A DNA stretch of 64,000 bases, from assembly GCA_004366385.1 (NCBI GenBank), contig SIRU01000051.1:62001-126000 (forward strand), given 5' to 3'. This document shows positions 1 to 64,000 of this stretch, piece by piece. The notes beneath the pieces were generated by a model. That model was not told the origin of the DNA. It made no database searches and worked only from the letters and a program-made list of their open reading frames with translations. How positions within the stretch are numbered: the stretch's first letter is position 1; each line of letters begins with the position of its first letter. The stretch is from Actinomycetota bacterium (GTDB lineage Bacteria; Actinomycetota; Thermoleophilia; Gaiellales; Gaiellaceae). The translations under genes were made by a program, and so were the position numbers.

Positions 1-1
1 C

Positions 2-229
2 GCGCTCGCCCCCGGCGCCGCCCTCGTCGGAGTCGGCTTCCTCGGCGTGAACGTGTTCACGGTCGTCGCGATCGACTGGATCGTCGAGAGCCGCGCCGAC
101 GCGTACGGGGCATTCGGCGTCGCGGCCGCGGTGCTCTTCAGCCTCTGGATCGCGAGCCGCGTGCTCGTCCTCTCCGCCGTGCTCAACGCGACGCTCTGGG
201 AACGAGAAGCGGAAGCGGAGCACGAGTGA
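2..229 (+). CDS. YihY/BrkB-type membrane protein, C-terminal fragment
   Basis: The reading frame is open from the left edge and stops at 227-229, so only about 75 C-terminal residues are present. They contain two hydrophobic segments and the pattern APGA near the start, then YGAFGVAAAVLFSLW and VLSAVLNATLWER. This matches the last two membrane helices of the YihY/UPF0761 family, integral inner-membrane proteins of uncertain function once called ribonuclease BN. The next gene starts inside the stop codon (GTGA overlap at 226-229), so the two are probably co-transcribed and translationally coupled. The family call rests on the tail only; the pattern is good but the start of the gene lies outside the window. 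Confidence 0.7.
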   Translation, partial: ALAPGAALVGVGFLGVNVFTVVAIDWIVESRADAYGAFGVAAAVLFSLWIASRVLVLSAVLNATLWEREAEAEHE

Positions 230-2574
230 GGGTCTTCGCCGCTCCCGCCGGGCAGCCCCGGGCGCGCCGCGCGACCGACCTCGTGCTGCTCGCCTTCGCG
301 CTCGCGGGGCTCGCCGTCGCGATCGCCGCGTACCCGCCCTCGTCCTTCGAGCTCTCGCTCGAGCGGCTGCTCGCGAGCGTCCCCTCCTGGCTCGACCCGG
401 TGTGGGAGGCCCTCGCCGACCTGCTCTGGGTCTGGGCGCTCGCCCTCGTTCTCTTCGCGCTCGCGCGGCGGCGGCTCGTGGTCGTCGGGCAGGCCGTCGC
501 GTCCGTCGCCGTCGCCGTGCTGCTCGGGCTCGCCGCCGCCCGGCTCGCGCTCGGCGGCTGGCCGGACGTGACGGCCGCCGTCCTCGGCGGCGACCGTGGC
601 CCGCGCTTCCCGAACGTGCGCGTCGCGGAAGCGGCGGCGGTGATGGTCACCGTGGCGCCCCACCTCGTCCGCCCGCTCCGCGTGGTCGACCGCTGGGTGC
701 TCCTGCTCGGGGCGACCGGGGCGATGATCGTGGGCGGGGCGACGCCGTTCGGCACCGTCGCGGCCGTCCTGACCGGCGCCGCGGCGGCCGCGATCGTCCG
801 GCTGGCCTGGGGCACGTCCGTCGGGAGGCCGGGGCTCGGGGACGTCGCCGCCGGGCTCGCGCACCTAGGCGTCGACGCGCGAGGCCTGGACGACGCCGAG
901 CGGCAGGTCAAGGGCGTCTACCACGTCCGCGCGGTCGACGCGAGCGGCGCGCGGCTGCTCGTGAAGGTGTACGGGCGCGACGCGTACGACAGCCAGCTGG
1001 TCGCGAAGCTCTGGCGGAGCCTGTGGTACCGGGGCGAGGGGGTCTCGCTCGGGACGGGGCGTCTCCAGGCCGCCGAGCACGAGGCGTTCGTGACCCTGCT
1101 CGCCCGCAACGGAGGGGTTCCGGCGCCGGAGGTGGTCACCGCCGCGGCAACGCTCGAGGACGACGCGCTGCTGGTGCTGCGCGGGGACGTGCGCCCCCTC
1201 GCCGAGCTGGATCGGTCCGAGGTGGACGACGAGCTGCTGCACGGCGTGTGGCATGCCCTCGACCGGCTCGGGTCGCTGCGGATCGCACACCGTCAGCTGG
1301 ATCCGACGACGGTCGTGCTCGCCGACGGAGAGCCGGGGCTCACCTCGTTCGGTGCCGCCACCGTGGCCCCCGACGAGCACGGGCTCGCGACCGACCGCGT
1401 CCAGCTGCTGCTGACGACCGCGGCGCTCGCCGGCGCCGAGCGCGCCCTGGCGGCCGCCGAGGGCGCGCTGGGGCGAGACGAGCTCGTCTCCCTCCTCCCC
1501 TACGTGCAGGCCGCGGCGGCGACGCCGACGCTCCGCCGGGCGCTGAAGGAGGCGGAGATCGACGTCGACGACTTCCGCGACGAGGCGGCGGCCGCGCTCG
1601 GCGTGGAGGCGCCGGAGCTCGCGAAGCTTCGCCGCGTCTCGCCGCGCTCGGCGATCCAGATCGCGCTGCTCGCGCTCGCCTCGTACGCGATCCTGACGGC
1701 GGCGGGCGGCGTCGACTGGGACGAGGTGTCGTCGACCGTGGCCGACGCCTCGTGGGCCTGGATCGTCGTGGCGTTCCTCGTCGCCCAGCTCCCACGCGTG
1801 TCCCAGGCGGTCGCCACGCTCGGCTCGGTCCCGGCGAGGCTGCCGCTCGGGCCCGTGTACGCGATGCAGCTCGCGACCGGGTACATGAACGTGGCGCTGC
1901 CGTCGAACCTCGCGCGCCTCGCCGTCAACATCCGCTTCTTCCAGCGCCAGGGGCTCTCGGCGCCGACGGCCGTGGCCTCGGGCGCGATCGACTCGTTCGC
2001 GGCCACCGTCGTCCAGGCGCTGCTGCTCGCCGCGCTGCTCCTCTTCTCCCAGGCGTCGCTCGCAATCGATCTTCCCTTCCCCTCGGGCGACGCGCGCAGG
2101 CTGCTCTGGATCCTCGCCGCCATCGTGGTCGCATCCGTGCTCGTGCTGGTCGTCGTGCGCCGGATCCGGCGGCTGATCGCGGAGGGAGTACGGCGCTGGT
2201 GGCCGGACGTGCGCGACGCCCTCCGCGGGCTGCGCGCCTCGAACAAGCTCGGCCTGCTCGTCCTCGGCAACCTCGCGACCGAGGTGCTGTTCGCGACGGC
2301 CCTGGGGCTCTTCGCGCAGAGCTTCGGCTACGACATCAGCCTCGCGGAGCTGCTCGTGATCAACATCAGCGTCTCGCTGCTCTCGAGCTTCGTCCCCGTG
2401 CCCGGCGGCATCGGCGTCGCCGAGTTCGGGCTCACGCTCGGGCTCGTCTCGGCGGGCATGACCGAGGAGGCGGCCGTGGCCGCGGTGCTCCTGTACCGGA
2501 TCTCGACCTACTACCTGCCGCCCGTATGGGGCTTCCTCGCGCTGCGCTGGCTGGAGCGCAACCGCTACCTGTGA
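226..2574 (+). CDS. Flippase-like (LPG synthase TM/UPF0104) protein with a degenerate kinase domain
   Basis: A 782-residue membrane protein. Residues 1-195 hold several hydrophobic helices. About 205-460 resemble a protein-kinase or ABC1-like fold: a lysine in LLVKVYGRD, then HRQLDPTTVV where active kinases have HRD...N, and TSFG where they have DFG. The catalytic Asp, Asn and metal-binding Asp all look replaced, so this is probably a pseudokinase. From about 485 to the end is a multi-helix domain of the lysylphosphatidylglycerol synthase/UPF0104 family (motif SSFVPVPGGIGVAEFG), whose members move or modify membrane lipids. I see no soluble aminoacyl-transferase domain. The GTG start overlaps the upstream stop codon. 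The lipid substrate is unknown; a role in envelope lipid transport is inference. Confidence 0.8.
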   Translation: MRVFAAPAGQPRARRATDLVLLAFALAGLAVAIAAYPPSSFELSLERLLASVPSWLDPVWEALADLLWVWALALVLFALARRRLVVVGQAVASVAVAVLLGLAAARLALGGWPDVTAAVLGGDRGPRFPNVRVAEAAAVMVTVAPHLVRPLRVVDRWVLLLGATGAMIVGGATPFGTVAAVLTGAAAAAIVRLAWGTSVGRPGLGDVAAGLAHLGVDARGLDDAERQVKGVYHVRAVDASGARLLVKVYGRDAYDSQLVAKLWRSLWYRGEGVSLGTGRLQAAEHEAFVTLLARNGGVPAPEVVTAAATLEDDALLVLRGDVRPLAELDRSEVDDELLHGVWHALDRLGSLRIAHRQLDPTTVVLADGEPGLTSFGAATVAPDEHGLATDRVQLLLTTAALAGAERALAAAEGALGRDELVSLLPYVQAAAATPTLRRALKEAEIDVDDFRDEAAAALGVEAPELAKLRRVSPRSAIQIALLALASYAILTAAGGVDWDEVSSTVADASWAWIVVAFLVAQLPRVSQAVATLGSVPARLPLGPVYAMQLATGYMNVALPSNLARLAVNIRFFQRQGLSAPTAVASGAIDSFAATVVQALLLAALLLFSQASLAIDLPFPSGDARRLLWILAAIVVASVLVLVVVRRIRRLIAEGVRRWWPDVRDALRGLRASNKLGLLVLGNLATEVLFATALGLFAQSFGYDISLAELLVINISVSLLSSFVPVPGGIGVAEFGLTLGLVSAGMTEEAAVAAVLLYRISTYYLPPVWGFLALRWLERNRYL

Positions 2575-2614
2575 CGCGCCAGGGAACAGCCCACGCCGCG
2601 TCGAACCTCGACCC

Positions 2615-4546
2615 GTGACGCGCCCGACCCTCCTGGGCCTGCTGGCCCTGCTTGCGCTGCTCACCGCGGGGACGCTCGCGCTCGCCCCGGCCGCGGCGGC
2701 CGACCTCGCGGACGAGCGGGCGCTCGCCGAGAAGCACGCCCCGGTCGTCCGCGTCGTCGAGCAGGCGCAGGACTGCGGGTACGGCGAGAAGTACGGCCCC
2801 ATCGACGTCGACCTGCTCTTCGACGAGCCGACCGTCGCGCTGCGCGGCCCCTGGGGCCTCGCCGACCTCGTGCAGATCGCGCCACGGGCCGAGGACCTCG
2901 CGAACCGCTTCGAGTACCACCTCGACTTCCCGGGGACGACGCTTGAGCCCGGCTGCGACTACGAGCGCTGGACGGCGCGGCTGATCGAGGGCTCGGAACC
3001 GGCCGTGTACGCGCACGTCGCCACCGACCCCGGACACCCGGGCCGGCTCGCGCTCCAGTACTGGCTCTTCTACACCTACAACGAGTTCAACAACCTGCAC
3101 GAGGGCGACTGGGAGATGATCCAGCTCGTCTTCGACGCCCGCGACGCACGCGAGGCGCTCGCGGAGAGCCCGGCCTTGGTCGGCTACTCGGCGCACGAGG
3201 GCGCCGAGCGCGCCGACTGGGGCGACGACAAGCTCGAGCTCGTCGACGGGACGCGCCCGGTCGTCTACCCCGCCGCGGGCTCGCACGCGAACAAGTACAC
3301 GCAGGCGCTCTACCTCGGGAGCTCGGCCGAGGCCGGCGTCGGCTGCGACGACACCCGTGGGCCGCACGTCGAGCTCACGCCGGTCGTGAGGACGATCCCG
3401 TCCGACCCCGAGGCGGCGCGCGCCGCGTTCCCGTGGATCGTGTTCGAGGGCCGCTGGGGCGAGCTGCAGCCGGCGTTCTTCAACGGGCCGACCGGTCCGA
3501 ACCTGAAGCGGCAGTGGACGGAGCCGATCGCGTGGATGGAGAGCTGGCGCGACCGCAGCTACGCGGTGCCGACGAGCGGCGTGTTCGGCACCGGCGCGAC
3601 CGACTTCTTCTGCGAGGCGGTCGCGACCGGGTCGAGGGCGCTCGTCTCGCTGCTCCGCAGCCCGAGCACGACGCTCCTCGTCCTCGCCGTGCTCGGCGCC
3701 CTCGCGATCTTCGTGATCACCCGGACGACGTGGCGACCGGCCGCACCGCTGCGGGTCGCGCGCCGCCGGACGTGGGGCCAGATCCTGTCGACGGCGGGAC
3801 GCATGTACGTGCGGCGAGCCAGGCTCTTCCTCGGGATCGGGCTCGTGCTGATCCCGCTCGGCTTCGTGATCTCCTTCGTGCAGGCCGTCGTCCTCGGCGG
3901 GCTCGGCCTGGCAGGGGTGGACACGACCGGCGAGGGCGCGGGCGCGCTCGCGCTCCTCGTCCTCACCATCGGGACGACACTCGCGCTGCTCGGCCTCGCG
4001 CTCGTCCAGGCCGCGACCGCCCGAGCCCTGGTCGAGGTCGACGCGGGCCGCGAGATCGGGCCGGTCGACGCGTACCGGCTCGCCTTCGACCAGCTCCGCC
4101 CGCTCCTGCGCGGGCTCGCCGTGGCCGTCGGCATCTGGACGGCGCTCACCCTCACGGCCTTCCTCGCGCCCGTCGCGGTCTGGCTCGCCGTGCGCTGGTC
4201 GCTCCTCGCGCAGGTCGTCGAGCTCGAGGAGCGAGGCGGCCTCGCGTCACTCCGCCGGAGCGCGCAGCTCGTCCGGGGCCGCTGGCTCCGCGTCGCGTCG
4301 CTCGTGGGCGCGGGCGCGGTGCTCGCGCTCGCGGCCGGCCCCCTCCTCGGCGCCCTCCTCATCCTCGTGACCGAGGCGCCGCTCGCCTTGCTCAACGTCG
4401 TCGCGGGGGTCGTGTACGCCCTCGCGATGCCGTTCGTCGCCCTCACGACGTCGTACGTGTACTTCGACGCGCGCACGCGGCACGAGCTCGAGCCCGAGCA
4501 CGAGCCGGCCGAGCTCCCGGCCGAGATCTCCCTGGCGTCCGAGTAG
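2615..4546 (+). CDS. Secreted Vps62-like domain fused to a multi-helix membrane domain
   Basis: A protein of 643 residues from a GTG start. Residues 1-29 form a signal peptide (LLGLLALLALLTAG, then an AAAA cleavage region). Residues 40-335 resemble the Vps62-related domain: AEKHAPVVR near the start, a central LQYWLFYTYNEFNN with HEGDWEMIQ, and later AAGSHANKY. A single helix at about 347-367 leads into a C-terminal membrane region (about 395-620) with four to six hydrophobic segments resembling glycerophosphodiesterase-type membrane domains. The first domain is therefore likely outside the cell and the C-terminal part in the membrane. No catalytic role is established for bacterial Vps62-like domains. 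The gene lies 40 bases after the flippase gene on the same strand. Confidence 0.7.
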   Translation: MTRPTLLGLLALLALLTAGTLALAPAAAADLADERALAEKHAPVVRVVEQAQDCGYGEKYGPIDVDLLFDEPTVALRGPWGLADLVQIAPRAEDLANRFEYHLDFPGTTLEPGCDYERWTARLIEGSEPAVYAHVATDPGHPGRLALQYWLFYTYNEFNNLHEGDWEMIQLVFDARDAREALAESPALVGYSAHEGAERADWGDDKLELVDGTRPVVYPAAGSHANKYTQALYLGSSAEAGVGCDDTRGPHVELTPVVRTIPSDPEAARAAFPWIVFEGRWGELQPAFFNGPTGPNLKRQWTEPIAWMESWRDRSYAVPTSGVFGTGATDFFCEAVATGSRALVSLLRSPSTTLLVLAVLGALAIFVITRTTWRPAAPLRVARRRTWGQILSTAGRMYVRRARLFLGIGLVLIPLGFVISFVQAVVLGGLGLAGVDTTGEGAGALALLVLTIGTTLALLGLALVQAATARALVEVDAGREIGPVDAYRLAFDQLRPLLRGLAVAVGIWTALTLTAFLAPVAVWLAVRWSLLAQVVELEERGGLASLRRSAQLVRGRWLRVASLVGAGAVLALAAGPLLGALLILVTEAPLALLNVVAGVVYALAMPFVALTTSYVYFDARTRHELEPEHEPAELPAEISLASE

Positions 4547-4547
4547 G

Positions 4548-4925
4548 GTGCGGCTCGTGAGCGCGTTCGACGACGTCACGGCACTCGGGCTGCTGGCGAT
4601 CTGGGAGGGCGTCGCCGCACGCACGCTGGAGGGCGAGCGCTGCTCCCTCGCCGTCGTCGAGCTCGACCCCGGCGCCGTCGTCGCGGAGCACGGCCACGAG
4701 AACGAGCAGCTCGGGCTGGTGATCTCCGGATCGGTCAGCTTCCGCGTGCGGGACGAGACGCGGGAGCTCGGGCCCGGCGGCACGTGGCGCATCCCGCCGA
4801 ACGCACCGCACGAGGTGGTCGCGGGGCCGGACGGCGCGGTCGTGATCGACGTCTTCGCGCCTGCGCGCGAGGACTGGCACGGGCTCGAGCGCCTCGAGCC
4901 GCGCCCGCCGCGCTGGCCCGCGTAG
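4548..4925 (+). CDS. Cupin-domain protein
   Basis: A 125-residue single-domain cupin. The metal-site motifs are visible: EHGHENEQLGLVISGSVSF (two His, one Glu) and, about 45 residues on, WRIPPNAPHEVVAG with the fourth ligand His. This small beta-barrel fold binds a metal and either a sugar or small ligand, or acts as a dioxygenase; the sequence does not say which. It begins 2 bases after the preceding gene, so it is likely in the same transcript. An alternative GTG at 4557 would remove three residues. The family call is secure, the function is not. Confidence 0.85.
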   Translation: MRLVSAFDDVTALGLLAIWEGVAARTLEGERCSLAVVELDPGAVVAEHGHENEQLGLVISGSVSFRVRDETRELGPGGTWRIPPNAPHEVVAGPDGAVVIDVFAPAREDWHGLERLEPRPPRWPA

Positions 4926-4945
4926 GAGCGAGGCTCGCCTCGCCC
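4922..4945. repeat. GTAGGGGC-type intergenic palindrome, short copy
   Basis: GTAGGA is followed by the palindrome GCGAGGC-TC-GCCTCGC (4928-4943). It matches the cores of the copies near 20945, 25202 and 27340. It overlaps the last codons of the cupin gene and lies at a convergent gene junction. Confidence 0.6.
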
Positions 4946-4960
4946 GGCTTCGACCCGTGC

Positions 4961-4984
4961 GCCGGGCGGCTTGCGCCGCCCGGC
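4961..4984. terminator. Hairpin between convergent genes
   Basis: A perfect 10-bp inverted repeat, GCCGGGCGGC / GCCGCCCGGC, with a 4-base TTGC loop. It sits between the cupin gene (plus) and the secreted-protein gene (minus), where a bidirectional terminator would be expected. There is no T tract on either side, so this is inferred from position and stem strength. Confidence 0.5.
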
Positions 4985-5000
4985 GCCGAGAACGAGGGGC

Positions 5001-5384
5001 CTAGAACGTCGCCCGCGCCGTGCAGCGCTCGCCGGGGCGCGTCGCGGTGGCGACGAAGCGGTCTGCGCCGGGGCGGTTGGGCGCGACGATGCGGGCTTCG
5101 AACGACCCGCTCGGCCCCTTCGTGACCTTGCGCATGGTCGCGACGCGGCGACCGTTCTGCGCGATCGTCACGTTCCAGCGGACGCCGTTGCGGTTCTGGT
5201 CGACCTCGAACTCGACCTCGATGCGCCCGTTCTCCTCGCTCAGCTTGATCTTCGACGTCGAGCTCTTCGTGCACGTGCCGGCGACGCGCACGTCTCCGCG
5301 CTTCGCGGTCGCCGTCGGCGCCGCCAGGAGCGCGACCGCCGCCGCGAGGAGCGCCACCGCCGTTCCGAGACCCACTGCCTTCAT
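5001..5384 (-). CDS. Small secreted protein, paralogue of the 7507-7884 product
   Basis: A 127-residue protein with a clear signal peptide (ATG at 5384, lysine at position 2, then a long Ala/Leu/Val stretch ending TATA-K). The start is supported by the ribosome site GGAAGGAGCAGG just upstream. The mature part is about 100 residues, with a Cys near each end (GTCTK and GERCTA), probably forming one disulfide, and beta-rich alternating sequence (KIKLSEENGRIEVEFEVDQN). It aligns over its whole length with the protein at 7507-7884: RVxGxC, the ExDGR-like turn, ExxVD, W-V-I, then RxxATxPxGExCxAxA. The two genes sit on either side of the two-component system and point away from it. No known family is recognised. 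Function unknown; probably extracellular or periplasmic. Confidence 0.85.
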   Translation of the reverse strand: MKAVGLGTAVALLAAAVALLAAPTATAKRGDVRVAGTCTKSSTSKIKLSEENGRIEVEFEVDQNRNGVRWNVTIAQNGRRVATMRKVTKGPSGSFEARIVAPNRPGADRFVATATRPGERCTARATF

Positions 5385-5516
5385 GTCCTGCTCCTTCCCG
5401 AGTGCGTGCTGACGCGGAGAAGGCTGGCGCGCGCCCGGTCCCGCCCACAATGGGACCTTGGTCGTACGCCGTAGCCGCGCCGCCGCGCGCGGGCGATACT
5501 CGGGCGCGGGAGACAC

Positions 5517-6839
5517 GTGACGACCGACCTCGAGACCGCACGCACGCAGGCGCCCGGCGCGCCGTCCGTGGCGCGCGCGGTCGCTCAGTTCGCACTCGCG
5601 GGGCTCGCCGTGCTCGCGGTCTTCCTCGTCGGCTCGCTCGTCGTCCTCCGCGACCTCGGCCGGACGGAGGCGCTGCGCGACGCGCGCCAGTTCGCGACGC
5701 TGACGGGGCAGGGGATCGTCGAGCCGGTCCTGCGTGACGGCCTCCTCGAGGGCGACCCCGCTGCCCTGGACGCGGTCGACCGCGTCATCCAGGAGCGCGT
5801 CCTCGGGGAGCGGATCTCGCGCGTGAAGGTCTGGTCGCTCGACGGCCGGATCGTGTACTCGGACGAGCCGCGGCTGATCGGCTCCACGCACCCGCTCGAC
5901 GAGGAGAAGCTGGAGACGCTGGCGACGGGAGGCGCGCGCGCCGAGCTCAGCGACCTGCGCGGGCCGGAGAACCGCTTCGAGCGCGGCGAGGGCGACCTGT
6001 ACGAGGTGTACCTCCCGATCCGCGCGCCCGGCGGGACGCCGCTCCTCTTCGAGACCTACCAGCGCGCGGACGAGGTCGTCTCCACGGGCCGCCGGATCTG
6101 GCTCCCGTTCGCCGCGCTGCTCCTCGTCTGCCTCCTGCTCCTGTGGCTCGTGCAGGTGCCGCTCGCGTGGCGCCTCGCGCGGAGGCTCGAGCGCGCGCAG
6201 CACGACCGCGAGCGCTTCCTTGCCCGCGCCGTCGAGGCGTCCGCCGACGAGCGGCGCCGGATCGCCGCCGACCTCCACGACGGCGTCGTCCAGGACCTCG
6301 CCGGGATCTCGTACTCGCTGAGCGCGGCCGCCGACCGCGCCGGCCCGCCCCTCGACGAGGAGCTGCGCGCAGCGGCCGTCGGCACCCGTGACAGCATGCG
6401 TCGCATCCGCTCGCTGATCGTCGAGATCCACCCGCCGAACCTGCGGACGGCCGGCCTCGAGGCGGCGGTGACCGACCTGCTCGCGCCCCTCCCCGCGCGC
6501 GGGATCGAGACCGAGCTCGACGTCGACGGCGCGGCGGCGCTCCCTGAGGAGGTCGACCTGCTCTTCTACCGCGCCGCCGGCGAGGCGATCCGCAACGTCG
6601 AGCGCCACGCGGGCGCAGGCCGCGTCTCGGTGCGAATCGAGCAGCGCGGCGGCCTCGCGCGGCTCGTGGTCACGGACGACGGCGCCGGGTTCTCGCCCGA
6701 GCACCGCGAGAGCAGGCGCGCCGAGGGCCATGTGGGGCTGGCGCTCGTGGAGGAGCTGGCGGACCGTCTCGGCGGCCGGCTCGAGGTGCGCTCGAGCCCC
6801 GGTGAGGGGACGACGTTCACCTTGGAGGTGCCCGCGTGA
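5517..6839 (+). CDS. NarL/DesK-type sensor histidine kinase
   Basis: A 440-residue membrane sensor. A first helix is at about 22-45, an extracytoplasmic sensor region at 46-193 and a second helix at 194-214. The dimerisation/phospho-acceptor region (HisKA_3 type) has ERRRIAADLHDGVVQDL, with His254 as the likely phosphorylated residue. The ATPase domain shows the N box (EAIRNVERHA) and a G box (VTDDGAGF). The ligand sensed is unknown. The stop codon overlaps the response-regulator start by 4 bases (GTGA), so the two are made together. The GTG at 5517 is the only start that keeps the first helix with a short cytoplasmic lead. Confidence 0.93.
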   Translation: MTTDLETARTQAPGAPSVARAVAQFALAGLAVLAVFLVGSLVVLRDLGRTEALRDARQFATLTGQGIVEPVLRDGLLEGDPAALDAVDRVIQERVLGERISRVKVWSLDGRIVYSDEPRLIGSTHPLDEEKLETLATGGARAELSDLRGPENRFERGEGDLYEVYLPIRAPGGTPLLFETYQRADEVVSTGRRIWLPFAALLLVCLLLLWLVQVPLAWRLARRLERAQHDRERFLARAVEASADERRRIAADLHDGVVQDLAGISYSLSAAADRAGPPLDEELRAAAVGTRDSMRRIRSLIVEIHPPNLRTAGLEAAVTDLLAPLPARGIETELDVDGAAALPEEVDLLFYRAAGEAIRNVERHAGAGRVSVRIEQRGGLARLVVTDDGAGFSPEHRESRRAEGHVGLALVEELADRLGGRLEVRSSPGEGTTFTLEVPA

Positions 6840-7465
6840 TCCGCCTGCTCATCGCCGACGACCACGCGGTCGTGCGCACCGGGCTCGCGCAGCTCGTGGC
6901 CACGTTCGACGGCGTCGAGCTCGTGGGAGCGGCCGCGAACGGCGAGGCGGCGGTGGCGCTCTGCGCCGAGCGGAGCCCCGACGTCGTGCTCATGGACCTC
7001 GAGATGCCGGAGCTCGACGGGATCGAGGCGACGCGGCGGATCAAGGCGGCGAGCCCGGACGTCGCGGTCGTGATCCTCACCTCGTTCTCCGACCGCGAGC
7101 GGATCCTGCACGCACTCGACGCGGGCGCGGCCGGCTACCTCCTGAAGGACGCCGAGCCGGAGGAGATCCAGCGTGCGATCGCGGCGGCGGCCCGCGGCGA
7201 CGCCCCGCTGGACCCGCGCGCCGCCCGCGCGCTCCTCTCCGCGCGGCAGGCCGCCTCGCCCGCCGACTCGCTCTCCGAGCGCGAGCGCGAGGTGCTGCTC
7301 ATGGTCGCCGAGGGGCTCCCGAACAAGCTCATCGCGCAGCGGCTCTCGATCTCGGAGAAGACGGTGAAGGCGCACCTGACGAGCGTGTTCCGGCAGATCG
7401 GCGTCACCGACCGGACGCAGGCCGCGCTCTGGGTCGAGCGCTCCGGCCTCCGGCGCGGGTCCTAG
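6836..7465 (+). CDS. NarL/FixJ-type response regulator
   Basis: A 209-residue response regulator. The receiver domain (1-120) has the acidic pair Asp8-Asp9, phospho-acceptor Asp54 (VVLMDLEMP), Thr82 and Lys104 (GYLLKD). The C-terminal LuxR-type helix-turn-helix (about 143-205) contains LSEREREVLLMVAEG and ISEKTVKAHLTSVFRQ. It is the partner of the overlapping histidine kinase and should bind DNA as a dimer when phosphorylated. The two flanking genes for paralogous secreted proteins (5001-5384, 7507-7884) are natural candidate targets, but I could not find a shared operator by eye. Confidence 0.95.
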   Translation: MIRLLIADDHAVVRTGLAQLVATFDGVELVGAAANGEAAVALCAERSPDVVLMDLEMPELDGIEATRRIKAASPDVAVVILTSFSDRERILHALDAGAAGYLLKDAEPEEIQRAIAAAARGDAPLDPRAARALLSARQAASPADSLSEREREVLLMVAEGLPNKLIAQRLSISEKTVKAHLTSVFRQIGVTDRTQAALWVERSGLRRGS

Positions 7466-7506
7466 GACCGATGTCCGATTGCGGCCCGGCGCGTGCGCGA
7501 GCGACG

Positions 7507-7884
7507 ATGCGGGCGATGGCACGGACCCTCCTCGCCCTCCTCGTCGCGCTCGGCGCGCTCGCGGCCGCAGCCCCTGCCGTCGCGTCCGACGACGTCCGCG
7601 TCACAGGACGCTGCTCGGGCACGAGCAAGGTCGAGCTGCGCGTGCGCGAGGACGACGGGAGGTTGCGGGTCGAGTTGCGAGTCGACACGCGCCAGGCGCG
7701 CGCGGCGTGGAGCGTCATCCTCCTCCACGACCGGCAAACGGCGTACCGCGGGAAGCTCCGGACGAGCTCGAGCCGGTCGCTGCGGCTCCGCCGGAGCGTG
7801 CCCGACTGGTTCGGCCGCGACACGATCGTCGCCAGGGCGACCGGCCCGCGCGGCGAGACCTGCCGCGCGACCGCACGGATCTGA
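7507..7884 (+). CDS. Small secreted protein, paralogue of the 5001-5384 product
   Basis: About 125 residues from the ATG at 7507, or 122 from the ATG at 7516; neither has a strong ribosome site. A signal peptide (LLALLVALGALAAAAPAVAS) is followed by a domain of about 95 residues with two Cys (GRCSG and GETCRAT). The pattern RVTGRC, DDGRLRVELRVD, W-VILL and ARATGPRGETCRA parallels the protein encoded at 5001-5384. It begins 41 bases after the response-regulator stop on the same strand, so it may be read through from that operon. No family is recognised. Being secreted and having a paralogue across the regulator pair suggests an envelope or extracellular binding role under that system, which is inference. 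Confidence 0.8.
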   Translation: MRAMARTLLALLVALGALAAAAPAVASDDVRVTGRCSGTSKVELRVREDDGRLRVELRVDTRQARAAWSVILLHDRQTAYRGKLRTSSSRSLRLRRSVPDWFGRDTIVARATGPRGETCRATARI

Positions 7885-7915
7885 GTCGCACCCGCAGCCA
7901 CTCCGCGGCGCCCGC

Positions 7916-9496
7916 GTGCGCGCGTGCGAGCATTCCGGCATCGACACGTCACCCGAAGAGCGCCTCGAGCGGAGGCGACGCCGCACCGTCAGGCGCCGCC
8001 GGCTGCTCGCGACCGCCGCGTTCCTGGCGGCCGCTGCCGGGATCACGCTCGTCGCCGCCTGGTCGCTCCGCGAGCCGCCGCCGCCGACCGCCCTCGTCCC
8101 TCGCGAGACGATGCCGGCGACCGACCCGCTCGCGTACGACGACTCGCAGGCCGAGGACCTCGAGCGCGCCGCGACCCTCGGCCTCGGCCACCCGCTGTAC
8201 GCGAAGAGCCCGGGCGGCGTGTTCACCGCGGCGCGCCGCACGGAGTCATTCCGGGAGCTGATCGAGGACGCCGTCGAGGGGAGCGACTTCGATGCGGACA
8301 CGGTCGAGGCGATGGTCTTCCTCGAGAGCGGCGGCCGGCCGGAGGTGATCGTCGGGAACGACCCGGCGAACGCGTCCGGCCTCACGCAGATCCTGGCCGA
8401 GACCGCGCAGAACTTCCTCGAGATGCCGGTCGACCTGGAGCGCAGCCGCGCTCTGACCGTGCGCATCATGGGCGCCGAACGCCGCGGGGACGAGGAGCGA
8501 GCGCAGCGGCTCCGGGACCAGCGTCGCGCGATCGACGCACGCTTCGACCCCGAGCAGGCGCTCGCCGGCACCGTCCGCTACCTGACGCAGGCCCGGCAGC
8601 GGCTCGGGCGCGACGACCTCGCGGTCGTCTCCTACCACATGGGCATCGGGAACCTCACGAACGTGATCCGCGCGTACACGGGCGCGCCGCCCGACACCTA
8701 CGTCCCGGATCTCGTCGAGGAGCACGGCCTGAGCTGGACCCGCCTCTTCTTCGACACGGCGCCCGACAACCACAGCCTCGCGCACGACCTCCTCGCGCGG
8801 CTCGGCGACGACTCGCCCACCTACTACTGGCGGGTGCTTGCGGCCCGCGAGATTATGCGGCTCTACCGCCAGGACCCGGATCGCCTCCAGGAGCTCGACC
8901 TCCTCCACCGCGCGAAGTCGAGCCACGAGGAGGTGCTGCACCCGCCGGGCGACACGGAGCGCTTCGTCGACGCCGACGCCCTGCGCGAGGCGTGGGACGC
9001 GGGATCGCTGCACCCCCTCCCCGACGAGCCCGACCGGCTCGGCTTCACGATCGACCGGACGATGGGCGAGCTCGCGCCGCGGCTCCGCCGGCCCCGCGCC
9101 CTCTACCAGGGCCTGCGCCCCGAGGCGCTGGCGCTGCTCGTGTACATGGCCGGCCGCGTGAAGGCGATCAGCGGGGCGATCGAGCCGCTCGCCGTCACGA
9201 GCACGCTCCGCGACGACGAGTACCAGGAGCTCCTGCGCGGGCGGAATCGCGAGGCCACCCACGGCTACTCGCTGCACACGACCGGCTACGCGTTCGACAT
9301 CCGGCGACGGTACGAGTCGGGCCGGCAGGCGCAGGCGTTCCAGTTCGTGCTCGACGACCTCACCGCACGCGGCCTCATCGCGTGGATCCGCGAGCCGGGC
9401 GCGATTCACGTCACGGTGGCGAAGGAGGCGAAGGCGCTCGTGGACGAGGTGCTCGAGCGCGTGCCCATGGAGAGCGAGGAGGACGCCGCGGCCTGA
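7916..9496 (+). CDS. Membrane-anchored lytic transglycosylase fused to an M15-like domain
   Basis: A 526-residue protein from GTG at 7916. A basic N-terminus (RRRRRTVRRRR) precedes one helix at about 29-49, so the rest lies outside the membrane. Residues 105-290 look like an SLT lysozyme-like transglycosylase: VEAMVFLESGGRPE (Glu137 as catalytic acid), then ASGLTQI, and a later VSYHMGIGNL. The C-terminal part (about 380-520) resembles M15/VanY-type peptidases or the related DUF5715, with the zinc pattern H-TTGYAF-D (His454) and a closing IHVTV. It would therefore cut both glycan and peptide of the cell wall. Another M15 gene converges on it 6 bases downstream. The M15-like assignment is less certain than the SLT one. 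Confidence 0.8.
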   Translation: MRACEHSGIDTSPEERLERRRRRTVRRRRLLATAAFLAAAAGITLVAAWSLREPPPPTALVPRETMPATDPLAYDDSQAEDLERAATLGLGHPLYAKSPGGVFTAARRTESFRELIEDAVEGSDFDADTVEAMVFLESGGRPEVIVGNDPANASGLTQILAETAQNFLEMPVDLERSRALTVRIMGAERRGDEERAQRLRDQRRAIDARFDPEQALAGTVRYLTQARQRLGRDDLAVVSYHMGIGNLTNVIRAYTGAPPDTYVPDLVEEHGLSWTRLFFDTAPDNHSLAHDLLARLGDDSPTYYWRVLAAREIMRLYRQDPDRLQELDLLHRAKSSHEEVLHPPGDTERFVDADALREAWDAGSLHPLPDEPDRLGFTIDRTMGELAPRLRRPRALYQGLRPEALALLVYMAGRVKAISGAIEPLAVTSTLRDDEYQELLRGRNREATHGYSLHTTGYAFDIRRRYESGRQAQAFQFVLDDLTARGLIAWIREPGAIHVTVAKEAKALVDEVLERVPMESEEDAAA

Positions 9497-9502
9497 CCCG
9501 CG

Positions 9503-10174
9503 TCAGCGCCCGTTGTGCGAGAAGTGCATGTAGTCCTTCGTCGCGCCCGTCCAGGCGCCGCCCCAGCCCCAGCCGATCGAGCGGAACGCGCGCACGACCG
9601 CAGGCGTCACCATCCCCTTCCGCATCCGCGACCGGTTCACGTACGGCCGGGTCCGCGGGTCGCGGACCTTCGCGCAGCCGACGTACGGGTTCTCGACGGG
9701 GTTGACGTCGATCGCGAGGCCGTAGGCGTGGTTCGACCAGCGGCCGCTCGCCGACCCTCCGACGCAGGGCGAGGGCACCGACTGGCGGCAGCGGAACGAG
9801 CCCGTGATGTCACCGTCGGCGGGCCGCGCGCGCTTCGGCCCGTACATGTCGGACAGCCGCATGTGCCGGACCGGGAACTTCTGCCGGTAGAGCTGCCGGA
9901 ACACGGTCGCGAGCGGCGCGGCGGCGTCCCGGTTGACGACGAGCTGGCCCGTGTACGGCTTCTCGTCCCAGCCCCACACCGTCACCTCGAGCAGCCGCAG
10001 GCCCGAGAGCGGCACGGGGCAGCCGGGCTGCCAGGAGCCGCCGTTGACGAGGCTGGCTCGGAGCGACGCCGGCAGCGGGCGGATCGAGGACTCGTAGGCC
10101 TGCGGCTTCGCCTGGGCGGCGGCCGAGGAGGCTGCGACGAGGAGAACGAGCGGCAGGGCGAGGAGGCGGAGCAC
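9503..10174 (-). CDS. Secreted M15 (VanY-like) D-Ala-D-Ala carboxypeptidase
   Basis: A 223-residue exported protein with a signal peptide at 1-20 (LLALPLVLLVAASSAAAQA). The C-terminal half carries the zinc motif of peptidase family M15: SNHAYGLAIDVNP (His and Asp ligands) and DYMHFS (His ligand). Cys pairs in the mature region probably make disulfides. This family trims the terminal D-Ala from peptidoglycan stems outside the cytoplasm. It converges with the transglycosylase/M15-like fusion gene, leaving a 6-base gap. The ATG start is directly followed by the export signal. Confidence 0.9.
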   Translation of the reverse strand: MLRLLALPLVLLVAASSAAAQAKPQAYESSIRPLPASLRASLVNGGSWQPGCPVPLSGLRLLEVTVWGWDEKPYTGQLVVNRDAAAPLATVFRQLYRQKFPVRHMRLSDMYGPKRARPADGDITGSFRCRQSVPSPCVGGSASGRWSNHAYGLAIDVNPVENPYVGCAKVRDPRTRPYVNRSRMRKGMVTPAVVRAFRSIGWGWGGAWTGATKDYMHFSHNGR

Positions 10175-10335
10175 GGCGTCGACACGCAGGGTGCCTGGCG
10201 TGTCGCCACCGGGTCAAGCGGACCGATGCGCGGCGACCCGCCGCCTTGACGCCGTCCGCGGGAGGCGGTTTCCTGTGTGGGAAGCGGCCGGGGGTCGACG
10301 TGGACGACGGGGTTGCAGGGGCGGAGAAGGGCGGA

Positions 10336-11172
10336 GTGCTGCGGTACGGCGGCCGGCACCGGCTCGCCTCCGACGTGCAGGTGCTCATCGGTGTCGGCAG
10401 CCTGCTCGCGCTCCTCGCGGTCGCGGTCGGGCTCGCGGTCGTCCTCATCGTCTCGTTCGAGGGAGACGCGACCGGCGAGGCGCTCGAGAACACGCTCTAC
10501 GCGACCGCGATCCACGAGGCGGCGCTCAGCGCGAAGGGCATCGCGAACGACCAGCGCGGCTACCTCCTGAGCGGGAACCGCGAGTACCTGAGCGAGATCC
10601 GGACCCGCACCGAGGAGGCGCGCTCGGCGTTCACCCTCGCCGCGAGCTACGCGATCGGGCCTGCGCAGCGGGAGGCGGTCCGCGAGTCGCGCACCGGCTT
10701 CGAGCGCTGGCTCCGCGTGCTCAAGGGCGACATCGCCGCCTTCGACCGGGGAGAGACGGAGCGCGCGATCGAGGCGTCGCTCGGCTCGACGCGCCAGCTG
10801 CGGAAGGAGTACGAGCAGTCGCTCGCGCACGCGTACGCCATCGGCGTGCGCTCGGTCGAGTCGTCGACCGAGTCGCTGTCGTCGTCGGCGACGCGCTCGG
10901 TGACGCTGCTCCTCGCCTACCTCGCGCTCGCGCTCCTCGTCGGCGTCGCCGTGGCGCTGTGGGTCGTGCGCGCGATCCTCCGCCCCGCCTTCACGCTCAG
11001 CCAGAACGCGATCGAGGTGCTCACGCAGGGCGAGGTGCTCGTGTCCGAGGACGAGCGCGGGAGCCACCACGGCGTCTCCGTCGTCGTCCCGATCGAGGTC
11101 GTGAACGCGCTGGCCGAGAGCGCCCTCGAGACGCAGGAGTCGTTGAAGCCGACCACCGAGCCGGCCGCGTAG
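10336..11172 (+). CDS. CHASE3-domain membrane protein without an output domain
   Basis: From the GTG at 10336 the product has 278 residues. That start is favoured by GGAGAAGG 5 bases upstream; in-frame starts at 10300 (GTG) and 10246 (TTG) would add 12 or 30 poorly conserved-looking residues. A helix at about 17-40 and another at 195-220 enclose an extracytoplasmic helical region with the CHASE3 signature NDQRGYLLSGNREYLSEI. After the second helix only about 55 residues remain, with no HAMP, kinase, cyclase or methyl-accepting region. CHASE3 is normally the sensor half of a signalling protein, so this stand-alone version may regulate a partner encoded elsewhere. Confidence 0.8.
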   Translation: MLRYGGRHRLASDVQVLIGVGSLLALLAVAVGLAVVLIVSFEGDATGEALENTLYATAIHEAALSAKGIANDQRGYLLSGNREYLSEIRTRTEEARSAFTLAASYAIGPAQREAVRESRTGFERWLRVLKGDIAAFDRGETERAIEASLGSTRQLRKEYEQSLAHAYAIGVRSVESSTESLSSSATRSVTLLLAYLALALLVGVAVALWVVRAILRPAFTLSQNAIEVLTQGEVLVSEDERGSHHGVSVVVPIEVVNALAESALETQESLKPTTEPAA

Positions 11173-11302
11173 CCCGCCCGTTGCGCCGAGCCGGGCGCGA
11201 CGCCAAGATGTCGTGAGCTGTTCAGCCGCCGACGGGACGAACGTGCGCCGGCTCACGACGAACGACGTCTGGGATCAGGACCCGGGCTGGCGGTGAGGAG
11301 CG

Positions 11303-11380
11303 CTACCCGAGCAGCCGCCTGAGCGCGATCGCCGCGAGCGCGGCCGCCGCGCCGAGCGCGACCAGGTCGGCGGGGCTCAC
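11303..11380 (-). CDS. 25-residue membrane micro-protein, coupled to the upstream micro-ORF
   Basis: GTG at 11380 to TAG at 11303-11305 encodes 25 residues. It starts MSPADLVALGAAAALAAIAL and ends with a positively charged RRLLG, the profile of a single-pass membrane peptide. Its start overlaps the stop of the preceding micro-ORF by 4 bases (GTGA), the same coupling used by full-sized genes throughout this window. No homologue is recognised. Confidence depends on the coupling and the clean hydrophobic pattern. Confidence 0.5.
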   Translation of the reverse strand: MSPADLVALGAAAALAAIALRRLLG

Positions 11381-11472
11381 ACCGTCGAGACCGCCACCCG
11401 GTCGCCGACTGCATGCCCGATCCGCCGCAGGAGCTCGTCGGCGAGGTCCGAACCGTAGGTCTCGGTCGTCAT
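11377..11472 (-). CDS. 31-residue micro-protein
   Basis: ATG at 11472 to TGA at 11377-11379, 31 residues, starting MTTETYGSDLADELLRRIG and ending VAVSTV. A near-perfect ribosome site, GAAGGAGGACAGC, lies directly before the ATG and is among the strongest in the window, which argues that it is translated. It lies 31 bases after the end of the membrane-protein gene at 11504-11995 and overlaps the next micro-ORF by 4 bases. It looks like a short amphipathic soluble peptide. Function unknown. Confidence 0.55.
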   Translation of the reverse strand: MTTETYGSDLADELLRRIGHAVGDRVAVSTV

Positions 11473-11503
11473 GCTGTCCTCCTTCGTCGCTCCGGACAGG
11501 TTG

Positions 11504-11995
11504 TCAGCTGGAGGGCGACCCGACGGGGAACAACGGCGGGAACGCCTCCAGCGAGCGCGAGAAGCGCCTGAGGCCGAGCAGGTAGTGGGCCGCGACCGAG
11601 CCCGTCACGACCGCCAACCCGAGCAGGACTGCGAGGAGGAAGCACCGCGCGTCCTCGCCGGCGCGCTCGAGGTAGTAGCGGCGGATGCGTCCGATCGCCT
11701 GCGCGCCGATCGCGTCCTCGATCCCGGTCTCCACGAGACGCACGAACGTCACCGTCCCGAGCAGCACGAGCGCGGGAAGCACCACGAGCGCGCTGAGCCG
11801 GAAGTCGTCGGCCGTGCTCTCGCTCTGTGCGACGAGCGCGAGCGCGATCAGGCTCGCGGAGAGGCTTGCGAGGTAGATCATCGAACGGCCAACGCTCTCC
11901 GTGACGCAGGCCGAGCGCGCGCTCTGGAGCGCGACGTGCTCGGTCATGAGGGCGTCGAGCGCGACTCGCCGATCCGGCTCCATCGCGCGAAGCAT
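11504..11995 (-). CDS. Two- to three-helix membrane protein of unknown function
   Basis: About 163 residues from ATG at 11995 (a second ATG at 11983 gives 159). The N-terminal region MTEHVALQSARSACVTESVGR is followed by a hydrophobic segment, a second one (LVVLPALVLLGTVTFV) and a third near the C-terminus (FLLAVLLGLAVVTGSVA). The opening H-A-LQ-ARSA-ESxGR resembles a hypothetical actinobacterial membrane family that I know only by pattern, without a function. The two micro-ORFs follow at once on the same strand, so all three probably share an mRNA. No strong ribosome site decides the start. Confidence 0.7.
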   Translation of the reverse strand: MLRAMEPDRRVALDALMTEHVALQSARSACVTESVGRSMIYLASLSASLIALALVAQSESTADDFRLSALVVLPALVLLGTVTFVRLVETGIEDAIGAQAIGRIRRYYLERAGEDARCFLLAVLLGLAVVTGSVAAHYLLGLRRFSRSLEAFPPLFPVGSPSS

Positions 11996-12063
11996 GGGCA
12001 CCGCGTCGGCTGTCCGCGGCAGGCGCCGGCGCAGAGCGGGCGCCTGCCCACCTACCTGGTCGT

Positions 12064-12777
12064 CTACCCGTGCGGCGGCAGGAACGTGTCCGTCTCGTAG
12101 CTGTGCAGGACGGCCGCGGAGTGCATCCCCGCATGCGCGATCGGCGCGCCGATCGGGTTCAGCGTCACGAGCGTCGGGACGCTCCACGCGACGTCGCCCG
12201 CGACCGGCTTCGCAACGTCCGCCGAGCGGAAGTCGCTGTACCCGGCGTGGTACGCCGCGGTCATCGCGAGCGACGCGACGAGCGCGACGGCGCCGATGAC
12301 GACCTTCCCGGCGAAGCGCCGGTTCAGCCGGCTCCCCGCGAACGCCGCGAAGACGACGAGGATCGGGAACACGGAGAGCAGCAGCCCGTCCGTGACGCCG
12401 TAGACGATCCCGCGCCAGAGGAGCGCGCCGGCCAGCTCGACACCCTCGGGCCGCGCCGTCGAGTCCTCCGTGCGCACGACCATCACCGCCAGCAGGGCGG
12501 CGAAGCCGAGCCCGAGGACGAGCGCGGCGATCCGGCGCCGCCTCACGGCTGCGGCGAGGTCGTACCCGGTCGAGCGCGACCACGCGGCGAACAGGCCGAC
12601 CACGGCGAGCGCATACAGGCCGTAGTAGAGGTCACGGTGGAGCTCGAGCCGGTCCGCGAGCAGGAACGGTACCGCGAAGCCGAGCGCGAGCCCGCCCACG
12701 AGCCACGCCCAGTGCACCGAGAGGCCGTGCCAGACGCGAGTGCCCGCGTGGACGCGGCCCACAGCGTGCGTGCTCAT
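12064..12777 (-). CDS. Polytopic membrane protein of unknown function
   Basis: 237 residues with six or more hydrophobic segments. The ATG at 12777 is preceded by AAAGGAGGTGGGCC, an excellent ribosome site, which fixes the start. The C-terminal loop has a His-rich pattern (PIAHAGMHSAAVLHSYETDTF) that could bind metal; nothing proves this. It lies 68 bases upstream of the smaller membrane-protein gene on the same strand and diverges from the DUF1800 gene. I do not recognise the family. Confidence 0.8.
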   Translation of the reverse strand: MSTHAVGRVHAGTRVWHGLSVHWAWLVGGLALGFAVPFLLADRLELHRDLYYGLYALAVVGLFAAWSRSTGYDLAAAVRRRRIAALVLGLGFAALLAVMVVRTEDSTARPEGVELAGALLWRGIVYGVTDGLLLSVFPILVVFAAFAGSRLNRRFAGKVVIGAVALVASLAMTAAYHAGYSDFRSADVAKPVAGDVAWSVPTLVTLNPIGAPIAHAGMHSAAVLHSYETDTFLPPHG

Positions 12778-12928
12778 GGCCCACCTCCTTTCTCCCGAAG
12801 CGTCCGCCGGCAGCCGCGGCGCGGCATCGGTAGCGGCGAGCGGGCGGGCTTCGGCTTTCCCGCATTCGAGGGCACCCTCCCCCGGACGGGTGAGGGCGGA
12901 CGCCGGCCGAACGGCCGACGATGCAACG

Positions 12929-14275
12929 GTGCCGTCCGTGCCCGTGTACCGGGGTCGCTTCGGCGCTCCCGAGGCGGAGCGGCTGCTCTGGCGCGCGGGG
13001 TTCGGCCCGAGGAAGGGCGAGGCGCGGAAGCTCGCAGCGCTCGGGCTCGACGGCGCCGTCAACCTGCTCACGCGCCCGCCCCGCGAGCGCCTGACCGGCC
13101 CGAAGCCGCGAGATTCGAAGGGCCGCGGCCTCGCTCCCGCCGACGCGTGGGGCCACGACCACCTCTGGTGGCTCGATCGGATGGTGCGGACGAACCGGCC
13201 GCTCGCCGAGCGGATGACGCTCGTCTGGCACGACTGGTTCGCGACGTCGAACACGGGCGTCGGCTCGCAGGGGCTGATGCTCCACCAGAACCGCATGTTC
13301 CGCCGGCACGCGTTCGGCAACTTCCGGAACCTCCTGCACGCGGTGACCGCCGACCCGGCGATGCTGCTCTGGCTCTCGGGCGTCTACAACACGAAGGACT
13401 CGCCGAACGAGAACTACGCGCGGGAACTCATGGAGCTCTTCACGCTCGGCGAGGGGAACGGCTACACCGAGCGCGACGTGCGCGAGCACGCGCGCGCGCT
13501 GACCGGGTTCCGCTCGGAGTGGAAGCGCGGGAAGGGCCACGTCAACTTCCGCTTCGACGCGAGCCGGCACGACGCGGGGACGAAGACGATCTTCAAGAAG
13601 CGCGGGCGCTACGGCTGGCGCGCCTCGTGCGACCTCTGCCTCCGCCACCCGCTGCACGCGCGCTTCTTCGTCGAGAAGCTGTGGAGCTATTTCGTCCCGA
13701 CGCCGCCGAGCGCGTCCACGCGGGCGGGGCTGGAGGCGATCTACAAGAAGGGCTTCCAGGTGCGCCCCGTGCTCGAGGCGATCCTCAAGCATCCGGCGCT
13801 GTACACCGGCCCGCGCATGGTCAAGCCGCCGGTGGTCTTCACCGCGGGGCTGCTGCGCGCGCTCGACCGCGGGATCGACACGAACGCGTGGGTGTGGCTG
13901 GGCGAGGGCGCGGGGCAGCGGCTCTTCTACCCGCCGAGCGTGGCCGGCTGGGACGACGAGCGTTGGCTCGACACGGCGACGTACCGCGCGCGCTGGGCGA
14001 TCGCGAACGAGGCGCTCTCCCACGTCACCGTCGCCCGCTCGAAGAAGGGCAAGGCGCCGAAGGTGCCGCGCGAGGCGGCGAAGCTCGTCGAGAGCGCGTA
14101 CCGCACGCTCGGCAACCCGAGCGTCCGCCCGCAGAGCCGCCGCGCCATCGCCGGCTTCGCGAAGCGCGCGCTCTCCGACGCGAGGAGCGACTGGCAGAAG
14201 GAGGAGTACCCGCTCCTCGTCCTGAACGCGACGCGCCAGCTCATCGCCCTCTCCCCCGACTACCAGGCCGCCTGA
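12929..14275 (+). CDS. DUF1800 family protein
   Basis: A 448-residue product from GTG at 12929 (a GTG at 12938 is also possible; no clear ribosome site). The family hallmark NENYARELMELFTLG is at the centre, with the flanking blocks LVWHDWFATSN and FFVEKLWSYFV, and VAGWDDERWL near the end. DUF1800 proteins are widespread, nearly always paired with a DUF1501 gene, and have no established biochemistry; export of the partner through the Tat system suggests that they work together on or outside the membrane. No signal peptide is obvious here. The DUF1501 gene starts 1 base after this stop. Confidence 0.92.
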   Translation: MPSVPVYRGRFGAPEAERLLWRAGFGPRKGEARKLAALGLDGAVNLLTRPPRERLTGPKPRDSKGRGLAPADAWGHDHLWWLDRMVRTNRPLAERMTLVWHDWFATSNTGVGSQGLMLHQNRMFRRHAFGNFRNLLHAVTADPAMLLWLSGVYNTKDSPNENYARELMELFTLGEGNGYTERDVREHARALTGFRSEWKRGKGHVNFRFDASRHDAGTKTIFKKRGRYGWRASCDLCLRHPLHARFFVEKLWSYFVPTPPSASTRAGLEAIYKKGFQVRPVLEAILKHPALYTGPRMVKPPVVFTAGLLRALDRGIDTNAWVWLGEGAGQRLFYPPSVAGWDDERWLDTATYRARWAIANEALSHVTVARSKKGKAPKVPREAAKLVESAYRTLGNPSVRPQSRRAIAGFAKRALSDARSDWQKEEYPLLVLNATRQLIALSPDYQAA

Positions 14276-14276
14276 G

Positions 14277-15662
14277 ATGGGCTGCTGCGACGAGCACAAC
14301 CGCTCCGAGGCGCTCCGCCGCGCCATCGCGCAGGCCGGGAACGGGCTGCCCGCGATCGAGCCGGGGATGCCGGCGCCCGCAGGCACCGGGCTCGACCGGC
14401 GCGCGTTCCTCTCGCGCAGCCTCGGCCTCGCGCTCGCGGTCTACGGCGGCTCCGCGTTCGTCCCGCGCGCGCTCGAGGAGGGGATCGAGAGCGCGATGGC
14501 CGCGGCGGGCAACGGGCGCGTGCTCGTCTCCGTGTTCCTGGACGGGGGCGCGGACTCGCTCTCGATGCTCTTCCCCGCCGAGGACGCCCGCTACCGGAAG
14601 CTGCGCCCGCGCCTGGCGCTCTCGCCGACGCCGGAGTCGACGCAGTTCACCGAGGACCCGCGCCTGTGGTGGCATCCGACGCTCGCGCCGCTCGCGGCGC
14701 TGCACGCCGAGGGGAAGCTCACCGTGCTCCCCGGGATCGGCTACACGGACGCGAACCAGTCGCACTTCACGTCGCGGCACTACTGGGAGGTCGGCGCGAC
14801 CGACCACTCGCTCGCGACCGGGTGGCTGGGGCGCTACCTCGACCGCTACGGGCGCAACGACAACCCGCTCCAGGGGCTCTCGCTCGACTGGAGTCTCCAG
14901 CCCGCGCTCGCGACGAAGCTGAAGCCGGTCGCGTCGGTCGACGGGCCCGACCGCTTCGACTTCTGGACGCGCGGCGTCTGGGGCTCGGTCGAGAACCGCA
15001 TGCTCGCGGCGATGGGCGGCCTCGGCCGGCTGCGCTCGCGCGGCGACGCCGGCCTCGAGCAGGCCACGCGCGCGGCGCGCCAGAGCCACCTCCTGTACCG
15101 CCAGCTCGCGCCGTTCCGCGGGCGCCAGAACGGGAGCGGCTTCGGCAGCCCGGTCGCGTACCCGCCGGGCGACAGCTCGTTCCCGCGGCGGCTCGCGGGC
15201 CTCGCCGCGATGCTCGCCGCCGGCCTCCCGCTCCGCTGCGTCGCGCTCACCGCGCCGGGCGCGTACGACACGCACGACAACCAGCCGCGCGCGCTCGAGG
15301 AGGGCCTCCAGCTGACGGCGGCGTCACTCTTCGCGTTCCAGCGCGACCTGGAGGCGCGCGGGCTCGCCGACCGCGTGCTCACGCTCGTCTGGTCGGAGTT
15401 CGGGCGCCGGCCGGAGGAGAACGGCTCGAGCGGCACCGACCACGGCGCCGCCGGGATGGCGTTCGTGCTCGGGACGCGCGCGAGCGGCCGCATGGTCGGC
15501 GAGCTGCCCGACCTCTCGCGGCTCGACCGGCACGGGAACCTCCGCCCCACCTCCGACTTCCGCTCGCTGTACCGGACGCTGATCGAGGGCTGGCTCGGCG
15601 GGGACGCCGGCGCCGTGCTCCCGAAGGCGAAGTCGTTCCGCACGATCCCGGTCCTGCGATGA
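14277..15662 (+). CDS. DUF1501 family protein with a Tat signal
   Basis: 461 residues starting at ATG 14277, directly after the DUF1800 stop. A twin-arginine signal is at about 41-65 (DRRAFLSRSLGLALAVYGG), placed unusually far from the N-terminus as is common in this family. The body shows the sulfatase-like DUF1501 blocks: VSVFLDGGADSLSM, LTLVWSEFGRRPEENGSSG and TDHGAAGMAFVLG. The family is related in fold to alkaline phosphatases/sulfatases, but its substrate is unknown. The stop overlaps the next start by 4 bases (ATGA), tying it to the cupredoxin gene. Confidence 0.93.
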   Translation: MGCCDEHNRSEALRRAIAQAGNGLPAIEPGMPAPAGTGLDRRAFLSRSLGLALAVYGGSAFVPRALEEGIESAMAAAGNGRVLVSVFLDGGADSLSMLFPAEDARYRKLRPRLALSPTPESTQFTEDPRLWWHPTLAPLAALHAEGKLTVLPGIGYTDANQSHFTSRHYWEVGATDHSLATGWLGRYLDRYGRNDNPLQGLSLDWSLQPALATKLKPVASVDGPDRFDFWTRGVWGSVENRMLAAMGGLGRLRSRGDAGLEQATRAARQSHLLYRQLAPFRGRQNGSGFGSPVAYPPGDSSFPRRLAGLAAMLAAGLPLRCVALTAPGAYDTHDNQPRALEEGLQLTAASLFAFQRDLEARGLADRVLTLVWSEFGRRPEENGSSGTDHGAAGMAFVLGTRASGRMVGELPDLSRLDRHGNLRPTSDFRSLYRTLIEGWLGGDAGAVLPKAKSFRTIPVLR

Positions 15663-16039
15663 ATGCGCGGCTCGTCGCCGCGTGCGCGGCGGTCGCGCTC
15701 GTGGCGGGGGCGAGCGCGGCCGCGGCCCCTCCGCGCCAGCCCGCGCGGCTCCAGGTGACGGCGAACGAGTTCACGTTCGTCCTCTCCCGCTCGACGGTGC
15801 GCTCGGGCCCCGCGATCGTGGAGCTCGTCAACTTCGGCGAGGACGACCACGACCTGGCGCTGCGCCGCCGCGCGCCGGGCGCGAAGACATGGCGCGTGCG
15901 GACGGTCACTCCCGGAGGCGTCCGCGAGCGCCAGCTGCGCCTGGCCGCCGGCCGCTACCAGCTCTGGTGCACGCTCGCGAACCACCGCGCGCTCGGGATG
16001 CGGGCGACGCTGAAGGTCAAGCCGCCGCCGAAGCGCTGA
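15659..16039 (+). CDS. Small secreted cupredoxin-like protein
   Basis: A 126-residue product from the ATG at 15659. The signal peptide (ACAAVALVAGASAAAAP) is followed by a plastocyanin-like domain. Probable type 1 copper ligands are His in DDHDLAL and then C-TLAN-H-RALG-M near the end (YQLWCTLANHRALGMRATL), which is the usual Cys-His-Met spacing. It likely carries electrons or binds copper outside the membrane. Its translational coupling to DUF1501 suggests that it serves the DUF1800/DUF1501 pair, perhaps as redox partner; that link is inference. Confidence 0.85.
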   Translation: MNARLVAACAAVALVAGASAAAAPPRQPARLQVTANEFTFVLSRSTVRSGPAIVELVNFGEDDHDLALRRRAPGAKTWRVRTVTPGGVRERQLRLAAGRYQLWCTLANHRALGMRATLKVKPPPKR

Positions 16040-16055
16040 GCGCCCTGCGCCGCGG

Positions 16056-17270
16056 TCAACAGGTCGGCAGCCCGAGCCCGCCGCGCTGCGACGGCTGGAT
16101 CCAGACCTCGCTGATGTACCCGATCGACTGGTTGGCGAGACGGATGCCGTACCAGCGCGTCGAGGTGAAGAGCCCGGGGTTCTTGTCGTCGATCGAGCTC
16201 GTGTCGTCCCCGTTCGTGGTGCGCGCGCCCTTCTTCTGGCAGACAGCAGGGCTGTAGGTACCCCCGGTGCGCCGATCCGTGCCGGCGACCATGCAGCCGT
16301 TCGCGCGGCAGCGGTTCTCGGGCCTCGACGACAGGTAGGCCGCGAGCGGGTCCTCGCGCATCTGCGTCGCCCCGTTCGTGACCTTGTTGTAGACGGTCAG
16401 CGTGATCGTCGGCGGAGGCTGAGGCGCGGGGGGTGGCGGCTCGGGCGCGGGAGGCTGCGGAGCGGGAGGCTGAGGCGCCGGCTGCGTCGGCTTCACGGTG
16501 GGGCACGCCTGGCGCGGGCCCTTCACGTAGTTGCCGCCCACGAAGCCGATGAAGTTCGACTCCTTGATGCTCGTCTGCCGAGCTCCCAGGTTCGTCCGGT
16601 TCGGCTTGAAGCCTCCGTTGAAACAGGCGTAACCGTGCTCCGAGGCGAGCTCGAGATGAAGATGGCGCCCCATCCAACACCCGTTGCTCTTGTAGGTCCC
16701 GACGGTTCCGACGACGGTTCCCCATCTCGAAATCGAAGCGCCGTCGACGATGCCCTTCGCAGCGTCGATGTGCAGGTAGCGGACGGTTCCGATCTTGGTG
16801 GAGCCGGAGTAGAAGCCGACCACTACAGCATGGCCGCCTCGGGCAAGACGGTCAGCAGACGTCTTGTCGGTGCTGGCGGGGCCGCAGGCGAAGGTCCTGC
16901 GGATGATCTTTGCGGTTATCCGGTGCGCCGTGCTCTGCGGGGCCGCGAAAACCTTGACCTTCGTCCCGCTCTGCGGTACCGGGAGATCCACGCCCCAGTC
17001 ACCGGCCCGAGGCTCCCCGTACCGGTACGTGTGATGAGCGTACGGCAGGCTGCAGTACACCGAAGGGTACGCGGTCGTCATCCGGCAGTACTGCGCATCT
17101 GACCACGACCCCGAGATGGGAGAGCCGATCCAGACGGCGGGATGATGATGCGCGGTGGCAGGCCCTGCGCCTCCGATCACGCCTGCGAGCACGACGAGAG
17201 CGGCGGCAAGTGCCGCCCTCGTCAAGGGAACGCCGAATGTGCTTCGCCGAGAGTCGCAGCCGCCCGTCAC
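16056..17270 (-). CDS. Exported M23-like (LytM) protein with a Pro-rich linker and C-terminal SH3-like region
   Basis: 404 residues from GTG at 17270; TTG at 17230 is a later alternative. The signal peptide (AALAAALVVLAGVIGGAGPATA) is followed by a LytM/M23-type domain: AGDWGVDLPVPQSGTKVKVF aligns with the HxxxD block and GRHLHLEL supplies the HxH pair. The first zinc His of HGGVD appears replaced (DWGVD), so hydrolytic activity is doubtful and wall or substrate binding is possible. A Pro/Gln-rich linker (about 270-310, repeats of APQPP) leads to a Cys-containing C-terminal region ending in YGIRLANQSIGYISEVWI, which resembles a bacterial SH3 fold. Base composition is visibly less GC-rich than that of its neighbours, which could reflect transfer. 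Confidence 0.75.
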   Translation of the reverse strand: MTGGCDSRRSTFGVPLTRAALAAALVVLAGVIGGAGPATAHHHPAVWIGSPISGSWSDAQYCRMTTAYPSVYCSLPYAHHTYRYGEPRAGDWGVDLPVPQSGTKVKVFAAPQSTAHRITAKIIRRTFACGPASTDKTSADRLARGGHAVVVGFYSGSTKIGTVRYLHIDAAKGIVDGASISRWGTVVGTVGTYKSNGCWMGRHLHLELASEHGYACFNGGFKPNRTNLGARQTSIKESNFIGFVGGNYVKGPRQACPTVKPTQPAPQPPAPQPPAPEPPPPAPQPPPTITLTVYNKVTNGATQMREDPLAAYLSSRPENRCRANGCMVAGTDRRTGGTYSPAVCQKKGARTTNGDDTSSIDDKNPGLFTSTRWYGIRLANQSIGYISEVWIQPSQRGGLGLPTC

Positions 17271-17376
17271 TTGCTGCCTACCTTCTTCGACCGGCCGATG
17301 GTTGTCAAGAGCGAGAAACAGTCGCGGCGGCCCGTAGCCAGGTGCCAAGGTGCCTGGCGATGAGATGCTTCCGCGC

Positions 17377-18381
17377 ATGGCGCGGGTGCTCGAAGTCCGG
17401 CGGGACGACCTCGCGGCAGCGCGGGTGGTGGACGTCGAGCCGCGCGCGCTTCGGGAAGGCGAGGCGCGGTTCGCGGTCGAGCGGTTCGGCCTGACCGCGA
17501 ACAACGTCACCTACGGCCTCTTCGGCGACCGGATGCGCTACTGGACGTTCTTCCCGTCGGAGGCCGAGGGTCTTGGCCGCGTGCCCGCGTGGGGGTTCGC
17601 GACCGCGGTCGAGAGCCGCTGCGCGGACGTGCGGGAGGGGGCGCGGATATTCGGCTACGTGCCGATGGGCGGCGACCTGATCCTCACGCCCGAGCACATG
17701 GACGAGCGCGGGCTGCGCGACGCCTCGGCGCACCGCGCGGAGCTCCCGGGCGCCTACAACGCGTACCGGCACGCCGAGCCCTCGGACCGCGACGACCACA
17801 CGATGGTGCTCCAGCCGCTCCTCGTCACGTCGACCCTGCTCGCGCGCAGCCTGGAGGGCACGCCACGCGTCGTCTTCTCCAGCGCGTCGAGCAAGACCGC
17901 CCTCGGCACCGCCTTCCTGCTCGCGCGGCGCGGCGTGAGGACGGCCGGGATCACGGCCTCGGCCGACTTCGCGGCCGCGCTCGGCGTCTACGACGAGCTG
18001 GTCGGCTACGCCGCGGTCGAGGAGCTCGAGCGCGGGCCCGCCACCTTCGTCGACCTGGCGGGGAATGCGCGCGTGCGCGCCTCCGTGCACCGCCACTTCG
18101 GCGCCGAGCTCGAGGCGAGCGTCCTCGTGGGCGCGACGCACCTGGACGCCGCGCCGCTCGGCGGCGAGCCGCTGCCCGGCCCGCAGCCGACGTTCTTCTT
18201 CGCCCCCGACCACGTGGGTGACGGCATCGACACCCAGGCCCTCGGCGAGCTGCTCGAGTGGTGCGCGGGCTGGCTGGAGATCGAGCGCCGCGACGGCCCG
18301 GATGCGGTCCTCGCCGCCTGGGCCGACGCGGTCGGCGGCCACCTGCCGCCGGCGAGGGCGCTGTCGCTCGCTCTGCGCTGA
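17377..18381 (+). CDS. DUF2855 family protein (oxidoreductase-like)
   Basis: About 334 residues from ATG at 17377; in-frame starts at 17350 (GTG) and 17365 (ATG) are possible. The opening RVVDVEPRALREGEARFAVE and FGLTANNVTYG match DUF2855, a family distantly related to zinc-free medium-chain dehydrogenases/quinone oxidoreductases. VVFSSASSKTALGTAFLL would be the start of a nucleotide-binding Rossmann-like half. No enzymatic activity is established for the family. It diverges from the M23-like gene and is followed on the other strand by tmRNA. Confidence 0.85.
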   Translation: MARVLEVRRDDLAAARVVDVEPRALREGEARFAVERFGLTANNVTYGLFGDRMRYWTFFPSEAEGLGRVPAWGFATAVESRCADVREGARIFGYVPMGGDLILTPEHMDERGLRDASAHRAELPGAYNAYRHAEPSDRDDHTMVLQPLLVTSTLLARSLEGTPRVVFSSASSKTALGTAFLLARRGVRTAGITASADFAAALGVYDELVGYAAVEELERGPATFVDLAGNARVRASVHRHFGAELEASVLVGATHLDAAPLGGEPLPGPQPTFFFAPDHVGDGIDTQALGELLEWCAGWLEIERRDGPDAVLAAWADAVGGHLPPARALSLALR

Positions 18382-18423
18382 CTCCTCGCCGCCGTGACCG
18401 GCAGGGATCGGGTGCCAACTGAG

Positions 18424-18788
18424 TGGAGGCGGCGGGAATCGAACCCGCGTCCGCGGCCGCACCGGTCAGGGCATCTACGAGCGTAGTCCGTGCTTGATCT
18501 CACCCGGCGGCCGGTTCACGGACGACCAACCGACGGGCCAGCCATCCTGAAGTGTCGCGCTCCGGGCGATTGGCTCTCCCTCGGCGCCGAGCCCGATCGT
18601 TGGCGCCGGCTCCCGGGCCTCGGGCCCAACCCGGGTCGGCGTCGCCTTACCTAGTTCCTACTAGGCGGCGAGTGCGAGTTCGTCATGCTTCGCACTTGCG
18701 TTGGTGCCGGTTGATTTACGAGGCCAACCGGCGACCTCGGCTCGCAGCTCTGCCGGAGAACCGACCACGTCGAGACCTGGTCGCCCCC
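18424..18788 (-). ncRNA. ssrA: Transfer-messenger RNA (tmRNA)
   Basis: Read on the minus strand, the 5' end at 18788 begins GGGGGCG and the 3' end is CGCCTCC plus discriminator A at 18424. These form a 7-bp acceptor stem with one G-U pair. The T arm GCGGG-TTCGATT-CCCGC lies just before the 3' strand, and the 5' side continues ACCAGGTCTCGACG as in other tmRNAs. CCA is not encoded (CTC follows). An open tag frame ends in KHDELALAA and TAG at 18661-18663, with GTNASA before it; the exact resume codon, near 18709, is uncertain. tmRNA with SmpB frees stalled ribosomes and tags the nascent chain for proteolysis; smpB is 6 kb away on the same strand. Confidence 0.95.
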
Positions 18789-18897
18789 GTATGTGTTCAA
18801 GGCGACTAGGATAGCTGCCGATAAGCGGATCGTCCGGGGCGGGGATGCGCCGGACCGCTGAACTGGACGCACTCGACCGGGCGAAAGGGCAACCGCT

Positions 18898-19857
18898 GTG
18901 GCTTTGATGCTGGAGGAGAGATACGACGATCTGGCCGGGCTCCGCGATCGGGCGAAGGCCGAGGTCGCGAAGGTCGTCGTGGGGCAGGGCCGCACCGTCG
19001 AGCTGCTCCTCGTCGCTGCGCTCGCGCACGGGCACGTCCTCCTCGAGGGCCCGCCCGGGAGCGCGAAGACGCTGATCGGCCGCGCCGTCGCGCACATGTT
19101 CGGCGCCACGTTCAAGCGCATCCAGTTCACGCCCGACACGTCGCCTGCCGAGCTCAACGGCGTCAACGTGATCAAGGCCGGCGAGCACGTCTTCCTCCCC
19201 GGCGCCGTGTTCACGAACGTCCTCCTCGCAGACGAGATCAACCGCACGCCGCCGCGCACCCAGGCCGCCCTCTTCGAGCCGATGCAGGAGCGCCAGGTGA
19301 CGATCGACGGCAAGGTGCACCGGCTGCCCGACCCGTTCCTCGTCATCGCGACGCAGAACCCGTACGAGCACTCCGGCGTCTTCGAGCTCCCCGAGTCCCA
19401 GCTCGACCGCTTCCTCTTCAAGATCTACCTCGACTACGCCGACCCCGATTCCGAGCTCCAGATGCTCAACCTGCCGCACAACGGGATCGCGCCGGACATG
19501 CTCGGCGAGGTGCGGCCGCTGCTCGGCGTGGTCGGCCTCGACAAGGCGCGCAAGGAGCTCGAGACGACCGAGGTCTCGGACGCGATCGGGCGCTACATCG
19601 TCGCGCTCGGCCGGCGCACGCGCGACATGCCGGGCGTCCAGCTCGGCATCAGCTCGCGGGCGATGATCCACCTCATGAGTGCCTCGAAGGCGAGCGCGCG
19701 ACTGAACGGGCGCCACGCTGTGACGATCGACGACGTCCGCGAGATGGCGCCGTACGTCATGAGGCACCGCCTCATCCTCGAGCCCGGCGCCGACGCGGAC
19801 GAGGTGCTCGAGCAGGCGATCAAGTCCGTGCCCGCCCCGGCGCCCACGGCCGTCTAG
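18898..19857 (+). CDS. MoxR-family AAA+ ATPase (first of a tandem pair)
   Basis: 319 residues from GTG at 18898, with AAAGGG a few bases upstream. Walker A is GPPGSAKT, Walker B LLADEINRTPPRTQAAL, sensor 1 IATQNPYEH, and the arginine-finger region ESQLDRFLFK. MoxR proteins are chaperone-like ATPases that usually act with von Willebrand (vWA) and DUF58 proteins to mature or insert metals into enzyme complexes. Neither partner type is adjacent. A second copy follows 102 bases downstream. The CoxSLM operon nearby is a plausible client, because MoxR-like ATPases (CoxD) are known in cox gene clusters; that is inference. Confidence 0.93.
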   Translation: MALMLEERYDDLAGLRDRAKAEVAKVVVGQGRTVELLLVAALAHGHVLLEGPPGSAKTLIGRAVAHMFGATFKRIQFTPDTSPAELNGVNVIKAGEHVFLPGAVFTNVLLADEINRTPPRTQAALFEPMQERQVTIDGKVHRLPDPFLVIATQNPYEHSGVFELPESQLDRFLFKIYLDYADPDSELQMLNLPHNGIAPDMLGEVRPLLGVVGLDKARKELETTEVSDAIGRYIVALGRRTRDMPGVQLGISSRAMIHLMSASKASARLNGRHAVTIDDVREMAPYVMRHRLILEPGADADEVLEQAIKSVPAPAPTAV

Positions 19858-19959
19858 CGCTCACGCCGCCGACCACGCACCACCCGCGCGCGAAGCGCGT
19901 CGTCGCAGCGCGCTAGTCTTTCCCGGTCGAGGAAGGCCGACCGCGAGGAGGGGGCCGTC

Positions 19960-20937
19960 GTGGCACTGATCGTCGAAGCGCCGTACGAGAACCTCATCGA
20001 CCTGCGCGAGCGCGCGAAGCGCGAGGTGCAGAAAGTGGTCATCGGCCAGGATCGCGCGGTCGAGCTCCTCCTGGTCGCCGCGCTCGCGCACGGGCACGTG
20101 CTGCTCGAGGGCCCGCCCGGCTCGGCGAAGACGCTCCTCGGACGCGCGGCCGCGCACATGCTCGGTGCGTCCTTCAAGCGCATTCAGTTCACGCCCGACA
20201 CGACACCGTCCGAGCTGACCGGGAAGTACACGATCCGCGCGGGCGAGCAGATCCTGCTGCCGGGTGTCGTCTTCACGAACGTGCTGCTCGCGGACGAGAT
20301 CAACCGCACGCCGCCGCGCACGCAGGCCGCGCTGCTCGAGGCGATGCAGGAGCGGCAGGTCACGATCGAGGGGAAGGGCCATCGGCTGCCCGACCCGTTC
20401 CTCGTCATCGCGACGCAGAACCCGTACGAGCACCGCGACGTGTTCGAGCTGCCCGAGTCTCAGCTCGACCGCTTCCTGTTCAAGATCTCGATCGGCTACT
20501 CGGACGCGCGCAGCGAGTACCTCATGCTCGACCTCCCGCACAAGGGAGTCGCGCCGGACATGCTCGGCGAGGTGCAGCCGCTGCTCGGCGTCGTCGGCCT
20601 CGACAAGGCGCGGATCGAGCTCGACTCGACGGACATCCCGGAGGCGGTCGGGCACTACATGGTCGAGCTGGCGCGCACGACGCGGGAGCTCGATGGCGTC
20701 GAGCTGGGCGTCAGCTCGCGCGGGATCATCCACCTCGCCAGCGCGGCGAAGGCGAATGCGCGGCTCAGCGGGCGCGAGTACGTCGCGCCGGAGGACGTGC
20801 GCGAGGTCGCGCCGTACGTCCTGCACCACCGGATCATCTGCGAGGAGGGCATGACCCCCGAGGAGGCGCTCCGCATCGCTCTCGAGCGCGTCCCGGTGCC
20901 CGAGATCTCGCAGTCGCTGGTCTACGCGCCGGTCTGA
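19960..20937 (+). CDS. MoxR-family AAA+ ATPase (second of a tandem pair)
   Basis: 325 residues from GTG at 19960, preceded by GAGGAGGGGG. It has the same motifs as the upstream paralogue (GPPGSAKT, LLADEINRTPPRTQAALLEAM, IATQNPYEH, ESQLDRFLFK) and aligns with it over the full length, the two differing mainly in the N-terminal 15 residues, charged surface positions and the C-terminal tail. They arose by tandem duplication. Retention of both complete catalytic sets suggests a mixed hexamer or different clients. The 102-base gap has no strong terminator, so both may be on one mRNA. Confidence 0.93.
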   Translation: MALIVEAPYENLIDLRERAKREVQKVVIGQDRAVELLLVAALAHGHVLLEGPPGSAKTLLGRAAAHMLGASFKRIQFTPDTTPSELTGKYTIRAGEQILLPGVVFTNVLLADEINRTPPRTQAALLEAMQERQVTIEGKGHRLPDPFLVIATQNPYEHRDVFELPESQLDRFLFKISIGYSDARSEYLMLDLPHKGVAPDMLGEVQPLLGVVGLDKARIELDSTDIPEAVGHYMVELARTTRELDGVELGVSSRGIIHLASAAKANARLSGREYVAPEDVREVAPYVLHHRIICEEGMTPEEALRIALERVPVPEISQSLVYAPV

Positions 20938-20944
20938 GAGGCGA

Positions 20945-20964
20945 GGGCGAGGCAAGCCTCGCCC
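20945..20964. repeat. GTAGGGGC-family palindrome (GAGGC core)
   Basis: GGGCGAGGC-AA-GCCTCGCCC, a perfect 9-bp inverted repeat just after the second MoxR stop, at a convergent junction. Its core is the same as at 25202 and 27340. Confidence 0.75.
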
Positions 20965-20976
20965 CCACGGGATGGC

Positions 20977-21008
20977 GTAGGGGCCGGCCGGGCGTGCCCG
21001 GCCCCTAC
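20977..21008. repeat. GTAGGGGC-family palindrome (CCGGGC core)
   Basis: GTAGGGGCCG and CGGCCCCTAC form 10-bp arms around a GC-rich centre. It is 12 bases from the previous palindrome, so two variants of the family lie side by side. It may also end both converging transcripts. Confidence 0.75.
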
Positions 21009-21018
21009 GAGACGTGCG

Positions 21019-21858
21019 TCAACGAGCCGCCGCCTCCTCGAGCGCCCTCCGCCCGAGGACGGTCGAGAGGTGCAGGCGGAAGTCCGAGCTCGCCGCGTGG
21101 TCGGACGGCGGGTCGGTGCCCTGCGGGATCAGCTTCACGGCGTCCTCGATCGACGAGCCGCCCGCAATCGCCTCCTCGGCGGCCGTCGCGCGAAGCGGCG
21201 TCCCGCCCATGTTCGTGAGGCCGATCGCGGCCTTGCCGAGCGAGCCGTTCGACCGCTCGACGACGGCCGCGACCGCGACCGTCGCCCAGTCCTGCGCGCG
21301 CCGGCTCATCTTCACGTACGACCAGCCGGTCGAGCCGAGCTTCGGCACCCGGATCTCCGTGAGCAGCTCCGCCGGCCCGACCGCCGTCTGGAAGACGCCC
21401 GTGAAGAACTCGGACGCGGGCACCGTCCGCTCCCCGCCGGAGCCTCGCACGACGAGCTCGGCCTCGAGCGCGAGGATCACCGCCGGCAGATCCGAGGCGG
21501 GGTCCCCGTGCGCGAGCGAGCCGCCGATCGTCCCGCGGTGGCGGACCTGCGGGTCGCCGATGAGCCCGGCCGTGTGCGAGACGATCGGGCACTGCGCCCT
21601 CAGGAGCGCGTTGTCGCGGACCTCCCGGTGCCGCGTGAGCGCGCCGATCGCGATGTGGTCACCGTCCTCGCGGATGTACGAGAGCTCGCTCACGCGGCCG
21701 ATGTCGATCAGCGCCGAGGGCCGCGCGAGCCGCAGCTTCATCGCCGGGAGCAGCGAGTGCCCTCCCGCGAGCAGCTTCGCGTCCTCCCTCTCGCCGAGGA
21801 GCGCGATCGCGTGCTCGGCGCTCTCCGCGACCTCGTAGTCGAACGCAGCGGGGATCAT
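21019..21858 (-). CDS. FAD-binding (medium) subunit of a form II CO dehydrogenase-like molybdenum hydroxylase
   Basis: 279 residues from ATG at 21858, which overlaps the large-subunit stop by 4 bases. The FAD-binding signatures of the CoxM/xanthine dehydrogenase medium subunit are present: KLLAGGHSLLPAMKLRL and, further on, GTIGGSLAHGDPASDLP. It passes electrons from the iron-sulfur subunit to an acceptor through FAD. It is last in the order S-L-M, the order usual for form II enzymes (form I is usually M-S-L). The physiological substrate is not settled by sequence. Confidence 0.93.
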   Translation of the reverse strand: MIPAAFDYEVAESAEHAIALLGEREDAKLLAGGHSLLPAMKLRLARPSALIDIGRVSELSYIREDGDHIAIGALTRHREVRDNALLRAQCPIVSHTAGLIGDPQVRHRGTIGGSLAHGDPASDLPAVILALEAELVVRGSGGERTVPASEFFTGVFQTAVGPAELLTEIRVPKLGSTGWSYVKMSRRAQDWATVAVAAVVERSNGSLGKAAIGLTNMGGTPLRATAAEEAIAGGSSIEDAVKLIPQGTDPPSDHAASSDFRLHLSTVLGRRALEEAAAR

Positions 21859-24209
21859 GACGTCGCCTCCTGAATCGCAGTCCACACTCGCTCGGGCGTC
21901 GCCGGCATCTGGATGTCGGTGACGCCGAGGTGCGAGAGCGCGTCCACGACCGCGTTGATCACCGCCGGCGCGGACGCGATCGTGCCCGTCTCCCCCACCC
22001 CCTTCACTCCGAGCGGGTTGTCCGCCCTCGTCTCGGTGAGAGCGGTCTCGTAGGACGGGAGCTCGGCCGCGGACGGGACGAGGTACGTCGTCATCGTCGT
22101 CGTCAGCAGGTTCGCGTCGTCGTCGTAGTCGCCCTCTTCGTAGAGAGCCGCGGCGATGCCCTGCGTGACCCCGCCGTGCACCTGCCCTTCCACGATCATC
22201 GGGTTCACCGGCTGGCCGACGTCGTCGACGGCGACGTAGCGGACGAGCCGCGTGTCGCCCGTCTCCGTGTCGACCTCGACCACGGCCGCGTGCGCCCCTC
22301 CCGGCCAGGAGAAGTTCGGCGGGTCGAAGACCGCCGTCTGCTCGAGCCCGGGCTCCATGCCGTCCGGGAGGTTGTGCGCCGTGTGCGCGGCGAACGCGGC
22401 CTCCTGGATCGTCAGCGACCGGTCCGGCGACCCCTTCACGCTGAACGCGCCACCGGAGAACTCGAGGTCGTCCTCCGACACCTCGAGCTGGTGGGCGACG
22501 ATCGCGCGGGCCTTCTCGATGATCTTCTCGCCCGCGTGGTGCAGCGCGATGCCGCCGACCGCGAGCGAGCGGCTCCCGTACGTGTCCAGGCCGAGCTGAG
22601 AGGACGCGGTGTCGCCGTGAATCACGTCGATCGTGTCGACGCCGATCCCGAGCTGGTCGGCGACGATCTGCGCGAACGTCGTCTCGTGGCTCTGCCCGTG
22701 CGGCGAGGTGCCGATCACGACCTGCACCGAGCCGAGCGGCTGGAAGCGGATCGTGGCGCTCTCCCAGCCTCCGACCGCGTACCGGATGGCACCGAGGATG
22801 CGCGACGGCGCGAGCCCGCACATCTCGTTGTAGGTGGAGAAGCCGACCCCGAGCTGCTTCACGTCGCCGCTCGAGCGGCGCGACTCCTGCTCGGCGCGGA
22901 TCGAGTCGAGGTCGAGGAGCTCGAGCAGCTTGTCGAGCGACGCGTGGTAGTCGCCGGAGTCGATCGTGAGCCCGGAGGCCATCGTGTGCGGGAACTCCTT
23001 GACGAAGTTCCTCCGCCGGAGCTCGACCCGGTCGATCCCGAGCTCGGCCGCGAGCGCGTCCATCGTCCGCTCGAGGACATAGGTGGCCTCGGGCCGGCCC
23101 GCGCCCCGGTACGCGTCGGTCGGGGTCGTGTGCGTGAAGACGCCCGTGAAGGTGACGCTGTAGTTGGGGATGTCGTACGGGCCGGAGTAGATCCACGCGC
23201 CGAGAAGCGGGATCCCAGGCGTGACGAGCTCGAGGTACGCGCCCATCGCGCACCAGGCCTCGGACTTCACGGCCGTGATGTCCCCGTCCTTCGTCGCCGC
23301 GAACGTCAGCTCGTGGACGACGTCGCGGCCATGGATGGTGCCGAGGTAGTTCTCGGCCCGCTCCTCGATCCACTTCACGGGGCGTCCCAGGCGACGGGCG
23401 ACGGCGACCGCGAGCGGCGCCTCGCCGTAGACCTGGATCTTCGAGCCGAAGCCGCCGCCGACGTCGGGGGCGATCACGCGGATCTTCGACTCGGGTATGC
23501 CGAGCACGAGCTGGAGCGCGAAGCGCTGGATGTGCGGCGTCTGCGTCGCCGACCAGACCGTGACCTCGCCGGTCGGGTCGACCTGGGCGAGCACGCCGCG
23601 CGGCTCGATCGCGTTCGGGATCAACCGCGGCTGCATGTAGCGCCGCGTCACGACGACGTCGGCCGCGTCGATCGCCGCCTGCACGTCGTCCGTCTCCAGC
23701 TTCCAGACGTAGCACTCGTTGGTGCCGAGGTCCTCGTGGACGAGCGGCGCGCCGTCCGCGAGCGCCTTCTCGACGTCGGCGGTCGCGGGCAGCGGCGCGT
23801 ACGTGACGTCGACGAGCTCGGCCGCGTCCTTCGCGAGCGCACGGCTCTCCGCGATCACCACAGCGACGGGATCTCCCTGGTACCGCGTCTCCTCGCTCGC
23901 GAGGGGATAGTGCGGCGGCATCTTGATGTCCTCGGTGACGGGCCAGGCGCACGGCAAGCCCCCGACCCAGTCGTCCGCGAGGTCGGCGCCCGAGTACGCC
24001 GCGACGACGCCCTCGGCCGCCCGCGCGGCGGTCAGGTCGATGCTCTCGATCCGCGCGTGCGCGTACGGGCTCCGGACGACGGCCATCCAGAGCATCCCGG
24101 GCAGCGTGAGGCCGTCCACGTAGGTGCCGCGCCCGCGGAGCAGCGACACGTCCTCCTTGCGCTTGACGGGGGCGCCGATGTAGGTACCGGTCTCCTCGAC
24201 GACGGCCAT
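21855..24209 (-). CDS. Molybdopterin-binding large subunit, form II CO dehydrogenase-like
   Basis: A 784-residue molybdenum hydroxylase large subunit. The active-site loop reads AYRGAGR (residues 366-372), the form II signature; true high-affinity form I CO dehydrogenases have AYXCSFR with the copper-binding Cys. The conserved GGGFGSK is at 251-257 and the C-terminal cofactor block includes GVGETG. Form II members are annotated as CO dehydrogenases, but several act on other aldehyde or heterocyclic substrates or remain untested, so CO oxidation should not be assumed. The ATG at 24209 abuts the small-subunit stop directly. It needs a molybdenum cytosine dinucleotide cofactor. Confidence 0.93.
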   Translation of the reverse strand: MAVVEETGTYIGAPVKRKEDVSLLRGRGTYVDGLTLPGMLWMAVVRSPYAHARIESIDLTAARAAEGVVAAYSGADLADDWVGGLPCAWPVTEDIKMPPHYPLASEETRYQGDPVAVVIAESRALAKDAAELVDVTYAPLPATADVEKALADGAPLVHEDLGTNECYVWKLETDDVQAAIDAADVVVTRRYMQPRLIPNAIEPRGVLAQVDPTGEVTVWSATQTPHIQRFALQLVLGIPESKIRVIAPDVGGGFGSKIQVYGEAPLAVAVARRLGRPVKWIEERAENYLGTIHGRDVVHELTFAATKDGDITAVKSEAWCAMGAYLELVTPGIPLLGAWIYSGPYDIPNYSVTFTGVFTHTTPTDAYRGAGRPEATYVLERTMDALAAELGIDRVELRRRNFVKEFPHTMASGLTIDSGDYHASLDKLLELLDLDSIRAEQESRRSSGDVKQLGVGFSTYNEMCGLAPSRILGAIRYAVGGWESATIRFQPLGSVQVVIGTSPHGQSHETTFAQIVADQLGIGVDTIDVIHGDTASSQLGLDTYGSRSLAVGGIALHHAGEKIIEKARAIVAHQLEVSEDDLEFSGGAFSVKGSPDRSLTIQEAAFAAHTAHNLPDGMEPGLEQTAVFDPPNFSWPGGAHAAVVEVDTETGDTRLVRYVAVDDVGQPVNPMIVEGQVHGGVTQGIAAALYEEGDYDDDANLLTTTMTTYLVPSAAELPSYETALTETRADNPLGVKGVGETGTIASAPAVINAVVDALSHLGVTDIQMPATPERVWTAIQEATS

Positions 24210-24671
24210 CTAGCTCACCCCCGCGGCGGCCGAGACCGCCTGGACGATGTTGTGGTACCCCGTGCAGCGGCAGAGGTTCCCCTCGAGGCCCTCGCGGATC
24301 GCGTCCTCGTCGGTCGCCTCCCCGGCCTCGATGAGGCTGACGGCGGCCAGGACCATTCCGGGCGTGCAGTAGCCGCACTGCAGGGCGTGGTGCTCGTGGA
24401 ACGCCTGCTGGACCGGATGCAGCTCGCCGTTCCGGGCAAGGCCCTCGATCGTCGTGAGCTCGAGGCCGTCGGCCTGGACGCCGAGCATCGTGCAGGACTT
24501 CACCGACTCGCCGTTGACGAGCACGGTGCACGACCCGCAGGACGAGGTGTCGCAGCCGACGGTCGTACCGGTCAGCCCGAGGCGCTCCCGGAGCACGTAC
24601 ACGAGGAGGTCTCGGGGCTCCACATCCAGCTCGTGCCGCGTCCCGTTGACGGATAGCGCTACGCGTCGCAC
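24210..24671 (-). CDS. 2Fe-2S (small) subunit of a form II CO dehydrogenase-like hydroxylase
   Basis: 153 residues with two [2Fe-2S] motifs: Cys40, 45, 48 and 60 (plant ferredoxin-like, CDTSSCGSC) and Cys99, 102, 134 and 136 (CGYC ... CRC). This is the complete ligand set for the small subunit of the xanthine dehydrogenase superfamily. It relays electrons from molybdenum to FAD. The GTG start at 24671 has an AAAGGAGGGG ribosome site and is the first gene of the three-gene operon. The 66 bases between it and the smpB stop include a GC-rich hairpin around 24715-24731. Confidence 0.95.
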
Positions 24672-24737
24672 AGCTGTCCCCTCCTTTCGTGGGCGAGGTT
24701 CGAGCGTAACGCGTCGGCGGCGGCGCCGCCACGCCCG

Positions 24738-25193
24738 TTAACGGCGTCGTCTCAAAGCGCGCTGCATCTGCCGCTCCGCATCGCGCTCCGCGATCACCCG
24801 CCGCTTGTCGGCCCGCTCGCGGCCGCGTGCGAGCGCGAGCTCGACCTTCACCTTGCCGTCCTTGAAGTACATGCGCGTCGGGACGAGCGTGAGGCCCTTC
24901 TCGCGCAGCTTCCCGTACAGAGAGTCGATCTCGCGCCGGTGCAGCAGAAGCTTGCGCTCGCGGTCCGGCTGATGGCCGAACGAGCCCGACTGTGGGTACT
25001 CCGCGATCGACGCCCCGACGAGCCACGCCTCGCCGCCGCGGATGTCGCCGTAGGCCTGCCCGAGCTGGACGTGACCGCCGCGGATTGACTTCACCTCGCT
25101 GCCCGTGAGCGCGATGCCGGCCTCGACCCGCTCGAGGAGCTCGTAGTCACGCCGCGCGCGACGGTTCTCGGCGATGAGCTTCGTCTCGGCCAC
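24738..25193 (-). CDS. smpB: SsrA-binding protein SmpB
   Basis: 151 residues, normal length. The conserved SmpB blocks are present: IAENRRARRDYELLE, GIALTGSEVKSIR, and LVPTRMYFKDGKVKVELALARG, with the basic C-terminal tail that enters the mRNA channel. It binds tmRNA and delivers it to stalled ribosomes. It is transcribed in the same direction as ftsE and ftsX upstream, but two genes and two palindromes intervene; ssrA itself is 6 kb downstream on the same strand. Confidence 0.98.
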   Translation of the reverse strand: MAETKLIAENRRARRDYELLERVEAGIALTGSEVKSIRGGHVQLGQAYGDIRGGEAWLVGASIAEYPQSGSFGHQPDRERKLLLHRREIDSLYGKLREKGLTLVPTRMYFKDGKVKVELALARGRERADKRRVIAERDAERQMQRALRRRR

Positions 25194-25201
25194 GGGCGGT
25201 A

Positions 25202-25223
25202 GGGGCGAGGCTTGCCTCGCCCC
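25202..25223. repeat. GTAGGGGC-family palindrome (GAGGC core)
   Basis: GGGGCGAGGC-TT-GCCTCGCCCC, a perfect 10-bp stem with a TT loop, preceded by GGTA. It fills most of the gap between smpB and the cyclic-nucleotide-binding gene. Confidence 0.8.
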
Positions 25224-25225
25224 CG

Positions 25226-25633
25226 TCAGGCGTCACGATCCATCGCGACCGCGAGCCGACGAGCGAGCTCCCGCAGCATCGTCAGCGCGAACGCGGGCTC
25301 CGACTCGATCAGCGCGAGCGCCTCGTCGCGCGGGATCGCCAGCGCGCGCACCTCGGTCGCGGCACGGACACGCGCGACGCGCTCGGTCTCGGGGTTCAGC
25401 AACGCCAGCTCGCCCACGAAGTCCGACCGCTGGAGCTCCACCGAGGAGCCGCGCGCCTCGATCGCCACCGCGCCGTCGAGGACGACGAACATCCCCGAGC
25501 CGGGGTCGCCGGGCAGCGCGAGCACCTGCCCCGGCTCGCACTCGACGACGCCGGCGCAGTCGGCGATGCGCGCAAGCCCCTCGTCGCTCACGCCGGCGAA
25601 GAGCTCCAGCTCCCGAAGTTCGTCCACGCTCAC
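25226..25633 (-). CDS. Stand-alone cyclic nucleotide-binding domain protein
   Basis: 135 residues, essentially one cNMP-binding (CRP-type) beta-barrel with no DNA-binding or channel domain attached. The N-terminal LRELELFAGVSDEGLARIA, the turn GDPGSGMFVVLDGAV and the binding-cassette region FVGELALLNPETERVARVRA are visible; the Glu of the cassette is present, and ERVA stands where cAMP binders have an R-(S/T)A, so ligand binding is plausible but not certain. It lies 12 bases after the helicase gene on the same strand and may be co-transcribed with it. Confidence 0.9.
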   Translation of the reverse strand: MSVDELRELELFAGVSDEGLARIADCAGVVECEPGQVLALPGDPGSGMFVVLDGAVAIEARGSSVELQRSDFVGELALLNPETERVARVRAATEVRALAIPRDEALALIESEPAFALTMLRELARRLAVAMDRDA

Positions 25634-25645
25634 CGCAGCTTCATA

Positions 25646-27298
25646 TCACGCGCGCGAGGCGATGCCGGCGCAGCGGTCGCAGAGCGGGAACCACGGCGCG
25701 GTCGAGCGGCCGCAGGAGCGGCAGCGGCCGAGCGTCGGCGACTCGACCTCGAGCCGGAGCCTGGCGACCACGCGCTCCGCGGCTGCCACCTCGAGCGCGG
25801 CAGCACGCTCCATCGTCACGCCGCCGACGCCCGGGTACTGGAGCGCGAACCAGCGGAGGATGCTGGCCTCGCGGCCGGCCTGCTCGGCCTCCTCCAGCGA
25901 CGAGTCGCGGAGGCGCGCGGTGTCGAGGAGGAACGTGAGGTGCGGCCGCGCGACGCGGTCGCCCGCGATCGCGAGCGCCAGCGTGGCGAGCAGCTCGAGG
26001 TTGTCCTCGTCCACGGGGGCGTTGACGAGCGTCCACGTGTCCTCGAGCCCGAGCCGGCGGCCGCGCTCGCGGAGGCGCTTCTGCACGGCGTCGAGCCGGG
26101 CGCGGAGCGGCTGGAGCGACTCGACCGCGAGCCAGCTCTCGAACGCCCACTCCCTCAGGGCGACCCGGTGCCACGCCACGAGCGCCGCGTCGAGGTCGCG
26201 CGGGTCGTCGACGCCGAGATCGGAGAGCCGAGGACGGATCCGCGCCTCGTCCACGATCCGGTAGCCACGCAGACCGTCGCCGACCGCGACATGAGGCTCG
26301 AGCGCGGACTCGACGAGGCCCGGGTCCGCAGTCCCCCAGCCGAGCCCGGCGAGCACGCCGACGTGGCCGCGCTCGACGAGGCCGAAGCGCCCGGCGCGGC
26401 CGGCGATCTGCGCGATCTCCCATGGGAGCAGGTTGCGCCGCGACTCGCCGTCGTACTTCGTGGTCTCCGCGAAGAGCAGCGTCTCGCACGGGAGGTTCAC
26501 GCCGTGCCCGAGGACGTCGGTCGCGACGCAGACGTCCGCCGCGCCGGAGAGGAAGCGGTCGATCTCCTCGCGCCGCGACGCGAGCGGCATCGCGCCGTAG
26601 AGCACGGCGACGCGGCCGGGGTGCAGGCGGTTCACCTCCCCTGCGAGCGCGAGCACGGCCTTGCGGCTGAACGCGACGACGACCGTGCCCGTGCCGAGTG
26701 AGCGCAGCGTCCGCTCGCCGACGAACTCGAGCGGGAGCTTCCGCTCGAAGAGCCGGAGCTCCGCCTCCGGGAACGCGCGCTCGACGAGAGGCAGCGCGTC
26801 GACGGCGCCGAGAAGGCGGATCTCGCGGAAGTCGCCCGCGAGCAGCAGCCGCGTCCACGCCGAGCCGCGCTCCTCGTCGTCGGCCCACTGGATCTCGTCG
26901 AGGACGAGGAGCTCACCGCGTTGCGGCGCCATCTCGACCGTCGTCGCGAGGATCGGCGCGTGCTCGTTGACGCGCTCCTCGCCGGTGATCAGGCCGACGC
27001 TCTCGGCGCCGACCCGGTCGGCGAGGCGGCGGTGCGCCTCCTGCGCGAGCATGCGCAGCGGGCCGGCATAGACGCCGCGTCCCGCCTCGGCGAGCTCCTC
27101 GAGCGCGGCGTGCGTCTTCCCGGAGTTCGTCGGGCCGAGATGCGCGACGACGCGGTCGGGCTCGTGCGTGCGCGACGGCAAGGTGATCTCGATGCGGCGC
27201 TCGGCCTGCCGGACGACGGCCGTCGGCCGGCGCCGCTCGGCGCGCTGGGAGCGGGACGGCCGCTTCTGGCGGCCGCGGGGAGGGCGGCGGTGGCGCAT
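25646..27298 (-). CDS. SUV3-type RNA/DNA helicase with a C-terminal zinc ribbon
   Basis: 550 residues. A basic leader (1-30) is followed by a superfamily 2 helicase core: Walker A LGPTNSGKTHAAL (55-62 as GPTNSGKT), motif Ia YAGPLRMLAQEAHRRL, motif II DEIQ (134-137), and motifs V and VI in VATDVLGHGVNLP and QIAGRAGRFG. The DEIQ box and the GPTNSGKT/YAGPLRML pair are the hallmarks of the SUV3 family, best known as the mitochondrial degradosome RNA helicase. The C-terminus has four Cys as CxxC (526, 529) and CxxC (540, 543), a zinc ribbon. A role in RNA turnover is inferred from the eukaryotic relatives; no ribonuclease gene is adjacent. Confidence 0.88.
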   Translation of the reverse strand: MRHRRPPRGRQKRPSRSQRAERRRPTAVVRQAERRIEITLPSRTHEPDRVVAHLGPTNSGKTHAALEELAEAGRGVYAGPLRMLAQEAHRRLADRVGAESVGLITGEERVNEHAPILATTVEMAPQRGELLVLDEIQWADDEERGSAWTRLLLAGDFREIRLLGAVDALPLVERAFPEAELRLFERKLPLEFVGERTLRSLGTGTVVVAFSRKAVLALAGEVNRLHPGRVAVLYGAMPLASRREEIDRFLSGAADVCVATDVLGHGVNLPCETLLFAETTKYDGESRRNLLPWEIAQIAGRAGRFGLVERGHVGVLAGLGWGTADPGLVESALEPHVAVGDGLRGYRIVDEARIRPRLSDLGVDDPRDLDAALVAWHRVALREWAFESWLAVESLQPLRARLDAVQKRLRERGRRLGLEDTWTLVNAPVDEDNLELLATLALAIAGDRVARPHLTFLLDTARLRDSSLEEAEQAGREASILRWFALQYPGVGGVTMERAAALEVAAAERVVARLRLEVESPTLGRCRSCGRSTAPWFPLCDRCAGIASRA

Positions 27299-27335
27299 CG
27301 CGGCACGGTACAGCGCAGAGCTTCCAGTTCTGCCG

Positions 27336-27360
27336 GTAGGGGCGAGGCTCGCCTCGCCCT
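27336..27360. repeat. GTAGGGGC-family palindrome (GAGGC core)
   Basis: GTAGG followed by GGGCGAGGC-TC-GCCTCGCCC (27340-27359). It is located between ftsX (which ends at 27368) and the helicase gene, both on the minus strand, where a terminator for ftsEX would fall. Confidence 0.8.
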
Positions 27361-27367
27361 GGCGACC

Positions 27368-28246
27368 TCAGACCCTGAGGAACCGGCGGAGCGTGAGACC
27401 GGAGCCGAGCGCGCCGATCGCGAGGCCGACGAGGATGAGCAGCCCCGCGGTGTACGAGAAGGCGAGCGCGCGCACGTCGGGGTCGTCCTGGATGTGCCCG
27501 ACGATGGACGGCACGGCGAGCTCGCGCCCGAGGAAGAGCAGCACGACCGCCGCCAGCGAGCCCACGAGCCCCGTCAGCACGCCCTCGAGCATGAACGGCC
27601 CGCGGACGAACCAGTTCGTCGCCCCGACGAGCTTCATGACCTCGATCTCGCGCCTGCGCGCGAAGATCGAGAGCCGGATCGTGTTCGAGATGAGGATCGT
27701 CGAGGCTGCGAGCAGCACGATCACGACCACGAGGAACACGACCTGGATCGCGCGGGCGATCTGGAGGATGCGGCTCGACACCTCCTTGCCGTGGCTCACC
27801 TCGTCGACCGCGGCGAGCTTCGACTCCTGGACGGACGCCGCGATCGCCGCCGTGTCCTCGCCGCGCGTCGGCACGACGTCGAACGAGGCGGGCAGCGGGT
27901 TGGACGCGAGGTTCTCGGTCAGCTCCGGCGCGCGCTTGCGCATGATCGCGAGCGCCTTCTTCTTCGAGATGAACTCGATGCCCCCGGGCTTCACGCGGTT
28001 GTCCGACTCGAGGAAGACGCGGAGCTCGTTGATCTGCTCGGTCGTCGCCGAGTCCGCGATGAAGACGTGCACGGCGAGCTCGCGCTTCTTGTCGTCCGAC
28101 CACGACACGAGCCAGGTGCCGATGCCGATGAAGACCCCGATCAGGAACATCCCGACGAGCACCGAGACGGCGGAGGCGAACGTCGTCGAGAGGTTGGCGC
28201 CGATCGACCGGAACGCCTCCGAGAAGAGAAGGCGGACCCGCATCAC
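27368..28246 (-). CDS. ftsX: Cell division ABC transporter permease FtsX
   Basis: 292 residues: a short cytoplasmic N-terminus, a first helix, a large extracytoplasmic domain (about 45-165), then three helices, with the FtsX/MacB block VVIVLLAASTILISNTIRLS and REIEVMKLVGATNWFV. With FtsE it forms the FtsEX complex, which activates peptidoglycan hydrolases at the septum. The GTG start at 28246 overlaps the ftsE stop by 4 bases; the next codon is ATG (28243), also usable. Confidence 0.95.
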   Translation of the reverse strand: MMRVRLLFSEAFRSIGANLSTTFASAVSVLVGMFLIGVFIGIGTWLVSWSDDKKRELAVHVFIADSATTEQINELRVFLESDNRVKPGGIEFISKKKALAIMRKRAPELTENLASNPLPASFDVVPTRGEDTAAIAASVQESKLAAVDEVSHGKEVSSRILQIARAIQVVFLVVVIVLLAASTILISNTIRLSIFARRREIEVMKLVGATNWFVRGPFMLEGVLTGLVGSLAAVVLLFLGRELAVPSIVGHIQDDPDVRALAFSYTAGLLILVGLAIGALGSGLTLRRFLRV

Positions 28247-28932
28247 TCCTCCGCGTACCCTCCGCGCCGCTCGTCGCGCACGAGCTTCCCGTGCTCGAGG
28301 GCGATGACGCGGCGACGCATCTTGTCCACCATCTCGCGGTCGTGCGTGACCATGAGGATCGTCGTGCCGGTCCGGCTGATCCGGTAGAGGAGCTGCATGA
28401 TCCCGACCGAGGTGTCGGGGTCGAGGTTCCCGGTCGGCTCGTCGCAGACGAGCAGCGGCGGGTGGTTGACGAACGCGCGCGCGATCGAGACGCGCTGCTG
28501 CTCGCCGCCCGAGAGCTCCTCCGGCCGCGAGTTCATCTTGTGCGCGAGCCCGACGAGGTTCAGCACCTCGGGCACCTTCTTGCGGATCTGCGCGTTGGAC
28601 TGGCCCTGCACCCGCAGCGCGTACGCGATGTTCTCGGCGGCGGTGCGGTTCGGGAGGAGCTTGAAGTCCTGGAACACGCAGCCGACGTTCCGGCGGAGGA
28701 GCGGCACCTTCGAGCGCTTGAGGCGGCCGAGATCGCGCCCGCCGACGACGATGCGCCCCTCGGTCGGCTCGAGCTCCTTGAGGATGAGCCTGATCACCGT
28801 CGACTTGCCGGACCCCGAGGCGCCGACGACGAACACGAACTCGCCCTTCTCGATCGTGAAGGAGACGCCCTCGAGTGCCGTCACACCGGGCTCGTAGACC
28901 TTCTTCACGTCCTCGAACACGATCATCGACAT
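28243..28932 (-). CDS. ftsE: Cell division ATP-binding protein FtsE
   Basis: 229 residues from ATG at 28932, the normal FtsE length. Walker A is GASGSGKST, the ABC signature LSGGEQQRVSIARAF, Walker B LLVCDEPTGNLD, and the switch His is in MVTHD. It hydrolyses ATP for FtsX at the divisome. The frame stays open upstream to a GTG at 29097 (284 residues), directly after the prfB stop, with an ATG also at 28998. That 55-residue extension is Pro/Glu-rich and unlike FtsE, but the absence of a good ribosome site at 28932 and the purine-rich stretch before 29097 leave the longer form possible. Confidence 0.93.
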   Translation of the reverse strand: MSMIVFEDVKKVYEPGVTALEGVSFTIEKGEFVFVVGASGSGKSTVIRLILKELEPTEGRIVVGGRDLGRLKRSKVPLLRRNVGCVFQDFKLLPNRTAAENIAYALRVQGQSNAQIRKKVPEVLNLVGLAHKMNSRPEELSGGEQQRVSIARAFVNHPPLLVCDEPTGNLDPDTSVGIMQLLYRISRTGTTILMVTHDREMVDKMRRRVIALEHGKLVRDERRGGYAEE

Positions 28933-29099
28933 GCCGCCGGGCTCGGCGGCGGCCGGGAACGGGGTGACGCCGTTCTCGGGCTCGGCAAGGGCGGTCATTG
29001 GCACGTCACTTCGGGGGTCGTCCAGCACCGGGCGAAGATGAGTCATAGCCGAGACCGGCTGCTCCGGCTCAGGAGAGGAGCCGATTGTAGCTGACACTC

Positions 29100-30204
29100 C
29101 TACACCACCTTCCCCGCTGCCTTGGCGAGCAGGTACGAGTGGACGAAGCCGTCGAGGGCGCCGTCGAGGACGGACTGCGCGTTCCCGACCTCGTGGTCGG
29201 TGCGATGGTCCTTCACCAGCTGGTAGGGGTGGAGCACGTAGCTGCGGATTTGACTCCCGAACCCGATGTCCTGCGCCGCGCCGCGCTCCTTCGCCAGCTC
29301 GGCCTCGCGCCGCTCCTCCTCAAGCTCGGCGAGCCGCGAGCGCAGCAGCCGCAGCGCCGTCCGCTTGTTCGAGAGCTGCGAGCGCTCGTTCTGGCACTGG
29401 ACGACGATCCCGGTCGGGAAGTGCGTGATGCGGACGGCCGAGTCGGTCTTGTTCACGTGTTGGCCTCCCGCCCCGCTGGAACGGTACGTGTCGACCCGGA
29501 TCTCGGACTCGTCGATCTCGATCGGCGCGTCCTCCGGGAGCAGCGGGGAGACGACGACCTGCGCGAACGCTGTGTGCCGCCGGTGCGACGCGTCGAACGG
29601 CGAGAGCCGCACGAGCCGGTGGACGCCGCGCTCGGCCTTGAGGATCCCGTACGCGTTCTCGCCGCGCACCTCGACGGTGGTGGACTTGAGGCCGGCCTCC
29701 TCCCCCGGGCTCGCCTCGAGCACTTCGGTCTGGAACCCCCGGTCCGCCGCCCAGCGCAGGTACATCCGCAGCAGCATCTCCGCCCAGTCCTGCGCGTCGG
29801 TGCCTCCCGTGCCGGCGTGGATCTCGAGGATCGCGTCGCCCGCGTCGTACTCGCCGGTGAAGAGCGCGTCCTCCTGCACGCGCGCGAGCTCGCCCTCGAG
29901 CGTGTCGAGACTCTCCGCGAGCTCCTCTCCGAGATCCTCGCCGAGCTCGCTCAGCTCCCGTGCGTCCTCGTACTCCCGGTGCAGCTTCTCGTACCGCTCC
30001 AGCCGCTTCGTCACGCGCGAGTGCTCGGTGGAGATGCGCGCGGCCTCCGCCTGGTCGTCCCAGAACCCGGGCGCGCCCATCGCCTCCTCGAGCGCGGCGC
30101 GGCGCGTCGCTAGGCCGTCCGGGTCAAAGGTAATCACGGACCCACGCGAGTTGGGCCCCGATCTCCTCGAGCCTCTGGTCCAGGCTCTGTGCCGTCTCGG
30201 CCAT
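29100..30204 (-). CDS. prfB: Peptide chain release factor RF2, expressed through a programmed +1 frameshift
   Basis: Two segments: 30204-30127 (26 codons, ATG start, ending D-Y-L) and 30125-29100 in the +1 frame, giving 367 residues. At the junction the in-frame sequence is TAC CTT TGA C. Reading TGA stops synthesis; slipping one base forward reads GAC and continues DPDGLATRR. This is the classical RF2 autoregulatory site. The protein carries the SPF tripeptide (LSPFDASHRRHT), which specifies UGA/UAA, and the catalytic GGQ (SGAGGQHVNKTDSAVRI). It releases finished peptides at UGA and UAA. The minus-strand order prfB-ftsE-ftsX is typical of Actinomycetota. Confidence 0.97.
30122..30135 (-). 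promoter_or_regulatory. prfB programmed +1 frameshift site
   Basis: On the minus strand: GAT TAC CTT TGA CC. The slippery CTT codon (30129-30127) and the in-frame UGA (30126-30124) are canonical. The Shine-Dalgarno-like AGGGGG that stimulates the E. coli shift is not clear here; the nearest G-rich stretch, GTGGGT, is farther upstream. When RF2 is scarce the ribosome pauses at UGA and shifts, which restores RF2. Confidence 0.93.
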
Positions 30205-30256
30205 GCGCAAGAGGGTAGCGGGCCGCGGAGTCGGACCCGGCCGTCCACGCGGCTAC

Positions 30257-30388
30257 AGTCACGCCACGCGGACGCTGCGCGAAGCCGCCGACTACGACGC
30301 CGTGATGGTCTCGCCGGATGAGGGCGAGCGGATCGTCGGTCTCGCCGGCCGCTTCGTCACGGCCGTCGCCTCGATGCTCGAACAGTGA
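30257..30388 (+). pseudogene. Possible HEPN-domain protein fragment
   Basis: About 43 codons read HATRTLREAADYD, then AVMVSPDEGERIVGLAG and RFVTAVASML, ending TGA at 30386-30388. This resembles the C-terminus of small HEPN-domain proteins, whose ends commonly read HxLREEADYD followed by an acidic helix and AExFVxAV. The upstream part of such a gene is missing: before 30257 the sequence is the 5' region of prfB on the other strand. I read it as a 3' remnant, left perhaps by deletion. An in-frame ATG at 30203 exists but would encode an Arg/Gly-rich, unlikely N-terminus. Confidence 0.35.
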
Positions 30389-30425
30389 GGCCGGCCAGGC
30401 GGTCATTGTGCTCCGCCACGCGCGG

Positions 30426-31082
30426 TCACCTGGTGGAACCGGGCTGAGCGGCAACCCGACTCCGCCCGCGCAGGAGGTCGCGCAGTAGCAGGCAGCCGGC
30501 GAGCCAGGCGAGGCCGAGGCACCAGCCGGCCACGACGTCCGTGACGAAGTGGACGCCGAGGACGACGCGCGAGAGGCCGATCGCGACGCCGAGGGCCGCC
30601 GTGAGCGACCACAGCCACGCACGCGGCCGTCCCGGCGGCATGCGCTCGCTCGCGAGGATGACGAGCGCGCCGAGGCTGGCGACGCCCGCCATCGCGTGGC
30701 CGCTCGGGAAGGCAGCGGAGGCCGGCAGGGCGACCGCGCTCCCGAAGTCCGGGCGCGGCCGGTCGAAGACCTCCTTCAGGAGCATCACGGCGAGCTGAGA
30801 CCCGAGGAAGGCGGTGAGGAAGAAGCCGAGGTCGACCCAGGCGCGCTCGCGGACGAGGAGCACGCCGGCCACGATCCCGAGCGCGGTCAGCCCGACCCAC
30901 CCTCCGAGCCACGAGAACGGACGCGCTGCCCACTCGAGCGCCACGGGCATGCTCGACGCGGCCCAGGAAGCGGTCTCCTCGTCGACCGTCGCCAGCGGCT
31001 CGTGCTCGTAACCGAGGGCGAGGAGGGCGAAGCCCAGGATCCCGAGGGCGAGGACGACGAGGTGCGCGCGGGCAGATCCCAA
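30426..31082 (-). CDS. PAP2-family membrane phosphatase
   Basis: 218 residues with five or six helices. The three phosphatase motifs are intact: KEVFDRPRP, PSGHA (in AAFPSGHAMAGV) and SRVVLGVHFVTDV, with the catalytic His in PSGH and the nucleophile His in GVHFVTD. Such enzymes dephosphorylate undecaprenyl pyrophosphate or phosphatidic acid at the outer face of the membrane. The substrate cannot be chosen from sequence. It sits alone between prfB and the repeat downstream of secA. Confidence 0.92.
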   Translation of the reverse strand: MGSARAHLVVLALGILGFALLALGYEHEPLATVDEETASWAASSMPVALEWAARPFSWLGGWVGLTALGIVAGVLLVRERAWVDLGFFLTAFLGSQLAVMLLKEVFDRPRPDFGSAVALPASAAFPSGHAMAGVASLGALVILASERMPPGRPRAWLWSLTAALGVAIGLSRVVLGVHFVTDVVAGWCLGLAWLAGCLLLRDLLRGRSRVAAQPGSTR

Positions 31083-31170
31083 GTCGGGATCAGGCTAGAG
31101 CGTGGCCCCCCGGTCGCGGTGCTCGTCGGCACGTCGCACCCTCGTCGTTCGCGCGTCGGATGCGCTCCGC

Positions 31171-31268
31171 GGCCGGAGGCCGGCTTCGCCGGCCGGGAGG
31201 TCGAGCGCGGTCAACCGGTCGCTGCGGCGAAGGAGGGGGCACGTGGGGGAACCATGGGTTCCCCCACG
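31171..31268. repeat. Two-hairpin intergenic element, copy 1 (after secA)
   Basis: 98 bases. Stem 1 is GGCCGGC-TTC-GCCGGCC (31178-31194). A shared spacer with GAGCGCGG and GAAGGAGGGGGC follows, then stem 2 GTGGGGGAACC-ATG-GGTTCCCCCAC (31243-31267). The secA stop codon begins 2 bases after stem 2. Copy 2 lies at 38888-38987 downstream of ahcY at the same distance. Stem 1 differs between copies by paired changes. Confidence 0.85.
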
Positions 31269-31269
31269 A

Positions 31270-33924
<2,655 letters not shown>

Positions 33925-34074
33925 GGGCGAAGGGTAGCGGGTGACGGGCCCGGTCCCGGGCAGCCGTCGTCGACGTCGGTAGAACTCCGCAGTCACCGAC
34001 CGTGACGTCGCCGATGGCGGTGGCCCGGCGAGGGCGTACGGTCGAGTCGGATCATCACGAAGGAGGCATCGGGT

Positions 34075-35160
34075 ATGGCCCGGCAGCGCGGGCGCCGAGG
34101 GTTGGCCGTGTCGGCGGTCGTCCTCTTGGCCGTCGCCGCCGCCGCGAGCGGCGCGGCGGCGCTGAAGCCGACCCAGAGCTTCGCCGTCCGGCACAACGTG
34201 CAGGACCTCGTCGTCTCCGGCGGCTCGGTCGCCTGGGCGCACGCACCCGGGACCGCGCAGTTCCCGCCGGTCGGCGACCAGGGCACGTGCGGCCGCGTGG
34301 GGCTGTGGATCCCGCGCACGAAGCAGCGGTGGACCTTCCGCCCGACGATCGAGCGCTCGTGCTACGACGCCGCGAGCACGGGCCAGGGGGTCTGGGACGT
34401 CTCCGTCGCCACGCGGCGCCTGCTCTGGGTCGAGTACGAGGGCGGCAACTTCCGCGACTGGTGGCTCGTCACGGCGACGACCACGAAGCGCACGCCGCAG
34501 CGCATCCAGCACGTGAACGAAGAGGCGGACTCCACGCCGCCGTTCGTCGTCGGGCCCGGAACGCCCGCCGGCGTCCCGTACGCGCTGAACGACCGCGTCG
34601 TCTACCTCGGCGAGAAGGGGACAGCGCTCTTCAGCGTCCAGCTCGGAGGCGCGGTGCGAGCGGTCACGGCCGGGCTCGGGCCGCGCGGCATCCGCGTCGC
34701 GGCGCTGCTCGACAACGGCACGGTGGTCGGCCTCGATGCGCGAGGGCGCGTCGTCGAGACGATCCCCGCGAAGGGCGCCGTCGCCGCGATCCGTGTCTCC
34801 GGCCTCGGCATCGCCGTCCAGCGCGGGACGATGCTTCGCGGCGGGTACGGCACCCCGGTCGCGTACCCGAAGGTCACGGTCGGGACGCGCGTCGTGCGGC
34901 TGCCCTCGGGTGCCGCGATGCTCGACGTCGCCCAGGGCCGCGTCCTCTGGACGACCAGCGGTTGGAGGCGAGGCGCGCGTGGTGGCTGGGAGTGGAAGGC
35001 GGGTCACCTCGGCGTCACCGTGATCGCCACCGGCAAGAGCACGCGGCTCGTGAAGAGCACCGGCGTGACGCCCGTCCTCGGTGCGCTCGGGCAGACGGGC
35101 CTCGCGTGGTCGACCGGCCACGTCCTCCATTGGCGCGCCGGAGTCGTGCCGAGCCGTTAG
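34075..35160 (+). CDS. Secreted beta-propeller-like protein of unknown function
   Basis: 361 residues; the ATG at 34075 has a strong GAAGGAGGCATC ribosome site. The signal peptide (VSAVVLLAVAAAASGAAA) is followed by repeated short strands of the type GGSVAWAHA, TRRLLWVEYEGG, NDRVVYLGE, GRVLWTTSG and QTGLAWSTG at roughly 45-60 residue spacing, suggesting beta-propeller blades. Two Cys in the first third (GTCGR, RSCYD) may pair. No catalytic motif or named family is recognised. The stop overlaps the stop of the converging gene by 3-4 bases. Confidence 0.8.
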   Translation: MARQRGRRGLAVSAVVLLAVAAAASGAAALKPTQSFAVRHNVQDLVVSGGSVAWAHAPGTAQFPPVGDQGTCGRVGLWIPRTKQRWTFRPTIERSCYDAASTGQGVWDVSVATRRLLWVEYEGGNFRDWWLVTATTTKRTPQRIQHVNEEADSTPPFVVGPGTPAGVPYALNDRVVYLGEKGTALFSVQLGGAVRAVTAGLGPRGIRVAALLDNGTVVGLDARGRVVETIPAKGAVAAIRVSGLGIAVQRGTMLRGGYGTPVAYPKVTVGTRVVRLPSGAAMLDVAQGRVLWTTSGWRRGARGGWEWKAGHLGVTVIATGKSTRLVKSTGVTPVLGALGQTGLAWSTGHVLHWRAGVVPSR

Positions 35161-35639
35161 AGCGGCAGGACGGAGATCTCGAAGAGGTCTCCGGCGAGGC
35201 GGTGGGCGTGGGCCGCGTAGCGGCCTTGCTCGCGCTCCTCGGCCAACTGCCGGAGCGCGGGCGCGTGCGACTCGCCGACCGGCGCGCCGTCGACGAGCAG
35301 CGCGAGCGTCGTGCCGTCCCACGTCAGCTCGAGGTCCTGGCCCTCGGGGTCGGGATCGAGGCGCGCGACCTCGATCGCGCTCGCGCCCACCGCCCAGAAC
35401 TCGTCCCGCCGGACCGCGACGCCGCGGTACGGGCGCTCGATCGCCTCGTCGAGCGCGGCGGCGAACGCCGTCGCGTCGGCGCCCTCCGAGAACAGCCGCC
35501 CGTCCGGGAGGGCGACGAACTCGACCTCCTCCCCGGGCGTGCCCGGCGCGTCGGCGACGGCGATGGCGTCCCACTCGCGCTGGCGCGGGAGGCCGGTGAT
35601 GCCTGCGGGGAGCCAGCGCTTCCCGGGATCGACGGGCAT
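35157..35639 (-). CDS. Hypothetical 160-residue soluble protein
   Basis: From ATG at 35639: MPVDPGKRWLPAGITGLPRQ at the start, then an acidic mostly beta/alpha body (EEVEFVALPDGRLFSEG; RGVAVRRDEFWAVGASAIEV; LELTWDGTTLALLVDG). No signal peptide or membrane segment. It lies 11 bases after hpf on the same strand, so it is probably the last gene of an hpf transcript. TAA at 35157-35159 overlaps the TAG of the gene on the opposite strand. No family recognised. Confidence 0.75.
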   Translation of the reverse strand: MPVDPGKRWLPAGITGLPRQREWDAIAVADAPGTPGEEVEFVALPDGRLFSEGADATAFAAALDEAIERPYRGVAVRRDEFWAVGASAIEVARLDPDPEGQDLELTWDGTTLALLVDGAPVGESHAPALRQLAEEREQGRYAAHAHRLAGDLFEISVLPL

Positions 35640-35650
35640 GCGCTCCCCCC

Positions 35651-36049
35651 TCAGGCCGCGGCCTCGCCGTCGCCCGCGGCGAGCTCCTCCGCGATCTGCT
35701 CGACGGGAACGGGCTCGGGCTCCTCGCGCTGGCGGGCGTCCCGGCGCGGCTTCTCGACACGCTTGTCGCGGTAGCGCTCGATCTGCCGTTCGAGCTTCTC
35801 GACGAGGACGTCGATTGCCGCCTCGTACGTCGCCGCGGCCTCGCGGGCGACGATGTTCGGGCCCTTCGTGTACACGATCGCCTCCGCCCAGTGGCCGTTC
35901 GCGATGGACGGGTTCTTCTCGCGCCCGAGGGTCACCTCGACGAGCGTGTCTGGGTACAGGCGACGCTCGAGCTTGCCGAGCCGCTTCTCCGCGTACGCCT
36001 TGACGGCGTCGGTGAGCGAGTCGTTGACGGCCTTCACCTGGAGTCTCAT
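35651..36049 (-). CDS. hpf: Ribosome hibernation-promoting factor / RaiA family
   Basis: 132 residues from ATG at 36049 with GGAAGGGG in front. The HPF N-domain is clear: KAYAEKRLGKLERRLYPDT, EVTLGREKN, and AAATYEAAIDVLVEKLERQI. After about residue 100 there is only a charged tail (PRRDARQREEPEPVPVEQI), not the roughly 60-residue C-terminal dimerisation domain of long HPF. It is therefore the short type, or a form that lost that domain, even though long HPF is common in actinobacteria. It binds the 30S decoding region and shuts ribosomes down in stationary phase. It lies near secA and comF as in many Gram-positive genomes. Confidence 0.93.
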   Translation of the reverse strand: MRLQVKAVNDSLTDAVKAYAEKRLGKLERRLYPDTLVEVTLGREKNPSIANGHWAEAIVYTKGPNIVAREAAATYEAAIDVLVEKLERQIERYRDKRVEKPRRDARQREEPEPVPVEQIAEELAAGDGEAAA

Positions 36050-36085
36050 CGGCGCCCCTTCCGGTTCGAGGACCTCGCCCGCAAT

Positions 36086-36748
36086 CTAACGGACTGCCCG
36101 CGCCAGGGTGACCACCTCCACGTACCGCGCGCCGGCACGGCGAAGCGCCGACGCACACTCGTTCACGGTCGCCCCCGACGTGTAGACGTCGTCGATCACG
36201 CAGACGCGTCGAGGCGGGCTCGCACGGGCGACGACGCTGCCGCGGACATTGCGGCGGCGCGCGGCGAGTCCGAGGCCGCGCTGCCGTTCGAGGCTACGCG
36301 TGCGGCGGAGGAGATCCGCGGCCGGGATGCGCCACGCCCGGGCCAGCTCCTCCGCGAGCGCCGTCGGCGCGACACGGCCGCGGGCGAGCGCGCGCTCGGG
36401 GTCACCGGGGACGTGGACGAGGACGTCGGCGGCAGGCGGCGGCACCAGCTCGGCGACGAGCGCTGCCGCCTCGCGCGCCAGCCGACGGCGCCCGTGCTCC
36501 TTCCAGACGCGGACGAAGGTGCGGGCGCTCCCGTCGTACACGAGCGCCGAGCGGGCGCGGACGAACGCGAGCCGGCGTCCCGAGCACTCTGCGCAGCGGC
36601 GGACCGGCCAGGGGCCGGGCGAGCCGCAGCGCTCGCAGAGCGGCGGCCGCAGGCGGGTGAGGCCGTTGCGGCACCGGTCGCAGAGCACGGCGCCGGGCCG
36701 CTCACATACGGCGCAGCGCTCGGGCAGGACGAGAGAGAGCAGGCCCAC
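36086..36748 (-). CDS. ComF-family phosphoribosyltransferase-like protein
   Basis: 220 residues. Two zinc-ribbon-type pairs at the N-terminus (CAVCERP ... CDRC; CERCG ... CAEC) are followed by a type I phosphoribosyltransferase fold with the PRPP loop VCVIDDVYTSGATVNEC. The order and length match ComF, required for DNA uptake in competent bacteria, although homologues are found in many species not known to be competent. No comE genes are nearby. It lies 36 bases upstream of hpf on the same strand. Confidence 0.93.
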   Translation of the reverse strand: MGLLSLVLPERCAVCERPGAVLCDRCRNGLTRLRPPLCERCGSPGPWPVRRCAECSGRRLAFVRARSALVYDGSARTFVRVWKEHGRRRLAREAAALVAELVPPPAADVLVHVPGDPERALARGRVAPTALAEELARAWRIPAADLLRRTRSLERQRGLGLAARRRNVRGSVVARASPPRRVCVIDDVYTSGATVNECASALRRAGARYVEVVTLARAVR

Positions 36749-36801
36749 GTCCCGACCGTACGGGCGAACCGGTCATACGTCTGTGCCGACTTCGCGCCGA
36801 A

Positions 36802-37905
36802 TCAGAGCACGGGGGCGGCGAGGAGCTCGCGCAACCCGTCCTGCGAGCGCTCGAGGTCCTCGGGCGTCTTGATCGGGAAGAAGCGCCCGCGCGGGCCGGA
36901 GCGCGGGACCTCGAGGTAGGTCGTCTCGAGGAAGCGCGTGACCTCGTGGTAGACCCGCTCGAGCTGGACGGCCGCCCGTCCGTCCGTGGTCTTCTCGACG
37001 TACAGCCACGTGAGGTCGTACTCGCGGTCGAGCGCGTCCAGGTCGAAGAGCGCGGTGTTCGTGTTGAAGACCGGGGTCAGCGACTGGTCGAAGCCCGGCG
37101 GGAAGCGCGGCCCCTCGAGCAGCTGGAGCTGCCCGTCGACACGCACGGGCGCCCCGCCGACGTCGCCCTCCTTGCGCGCCACCTCGACGGTCAGCGGCCG
37201 CCCGGCGAGCACGTGCGAGCCGACCACCGCCGGGTCGACGCGCGCGCCGAGGTTGTCCACGTTCGAGACGGTGACGACGCGGATGCCCCGCCCGCGCAGC
37301 GTGTCGAGCACCCCCGAGCGCCGGAGCGCCTCGAAGAGGTCGCCGTGGCCGGGTGCGTACGGCGACGGGCGGCTGCCGCGGTCGCGGAAGAGGTCGCCGC
37401 TCGGCTCGAGCCGCAGCGAGACGAACTGGTTGAAGACGAGCGGCTCGCCGAGCCCGCGCTCGGCGACGAACGCACGGATGACCTCGTCCGTGGCGAAGCT
37501 CGTCATGAGCGCCGCCGGAATGGTCGCGTCGAGCGCCCGCTCGAGCTCGCGCGTCCGGCCGAGCTTCGCCTCGAGGAAGCTGAGCCCGTCGACGGCCTCG
37601 AGCACGGCCTTCACGACGCCGCCGAAGCGCGTCGCCATCCCGCCCGCGAGCACGACCTGCGCGACCTCGCCCCGCCGGAGAGCCTCGATCCCAGCCTCGC
37701 GCGCCTCGTCGTGGCCGGGCCGGCCGGGCTCTGCGAGCTGCGTCAGGTCGTCGGGCCGCGGCGGCTCGACCGTCCCGCGGACGACGTTCGTCTCGGGCGA
37801 GAGCTCGCCGCCTGCGACCCGCGCGCGCAACGTCTCGAACAGCTCCTCGTCGAAGCCGAAGCTCTCGAGCAGCGCGGCGGTCTCGCGGTCGATGCCCTCG
37901 ATCAT
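36802..37905 (-). CDS. UDPGP-family uridylyltransferase
   Basis: 367 residues from ATG at 37905 (4-base overlap with the mtnA stop). The eukaryotic-type UDP-sugar pyrophosphorylase family is indicated by [20 protein letters not shown] (nucleotide-binding loop), then [33 protein letters not shown] and [13 protein letters not shown]. It should make UDP-sugars (UDP-glucose or UDP-N-acetylhexosamine) from the sugar-1-phosphate and UTP. This is not the GalU family usual in bacteria. UDP-glucose would feed the Ugd encoded 4 kb upstream on the same strand. The sugar specificity is not resolved. Confidence 0.88.
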
Positions 37906-38867
37906 CGCGTGCTCCGCACCGGGACAGGGAGCGAGGCCGTGTACGGCGCGCGGTGCAGGCCCTCCTCGGTCACGATCGCGGCGACCAGCTCGGCGGGGGT
38001 CACGTCGAAGGCGGGGTTGCGGGCGGGGAAGCGCGACGAGATCTCGCCGGGGTCGCGCTCCTCGATCGGGATGCCCGCGCCGGTCGGGGTGTCGGGGTCG
38101 AGCGACGACGTGGGCGCGACGACGTACAGCGGCACCCCGTGGTGCGCGGCCGCGACCGCGAGCGCGTACGTGCCGACCTTGTTCGCCGTGTCGCCGTTCG
38201 CGGCGATGCGGTCGGCGCCGGTGAGGACGGCATCGACCTCGCCGGCTGCCATGAGCGAGGCGGCCGCCGAGTCCGCGATCACCGAGAACGGGATCCCGAG
38301 CTGCTCGAGCTCCCACGCGGTCAGCCGCCCGCCCTGGAGCAGCGGCCGCGTCTCGCCGGCCCACACGTGCGCGACGAGGCCGTCCTCCCACGCGGCGCGG
38401 ATCGCACCGAGTGCCGAGCCGTAGCCGCCGGTCGCGAGCGCCCCGGTGTTGCAGTGCGTGTACACGCTCGATCCCGGCCGGAGGAGGCCGGCCGCGTGCC
38501 GCGCCATCCGCCGGCAGCGCTCGACCTCGGCCTCGTGCAGCGCGAGGGCCCGCTCGGCCGTCGGCTCGGCGCGCAGCTCGTCGAGCGCCCAGCGCAGGTT
38601 CACCGCGGTCGGGCGCGAGGAGACGAGGACGTCGTACGCCGTGTCGAGATCCTCCCCGCGCGCCGCAGCGAGCGCGAGGCCGTACGCCGCTGCGACGCCG
38701 ATCGCGGGCGCGCCGCGGATCGCGAGCTCCCGGATCGCCTCCGCGACCTCGGCCGAGGTGCGGCAGCGCAGCTCCAGCTCTTCGTCCGGCAGGCGCCGCT
38801 GGTCGAGGAGGACGACCGCGTCGCGCTCGAGCCGAACGATGCGCTCGGGAGCGAGACCCTGCGTCAC
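37902..38867 (-). CDS. mtnA: S-methyl-5-thioribose-1-phosphate isomerase
   Basis: 321 residues, typical of MtnA. Key blocks are [38 protein letters not shown] (catalytic Cys), and [19 protein letters not shown] (catalytic Asp), ending with [18 protein letters not shown]. It converts methylthioribose-1-phosphate to methylthioribulose-1-phosphate in methionine salvage. Relatives include ribose-1,5-bisphosphate isomerase and eIF2B subunits, but these motifs fit MtnA. It lies downstream of ahcY with only the two-hairpin repeat between, linking two arms of S-adenosylmethionine by-product recycling. Confidence 0.95.
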
Positions 38868-38887
38868 TGCCGTGAGCCGGCGTGCGT

Positions 38888-38987
38888 GGCCGGAGCCGGG
38901 CTACGCCCGGCGGGAGGCCGAGCGCGGCCCGTTCCACGAGCGGCGCCGAAGGAGGGGGCCCGTGGGGGAACCATGGGTTCCCCCACG
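38888..38987. repeat. Two-hairpin intergenic element, copy 2 (after ahcY)
   Basis: 100 bases. Stem 1 is CCGGGC-TAC-GCCCGG (38896-38910), stem 2 GTGGGGGAACC-ATG-GGTTCCCCCAC (38962-38986), identical to copy 1 in stem 2. The stop codon of ahcY begins at 38991, about 2 bases beyond. Shared spacer blocks are GGGAGG, GAGCGCGG and GAAGGAGGGGGC. Confidence 0.85.
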
Positions 38988-38988
38988 A

Positions 38989-41817
<2,829 letters not shown>

Positions 41818-41821
<4 letters not shown>

Positions 41822-44472
41822 GCGGCACCTCGCCCGATGCCCTCGTACTCGAAGCCGGCCGCACGCAGCGCCTCCGGGTCGAGCGCGTTCCGCCCGTCCA
41901 CGAGCAGCCGGTTCCGCATCCTCGCCCCCGCCGCCGCCCAGTCGAGCTCGCGGAGCTCGGGCCACTCGGTGACGACGACGGCCGCGTCCGCGCCGTCGAG
42001 CGCGTCGAGCGCGGAGTCGGCGATCGCGACGCCGTCGAGGTGCGCGCGCCCGTCCGCGATCGGGTCCCACGCGCTCACGTCCGCGCCCTCGGCCTGGAGC
42101 CGAGCCGCCAGTACGAGGCTCGGCGCCTCGCGCATGTCGTCCGTCCCCGGCTTGAACGCGAGCCCGAGCAGCGCGACCTTCTTCCCGCGCAGCGAGCCGA
42201 GCTGCCGCTCGAGCTTGCCGACGACGCGCCGCTTCTGGAGCTCGTTCACCTCGATGACCGCGTTCAGGAGCTGGAAGCTGTAGCCGGAGTTCGCCGCGAG
42301 CTGCTTGAGCGCGAGCGAGTCCTTGGGAAAGCAGTTCGAGGTGACGAGGCCGCCGGTCGTGACGAAGGTGTGCGTCGGCGGAACCTCCAGGGAGTAGACG
42401 AAGCCCGAGAAGGGGCGGCGCACGACGTCGACGACCCGCACCCAGGCGGCGTTGTCCTGCCGCCGGTACCCCGTGGGACGAGTGCGCTTCGTCTGCCTGC
42501 CGATCGAGTCGAGGACTCGCCGGCTGTCCCGCCCGGGCACGAGATCGAGGCAGCGCTCGATCTGGTCGGCGCCCGAGACGACGAGCCAGTACGTGTCCGT
42601 CGTCGACTTCGACGTGCGGCCGACCTTCAGGCGCGCCACAATCCCGAGCTCGCCGAGGAGGCGGAGGATCCCGTCCGCGAGCTCCCGGCTCACCGTCCCG
42701 TACTCGAGCACCACGCTCGGGCCGCCGGCGACGAGCGACCACGACCCGTCGCCGAGCCAGAGGCCGGACAGCAGCGCGCGCTTGTGCGCCTCGGGCTCGC
42801 TCCAGATCGCGTCCGGCAGGCGCTGGTCGTAGCAGGTGCGGCCGAGACCGAGCTCGTGCAGCCACCACGTTGCGAGCAGCCGCGAGCTGACGCTCACCGT
42901 CCTCGAGGTCGGCGCCTGCCGGACGCTCGCCTTCACACCGAGGCGCGACCAGAAGGACTCCACCTCGTCCACGAGGTCGTCCTCGTCCGTCGGGTGGAAC
43001 GACCACTGGAGCCGCACGCGTCGGCTCTCGCTGTCGACGGCGCAATGGCCCTCGGCGAGGTAGAGCCCGACCACTCGCCAGAGCGCCGTCGTCGACGGGA
43101 GCCCTGCCGGCACATAGGTGCCGTTCCTCGCGGTGCCGAAGGAGGCGTCCTCGAGCTCGACGTCGAGCAGTGCCGCCTCGTGGAGCCGCAGCGCACCCGA
43201 CCTGAGGATGTCGTGCGGCCTCGCTGCCGCCCGCGGATGCTGGACGAGCGTCGTGGCCGACCGGAGCCCGGCCGTCCCAGGCGACTCGAGCTCGGCTCGG
43301 TGCGGCCGCACGATGACGCGCGAGGGCTCGAGCCCTGGACGGTCGACCGCGTCGAGGATGCGGAGCGGCCGAGCGCGCGACGCAGGCGGCGCAGGCCCGG
43401 TCGCGATCGGGAGCCAGTCGTCGCTCGTGAGCTCCTCGGCGAGCTTGCGGCCGTTCTGGGTCACGAACGGATGGTCGGGCGTGCAGCGCACGCGGCGGCC
43501 CATCTTCGTCCGCACCTCGACGATCTCGCCCGCGTACGGGCGCCGCGTGAGCAGCTCGACCGAGTGGAGCTCAGGCCCGTCGCCGCCGGGGCGCCAGGTC
43601 AGGATCTCGAGCTCGTCGCCCGGCTCCGTCTCCTCGTAGAGACGCTCGAGCGTGACGAGTCGCGTCCGCCCGCCCGCCCGTACGAGCACGGTCTCGTCCC
43701 CGGCGAGGCACGACCCGCCGTAGCCGATCCCCGCGCGCAGGAACGCGGGGCCGATGCGGTGGTCGAGGCCGATGCCCTCGGCGACCGTGAGCACGTCGGC
43801 ACCCGTCGCCTCGCACACGTTCGCGATCTCGTTGATGAAGGAGATGCGGGTGACGAGGGCCGCGTTCGCGGCGAGCTTGATCATCTCCGCGGAGGGGACG
43901 TCGCTGCGCACGACCGGCGCGTCGATCCCCGCGTGCAGGCGCTCGACGACGTCGCCGTCGGCCGCCTCGAACGCGCCGATCACGATGCGATCCGGGTGCA
44001 TGAAGTCGTGGACGGCCGTCCCCTCGGCCGTGAACTCAGGATTCGACACGTAGCCGACGTGCTCGAGACCCCGCTCGTTCAGGCGGTGGCGGACGGCGGC
44101 GCCGGTCCCGACGGGCACGGTGCTCTTCATCGCGAGGACGATCCGGCGGTCGACGCGCGGCAGCTCGTCCACGACCGTCCACACCGCGCTCAGGTCGGCG
44201 TCGCCGGAGGCGGTCGGCGGTGTCCCCACCGCCACGAAGACGACCTCGGCGTCCTCGAGCGCCTCGGCGACCTCGGTCGTGAAGCGGAGCCGCTCCGCGT
44301 TCCGGTGCAGGAGCTCGTCCAGTCCCGGCTCGTGGATCGGGACCTCGCTCTGCCGCAGCCCGTCCACCTTCGCGCGCACGATGTCCCGCACGACGACCTC
44401 GTGCCCGAGGTCGGCGAGGCAGGCGCCGGTGACGAGGCCGACGTAGCCGGCGCCGAAGACCGCGACGCGCAT
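41818..44472 (-). CDS. ugd: UDP-glucose 6-dehydrogenase precursor interrupted by an intein
   Basis: The 884-residue reading frame is a UDP-glucose dehydrogenase split at its catalytic Cys. The N-extein (1-254) has the Rossmann motif VFGAGYVGLVTGACLADLGH, then KSTVPVGT, SNPEFTAEG, and ends AGIGYGGS. The C-extein (714-884) starts CFPKDSLAL and includes LLGLAFKPGTDDMREAPSL. Joined, GGSCFPKD is the active-site block of the family and the mature enzyme would be 425 residues, the normal length. It oxidises UDP-glucose to UDP-glucuronate with two NAD+. Residues 255-713 are an intein. The enzyme supplies polymer precursors together with the neighbouring nucleotidyltransferase, isomerase-like and LCP genes; it overlaps the former by 4 bases. 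Confidence 0.96.
42334..43710 (-). mobile_element. LAGLIDADG intein in ugd, inserted at the catalytic cysteine
   Basis: 459 residues. Block A is CLAGDETVLVRAGG (Cys1). Block B is RRVRCTPDHPFVT (His80 in TPDH). LAGLIDADG blocks are VVGLYLAEG (213-221) and LSGLWLGDG (314-322), both keeping their acidic residue, so a homing endonuclease domain appears complete. Block F is VYSLEVPPTHTFVTTGG and block G GLVTSN, with Asn459 terminal; the usual penultimate His is Ser. The +1 residue is the extein Cys, the enzyme's own nucleophile. The intein should excise by the standard class 1 mechanism; the enzyme cannot be active until it does. Coding density and frame are intact throughout. Confidence 0.95.
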
Positions 44473-44481
44473 GGCCCTAAC

Positions 44482-46422
44482 CTAACGGCGGGCCGGGGCG
44501 GGAAGGGGCCTGAGCCCCTTCGCGATCGCGAGCATCGTCTCGTTCGAGAGCCGGTCGAGCAGCGTGTTCACGACCCAGTACTGCCCGTGCTTGGTCTTGA
44601 GCACGACCATGTGCAGCTTCGGCCCGTCGTAGTAGAGGTCGTAGATCCTGCCCTTGATCCGGCGCGTGAGGCTCTTGTCGCCCAGCACCGGCGCCTCGTC
44701 CCAGTCGGACATCTGCACGCCCCAGTACTCGTTCCCGCTCGTCCTGAACACGAGCCGGACGGCACGCTGCTTCCCGTCCGGGTCGATCGCGTAGCGCCGG
44801 ATCGGCTTCGTCCGGTCGACCCAGGAGCTCCGCTCGATCACGGACGGCACCATGAGCGGGAAGTCGACGTTGCGCCGCTCCCGCAGCAGCAGGTCCTTCG
44901 ACGCCCTGGGCGCGAAGATGACGCTCGCCCGCTCCCGCTTCGGCGTCTGGTCGATCGGCGCCGAGGCGAGCTTGTCGTGGAACGTCTGGCCGACGACGAC
45001 GGTGACCATCGCGCCGTTCGAGAGCTCCGCGATGACCGGCGGCAGCCGCTTCAGCTCCGCCGAGCCGAACAGGTTCACGACCTTGTCGGCCGCCTCGCGC
45101 GAGCGGCGGACGCTCGGGTCGAAGTAGACCTGCGTGCGGAAGTAGTCGAAGCGGGGAGCGTTCGCCGGCAGCCCGTTCGGCGGCGTCAGGATCTGGTACC
45201 CGCGCTCGGAGAGCAGGTAGCCGGCGTTCGAGGCCGACCCCGTGACGCCGTTCCCGTTCAGCACGGTGATCGAGGTCTCGCGCGGCGCCGGCGCGTTCAG
45301 CTTCACCTTCTCGCCGAGGGCGACCGCCGTCGCCTTCTTGGACGACTCGACGTCCGGATGCGTGAACGTCTGGACGGCCCGGGTGACGTTCTCGTGCGCG
45401 GTCGTCAGCTCGGCGGAGCCCTCGAGCCCCTCGATCCTGCTCTGGAACACGCGGCCACGCGGGAGCCCGTACGCGAACAGCGCATAGGACAGCACGGTGC
45501 GCGGCTCGACGTTCTCGCCGCCGCCCTGCGCGACCTCGACGTTCTTCGTGATCGCGTTGACGACCTTCGGCAACGCCGTCGGCGCGAAGCTCTCCTGGAT
45601 CTGGCTCTTGAAGGCCTTCACGAACTGCTGCTGGCGCGCGACGCGGTACAGGTCGGAGTCCGTGTGGCGGTAACGGACGTAGTCGAGCGTCCGGCGCCCG
45701 TTCAGCTTCTGGTAGCCGGGCCAGAGGTCGATCGTCGCGTAGCCGTACGGGCCGCCCTTGTCGTTGAAGTAGCGGCGGTCGATGTCGATCCAGGCGCCGC
45801 CGAGCCGGTCGACGATCTCGCGGAACCCGCGGAAGTTCACGGTGATGAGGTAGTTGATCGGGAGCCCCGTGAGGTTCTTCACCGTGTTCAGCGAGCCCTG
45901 CGGGCCGCAGGCCGAGTACGCATGCGCGATCTTGTCCGTGTACGGCGTGCCGCCCGGGCAGTGGATCTCGGTGACGAGGTCGCGCGGGAAGGAGAGCAGC
46001 GAGATCGAGTCGGACTCGGGATCGGCGCGCATGAGCATGAGCGTGTCCGAGCGCGACGGTGCGCCCTCCCCGTCCGTGGCGCGCCGGTCGTAGCCGATGA
46101 CGAGGGCGACGGCCGGCTGCCCGGGGAGCGGGACGACGAGCTGGCGCGCTGCGCGCTTCACCTCGGGCGTCTTCGCTGCGACGGCGGCGACGGACTCGTG
46201 GAAGTAGAGGTAGGCGCCTCCCGCCGCGCCGGCGGCGAAGACGAGCACGCCGAGGCCGAGGAAGAGGGCGACGCGGCCGAGGAGGCCGAGCCGCGAGCGG
46301 CGTGCGGGCGGCGGCTGCCGGTAGACGCTCATCGGCGTCGCGGCGCCCGGCGGGAGAACCGGTCTCCCGTTCCCGTTCTGCGGCGCCCCGCGCCCCAGGC
46401 CTCTCTTCAGAGTCGTTCGCAT
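44482..46422 (-). CDS. LCP-family (LytR-CpsA-Psr) wall polymer ligase with LytR_C domain
   Basis: 646 residues from ATG at 46422 (an internal ATG at 46332 would give a protein starting MSVYRQPPPARR). A cytoplasmic Pro-rich lead is followed by one helix at about 48-72. The extracytoplasmic LCP domain (100-300) shows RSDTLMLMRAD, SLLSFPRDLVTEI and later DYVRYRHTDSDLYRVARQQ, the conserved Arg/Asp set of the phosphotransferase. After that comes a LytR C-terminal domain (SITVLNGNGVTGSASNAGYLL). The last 150 residues are poorly known. LCP enzymes attach teichoic acid-, capsule- or arabinogalactan-like polymers to peptidoglycan. The adjacent ugd gene suggests that uronic acid-containing polymers are involved, by inference. 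Confidence 0.9.
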   Translation of the reverse strand: MRTTLKRGLGRGAPQNGNGRPVLPPGAATPMSVYRQPPPARRSRLGLLGRVALFLGLGVLVFAAGAAGGAYLYFHESVAAVAAKTPEVKRAARQLVVPLPGQPAVALVIGYDRRATDGEGAPSRSDTLMLMRADPESDSISLLSFPRDLVTEIHCPGGTPYTDKIAHAYSACGPQGSLNTVKNLTGLPINYLITVNFRGFREIVDRLGGAWIDIDRRYFNDKGGPYGYATIDLWPGYQKLNGRRTLDYVRYRHTDSDLYRVARQQQFVKAFKSQIQESFAPTALPKVVNAITKNVEVAQGGGENVEPRTVLSYALFAYGLPRGRVFQSRIEGLEGSAELTTAHENVTRAVQTFTHPDVESSKKATAVALGEKVKLNAPAPRETSITVLNGNGVTGSASNAGYLLSERGYQILTPPNGLPANAPRFDYFRTQVYFDPSVRRSREAADKVVNLFGSAELKRLPPVIAELSNGAMVTVVVGQTFHDKLASAPIDQTPKRERASVIFAPRASKDLLLRERRNVDFPLMVPSVIERSSWVDRTKPIRRYAIDPDGKQRAVRLVFRTSGNEYWGVQMSDWDEAPVLGDKSLTRRIKGRIYDLYYDGPKLHMVVLKTKHGQYWVVNTLLDRLSNETMLAIAKGLRPLPAPARR

Positions 46423-46496
46423 ACGCCGACGAGCGCCGTCAGGCGCCCGGTCGCGGAGGATACCGGAGGCCTCTGTCGGCTCCCGTGTCGCACGCG

Positions 46497-47621
46497 TTAC
46501 GCCTGCGCGGGCGCGAGCGCTGCGAGGGCGTCGGCGAGGAAGGCGATCTCCTCGGGCGTCCCGACCGTGATCCGCAGCGCGTCCGGTGCGCCGAACGGGC
46601 CCATCGGCCGGACGATCACGCCTCGGTGCAACAGCTCGCGGTTCAGGGCGTCGGCGTCGCCGACCCGCACGAAGAGGAAGTTCGCGACCGCAGGTCCCAC
46701 GGGGTCGAAGCCGTGCTCGCGCAGCGTGGACTGGAGCAGGGCCATCGCCTCGCGGTTGGTCTCGCGCCGGCGTGTGATCTCGGCCGCGTCGTCGAGGCTC
46801 GCGAGCGCCGCCTCCTGCCCGGCCGAGGTCACGTCGAACGCGCGGCGCACCTTCCCGATCGCGGTGACCAGCTCCGGCGGCCCGATCCCGTACCCGACGC
46901 GCAGCGCCGCGAGGCCGTAGATCTTCGAGAACGTCCGCAGCACCAGCACCTGCCGGCCGGCCTTGAAGTACTCCTCGATCGCGTCCGGGTAGTCCGGGTC
47001 GTCGATGTACTCGAGGTACGCCTGGTCGAGCACGGTGAGCACGTGCGGCGGGACGCGCTCGAACCACGCGTCGAGCTCGGCGCGCGTGGAGGTCGTGCCG
47101 GTCGGGTTGTTCGGCGCGGCGATGAAGGCCAGCTTCGTGCGCTCGGTGATCGCGTCCAGCAGCTCGTCGAGGTCGAAGCGGTCGTCACGGAGCGGCACGC
47201 GCACGGGCACGGCCGCGACCTTCAGCGGGTCGAGGACGTAGCTCGGGAAGGACGGCCAGCCGGTGACGACCTCGTCGCCGGGGTCGAGGCACGAGAGCGC
47301 CGTGTACCCGATGACCGCGTCCGCGCCGGCGCACACGGTGACCTCCTCGAAGTGGACACCGTGGAGCTCCGCGAGCGCGTGCCGCAACCGGTACGCACCG
47401 CCATCGGGGTAGCGGTTGTACTCGAGCGAGGCCCGCTCGAGCGCCTCGAGCGCCGCCGGGAACGGCCCGAACGGCCCCTCGTTCGAGGCGAGCTTGACGA
47501 CGCGCTCGAGCCCGAGCTCCCGCTGGACCTCCTCGACCGGCTTGCCCGGCTCGTACGGGACCAGCCCGTCGAGGGACGGTCGGATCGGCGTCGTGTCCCC
47601 CTCGGCCGCTCGGCGACTCAC
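46497..47621 (-). CDS. hisC: Histidinol-phosphate aminotransferase
   Basis: 374 residues from GTG at 47621, class I/II PLP aminotransferase of the HisC type. It shows RPSLDGLVPYEPGKP at the start, LASNEGPFGPFP, APNNPTGTTSTR, the PLP-lysine region RTFSKIYGLAALRVGYG, and RPMGPFGAPDALRITVG near the end. It transaminates imidazole-acetol phosphate with glutamate in histidine synthesis; some actinobacterial HisC also act on aromatic keto acids. It is not near other his genes, so the substrate could be broader. Its start overlaps the stop of the small membrane-protein gene by 4 bases. Confidence 0.93.
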   Translation of the reverse strand: MSRRAAEGDTTPIRPSLDGLVPYEPGKPVEEVQRELGLERVVKLASNEGPFGPFPAALEALERASLEYNRYPDGGAYRLRHALAELHGVHFEEVTVCAGADAVIGYTALSCLDPGDEVVTGWPSFPSYVLDPLKVAAVPVRVPLRDDRFDLDELLDAITERTKLAFIAAPNNPTGTTSTRAELDAWFERVPPHVLTVLDQAYLEYIDDPDYPDAIEEYFKAGRQVLVLRTFSKIYGLAALRVGYGIGPPELVTAIGKVRRAFDVTSAGQEAALASLDDAAEITRRRETNREAMALLQSTLREHGFDPVGPAVANFLFVRVGDADALNRELLHRGVIVRPMGPFGAPDALRITVGTPEEIAFLADALAALAPAQA

Positions 47622-47902
47622 GTCGCCGGGAGCGGCTCCGGCGCCGTGACGTACTCGCCGACGATCTCGCTGTCGTCGTCGCCGACCGCGTAGCCCTGGA
47701 GACTGTGCCCCTCCTCGCCCGAGCGGCGATGGAGGACGGCGGCGATCGCGGCCACGATGCCGACGGAGACGACGCCGAGCGTGACGACGGCGGCGATCTT
47801 CGCGCTCCTGCGCCTGCGCTGCTTGCGGCGCTCGAGAGCCCGCTGAGCGGCCTTCAGCGTGATGAAGCCGACGAGTGCGTTCCGCTTGTTGAAGACGGTC
47901 AC
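47618..47902 (-). CDS. Small single-pass membrane protein
   Basis: 94 residues from GTG at 47902. A helical, very basic N-terminal half (NALVGFITLKAAQRALERRK, then RRRRSAK) precedes one transmembrane helix (IAAVVTLGVVSVGIVAAIAAVL), and an acidic C-terminal tail follows (GDDDSEIVGEYV). By charge the basic side should face the cytoplasm. Similar short proteins are seen in actinobacterial genomes without assigned roles. It is translationally coupled to hisC (GTGA). Function unknown. Confidence 0.75.
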   Translation of the reverse strand: MTVFNKRNALVGFITLKAAQRALERRKQRRRRSAKIAAVVTLGVVSVGIVAAIAAVLHRRSGEEGHSLQGYAVGDDDSEIVGEYVTAPEPLPAT

Positions 47903-47930
47903 GTCCTGAGGGTAACGAACCTGGGCGAGG

Positions 47931-49331
47931 CTAGGCCGTGGCCTTCCGCCGCGGCGGAAGATCGATCGCGCGCTCGAGTGCAACCTGGCCGGCGATCTTG
48001 AGACCCTCGCCGAACGTCGGGTGCGCGGCCATCCCGTCGGCGATCGTCTCGATCGTCGACTCGGCGTCGATGGCGACGACGGCGGCCTCGATCAGGTCGG
48101 TCGCATGCGGTCCGACGATGACGACGCCGAGCAACTCGCCGTACGTCGTCTCGTGGATCGTCTTCACCCAGCCCTGCGCCTCACCGGACATGACCGCGCG
48201 CGCATTCGCGACCCACGGGAAACGGCCGACGGCGACGCTCTCGCCGTGCTGCTCGCGCGCCTGTGCCTCGGTGAGGCCGACGCCGGCGATCTCCGGGTCG
48301 GTGTAGATCGGGCGCGGCACCGCGGGGTCGCCGACCGCCGCGTCGTGCCCGCAGGCGTTCTCGGCCGCGACCTCGCCCTCGCGAAAGCCGGTGTGCGCGA
48401 GCTGCCAGTAGCCCGCGACATCGCCCGCGGCGTAGATGTGCGGCACGTTCGTGCGCCGCGCGTCATCCGTCCCGATGCCGGCCTTCACGTCGAACTCGAC
48501 GCCCGCGGCCTCGAGCCCGATGCCCTCGACGAGCGGCGCGCGGCCCACCGAAACCAGCATGAGGTCTGCCTCGACCGACTCGCCCTCGCCGAAGTGGACG
48601 GTCAGCGCCGAGCCGGAGTCCTCGACTTTGGTGCACTGCTTGCCGAGGTGGAGCGCGATGTCGCGCCGCTTGAACGCCTTCGCGAGCTCCTTGGTCGCGT
48701 CCTCGTCCTCCTGCGGGATGAGCGAGTCGAGCATCTCGACGATCGTCACCTCGGAGCCGAAGCGCTGGAAGATGGAGGCGAACTCGCAGCCGATGATCCC
48801 GCCGCCGAGGACGACGAGCCGGCGCGGGACCTCCGTCTGTGCGAGCAGGCCGGTCGAGTCCACGCAACGCGGCGAGTCGAGGCCCGGGATCGGCGGCCGG
48901 ATCGGGAACGAGCCCGTCGCGACGATCGCGCTCGTGAACGAGACGTCCTCCCCGCCCTCGACCGCGATCGCGTTGGCGCCCGTGAACGCGCCCGTGCCGC
49001 GCACCCACTCGACGCCGTTGGCCTTGAAGAGCGAGGCGACGCCGCCGGTCATCTGCTTGACGACCCCGGTCTTCCACTCGTTCGCCGCGCCGAAGTCGAG
49101 CTGCGGGTCGGCGGTGACGACGCCCAGCTTCTGGTTGATCTCCCGCGCGGCGTGGAGCGCATGCGCGCTCTGCACCCACGCCTTCGTCGGGATGCAGCCG
49201 ACGCGGACGCACGTCCCGCCGAGCGCGTCCTCCTTCTCGATGCACGCCGCGCGCGCGCCGAGCTGGGCGGCGCGGATCGCAGCGGTGTACCCCGCGGGCC
49301 CTCCGCCGAGGACGGCGACGTCGACTTCCAT
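47931..49331 (-). CDS. lpdA: Dihydrolipoamide dehydrogenase (E3)
   Basis: 466 residues. FAD-binding VLGGGPAGYTAAIRAAQLGA is followed by the redox-active disulfide GGTCVRVGCIPTK (Cys41, Cys46), an NAD-binding Rossmann fold (VVLGGGIIGCEFASIF), the second FAD motif (IYAAGDVAG) and the C-terminal active-site block AAHPTFGEGL. It reoxidises dihydrolipoamide on the E2 component. It closes the minus-strand operon E1 alpha - E1 beta - E2 - GNAT - E3. Length and all motifs are normal. Confidence 0.97.
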   Translation of the reverse strand: MEVDVAVLGGGPAGYTAAIRAAQLGARAACIEKEDALGGTCVRVGCIPTKAWVQSAHALHAAREINQKLGVVTADPQLDFGAANEWKTGVVKQMTGGVASLFKANGVEWVRGTGAFTGANAIAVEGGEDVSFTSAIVATGSFPIRPPIPGLDSPRCVDSTGLLAQTEVPRRLVVLGGGIIGCEFASIFQRFGSEVTIVEMLDSLIPQEDEDATKELAKAFKRRDIALHLGKQCTKVEDSGSALTVHFGEGESVEADLMLVSVGRAPLVEGIGLEAAGVEFDVKAGIGTDDARRTNVPHIYAAGDVAGYWQLAHTGFREGEVAAENACGHDAAVGDPAVPRPIYTDPEIAGVGLTEAQAREQHGESVAVGRFPWVANARAVMSGEAQGWVKTIHETTYGELLGVVIVGPHATDLIEAAVVAIDAESTIETIADGMAAHPTFGEGLKIAGQVALERAIDLPPRRKATA

Positions 49332-49355
49332 CGCGCCGATCCTAGCCCGTGCCCG

Positions 49356-49826
49356 TCAGAGCTCGCGGCGCATCGTGACGCTGTCGCCGTCGTTCTCGGC
49401 GACTCGCGTGAAGCCGTGGCGGTTCTCGTAGTAGGAGACGAGCTCGTCGTTGTCCAGCTCCACGGCGAGGCTCAGCGCCTGGTACCCGTCCTTCTTCGCC
49501 TGCTCGTACAGCGCCTTCAGGAGCTCGTCGCCGATGCCGCGGCCACGGCGGCTCGGGACGACGGCGATCGCGAGCTCGGGGGTCTCCTCGTCCACGAACC
49601 CGTAGCCCGGATGGTCGCGCTTGAAGAGCCGGTACCACGCGGCACCGACCGGGAACGCGTCGTCGATCGCGATCAGCGCCGTGTCGCCAGGCCGCCCCCA
49701 CGCCTTGACGTACAGCGCGACCGGGCTCGGGCCCTCGCCGGGGCGCCGCTCCTTCCAGTAGTACGCGTGCGACAGCATGTCGCGCAGGAAGCGCACGTCC
49801 TGAGGGCCGCCCCGCCGGATGACCAT
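49356..49826 (-). CDS. GNAT-family acetyltransferase within the dehydrogenase operon
   Basis: 156 residues with a GNAT fold. Acetyl-CoA-binding motif A is visible in LAIAVVPSRRGRGIGDELL, and the C-terminal YYENRHGFTRV is the usual motif B end. The N-terminal part has MLSHAYYWKERRPGEGPSP, a block that recurs in uncharacterised actinobacterial GNAT proteins. It sits between the E2 and E3 genes, 9 bases from the E2 stop, so it is translated with the complex. The substrate is unknown; acetylation of the complex, or use of its product acetyl-CoA, is only a suggestion from context. Confidence 0.9.
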   Translation of the reverse strand: MVIRRGGPQDVRFLRDMLSHAYYWKERRPGEGPSPVALYVKAWGRPGDTALIAIDDAFPVGAAWYRLFKRDHPGYGFVDEETPELAIAVVPSRRGRGIGDELLKALYEQAKKDGYQALSLAVELDNDELVSYYENRHGFTRVAENDGDSVTMRREL

Positions 49827-49835
49827 GGCGTGACG

Positions 49836-51086
49836 TTACAACGCGAGCGCGGGGGACTCGACGAACTGCTTCACCGTGCGCAGGAACTCCGCGCCCTCGG
49901 AGCCGTCGATCGCGCGGTGGTCGCACGTCAGCGTCAGCGTCAGCGTCGGCGCGATCTCCAGCTTGCCGTCGATCGCATGCGGGCGGTCCTCGATCGAGCC
50001 GACGGCGAGGATCGCGACCTGCGGCGGGTTCAGGACGGCGATGAACTGCTCGATGCCGTACATCCCGAGGTTCGAGATCGTGAACGTGCCGCCCTCGAGG
50101 TCGGCGAGCTGGAGCTTGCCGTCGCGCGCGCGGGAGACGAGGTCCGCGCGGTCGGCGGCGATCCGCTGGACGGACTTGCGGTCCGCGTCGCGGATGACGG
50201 GGACGATCAGGCCGCTCGGCGCCGCCACGGCGATGCCGACGTTCGCGCCCGGGTAGCGCTGGAGCTTCCCGTCGACGAACGTGGCGTTCACGGGCCGGTG
50301 GCGCACGAGCGCCGAGGCGACGACGCGGGTGAGCACGTCGTTCACGGTCGGCTTCACCTCGCCCTCGCGGAGGAGCTCGACCATGCGCTCGCGCGTCGCG
50401 ACGAGCTCGACCGCGTTCGCAGTGACCGTGAGCTGGAAGACGGGAGCCTGCCACGCCTCGGTGAGGCGGCGCGCGATCGTCTTGCGGACGCTCGTCAGCT
50501 CCACGATCTCGACCTCGCCCGCGGGTACGGCGGCCGGTGCGGCAGCGGGTGCGGGCGCGGCGACGCCCTGCTCGACGTCTTCCGCGATGATCCGGCCGTC
50601 CGGCCCGGTCCCGGTCAGCGCGGCGAGGTCGATCCCGCGCTCGCGCGCGATGCGCCGGGCCAGCGGAGACGCCTTCACCCGCTCGCCGGGCCGTCGCGCG
50701 GGCGCGGCAAGCGAACCTTGTGGCTCTGAGCCACTACGTGGCTCTTCCGCTCGCGACTTCGCCGGCTCCGAGGCTGCCTCGTCGGCGGCCGCTGCCGGCG
50801 CTCCGCCGTTCCCGCCCTGCGCGCCCGCGATCAGCTCGGAGACGTCCTCGCCCTCGGAACCGAGGATCGCGACGGTCGTCCCCACGTCCGCCTCGCCCTC
50901 GGGCAGCACGATCTTCAGGAGCACGCCGTCGGCCTCGGCCTCGACCTCCTGCGTCACCTTGTCCGTGTCGAGCTCGTAGAGCGGCTCGCCCTTCGAGACC
51001 GCCTCGCCCTCGGACTTCAGCCAGCGCACGATCGTGCCCGCCTCCATTCCCTGGCCGAGACGTGGAAGCTTGACCTCGACCGCCAC
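49836..51086 (-). CDS. Dihydrolipoamide acyltransferase (E2) of a 2-oxoacid dehydrogenase complex
   Basis: 416 residues. A single lipoyl domain has Lys43 in ELDTDKVTQEVEA. An Ala/Pro-rich linker (about 85-125) leads to the peripheral subunit-binding domain ASPLARRIARERGIDLAAL with GTGPDGRI. A second linker is followed by the catalytic domain, with CDHRAIDGSEGAEFL (His and Asp). The E2 transfers the acyl group to CoA and forms the complex core. One lipoyl domain and a short catalytic domain are typical of pyruvate or branched-chain type; specificity is not resolved. It lies 4 bases after the E1 beta stop. Confidence 0.95.
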   Translation of the reverse strand: MAVEVKLPRLGQGMEAGTIVRWLKSEGEAVSKGEPLYELDTDKVTQEVEAEADGVLLKIVLPEGEADVGTTVAILGSEGEDVSELIAGAQGGNGGAPAAAADEAASEPAKSRAEEPRSGSEPQGSLAAPARRPGERVKASPLARRIARERGIDLAALTGTGPDGRIIAEDVEQGVAAPAPAAAPAAVPAGEVEIVELTSVRKTIARRLTEAWQAPVFQLTVTANAVELVATRERMVELLREGEVKPTVNDVLTRVVASALVRHRPVNATFVDGKLQRYPGANVGIAVAAPSGLIVPVIRDADRKSVQRIAADRADLVSRARDGKLQLADLEGGTFTISNLGMYGIEQFIAVLNPPQVAILAVGSIEDRPHAIDGKLEIAPTLTLTLTCDHRAIDGSEGAEFLRTVKQFVESPALAL

Positions 51087-51090
51087 CGCG

Positions 51091-52071
51091 CTACGCCCTC
51101 GCCACCGTCTTCTTGATCGCCTCGAGCACGTCGGCGGCGTGCGGGACGACGTGCTGCTCCATCACGGGCGCGAACGGGAGCGGCGCGAACTTCGAGCCGA
51201 CGCGCTCGATCGGCGCGTCCAGGTAGTCGAACGCTCCGTGCTGGATGACGGCTGCGAGCTCGGCACCGAAGCCGCCACGCGTGACCGCCTCGTGCGCGGT
51301 GACGCAGCGCGTCGTCTTCTTGACGGACTCGACGATCGTCTCCTCGTCGAGCGGGAGCAGCGTTCGCGGGTCGACCACCTCCACGGAGATCCCGTCGGCC
51401 TCCGCCTGCTCCGCGGCCGCCAGCGACTCGTGCACGAGCCGGCCGGTCGCGACCACGGTCACGTCCGTTCCCTCGCGGTGCACACGAGCTTTCCCGAGCG
51501 GGATCGGCTCCAGCTCCTCCGGCACCTCGCCCTTGATCGGGTACAGCGTCCGGTGCTCGAAGAAGACGACCGGGTTGTCGTCGTAGATCGACGACCACAG
51601 GAGCCCGCGCACGTCCTCGGGCGTCGACGCGAACACGACCTTGAGCCCCGGCACGTGCACGAACCACGCCTCGAGCTGCTGCGCGTGCTGCGCGCCCGGA
51701 GACCAGCCCGCCCCGCCCTGCGTCCGCACCGTCAGCGGGACCTTCAGCTGCCCGCCCGACATCGTCCGGTGCTTCGCCGCCTGGTTGACGAGCTGCTCCA
51801 TCGAGAGCGTGAGGAAGTCCTCGTACATGATCTCGACCACCGGCCGCATCCCCTGCAGTGCGGCGCCGATGCCGCTGCCCACGATCGCCATCTCCGAGAT
51901 CGGCGTGTTGCGGATCCGCTGTGGGCCGAACTCCTCGAGCAGACCCTGCGTCACCGCCATCGAGCCGCCCATCTCGGCGATGTCCTCGCCCATGAGGAAG
52001 ACGCCGTCGTCCTCGCGGAGCGCCCGCGCGAGCGCGTCGCGGACCGCCTCCCGGTACGTGAGCTCAGGCAT
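51091..52071 (-). CDS. 2-oxoacid dehydrogenase E1 component, beta subunit
   Basis: 326 residues. It starts MPELTYREAVRDALARALRE, then VFLMGEDIAEMGG, IRNTPISEMAIVGSGIGAA, RTQGGAGWSPGAQHAQQLEA and the transketolase C-domain VEVVDPRTLLPLDEETI. It pairs with the alpha subunit in a heterotetramer that decarboxylates the oxoacid on thiamine diphosphate; the conserved Glu in NTPISEM activates the cofactor. Its start overlaps the alpha-subunit stop by 8 bases. Confidence 0.95.
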   Translation of the reverse strand: MPELTYREAVRDALARALREDDGVFLMGEDIAEMGGSMAVTQGLLEEFGPQRIRNTPISEMAIVGSGIGAALQGMRPVVEIMYEDFLTLSMEQLVNQAAKHRTMSGGQLKVPLTVRTQGGAGWSPGAQHAQQLEAWFVHVPGLKVVFASTPEDVRGLLWSSIYDDNPVVFFEHRTLYPIKGEVPEELEPIPLGKARVHREGTDVTVVATGRLVHESLAAAEQAEADGISVEVVDPRTLLPLDEETIVESVKKTTRCVTAHEAVTRGGFGAELAAVIQHGAFDYLDAPIERVGSKFAPLPFAPVMEQHVVPHAADVLEAIKKTVARA

Positions 52072-53056
52072 ACACGTGCTTCAGGGCGTCTTCGGGAGCC
52101 GGATCCGTCCCGGCTTTCGCGAACTCGACGGACGCCTCGACCTCGGCCGTGATCTCCGCGTCGAGCGCCTCGAAGTCCTCGTCCGAGAGCTCGAGCCGCG
52201 CTCGCAGGAGCTCGATCGGGTCCTTCGTCTCGCGCTCGCGCTTGAGCTCGTCCTTGTCGCGGTACACCTGCGGGTCGCCGACGAAGTGGCCGGTGAGCCG
52301 GTACGTGCGCAAGTGGAGGAGTACGGGCCCCTTCCCGGAGAGCGCGTGGTCGCGGGCGGCGAGCGTCGCCAGGTGCACGGCCTCGACGTCCTGCCCGTCG
52401 GCCTCGATCAGCTTCATCCCGAACGCGGCCGCGCGCTTACCCAGCTCGTCGATCGGGAGCGGCGAGTGCTGCGTGTTCGGCGTCGACTCCGCCCAGCCGT
52501 TGTTCTCGAGCACGAACACCGCCGGCACCTTCCAGAGCTGCGCGAGGTTCAGCGACTCGTGGAACGTGCCCGTGTTCGTGGCGCCGTCGCCGAAGAACGC
52601 CACCGCCACGCGCTTCTCCCCGCGCAGCTGGAACGCGAGCGCGGCTCCGACGATCCCCGGGATCCCGCCGGCGACGACCGCGTTCGCGCCCAGGTTCCCG
52701 ACCTCGACGTCGTACAGGTGCATCGAGCCGCCGTAGCCGCCCGAGCAGCCCTCCGTCTTCCCGTACAGCTCGGCCATGACCGCGTTGACGTGCGTGCCCT
52801 TGGCGATCGTGTGGCCGTGCGCGCGGTGCGTCGAGGCGATGACGTCCTCGCGGGCGAGCGCGGCGCAGACACCGGTCGCGATCGCCTCCTGCCCGATCGC
52901 GACGTGCAGGAACCCCGGCAGCTCACCCGCGCGGAACCGCTCCTCGACCTTCTCCTCGAAGCGCCGGATCAGGAGCATCTCGCGGAAGAAGTCGCGGAGC
53001 GTGCCCTCCGACACGCGCTTGTCGCCCGAGCCGGCCTTCTCCTCGACGGTGGCCAT
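52064..53056 (-). CDS. 2-oxoacid dehydrogenase E1 component, alpha subunit
   Basis: 330 residues from ATG at 53056. The thiamine diphosphate motif GDGATNTGTFHESLNL to VLENN (GDG...NN) and the segment RRFEEKVEERFRAGELPGFL plus HVAIGQEA are those of the pyruvate/acetoin dehydrogenase type; THRAHGHTIAKG is the His loop. Within this family GFLH...GQEA favours pyruvate or acetoin over branched-chain substrates, but that is a tendency, not proof. It is first in the operon. The plus-strand gene for the duplicated protein begins 27 bases away, leaving a very short divergent promoter region. Confidence 0.95.
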   Translation of the reverse strand: MATVEEKAGSGDKRVSEGTLRDFFREMLLIRRFEEKVEERFRAGELPGFLHVAIGQEAIATGVCAALAREDVIASTHRAHGHTIAKGTHVNAVMAELYGKTEGCSGGYGGSMHLYDVEVGNLGANAVVAGGIPGIVGAALAFQLRGEKRVAVAFFGDGATNTGTFHESLNLAQLWKVPAVFVLENNGWAESTPNTQHSPLPIDELGKRAAAFGMKLIEADGQDVEAVHLATLAARDHALSGKGPVLLHLRTYRLTGHFVGDPQVYRDKDELKRERETKDPIELLRARLELSDEDFEALDAEITAEVEASVEFAKAGTDPAPEDALKHVYA

Positions 53057-53082
53057 GAACCGGCCATTATGCTGATCGGCCG

Positions 53083-53742
53083 ATGCGGGCTGCCGAGCAG
53101 TGGAGGGCGATCCAGGAGGGTCTCGACCCCGGCTGGGACGAGGTCTCGCTGACGTTCGTGGCCGAGGACCGGAGGGCAGGCGAGGCCGCCGCGGGCGTGC
53201 TCGGGCCGCTCGGCGCCGGGCGGCACGGGAACACGCTCCGCCTGACGGTCTCGCGCCGCGGGGGCGAGCCGGAGAAGCTCGCGAACCTCCTCGGCCACCT
53301 CGATCGCAAGCGGGTCTGGGGGACGCTCGAGCTGACGGGCTCGACCGTGACGACTGAGACGCCCGCCGCAGCGGCCGCGCCGGTGCAGCCGATCCGCGCC
53401 GCCTCGCTCGCGGGAGCCTGGGACGACGCGGTCGCGGACCTGCCTCCGGGCTGGAGCGACGTTCTCTGCGAGCTCGAGCTCGACTCGACGGACTTCGTCG
53501 CCCGCGCCGCGCTCCTCGGCTCCCCGCTGAACCCGGCACGCGTCCACGGCCGGGCCGCGCTCCGCTTCCGCGCCTCCGACGGGATCGGCTACGGGACGTC
53601 GCGCGGGATGGCGCGGCGCTGTCTCGAACGCATGGACGCGGAGGGCATCACCGGAACCGTACGCGTGCTCGAGGGCGTCGCGAACGTCGAGAACGTCGGC
53701 ACGCAGGGTCCCGTCTGGCGCGTCGCCGGCCGCTCGGTCTAG
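53083..53742 (+). CDS. Hypothetical protein with an internal duplication
   Basis: 219 residues made of two related halves. Residues 1-88 open with W-AIQEGLDPGWDEVSLTFV and close with LLGHLDRKRVWGTLELTG. Residues 110-205 open with WDDAVADLPPGWSDVLCELEL and close with CLERMDAEGITGTVRVLEG. The pattern W-x3-4-L-PGW-x-LxF/L ... L-x-G-x-L is clearly repeated, so each half is probably one beta/alpha domain. An Ala-rich linker (TPAAAAAPVQP) separates them. No signal or membrane segment. No family recognised; divergent from the dehydrogenase operon. GTG/ATG: ATG at 53083. Confidence 0.75.
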   Translation: MRAAEQWRAIQEGLDPGWDEVSLTFVAEDRRAGEAAAGVLGPLGAGRHGNTLRLTVSRRGGEPEKLANLLGHLDRKRVWGTLELTGSTVTTETPAAAAAPVQPIRAASLAGAWDDAVADLPPGWSDVLCELELDSTDFVARAALLGSPLNPARVHGRAALRFRASDGIGYGTSRGMARRCLERMDAEGITGTVRVLEGVANVENVGTQGPVWRVAGRSV

Positions 53743-53749
53743 TGCGCAA

Positions 53750-53779
53750 GACCGGAATCCCCGAGCGGGGATTCCGGTC
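53750..53779. terminator. Strong hairpin after the duplicated-protein gene
   Basis: GACCGGAATCCCC-GAGC-GGGGATTCCGGTC: a perfect 13-bp stem with a 4-base loop, 7 bases after the stop at 53740-53742 and at a convergent junction. No T tract follows, so it may act as a factor-independent terminator of the GC-rich type or merely as a structural barrier. Confidence 0.65.
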
Positions 53780-53837
53780 GCGCGAGAGAGCAAAGGACCT
53801 GAAGGCGGCCGGCTTCGCACGGCCGCGCGCGCTCGTT

Positions 53838-54527
53838 CTAACGGACGATCTTGGCCGTCCCCCGCATGCCCCTCGCGGCATGGGGGTCGCAGAGGAAGGT
53901 GAGCGTGCCGGGCCTCTTGAGGGCCACCTTCCACTTCTGCGTGCCGACGTAGGTCAGCGGCGTCGTCGCGCGGTTGTAGCCCGGCCCTCTGAGACGCGCG
54001 TTGTGAGCACGGCTGCGGTCGCGGACGGTCACGTCGTACGTCCCGACCTTCATCTGCTTCACGGAGAAGCCGCCTGCGGTCTTCAGCGTGATCGACCGGC
54101 CCGGGCCGGAGGCGAGGACGAGCCTCGTCTTCGGGGTCACCGTCTTCACGGGCGCGACGGGATTCCCGACCGTGAACGTCCCTCGCATCGAGCCCGAGTG
54201 CGGATCGCAGAGGTAGGTGTAGGTGCCGACGGCGAGCGTCACCGTCCACGTCTCGGTGCCGTTGCCATCGACGCCCGTGGCGCGGTTCACGCCCGGCCCG
54301 CGCAGGCGGAAGTTGTGATCATCGGCGAGGTCCTGTACCTCGATCTCGTACGTGCCCGGGTCGAGTCTGGTCACACGCGCGCCGGTCACGGTGCGCAGCG
54401 TGATGGAGGGGCCGGGGCCGACGATGCCCATGAGCTTCGGGGTCTGGGCCTGGACGGCGGCGCCCTCGCCCACGCCGAGGAGCGCGGCGGCGACGATCCC
54501 GGCTGCGACTACGACGGCGCGGGCCAC
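53838..54527 (-). CDS. Secreted protein with two tandem cupredoxin domains
   Basis: 229 residues from GTG at 54527. The signal peptide (VVVAAGIVAAALLGVGEGA) is followed by two cupredoxin-like domains, each about 95 residues. Domain 1 ends with YTYLCDPHSGSMRGTF and domain 2 with LTFLCDPHAARGMRGTAKI. Both keep the Cys-x2-His-x4-Met pattern, and both have an earlier His (DDHNFRL, RAHNARL). Two type 1 copper sites are therefore likely. Each domain also carries GPGxNRAT at the same place, confirming duplication. Such double-domain plastocyanins are probable electron carriers outside the membrane. It lies 37 bases after pheT on the same strand. Confidence 0.85.
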   Translation of the reverse strand: MARAVVVAAGIVAAALLGVGEGAAVQAQTPKLMGIVGPGPSITLRTVTGARVTRLDPGTYEIEVQDLADDHNFRLRGPGVNRATGVDGNGTETWTVTLAVGTYTYLCDPHSGSMRGTFTVGNPVAPVKTVTPKTRLVLASGPGRSITLKTAGGFSVKQMKVGTYDVTVRDRSRAHNARLRGPGYNRATTPLTYVGTQKWKVALKRPGTLTFLCDPHAARGMRGTAKIVR

Positions 54528-54564
54528 TGTCCCACTGTACGCGCCGCGGCCAGGTTCGGTTTGC

Positions 54565-56862
54565 TCAGGCACGGAGCTCGGCGCCGAAGCGCTCCGCGAG
54601 CCGCGCGACGATCGTCTCCCGCAGCTCTGCCGCCTCCTCGTCGGTGAGGGTGCGCTCGGGCGACTGGAACGCGAGGTGGAGCGCGACCGACTTGCGGCCC
54701 TCGCCGACCTGCTCGCCGCGGTAGACGTCGAAGACGCGCACCTCGCGGAGGAGCGGCGCGCCGGCCTCGCGCGCGGCCGCGACGAGCGCGCCCACCTCCA
54801 CGTCCTCCTCCACCGCGACGGCGATGTCCTGCCGCACGGCGGGGTAGGTGAGCACGTCCTCGTACTCGACCGCGTCGGGCGCGGCCGCGAAGAGCGTCGT
54901 GAGGTCGAGCTCGAGCGCGCCCCACTCGCCCTCGAGCAGCGTCGGGTGGAGCTCACCGAGGATCCCGGCGTCCGTCTCGGCGGCCTTGCCGGGATGCAGG
55001 AGCGGATGCGTCACCCTGCGCACCGCGAGGTCGGCGTGGAGCGCGTCGTACAGCGTCTCGGCGACGCCCTTCGCCGCGGCGTAGCCGCCCTGCACGATCG
55101 CCCCGAGCCGCCACCGCTCCTCGGGCAGCTGCTCACCGGAGGGGAGGTAGACGCGCGCGATCTCGAAGCGGCCGATGCGCTCCTCCACGCCCGTCTCGAC
55201 GGCGACGCGCGCGGCCTCTACGAGCCCGGGCAGCAGCGTCGTCCGCAGGACTACCTGGTCCGCGGTCATCGGATCGGGGAGCCGGATCGCGTCCGGGCGG
55301 GGATCGCTCGCGGCGAGGCTCCAGGTGTACGCCTCGGAGAGCCCGGCGCCGACGAGGACGTCCTCGACGAGCCGCCGCAGGCGCTGGTCCTTGCTCAGGC
55401 GACCGCGCACGTGGCGGCGAAGCGGCAGCGTCAGCGGCACGTGGTCGAGCACGGCGCGCGCGACCTCCTCGACGAGGTCGACCTCGCGGGTGACGTCGCG
55501 CGCCCTCCACGTCGGCACGCGCACGTCCCACTCCGGGGAGACGTCGAAGCCGAAGCCCTCGAGGATCGACCGCTGCTCCGCGTCGGTGACCTCCAGCCCG
55601 ATCACGTGGTCGGCTCTACCCGGCCGGAAGCGGACGACGGGCGGCTCCGGGAGGCCGTCGTGGACGTCCAGGTGCCCCGTCATCCGCGCCCCGGCGAGGT
55701 CGACGATCATCCGGCTCGCGAGCTCCGCCGCCGGCTCCGCGAGGTACGCGTCGACACCCTTCTCCCAGCGGTTCGAGCCCGCGGTGCGAAGCGCCAGCCG
55801 CTCGGACGAGCGGAGGATCCCGAGCGGCTCGAAGTTCGCGGCCTCGAGCAGCACCGAAGTCGCCTCCTCGGAGATCTCCGTCTCCTCGCCGCCCATGATC
55901 CCCGCGAGCGCGACCGCGCGCTCGCCGTCGGCGATCACGAGGTCCTCGGGGACGAGGCGGCGCAGCGTGCCGTCGAGCGTGCGCAGCTCCTCGCCGTCGC
56001 GGGCGCGGCGGACGACGATGCGCCCGCCCGCGAGCTTCGCGAGGTCGAACGCGTGCAGCGGATTCCCGTAGACGTGCATGACGTAGTTCGTCACGTCCAC
56101 GACGTTCGAGATCGGCCGCATCTCGGCGAAGTGGAGCCGCGCGCGCAGCCACTGGGGCGAGGGGCCGATCGCGACGTTGCGGAACAGGCGGCCGACGTAG
56201 CGAGGCGCGCGCTCGAAATCCTCGATCGTGACGTCCACCGGCTCCTCGTCGACGACTGCCGGATCCTCGACGTCCGGGAGGCGGAGCTCGCCGCCGGTGA
56301 GCGCGGCCACCTCGCGCGCGAGCCCGACCATCGAGAGGAGATCGACGCGGTTCACGGTCGGCGTCACGTCGAGCACGCGCTCGCGGATGGGGAGCACGTC
56401 CACGAGCGGCGTCCCCGGCTCGATCCCGTCCGGGAGCACCATGATCCCCGCGTGGTCGTCGCCGAGCCCGACCTCGTCCTCGGCCAGGATCATCCCCCGC
56501 GAGGCCTGGCCGCGGAGCTCGCGCTCGTCGAGCGGGGCGTCGAGGACGGGCAGGAGCGCCCCCGGGAGCGCCACGGCCACCGTCGCGCCCGCCTCGAAGT
56601 TCCACGCGCCGCAGACGATCTGGCGCGCGTCCCCCTCACCGACATCGACCTGGCAGACTCGGAGCCGGTCCGCGTTCGGGTGCGCGCCCGCCTCGAGCAC
56701 GCGCCCGACGAGGAAGCGCCCGACGTTGCCGTCGACGTCCGCGACGCCCACGTCGAGGATGCGCTCCACCTCGAGCGAGGACACGTTCAGCCGCCGCGCG
56801 ATCTCCTCCACCGTCGCAGAGGTGGTGACGTACTCCCGGAGCCAGGAGAGCGGCGCCCGCAT
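54565..56862 (-). CDS. pheT: Phenylalanyl-tRNA synthetase beta subunit
   Basis: 765 residues from ATG at 56862. It has the N-terminal MRAPLSWLREYVTTSATVEE, an OB-fold tRNA-binding domain (about 45-150, VGRVLEAGAHPNADRL), the B3/B4 editing region (VTNYVMHVYGNPLHAFDL), B5 and the catalytic-like core (NRWEKGVDAYLAEPAAE), and the C-terminal anticodon-binding (FDX-ACB) domain. The product charges tRNA-Phe together with PheS; the stop of pheS and this ATG share one base (TGATG). Length and order are normal. Confidence 0.97.
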   Translation of the reverse strand: MRAPLSWLREYVTTSATVEEIARRLNVSSLEVERILDVGVADVDGNVGRFLVGRVLEAGAHPNADRLRVCQVDVGEGDARQIVCGAWNFEAGATVAVALPGALLPVLDAPLDERELRGQASRGMILAEDEVGLGDDHAGIMVLPDGIEPGTPLVDVLPIRERVLDVTPTVNRVDLLSMVGLAREVAALTGGELRLPDVEDPAVVDEEPVDVTIEDFERAPRYVGRLFRNVAIGPSPQWLRARLHFAEMRPISNVVDVTNYVMHVYGNPLHAFDLAKLAGGRIVVRRARDGEELRTLDGTLRRLVPEDLVIADGERAVALAGIMGGEETEISEEATSVLLEAANFEPLGILRSSERLALRTAGSNRWEKGVDAYLAEPAAELASRMIVDLAGARMTGHLDVHDGLPEPPVVRFRPGRADHVIGLEVTDAEQRSILEGFGFDVSPEWDVRVPTWRARDVTREVDLVEEVARAVLDHVPLTLPLRRHVRGRLSKDQRLRRLVEDVLVGAGLSEAYTWSLAASDPRPDAIRLPDPMTADQVVLRTTLLPGLVEAARVAVETGVEERIGRFEIARVYLPSGEQLPEERWRLGAIVQGGYAAAKGVAETLYDALHADLAVRRVTHPLLHPGKAAETDAGILGELHPTLLEGEWGALELDLTTLFAAAPDAVEYEDVLTYPAVRQDIAVAVEEDVEVGALVAAAREAGAPLLREVRVFDVYRGEQVGEGRKSVALHLAFQSPERTLTDEEAAELRETIVARLAERFGAELRA

Positions 56863-57899
56863 CAGAACTGCCCCAGGAGCCGCGGGTCGTTGCGCCAGAG
56901 CTCGCGCAGGTCGGGGATCCCGTGGCGCAGCACGGCGATCCGCTCGAGCCCCCACCCGAACGCGAACCCGGTGTAGCGCTCGGGGTCGTACCCGACGAAC
57001 TCGAACAGGTTCGGGTCGACCATCCCGGAGCCGCCGACCTCGATCCAGCCCGAGTGCCGGCACACGGTGCAGCCGGAGCCGTCGCACAGGTGGCAGGAGA
57101 CGTACGCCTCGACCGACGGCTCCGTGAACGGGAAGTGGTGGGTACGGAAGTCGGTCTTCCGGTCGCTCCCGAAAAGCTGCTTGCAGAGGTAGTCGAGCGT
57201 TCCGAGGAGGTCGGCGAGCGTGATCCCCTCGTCCACGGCGAGCCCTTCCGCCTGGTGGAAGGTGGGCGAGTGCGTCGCGTCGGGCGTGTCGCGCCGGTAG
57301 ACCCGGCCGAGCGAGACCATGTACACGGGCGGCTCCTGCGCCTCCATGGTGCGAATCTGCGCCGGCGAGGTCTCCGTGCGCAGCACCGTCTCGTCGTCGA
57401 GGAAGAGCGTCTGCAGCGGCGAGCGAGACGGGTGGCCCGGCGGGAAGTTGAGCGCGTCGAAGTTGTAGCGCGTGGTCTCGACCTCGCGGCCGTCGACGAC
57501 CGTGTACCCGAGCCCGAGGAAGATGTCCTCGAACTCGCGCCTGATCTGCGTGATCAGGTGCAGGTGGCCGCGGAGCGCGCGCTCGCCGGGCATGGTCACG
57601 TCCACGCGCTCCTCGGTGAGGCGGCGGTCCAGCTCCGCGCGGCTGAGCTCCGCCTCGCGCGCGTCGATCGCGGCCTCGAGCGTCTCACGGAGCGTGTTGA
57701 GCGCGATCCCTGTCTCGCGGTCGCGCACCTCGCGGAGCGCGAGCTTCAGCGCGCTCTTGCGCCCGAGGTACTCGACGCGCACCCGCTCGACGTCGTCGGC
57801 GGTCTCGGCCTCGGCGAGCGCCGCGAGCGCGTCCCGTTCGAGTGCGGCCGCGTCCACGGCGGCGACTCTAGCGAGGTCTCTCTCCGGTCTTCGCTGCAT
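56862..57899 (-). CDS. pheS: Phenylalanyl-tRNA synthetase alpha subunit
   Basis: 345 residues. ATG at 57899 is favoured by GAGAGGAGGAACG directly upstream. A coiled-coil N-terminal arm (1-95) is followed by the class II catalytic core: motif 2 VYRRDTPDATHSPTFHQAEGL and motif 3 GFAFGWGLERIAVLRHGIPDLR. Cys residues in CHLCDGSGCTVCRHSGW form a zinc-like loop seen in some bacterial PheS. It activates phenylalanine. The 168-base upstream region holds two strong hairpins. Confidence 0.97.
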   Translation of the reverse strand: MQRRPERDLARVAAVDAAALERDALAALAEAETADDVERVRVEYLGRKSALKLALREVRDRETGIALNTLRETLEAAIDAREAELSRAELDRRLTEERVDVTMPGERALRGHLHLITQIRREFEDIFLGLGYTVVDGREVETTRYNFDALNFPPGHPSRSPLQTLFLDDETVLRTETSPAQIRTMEAQEPPVYMVSLGRVYRRDTPDATHSPTFHQAEGLAVDEGITLADLLGTLDYLCKQLFGSDRKTDFRTHHFPFTEPSVEAYVSCHLCDGSGCTVCRHSGWIEVGGSGMVDPNLFEFVGYDPERYTGFAFGWGLERIAVLRHGIPDLRELWRNDPRLLGQF

Positions 57900-58067
57900 C
57901 GTTCCTCCTCTCGGGTCGCGGGACGGGAAGCCCCGGCGAAGAGCGGAGGAACCGCGGCGCTACGCGCGCGCCGCTGCCCCGGCTCCCGGCCGGGGCCGCG
58001 TAAAGCGGGTCGCACGCGAAGCTGCCATCAGGCGACCGAGGGTAGCACCGGTGCTTGAATCGCGCTC
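57900..58067 (-). promoter_or_regulatory. Structured leader upstream of pheST
   Basis: Read towards pheS, the leader has CCCCGGC-CGGGA-GCCGGGG (near 57974-57992) and then GCGGCGC-GCGCGTA-GCGCCGC (near 57951-57971) in succession, followed by about 50 bases to the ribosome site. The segment TAGCGCCGCGG has a partial likeness to the T-box sequence TGGNACCGCG, but I could not fold a full T-box with a Phe (UUC) specifier loop. It also contains the divergent promoter region for the methyltransferase gene. Attenuation of pheST is possible, not shown. Confidence 0.4.
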
Positions 58068-58826
58068 GTGACGCTCTACGACCGGATCGCGGCGTTCTAC
58101 GACCCGTGGAGCCGCTCGGTGACGGAGGACGTCGGCTTCTACGTCGACCGCGCGCTCGCGAGCGGCGGGCCCGTCGTCGAGCTCGCCGTCGGGACCGGCC
58201 GCATCGCCGTGCCGATCGCCCGAGCCGGGATCGACGTGATCGGCGTCGACTCCTCCCCCGAGATGCTCGTGGTCGCGCGCTCGTCCGCCGAGGCGGCGGG
58301 CGTGGCGGAGCGGCTCGACCTGCGTGTGGGCGACCTCCGCGAGCCGCCTGTCTCGGAGCGTGTGCCACTCGTCGTCTGCCCCTTCCGCTCGCTCCTGCAC
58401 ATGGAGACCGAGGCCGAGAAGCTGCGCGCGCTGCGGGCCGCGCGGGCGCTGCTCGTGCCGGAGGGCCGCTTCGTCTTCGACGTCTTCGCGCCGAGCAGCG
58501 AGGACATCGCGGAGACGCACGACCGCTGGCTCGAGCGCGAGCCGGGGATCTTCGAGCGGGCCGTCTGGGACGAGGCCTCGCGCACGCTCTCGCTCTCCGT
58601 CCGCTCGGGCAACGAGGAGACGACGTTCGGCCTGCACTGGCTCTCCGCTCCGGAGTGGCAGGCGCTGCTCGCCCGCGCGGGCCTCGAGGTGGAGGAGCTC
58701 CTCGGCTGGTTCGACGGCCGCCCGTTCGCCGGCGAGGAGGACATGATCTTCACGTGCCGCCGCGGCGGGGCTCGGCCGCCCGAAGCCCGACCGACGCCGG
58801 TTGCCAGCGGCGACCCGACCCCATAG
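58068..58826 (+). CDS. SAM-dependent methyltransferase (class I)
   Basis: 252 residues from GTG at 58068. The Rossmann-fold motif I reads VVELAVGTGRIAVPIA, followed by the acidic loop DVIGVDSSPEML (binding the ribose of SAM) and later DLRVGDLREP. The start MTLYDRIAAFYDPWSR resembles small-molecule methyltransferases of the UbiE/Methyltransf_11-25 group. The substrate is not evident. It diverges from pheS and is followed 9 bases later by the lemA gene. Confidence 0.9.
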   Translation: MTLYDRIAAFYDPWSRSVTEDVGFYVDRALASGGPVVELAVGTGRIAVPIARAGIDVIGVDSSPEMLVVARSSAEAAGVAERLDLRVGDLREPPVSERVPLVVCPFRSLLHMETEAEKLRALRAARALLVPEGRFVFDVFAPSSEDIAETHDRWLEREPGIFERAVWDEASRTLSLSVRSGNEETTFGLHWLSAPEWQALLARAGLEVEELLGWFDGRPFAGEEDMIFTCRRGGARPPEARPTPVASGDPTP

Positions 58827-58835
58827 AGTCGGCCC

Positions 58836-59390
58836 GTGGTCTGGCTGATCGTCCTGATCCTGCTCGTCCTCGCGGTCGGGCTCTCGCTCGTCCTCCTCTA
58901 CAACCGGCTCGTCCGCTACCGGAACCGCGTCGACAACGCGTGGGCGCAGATCGAGGTGCAGCTGAAGCGGCGCTGGGACCTGATCCCGAATCTCGTCGAG
59001 ACGGTGAAGGGCTACGCGGCGCACGAGCGCGAGACGTTCGAGAACGTGACCGAGGCGCGGACCCGCGCGCAGCAGGCGCAGACGCCGGCGGAGACCGCTC
59101 AGGCGGAGGGCATCCTCGGCGCCGCGCTCGGGCGGCTGTTCGCCGTCGCCGAGGCGTACCCGGAGCTCCAGGCGGACGAGAACTTCCGCCAGCTCCAGGA
59201 CGAGCTCGCACAGACCGAGAACCGGATCGCGACGTCGCGCCAGGTCTACAACGACTCGGTGCTGACGTTCAACAACGCGATCCAGACCTTCCCCGGCCTC
59301 GTGATCGCCGGGCCGTTCGGCTTCACGCAGAGGGAGTTCTTCGAGGTCGAGGAGGAGGCGCAACGGGAGGCGCCGGCCGTCGAGTTCTAG
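58836..59390 (+). CDS. lemA: LemA family protein
   Basis: 184 residues from GTG at 58836. An N-terminal helix ([21 protein letters not shown]) is followed by the LemA motif [22 protein letters not shown] (split as [12 protein letters not shown] and [17 protein letters not shown]), and a coiled-coil body ending in [21 protein letters not shown]. The helical domain is extracytoplasmic or cytoplasmic depending on species; function is unknown, although lemA is nearly always adjacent to a DUF2207/TPM-domain membrane gene, as here. The following gene begins inside this one at 59363. Confidence 0.93.
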
Positions 59391-61255
59391 TCGCGGCGGT
59401 CGCGGCCGTCGCCGCGCTCGCGCTCGCGCCGTCCGCCTTCGCGCAGACGTACGACCTCGTCGCGACGGACGTCCGCGTCGACGTCCGCCCGAACGGGAGC
59501 CTCGTCGTGCAGGAGGCGATCACCGTCGCCTTCGGCGGCGGGTTCCGGTTCACGTACGGCTTCCGCGAGATCCCGTACCGCCGCGGCGAGACCATCTCGG
59601 ACGTCGTGGTGCTCGAGAACGGGCGCCCGTTCCGGCCCGGCGCCTCGACCGAGCTCCAGCCCGGCGGGCCTCCGGGCACGTTCGGCGTCCGCGACCTCGG
59701 GGGCCGCGTCCGCGTCGTCTGGCGCTTCGAGGCGCTGAACGAGCCGCGCACGTTCACGGTCCGCTACCTCTTCGACGGCCTCGCGGTCGCCTACGACGAC
59801 GTCGTGGACGTGAACGTCAAGGTGTGGGGCGACGAGTGGCAGCAGCGGCTCGGCCGGCTGACCGCGGTCGCGATCGGCCCGGGGGAAGTCGTCCGCGCGT
59901 GGGGGCATCCCGTGTGGGTGCGCGGCGACGTGGTCCTGGAGGGACAGCGGGCGCTGCTGCGCGCCGTCGACGTCCCTGCGAAGCAGTACGTCGAGCTGCG
60001 CGCCCTCTATCCACGCGCAGCGTTCAGGTCGACGGCGGGGATGCGTGTCGAGCGAGGCTCCGGGCTCGGCCGCATCACCGCGGAGGAGCTCGCCGACGCG
60101 GAGGCCTACGAGCGCGACCGGGAGCGGGTCGACTACTGGCTCGAGCATCCCCTCCGCGCGATCGTCGCACTGGCGGGGCTCGCGCTGCTGCCCGCGCTGG
60201 CGGTCGTCGCGCTCGTCTTCGGGTTCTTCGGCCGGGAGCGCAAGACCGGCTACGACCGCGAGTACGAGCAGGAGCCGCCGACCGAGACGGAGCCCGCGCT
60301 GGTGCCGACGCTCCTCCGCCAGGGCGGGACGGCGGGCTCCTACGAGTTCACGGCCACGCTCTTCGACCTCATCCGGCGCGGGGTCTACCGCGCGGAGCCG
60401 GTGACGACCGAGAAGAAGACCTGGGGCGGCCTGCGGACGGAGCAGGTCGCGGACCTCGAGATCTCCGCAGGCGAGAAGCAGCAGCTCCGGCACTGGGAGC
60501 GAGACGTGGCCGACGTCGTGGACGGCGTGCTCGACGGCAGCAGCGAGCGGCTCTCGCAGTTCCGGGAGCGGATCGAGGCCGAGCGCGCGTCGATGTCGAC
60601 GCGCTTCGAGCGGTTCGTCTCCGGCGTGTCCGAGGAGGTGGACAAGCTCGGCTGGTTCCGCTCGCTGGGGGCGTTGCCGCTGGCCGCCGGAGTCGTCGGG
60701 TTCGGCCTCGTCGGCGGCCTGCTCCTGTGGCGCGCGCAGGACGGCTGGCGCTCGGTGTACCCCCGCTACTCGGACGTGGTCCTCGTCGCGGTCGGCGCCT
60801 GCCTCCTCGTCGGCGCGATCCTGCTCGCCGTCACGCTCTTCTCCGCGCGGCGCGTCTGGCGTCACCGGACGCCCGCGGCGCAGGCCGAGGCCGAGCGCTG
60901 GGAGGCATTCCGCCGCTACCTCACGGACTTCCCCCGCCTGCACGAGGCGCCGCCGGCGACGCTCGCGCTCTGGGAGAAGTTCCTCGTGTACGGGATCTCG
61001 TTCGGGATCGCCGACCGCGTGCTCCAGGGCGCGCAGCTGCACATGCCGGAGGCGCTGCACGAGGCCAGCTCCATCTACTGGATCTCGCCCAGCGGCGATC
61101 TCGGGTCGGGGGCGACGGCGCTGTCGATCGGCGATCTCGCGTCCGGCTTCGGGAGCGCGCTCGCGCCGCCGAACTCGGGCGGGTCGGGCGGCGGCGGCGG
61201 CTTCTCGGGCGGAGGCGGCGGAGGCGGAGGCGGCGGCGGCGGCGGGTTCGGTTGA
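59363..61255 (+). CDS. DUF2207-domain membrane protein, probable ACG start
   Basis: The frame contains a signal peptide ([25 protein letters not shown] before QTYDL) and a DUF2207 extracytoplasmic domain (about 25-215, with [17 protein letters not shown]). Membrane helices follow at about 255-280 and at 430-490, and the Gly-rich tail ([15 protein letters not shown]) is typical of this family. The nearest ATG, GTG or TTG in frame upstream is a GTG inside lemA about 420 bases before. The codon ACG at 59363 lies 4 bases after GGAGGAGG and gives a perfectly formed signal peptide, so I place the start there; an ATG-to-ACG change or a sequencing error is the alternative. The length is then 630 residues. 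It pairs with lemA. Confidence 0.8.
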
Positions 61256-61261
61256 TAAAGA

Positions 61262-61416
61262 ACGGTGTCAGACACCGTGCTTGTCAAGAGCTACCCGTGC
61301 CAAGTTCGCAACGATCGCTCCACAGGCCGCACGCCCACAAGCAGGCGAAAGGCCGACTCGGCCATGGCTCGATCCCGCCGACGCACCCGCAACCGAAATC
61401 CGGTGTCTGACACCGG
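61262..61416. repeat. Segment bounded by two GGTGTC-N-GACACC palindromes
   Basis: ACGGTGTC-A-GACACCGT (61262-61278) and CCGGTGTC-T-GACACCGG (61400-61416) are 17-base palindromes with the same centre, enclosing 121 bases. The arrangement recalls short non-autonomous mobile elements or the palindromes left by REP-type transposases; no transposase is present. It lies between the DUF2207 gene and the trmH-like gene. Confidence 0.65.
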
Positions 61417-61443
61417 TGGTTCCGCGCTCGCGAGCGCGTCGGC

Positions 61444-62118
61444 TCAGGCGCTTCGGCGCGAGAGCTCGTAGAGCGCGACCGCGCCGGCGGCCGCCACGTT
61501 CAGCGACTCCGCCTCGCCGGGGAGCGGGATCGACGCCCGCAGGTCCGCCTCGACGTCGTCCGGCAGCCCCTCCCGCTCCGACCCGAGGAGGAACGTCAGC
61601 GGCGGCTCGAGCGAGACCTCGGGCAGCGGCTCGCCGCCGTGCGCGACGAGCGCGACGCGCCGCCCCGGCAGCGTGTCCCACGAGAGCAGCGGCACACGGA
61701 AGATCGCGCCCGCGCTCGCCCGCAGCGCGCGCGGCCCGGTCGGGTCCGCGCACTCCTCGGACAGCGCGACCGCCGCTCCGAACGCATCCGCCGTCCGGAT
61801 CAGCGTCCCGACGTTCCCCGGATCCGAGACGCGCCACAGCGCGAGCACCACGTCCCGCGCGCCGGCGGGAAGGTCGCTGCGCCGGTACACGCCGACGACC
61901 CGCGGCGCGTGCCCGAGCGTGGACACCTCGGCCAGAAGCACAGGCTCCACGGTCTCCCCGGCCACGAGCAGCTCGACCGGCTCCACACCGGCCGCCGCAG
62001 CCGCCTCTACGAGGTCCTCGCTCTCGACCGCGAAGAGCCCGGTCTCCTCGCGCTGCTTCCGCGCAGCGAGAAGCTTCCGGACGAGCCGGAGCTTCTCGTT
62101 CTGCCGGGAGGTGATCAG
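61444..62118 (-). CDS. SpoU/TrmH-family RNA 2'-O-methyltransferase, probable CTG start
   Basis: 224 residues if begun at CTG 62118, whose CTGA overlaps the rplT stop by 3 bases. From that point the frame reads [21 protein letters not shown], exactly the usual N-terminus of this family, which elsewhere begins with Met at this residue. No ATG, GTG or TTG is available upstream in frame. The conservative GTG at 61986 would delete the substrate-binding domain. The knot motifs are intact: [22 protein letters not shown] (motif 1 region), [14 protein letters not shown] and [23 protein letters not shown]. It methylates ribose in rRNA or tRNA; the exact target is not evident. It is downstream of rplT. 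Confidence 0.88.
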
Positions 62119-62489
62119 GCTGCCCGCGACTCGTTCTCGAGCGCGGCCTTCGCCTGCTCCGCCACCGCCGCGAACGCGGCCGGGTCCGACACCGCGATGT
62201 CCGCGAGCGACTTCCGGTCGAGCTCGATCCCGGCGAGCCTGACGCCCGCCATGAACCGGTTGTACGAGAGGCCGTTCGCGCGCGCGGCGGCGTTGATCCG
62301 CACGATCCAGAGCGAGCGGAACGTGCGCTTGCGCACCTTCCGGTCGCGGTACGCATAGACGAGCGAGCGGTCGACCTGCTCCTTCGCGAGCTTGTAGCTC
62401 GACTTCTTGCGGCCGTAGTAGCCCTTCGCCTCGTTCAGCACCTTCGCGCGCTTCTTGCGCGCGTGCACCGATCGCTTCACGCGGGGCAT
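62115..62489 (-). CDS. rplT: Ribosomal protein bL20
   Basis: 124 residues, normal bL20: [57 protein letters not shown] and a 15-residue acidic/Ala tail. It binds 23S rRNA early in 50S assembly, and in many bacteria represses its own operon through the infC leader. It is 3 bases after the rpmI stop and overlaps the start of the methyltransferase gene. Confidence 0.98.
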
Positions 62490-62492
62490 CGC

Positions 62493-62690
62493 TCAGCCAC
62501 CCCTCAGGAGCTTCTTCACGCTCTTCGCGTCGCTCGGGGCGACGTCCTGGTCCTTGCGGAAGCCGCGCCTACGCTTCGACGACTTCTTCTCGAGGTTGTG
62601 GCTCCTCATCGCGTGCCGGCGCAGGAGCTTTCCCGCCCCGCTCACCTTGAACCGCTTCTTCGCGCTGCTCTTCGTCTTCATCTTTGGCAT
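62493..62690 (-). CDS. rpmI: Ribosomal protein bL35
   Basis: 65 residues: MPKMKTKSSAKKRFKVSGAG, LLRRHAMRSHNLEKKSSKRRR. Standard bL35 length. Its first 122 bases are also the 3' end of infC in another frame, so its ribosome site lies within infC and translation of the two must be coordinated. Confidence 0.98.
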   Translation of the reverse strand: MPKMKTKSSAKKRFKVSGAGKLLRRHAMRSHNLEKKSSKRRRGFRKDQDVAPSDAKSVKKLLRGG

Positions 62691-63261
62691 CGGCTTTCAC
62701 TCCTGCAGTCTTCGTGGGCGCCAGGACCATGACCATGTTGCGTCCGTCGAGCGTGGGCTGCTGCTCGATCGCCCCGAGCTCCTTGACGTCCTCGGCGAGG
62801 CGCATGAGAAGGTCGCGACCCCGTTCCGGATGGAGCGTCTCGCGCCCACGGAACATGATCGTCACCTTCACCTTCGCCCGCTGACCGAGAAAGCGCACCA
62901 CGTGCCCCTTCTTGGTCTCGTAGTCGTGGATCCCGATCTTCGGCCTGAGCTTGATCTCCTTGACTTGGATCTGCTGCTGGTGCTTGCGAGCCTGCTTGGC
63001 GCGCTGATCCTGCTCGTAGCGGTACTTCGAGTAGTCCATCACCCTCGCCACGGGCGGATCCGCGTTGGCCGCGACCTCGACGAGGTCGAGCCCCTTCTTG
63101 TACGCGAAGTCGAGCGCCTCCTTCGTGTCGGTGATCCCTACCTGCCCGCCGTTCTCGTCGACGAGGCGGACGCGCGGGACGCGGATCTCGTCGTTGATGC
63201 GCTCCGCTCGCTTGCGCGGGACGACACGGTCCAGGCTGGGACGGCGACGACGCGGTCTCAA
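62569..63261 (-). CDS. infC: Translation initiation factor IF-3 with an extended C-terminus overlapping rpmI
   Basis: 230 residues from TTG at 63261 (AAGG 5 bases upstream). The family is clear from RINDEIRVPRVRLVDENGGQ, DPPVARVMDYSKYRYEQ, IKLRPKIGIHDYETKKGHV and VMVLAPTK. A normal IF-3 would end a few residues after VLAPTK; here a charged tail of about 46 residues (DAKDEDEEQREEAVQ, then PAPARDEEPQPREEV) runs through the first 122 bases of rpmI. It keeps the 30S subunit free and checks start-codon choice. The uncommon TTG start is in keeping with IF-3 autoregulation in other bacteria, where rare starts are used; this is a parallel, not proof. Confidence 0.93.
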   Translation of the reverse strand: MRPRRRRPSLDRVVPRKRAERINDEIRVPRVRLVDENGGQVGITDTKEALDFAYKKGLDLVEVAANADPPVARVMDYSKYRYEQDQRAKQARKHQQQIQVKEIKLRPKIGIHDYETKKGHVVRFLGQRAKVKVTIMFRGRETLHPERGRDLLMRLAEDVKELGAIEQQPTLDGRNMVMVLAPTKTAGVKADAKDEDEEQREEAVQGERGGKAPAPARDEEPQPREEVVEA

Positions 63262-63444
63262 AGGGCCTTCACCAAGCTCTCACTCCTCCTTGCAGACGAC
63301 GAAACCGCTGCAAGCAGCGGCTTTGGTCCTCGTCCAACCGGCTCGGTTGAACCTCCACGAACCGTGCTCGGGAGGTGAGGAGGCCTGTGCCGCTCCTGCT
63401 TGCAGAGCCGGGATGGTACCAGGACGGGAGTCGCAGGTCGTCGC
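63262..63444 (-). promoter_or_regulatory. Leader and promoter region of the infC-rpmI-rplT operon
   Basis: About 180 bases between thrS and infC. Towards infC it contains CCGCTGC-TT-GCAGCGG (63308-63323), a strong hairpin of 7 bp flanked by T/A-rich bases, and purine-rich AAGGAGGAG closer to the start. In E. coli and Bacillus, bL20 represses through such leader structures; a fold to compare with those was not worked out here. No confident -35/-10 was found. Confidence 0.35.
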
Positions 63445-63466
63445 GGGGCCGGGCACGCCCGGCCCC
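63445..63466. repeat. GTAGGGGC-family palindrome after thrS
   Basis: GGGGCCGGGC-AC-GCCCGGCCCC, a perfect 10-bp inverted repeat followed by TAC. The second arm ends on the first base of the thrS stop codon. It probably doubles as the thrS terminator. Confidence 0.8.
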
Positions 63467-64000
63467 TACGCCTCGGGATCGCCCTCGGCCGCGAGCTCGC
63501 GGAAGCGGGCGAGCAGCGCGTCGTAGGAGAGCGTCGACTGCCCCGCCCCGCGCTCCCGCACGGCCAGGGCGTCGTCGGACTCGCGGTCGCCGTAGACGAG
63601 GACGAACGGGACCTTCTCGAGCTCGGCCTCGCGGATCCGCTTGCCGACGGTCTCGTCGCGCTCGTCGACGTCGACGCGGAAGCCCTCGGCGAAGAGCCGC
63701 TGCTGCAGCGCGCCGGTCGCCTCGCGGTGCGACTCGCCGACGGGAAGCACGCGCGCCTGCACGGGCGCGAGCCAGAACGGGAACTCGCCGCCGTAGTGCT
63801 CGACGAGGATCCCCAGGAAGCGCTCGAGCGAGCCCAGGAGCGCCCGATGGATCACGACCGGGCTGTGCTCGCGGTTGTCGGGCCCCATGTACGTGAGCCC
63901 GAACTGGACGGGCATCTGGTAGTCGAGCTGGATCGTCCCCATCTGCCAGCTGCGGCCGAGAACGTCGGTCATGTGCAGGTCGATCTTCGGCCCGTAGAAC
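63466..64000 (-). CDS. thrS: Threonyl-tRNA synthetase, C-terminal part (5' end outside the window)
   Basis: About 178 residues to the right edge, reading FYGPKIDLHMTDVLGR at the start, then QLDYQMPVQFGLTYMG and motif 3 HRALLGSLERFLGILVEHYG of the class II core. The last 95 residues (PFWLAPVQARVLPVGESH ... REAELEKVPFVLVYGDRE) are the anticodon-binding domain of ThrRS. The product charges tRNA-Thr. The frame is open at the window end, so the editing (N2) domain and the zinc His/Cys residues are not visible. It precedes infC on the same strand, the usual order thrS-infC-rpmI-rplT. Confidence 0.97.
   Translation of the reverse strand, partial: FYGPKIDLHMTDVLGRSWQMGTIQLDYQMPVQFGLTYMGPDNREHSPVVIHRALLGSLERFLGILVEHYGGEFPFWLAPVQARVLPVGESHREATGALQQRLFAEGFRVDVDERDETVGKRIREAELEKVPFVLVYGDRESDDALAVRERGAGQSTLSYDALLARFRELAAEGDPEA

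Follow-up and report, generated by a model that had tools for sequence, protein, structure and literature searches.

The window, which is the whole stretch of 64,000 nt analysed here, carries the same element of about 100 nt at two places on its minus strand, one base past the stop codon of secA and one base past that of ahcY. The part of secA examined is its 3' part (31270-31872, minus strand; SecA wing/scaffold and SEC-C motif) with the stop codon TAG at 31272-31270, and the next codirectional ORF, of the PAP2 family (30426-31082, minus strand), lies 88 bases beyond copy 1. The ahcY gene (38989-40245, minus strand), assigned to S-adenosylhomocysteine hydrolase by protein search, ends with TGA at 38991-38989, and an IF-2B/MtnA-like ORF with a GTG start (37902-38867, minus strand) follows 20 bases beyond copy 2. 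A sequence-only reading had placed the two copies at 31171-31268 and 38888-38987, and both exist there as it described; it had put them 2-3 bases from a stop codon, and the actual distance is exactly 1 base at both. The window also holds a tmRNA gene (18421-18788, minus strand, 136 bits).

The sense of the element is the minus strand, as for secA and ahcY, and its order from 5' to 3' is hairpin A, nG, an unpaired tail, a spacer of 26-28 nt and hairpin B. Hairpin A, CGTGGGGGAACC-CAT-GGTTCCCCCACG, is GC-rich with a stem of 12 bp and a 3-nt loop, and it has the same sequence in copy 1 (31242-31268) and copy 2 (38961-38987). The pyrimidine tail CCCCCTCCTTC (31229-31239 and 38948-38958) shows no variation among the copies of this genome. 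The spacer (31203-31228, 26 nt; 38920-38947, 28 nt) is variable in sequence and nearly constant in length. Hairpin B has the form GGCCTCCC-7 bp-GAA-7 bp-TCCGGCC, in which a GGCC/GGCC outer helix and an unpaired UCC on each side enclose a 7-bp inner stem with a 3-nt loop. The stem 1 of the earlier reading lies inside this outer helix and its UCC. Hairpin B is GACC-TCCC-GGCCGGC-GAA-GCCGGCC-TCC-GGCC in copy 1 (31171-31202) and GGCC-TCCC-GCCGGGC-GTA-GCCCGGC-TCC-GGCC in copy 2 (38888-38919), so that the stem covaries between the two. The palindrome pattern GTGGGGGAACC matches four times in the window (two sites on both strands), against 0.00 expected from shuffles.

Fold, covariation and arm-tail coupling

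Is the structure itself maintained? The change in one stem between two copies had been taken as covariation and hence as selection on structure, a step that two copies alone could not carry. Among nine copies of the own genome, five pairs are changed on both sides, and the covariation score was reached by none of 500 shuffles. In an alignment of 95 copies from many genomes, compensatory changes appear at 22 of 23 pairs and in 313 cells, whereas shuffles give 96 cells and sliding the pairing partners gives 69 at most. The 95-copy alignment was fitted to the covariance model and leans towards it; the nine-copy alignment is independent and points the same way. The whole-genome search, with its 17-18 copies, and the covariance test, both proposed by the earlier reading, came out in its favour, and they support a structure maintained by selection. 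Predicted pairing is strong in both hairpins, with a mean probability of 0.99 for hairpin A and a median of 0.93 for hairpin B. The spacer adds no third hairpin (mean z 0.07). Its length is 27-28 nt in 31 of 43 copies, and its identity between own copies is 61%, against 53% when shuffled, while the two modules reach 95% and 84%. Since the spacers are near random and the modules are conserved, the modules have been kept on old copies, which points to maintenance either by selection or by conversion.

The signal for a fold in the sense strand is modest. The pairs of hairpin A are 98% Watson-Crick, and the strand test counts 16 G-U against 3 A-C in it (p = 0.004, with related copies counted). An alignment-free strand test of hairpin B gave no significant preference. 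Because hairpin A is almost purely Watson-Crick, a palindrome acting at the DNA level has to be considered as well.

The copies include two subfamilies. Two-A arms (GGGGGAACC) go with one-T tails (CCCCCTCC), and three-A arms (GGGGGAAAC) with two-T tails (CCCCCTTC). This coupling of A-run and T-run is 78/4 versus 5/57 in Gaiellales (Fisher p = 4e-29) and 8/2 versus 0/7 in Peregrinibacteria and Omnitrophota (p = 0.002), both p-values being too small since the copies are related. It is equally strong for A and G at the outer arm base; base identity makes no difference, and Watson-Crick pairing of the tail with that base is thereby ruled out as the cause. The lengths of the G-run and the C-run follow each other only loosely. 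In Gaiellales, the coupling would be explicable by two subfamilies spreading jointly. Its recurrence in the other phyla, together with Omnitrophota variants that combine GGGGAAACC with CCCTTTCC, may hint at a direct contact between arm and tail. One such contact would be a pyrimidine-motif triple helix, in which the tail lies on hairpin A as a third strand and caps 3' ends of RNA (or of single-stranded DNA). The coupling does run in the parallel (mirror) sense, which neither Watson-Crick pairing nor DNA copying errors would yield. However, two co-spreading subfamilies would give the same pattern, the loose link of G-run and C-run lengths does not fit, and at neutral pH several C-plus triples side by side are disfavoured, so we regard a triple helix as a long shot.

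Copies, position and turnover

The own genome, a fragmented MAG in which some hairpins border assembly gaps, contains 17-18 copies and not merely the two that had been noted; about 11 are full length and the remainder consist of hairpin A and tail only. Hairpin B alone was not found in the window, and the weak genome matches that were inspected resemble coding sequence. Right beside some hairpins (L004 and L016 on C46, L010 on C27) the assembly turns to N and poly-C/G, and the strong stem thus seems to disturb sequencing or assembly. A covariance model, R1, was built from nine own-genome copies. Within the family (Gaiellaceae), 68 of 103 genomes carry 1-38 matches each, with the maximum in G022, while 399 genomes drawn from the class add only one genus of a second Gaiellales family. 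Loci within one search overlap, so that counts of copies refer to distinct sequences and not to independent events. Pattern-scan matches on named contigs likewise come from Gaiellaceae, Gaiella and Thermoleophilia MAGs. Matches of the pattern scan in Roseomonas were judged to be convergent ordinary terminators: their hairpin is longer, their tail resembles CTTCTTCTTT, and the model gave no match in the single genome to which it was applied.

Outside the class, a Peregrinibacteria genome of 0.8 Mb has five R1 matches. Two of these begin a single base past a stop codon, in one case that of a gene for a hisS-like anticodon-binding-domain protein. An incomplete Omnitrophota genome (G400) has 16, mostly hairpin A plus tail, before genes on the opposite strand. 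The related repeat of this genome, CAAGGGGGAACC-CAG-GGTTCCCCCTTG plus CCCCCTCCTTCAGAGGTCAAC, is reversed and lies about 20-80 nt before start codons (L349-L361), next to genes that include PlsX-like and RibF-like ones, named from N-terminal sequence. The modules also occur in other arrangements. Three tandem 130-bp units, each with hairpin A and tail, lie at L363 (G006/G404 C1:860700-862000). At L169 81-331 and L124 5279-5375, unrelated hairpins replace hairpin A before hairpin B, which indicates that the modules can be recombined. There was no match in 2.9 million viral contigs and no full-length match in phages or plasmids; the plasmid matches that did appear were weak and partial, spanning no more than 57% of the query.

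The position of the element follows a rule. Where the sequence reached far enough upstream, which was so for 141 copies, the hairpin begins 0-6 nt past a stop codon or tRNA end in 43, at 7-15 nt in 5 and at 16-30 nt in 17; on the opposite strand, only 5 of the hairpin starts fall at 0-6 nt. Gene calls outside the window are crude, and with such calling 34 of the 141 have no recognisable stop upstream within 300 nt. Nearly all copies in the own genome obey the rule, behind secA, ahcY, groEL, rplP and genes for an FeS-assembly protein, an oxidase and a histidine-kinase-like protein, and behind tRNAs for Pro, Tyr and Ile. In other genomes the upstream genes encode glutamate dehydrogenase (two genomes), RNase J, sigma-70, a cold-shock protein, an RpoZ-like protein, GroEL and a PdxS-like protein. 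Over all genomes, the upstream tRNAs also include tRNA-Ser and tRNA-Phe. Several own-genome copies face convergent genes. Others lie between codirectional, probably co-transcribed genes (rplP-rpmC, ahcY-mtnA-like, secA-PAP2, tRNA-Tyr to tRNA-Thr); a full terminator is therefore unlikely there. A separate arrangement exists at metH in two genomes (own genome C17, L009 about 1480-1800, minus strand; Gaiella sp., L157 about 2100-2450). A truncated second metH start of about 25 codons (...LDGSWGV) is followed by the repeat and then by metH, and the leader frame closes with ATGA, which overlaps the start of metH. At L009 the arrangement is preceded by a weak match to a SAM-II-like riboswitch (25.7 bits, threshold 36).

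How stable is the element at a given gene? The search behind tRNA-Pro(CGG) gave sequence for 30 genomes; in 27 of them a stem of at least 10 bp begins 0-14 nt past the tRNA, and the remaining three have a shorter one. At least four T in the next eight bases occur in two genomes only. About nine of these hairpins are hairpin A with tail, about seven are of a GGGGGAA type without tail, and the others are unrelated. The element thus fills a place where the family keeps a U-less 3' hairpin. Behind secA and ahcY it is absent in the four congeners examined (G005, G006, G007 and G010) and is therefore not a fixed ortholog there; on the same ground it is rejected as a 3' element conserved with either gene. 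In G006 and G007 a different palindrome, GGGGTCAGGTCT...AGACCTGACCCC, occupies the ahcY slot (L305 and L304), G022, of another genus, has the full element behind ahcY, and G013 has a related hairpin behind secA.

Possible roles of the element

What might the element do behind so many genes? The best explanation, for which we see an even chance, is a dispersed, REP-like two-hairpin cassette whose hairpin A forms or protects 3' ends, acting partially between codirectional genes. The cassette would be old in Gaiellales and would be the first thing transcribed past an ORF or tRNA. Hairpin A, very stable, GC-rich and followed by no U tract, would fold in the sense RNA and set or protect the 3' end of the upstream transcript, either by terminating transcription in the U-less (I-shaped) manner or by blocking 3'-to-5' exonucleases. 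Between codirectional genes its action would be only partial, lowering downstream expression. The tail and hairpin B, at near-constant spacing, might be an accessory site that a protein recognises or that folds together with hairpin A. We infer this 3'-end or intercistronic function, by which the upstream RNA would be ended, trimmed or protected, from the position, the fold, the tRNA-Pro slot test and the U-less hairpin ends published for GC-rich Actinobacteria. The copies in probable operons, the 34 without a recognisable stop and the modest sense-strand signal tell against it, and gene conversion could also keep modules on diverged copies.

Another explanation, less probable and yet to be taken seriously, is a selfish, non-autonomous mobile palindrome of the REP or MITE type that has no cellular role, is tolerated behind genes and is moved by some transposase, such as an enzyme of the HuH/Y1 kind that uses single-stranded hairpins. 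Such an origin would account for the lineage-specific presence, with the absences in four congeners and other palindromes at ahcY in two of them, for the tandem units and the amplification to 38 matches in G022, for the two subfamilies and for the sporadic families in Peregrinibacteria and Omnitrophota, and the family often carries genes for Y1 transposases. However, at 32 Y1_Tnp loci of the family, about 1.5 kb on each side gave no model match at E <= 1; dead copies would be expected to decay, whereas here the modules are conserved beside near-saturated spacers; placement at 0-6 nt on one strand is sharper than tolerance needs; and the viral, phage and plasmid searches revealed no convincing carrier. 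It is rather improbable that the element is a plain intrinsic terminator of this lineage, with hairpin A terminating, the tail in place of the U tract and hairpin B incidental. The occupied tRNA-Pro slot and the copies facing convergent genes agree with that, but arm and tail are conserved far beyond the needs of a terminator, hairpin B covaries independently, copies sit in probable operons, nGCCCCCUCCUUC and not a U tract follows the hairpin, and a scan for terminator patterns came up empty at both window copies.

The remaining explanations concern the level at which the element acts. A DNA site, as a protein-bound palindrome or cruciform with RNA not involved, would suit the Watson-Crick purity of hairpin A and the missing strand preference of hairpin B. 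We think it quite improbable given the orientation behind stop codons and tRNAs, the excess of G-U over A-C in hairpin A, and the unpaired tail and UCC loops, which are conserved on one strand only. Small RNAs that mimic the anti-Shine-Dalgarno sequence are represented by the CUCCUCCC-type RNAs of alphaproteobacteria, and on this model the CCUCCUU tail of a 3'-UTR-derived small RNA would pair with ribosome-binding sites in trans. The tail does resemble the 3' end of 16S rRNA and is invariant among own copies. But CCUUCUUC, the tail of the second subfamily, pairs poorly with GGAGG, and the coupling of the tail is with the arm of the hairpin and not with an outside target, which makes a trans-acting RNA very improbable, the least credible of these explanations. 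If the element does set RNA 3' ends, it would be a case of a repetitive cassette turned into its lineage's 3'-end device and swapped between genes.

Comparison with known repeats and terminators

The element is a structure-conserved repeat family in an order of abundant soil bacteria, placed near the stops of core genes and tRNA ends, and a search of 4227 Rfam families at gathering and relaxed thresholds assigned it to none; the tmRNA was the only hit in the window, and the best match to the element was RF02873 AS-traI (23.5 bits, threshold 99). No description of it in Gaiellales was found in the open-access literature. U-less 3'-end hairpins have been described for GC-rich Actinobacteria (PMC8269248, PMC8355165). 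These I-shaped terminators are alike in having a strong hairpin right behind genes, no U tract and the same tRNA-Pro slot; the element differs in that its primary sequence is conserved between copies and between species, that a second module covaries, and that some copies sit in probable operons. As to MITEs, the aligned copies have no terminal inverted repeats or obvious duplications, and relatives are too distant for clean empty sites.

The earlier reading had suggested an RNA 3' element or a REP-like cassette, which is still the best class, even though the element lacks the classical REP tags and, at the 32 Y1_Tnp loci searched, a RAYT gene flanked by it. In the aligned copies neither hairpin has a GTAG or GTGG head in front of it, and the opposite strand of hairpin B has GGAG. 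Another parallel is the CGTC-tagged REPs without a dedicated transposase (PMC3733652), which are also dispersed palindromes in genomes whose RAYT genes are never flanked by the repeats. That superfamily is defined by a CGTC tag, a stem of 8-9 bp, a loop of 4-5 nt and a CCA tail, whereas the element has a 12-bp stem, a 3-nt loop and neither that tag nor that tail, and Actinobacteria are not reported there. The element fits the general description of a REP: palindromic, extragenic, multicopy and often near stops. Like the REP/BIME of E. coli, Pseudomonas and Stenotrophomonas, it is a short, GC-rich, multicopy palindrome that lies in operons and in intergenic spaces 3' of genes, sometimes in tandem arrays. 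A share of those REPs is no more than 15 nt away from a stop codon (PMC12306157), and at this distance E. coli REPs are reported to stall ribosomes, so an effect of the element on translation may also be considered. It differs from REP/BIME in having two distinct hairpins whose order and spacing are fixed, and a tail that does not vary; its copies number tens rather than hundreds and occur across an order, with stems that covary. Can REP-type palindromes be maintained by function without the usual transposase? The element offers a direct test of this question.
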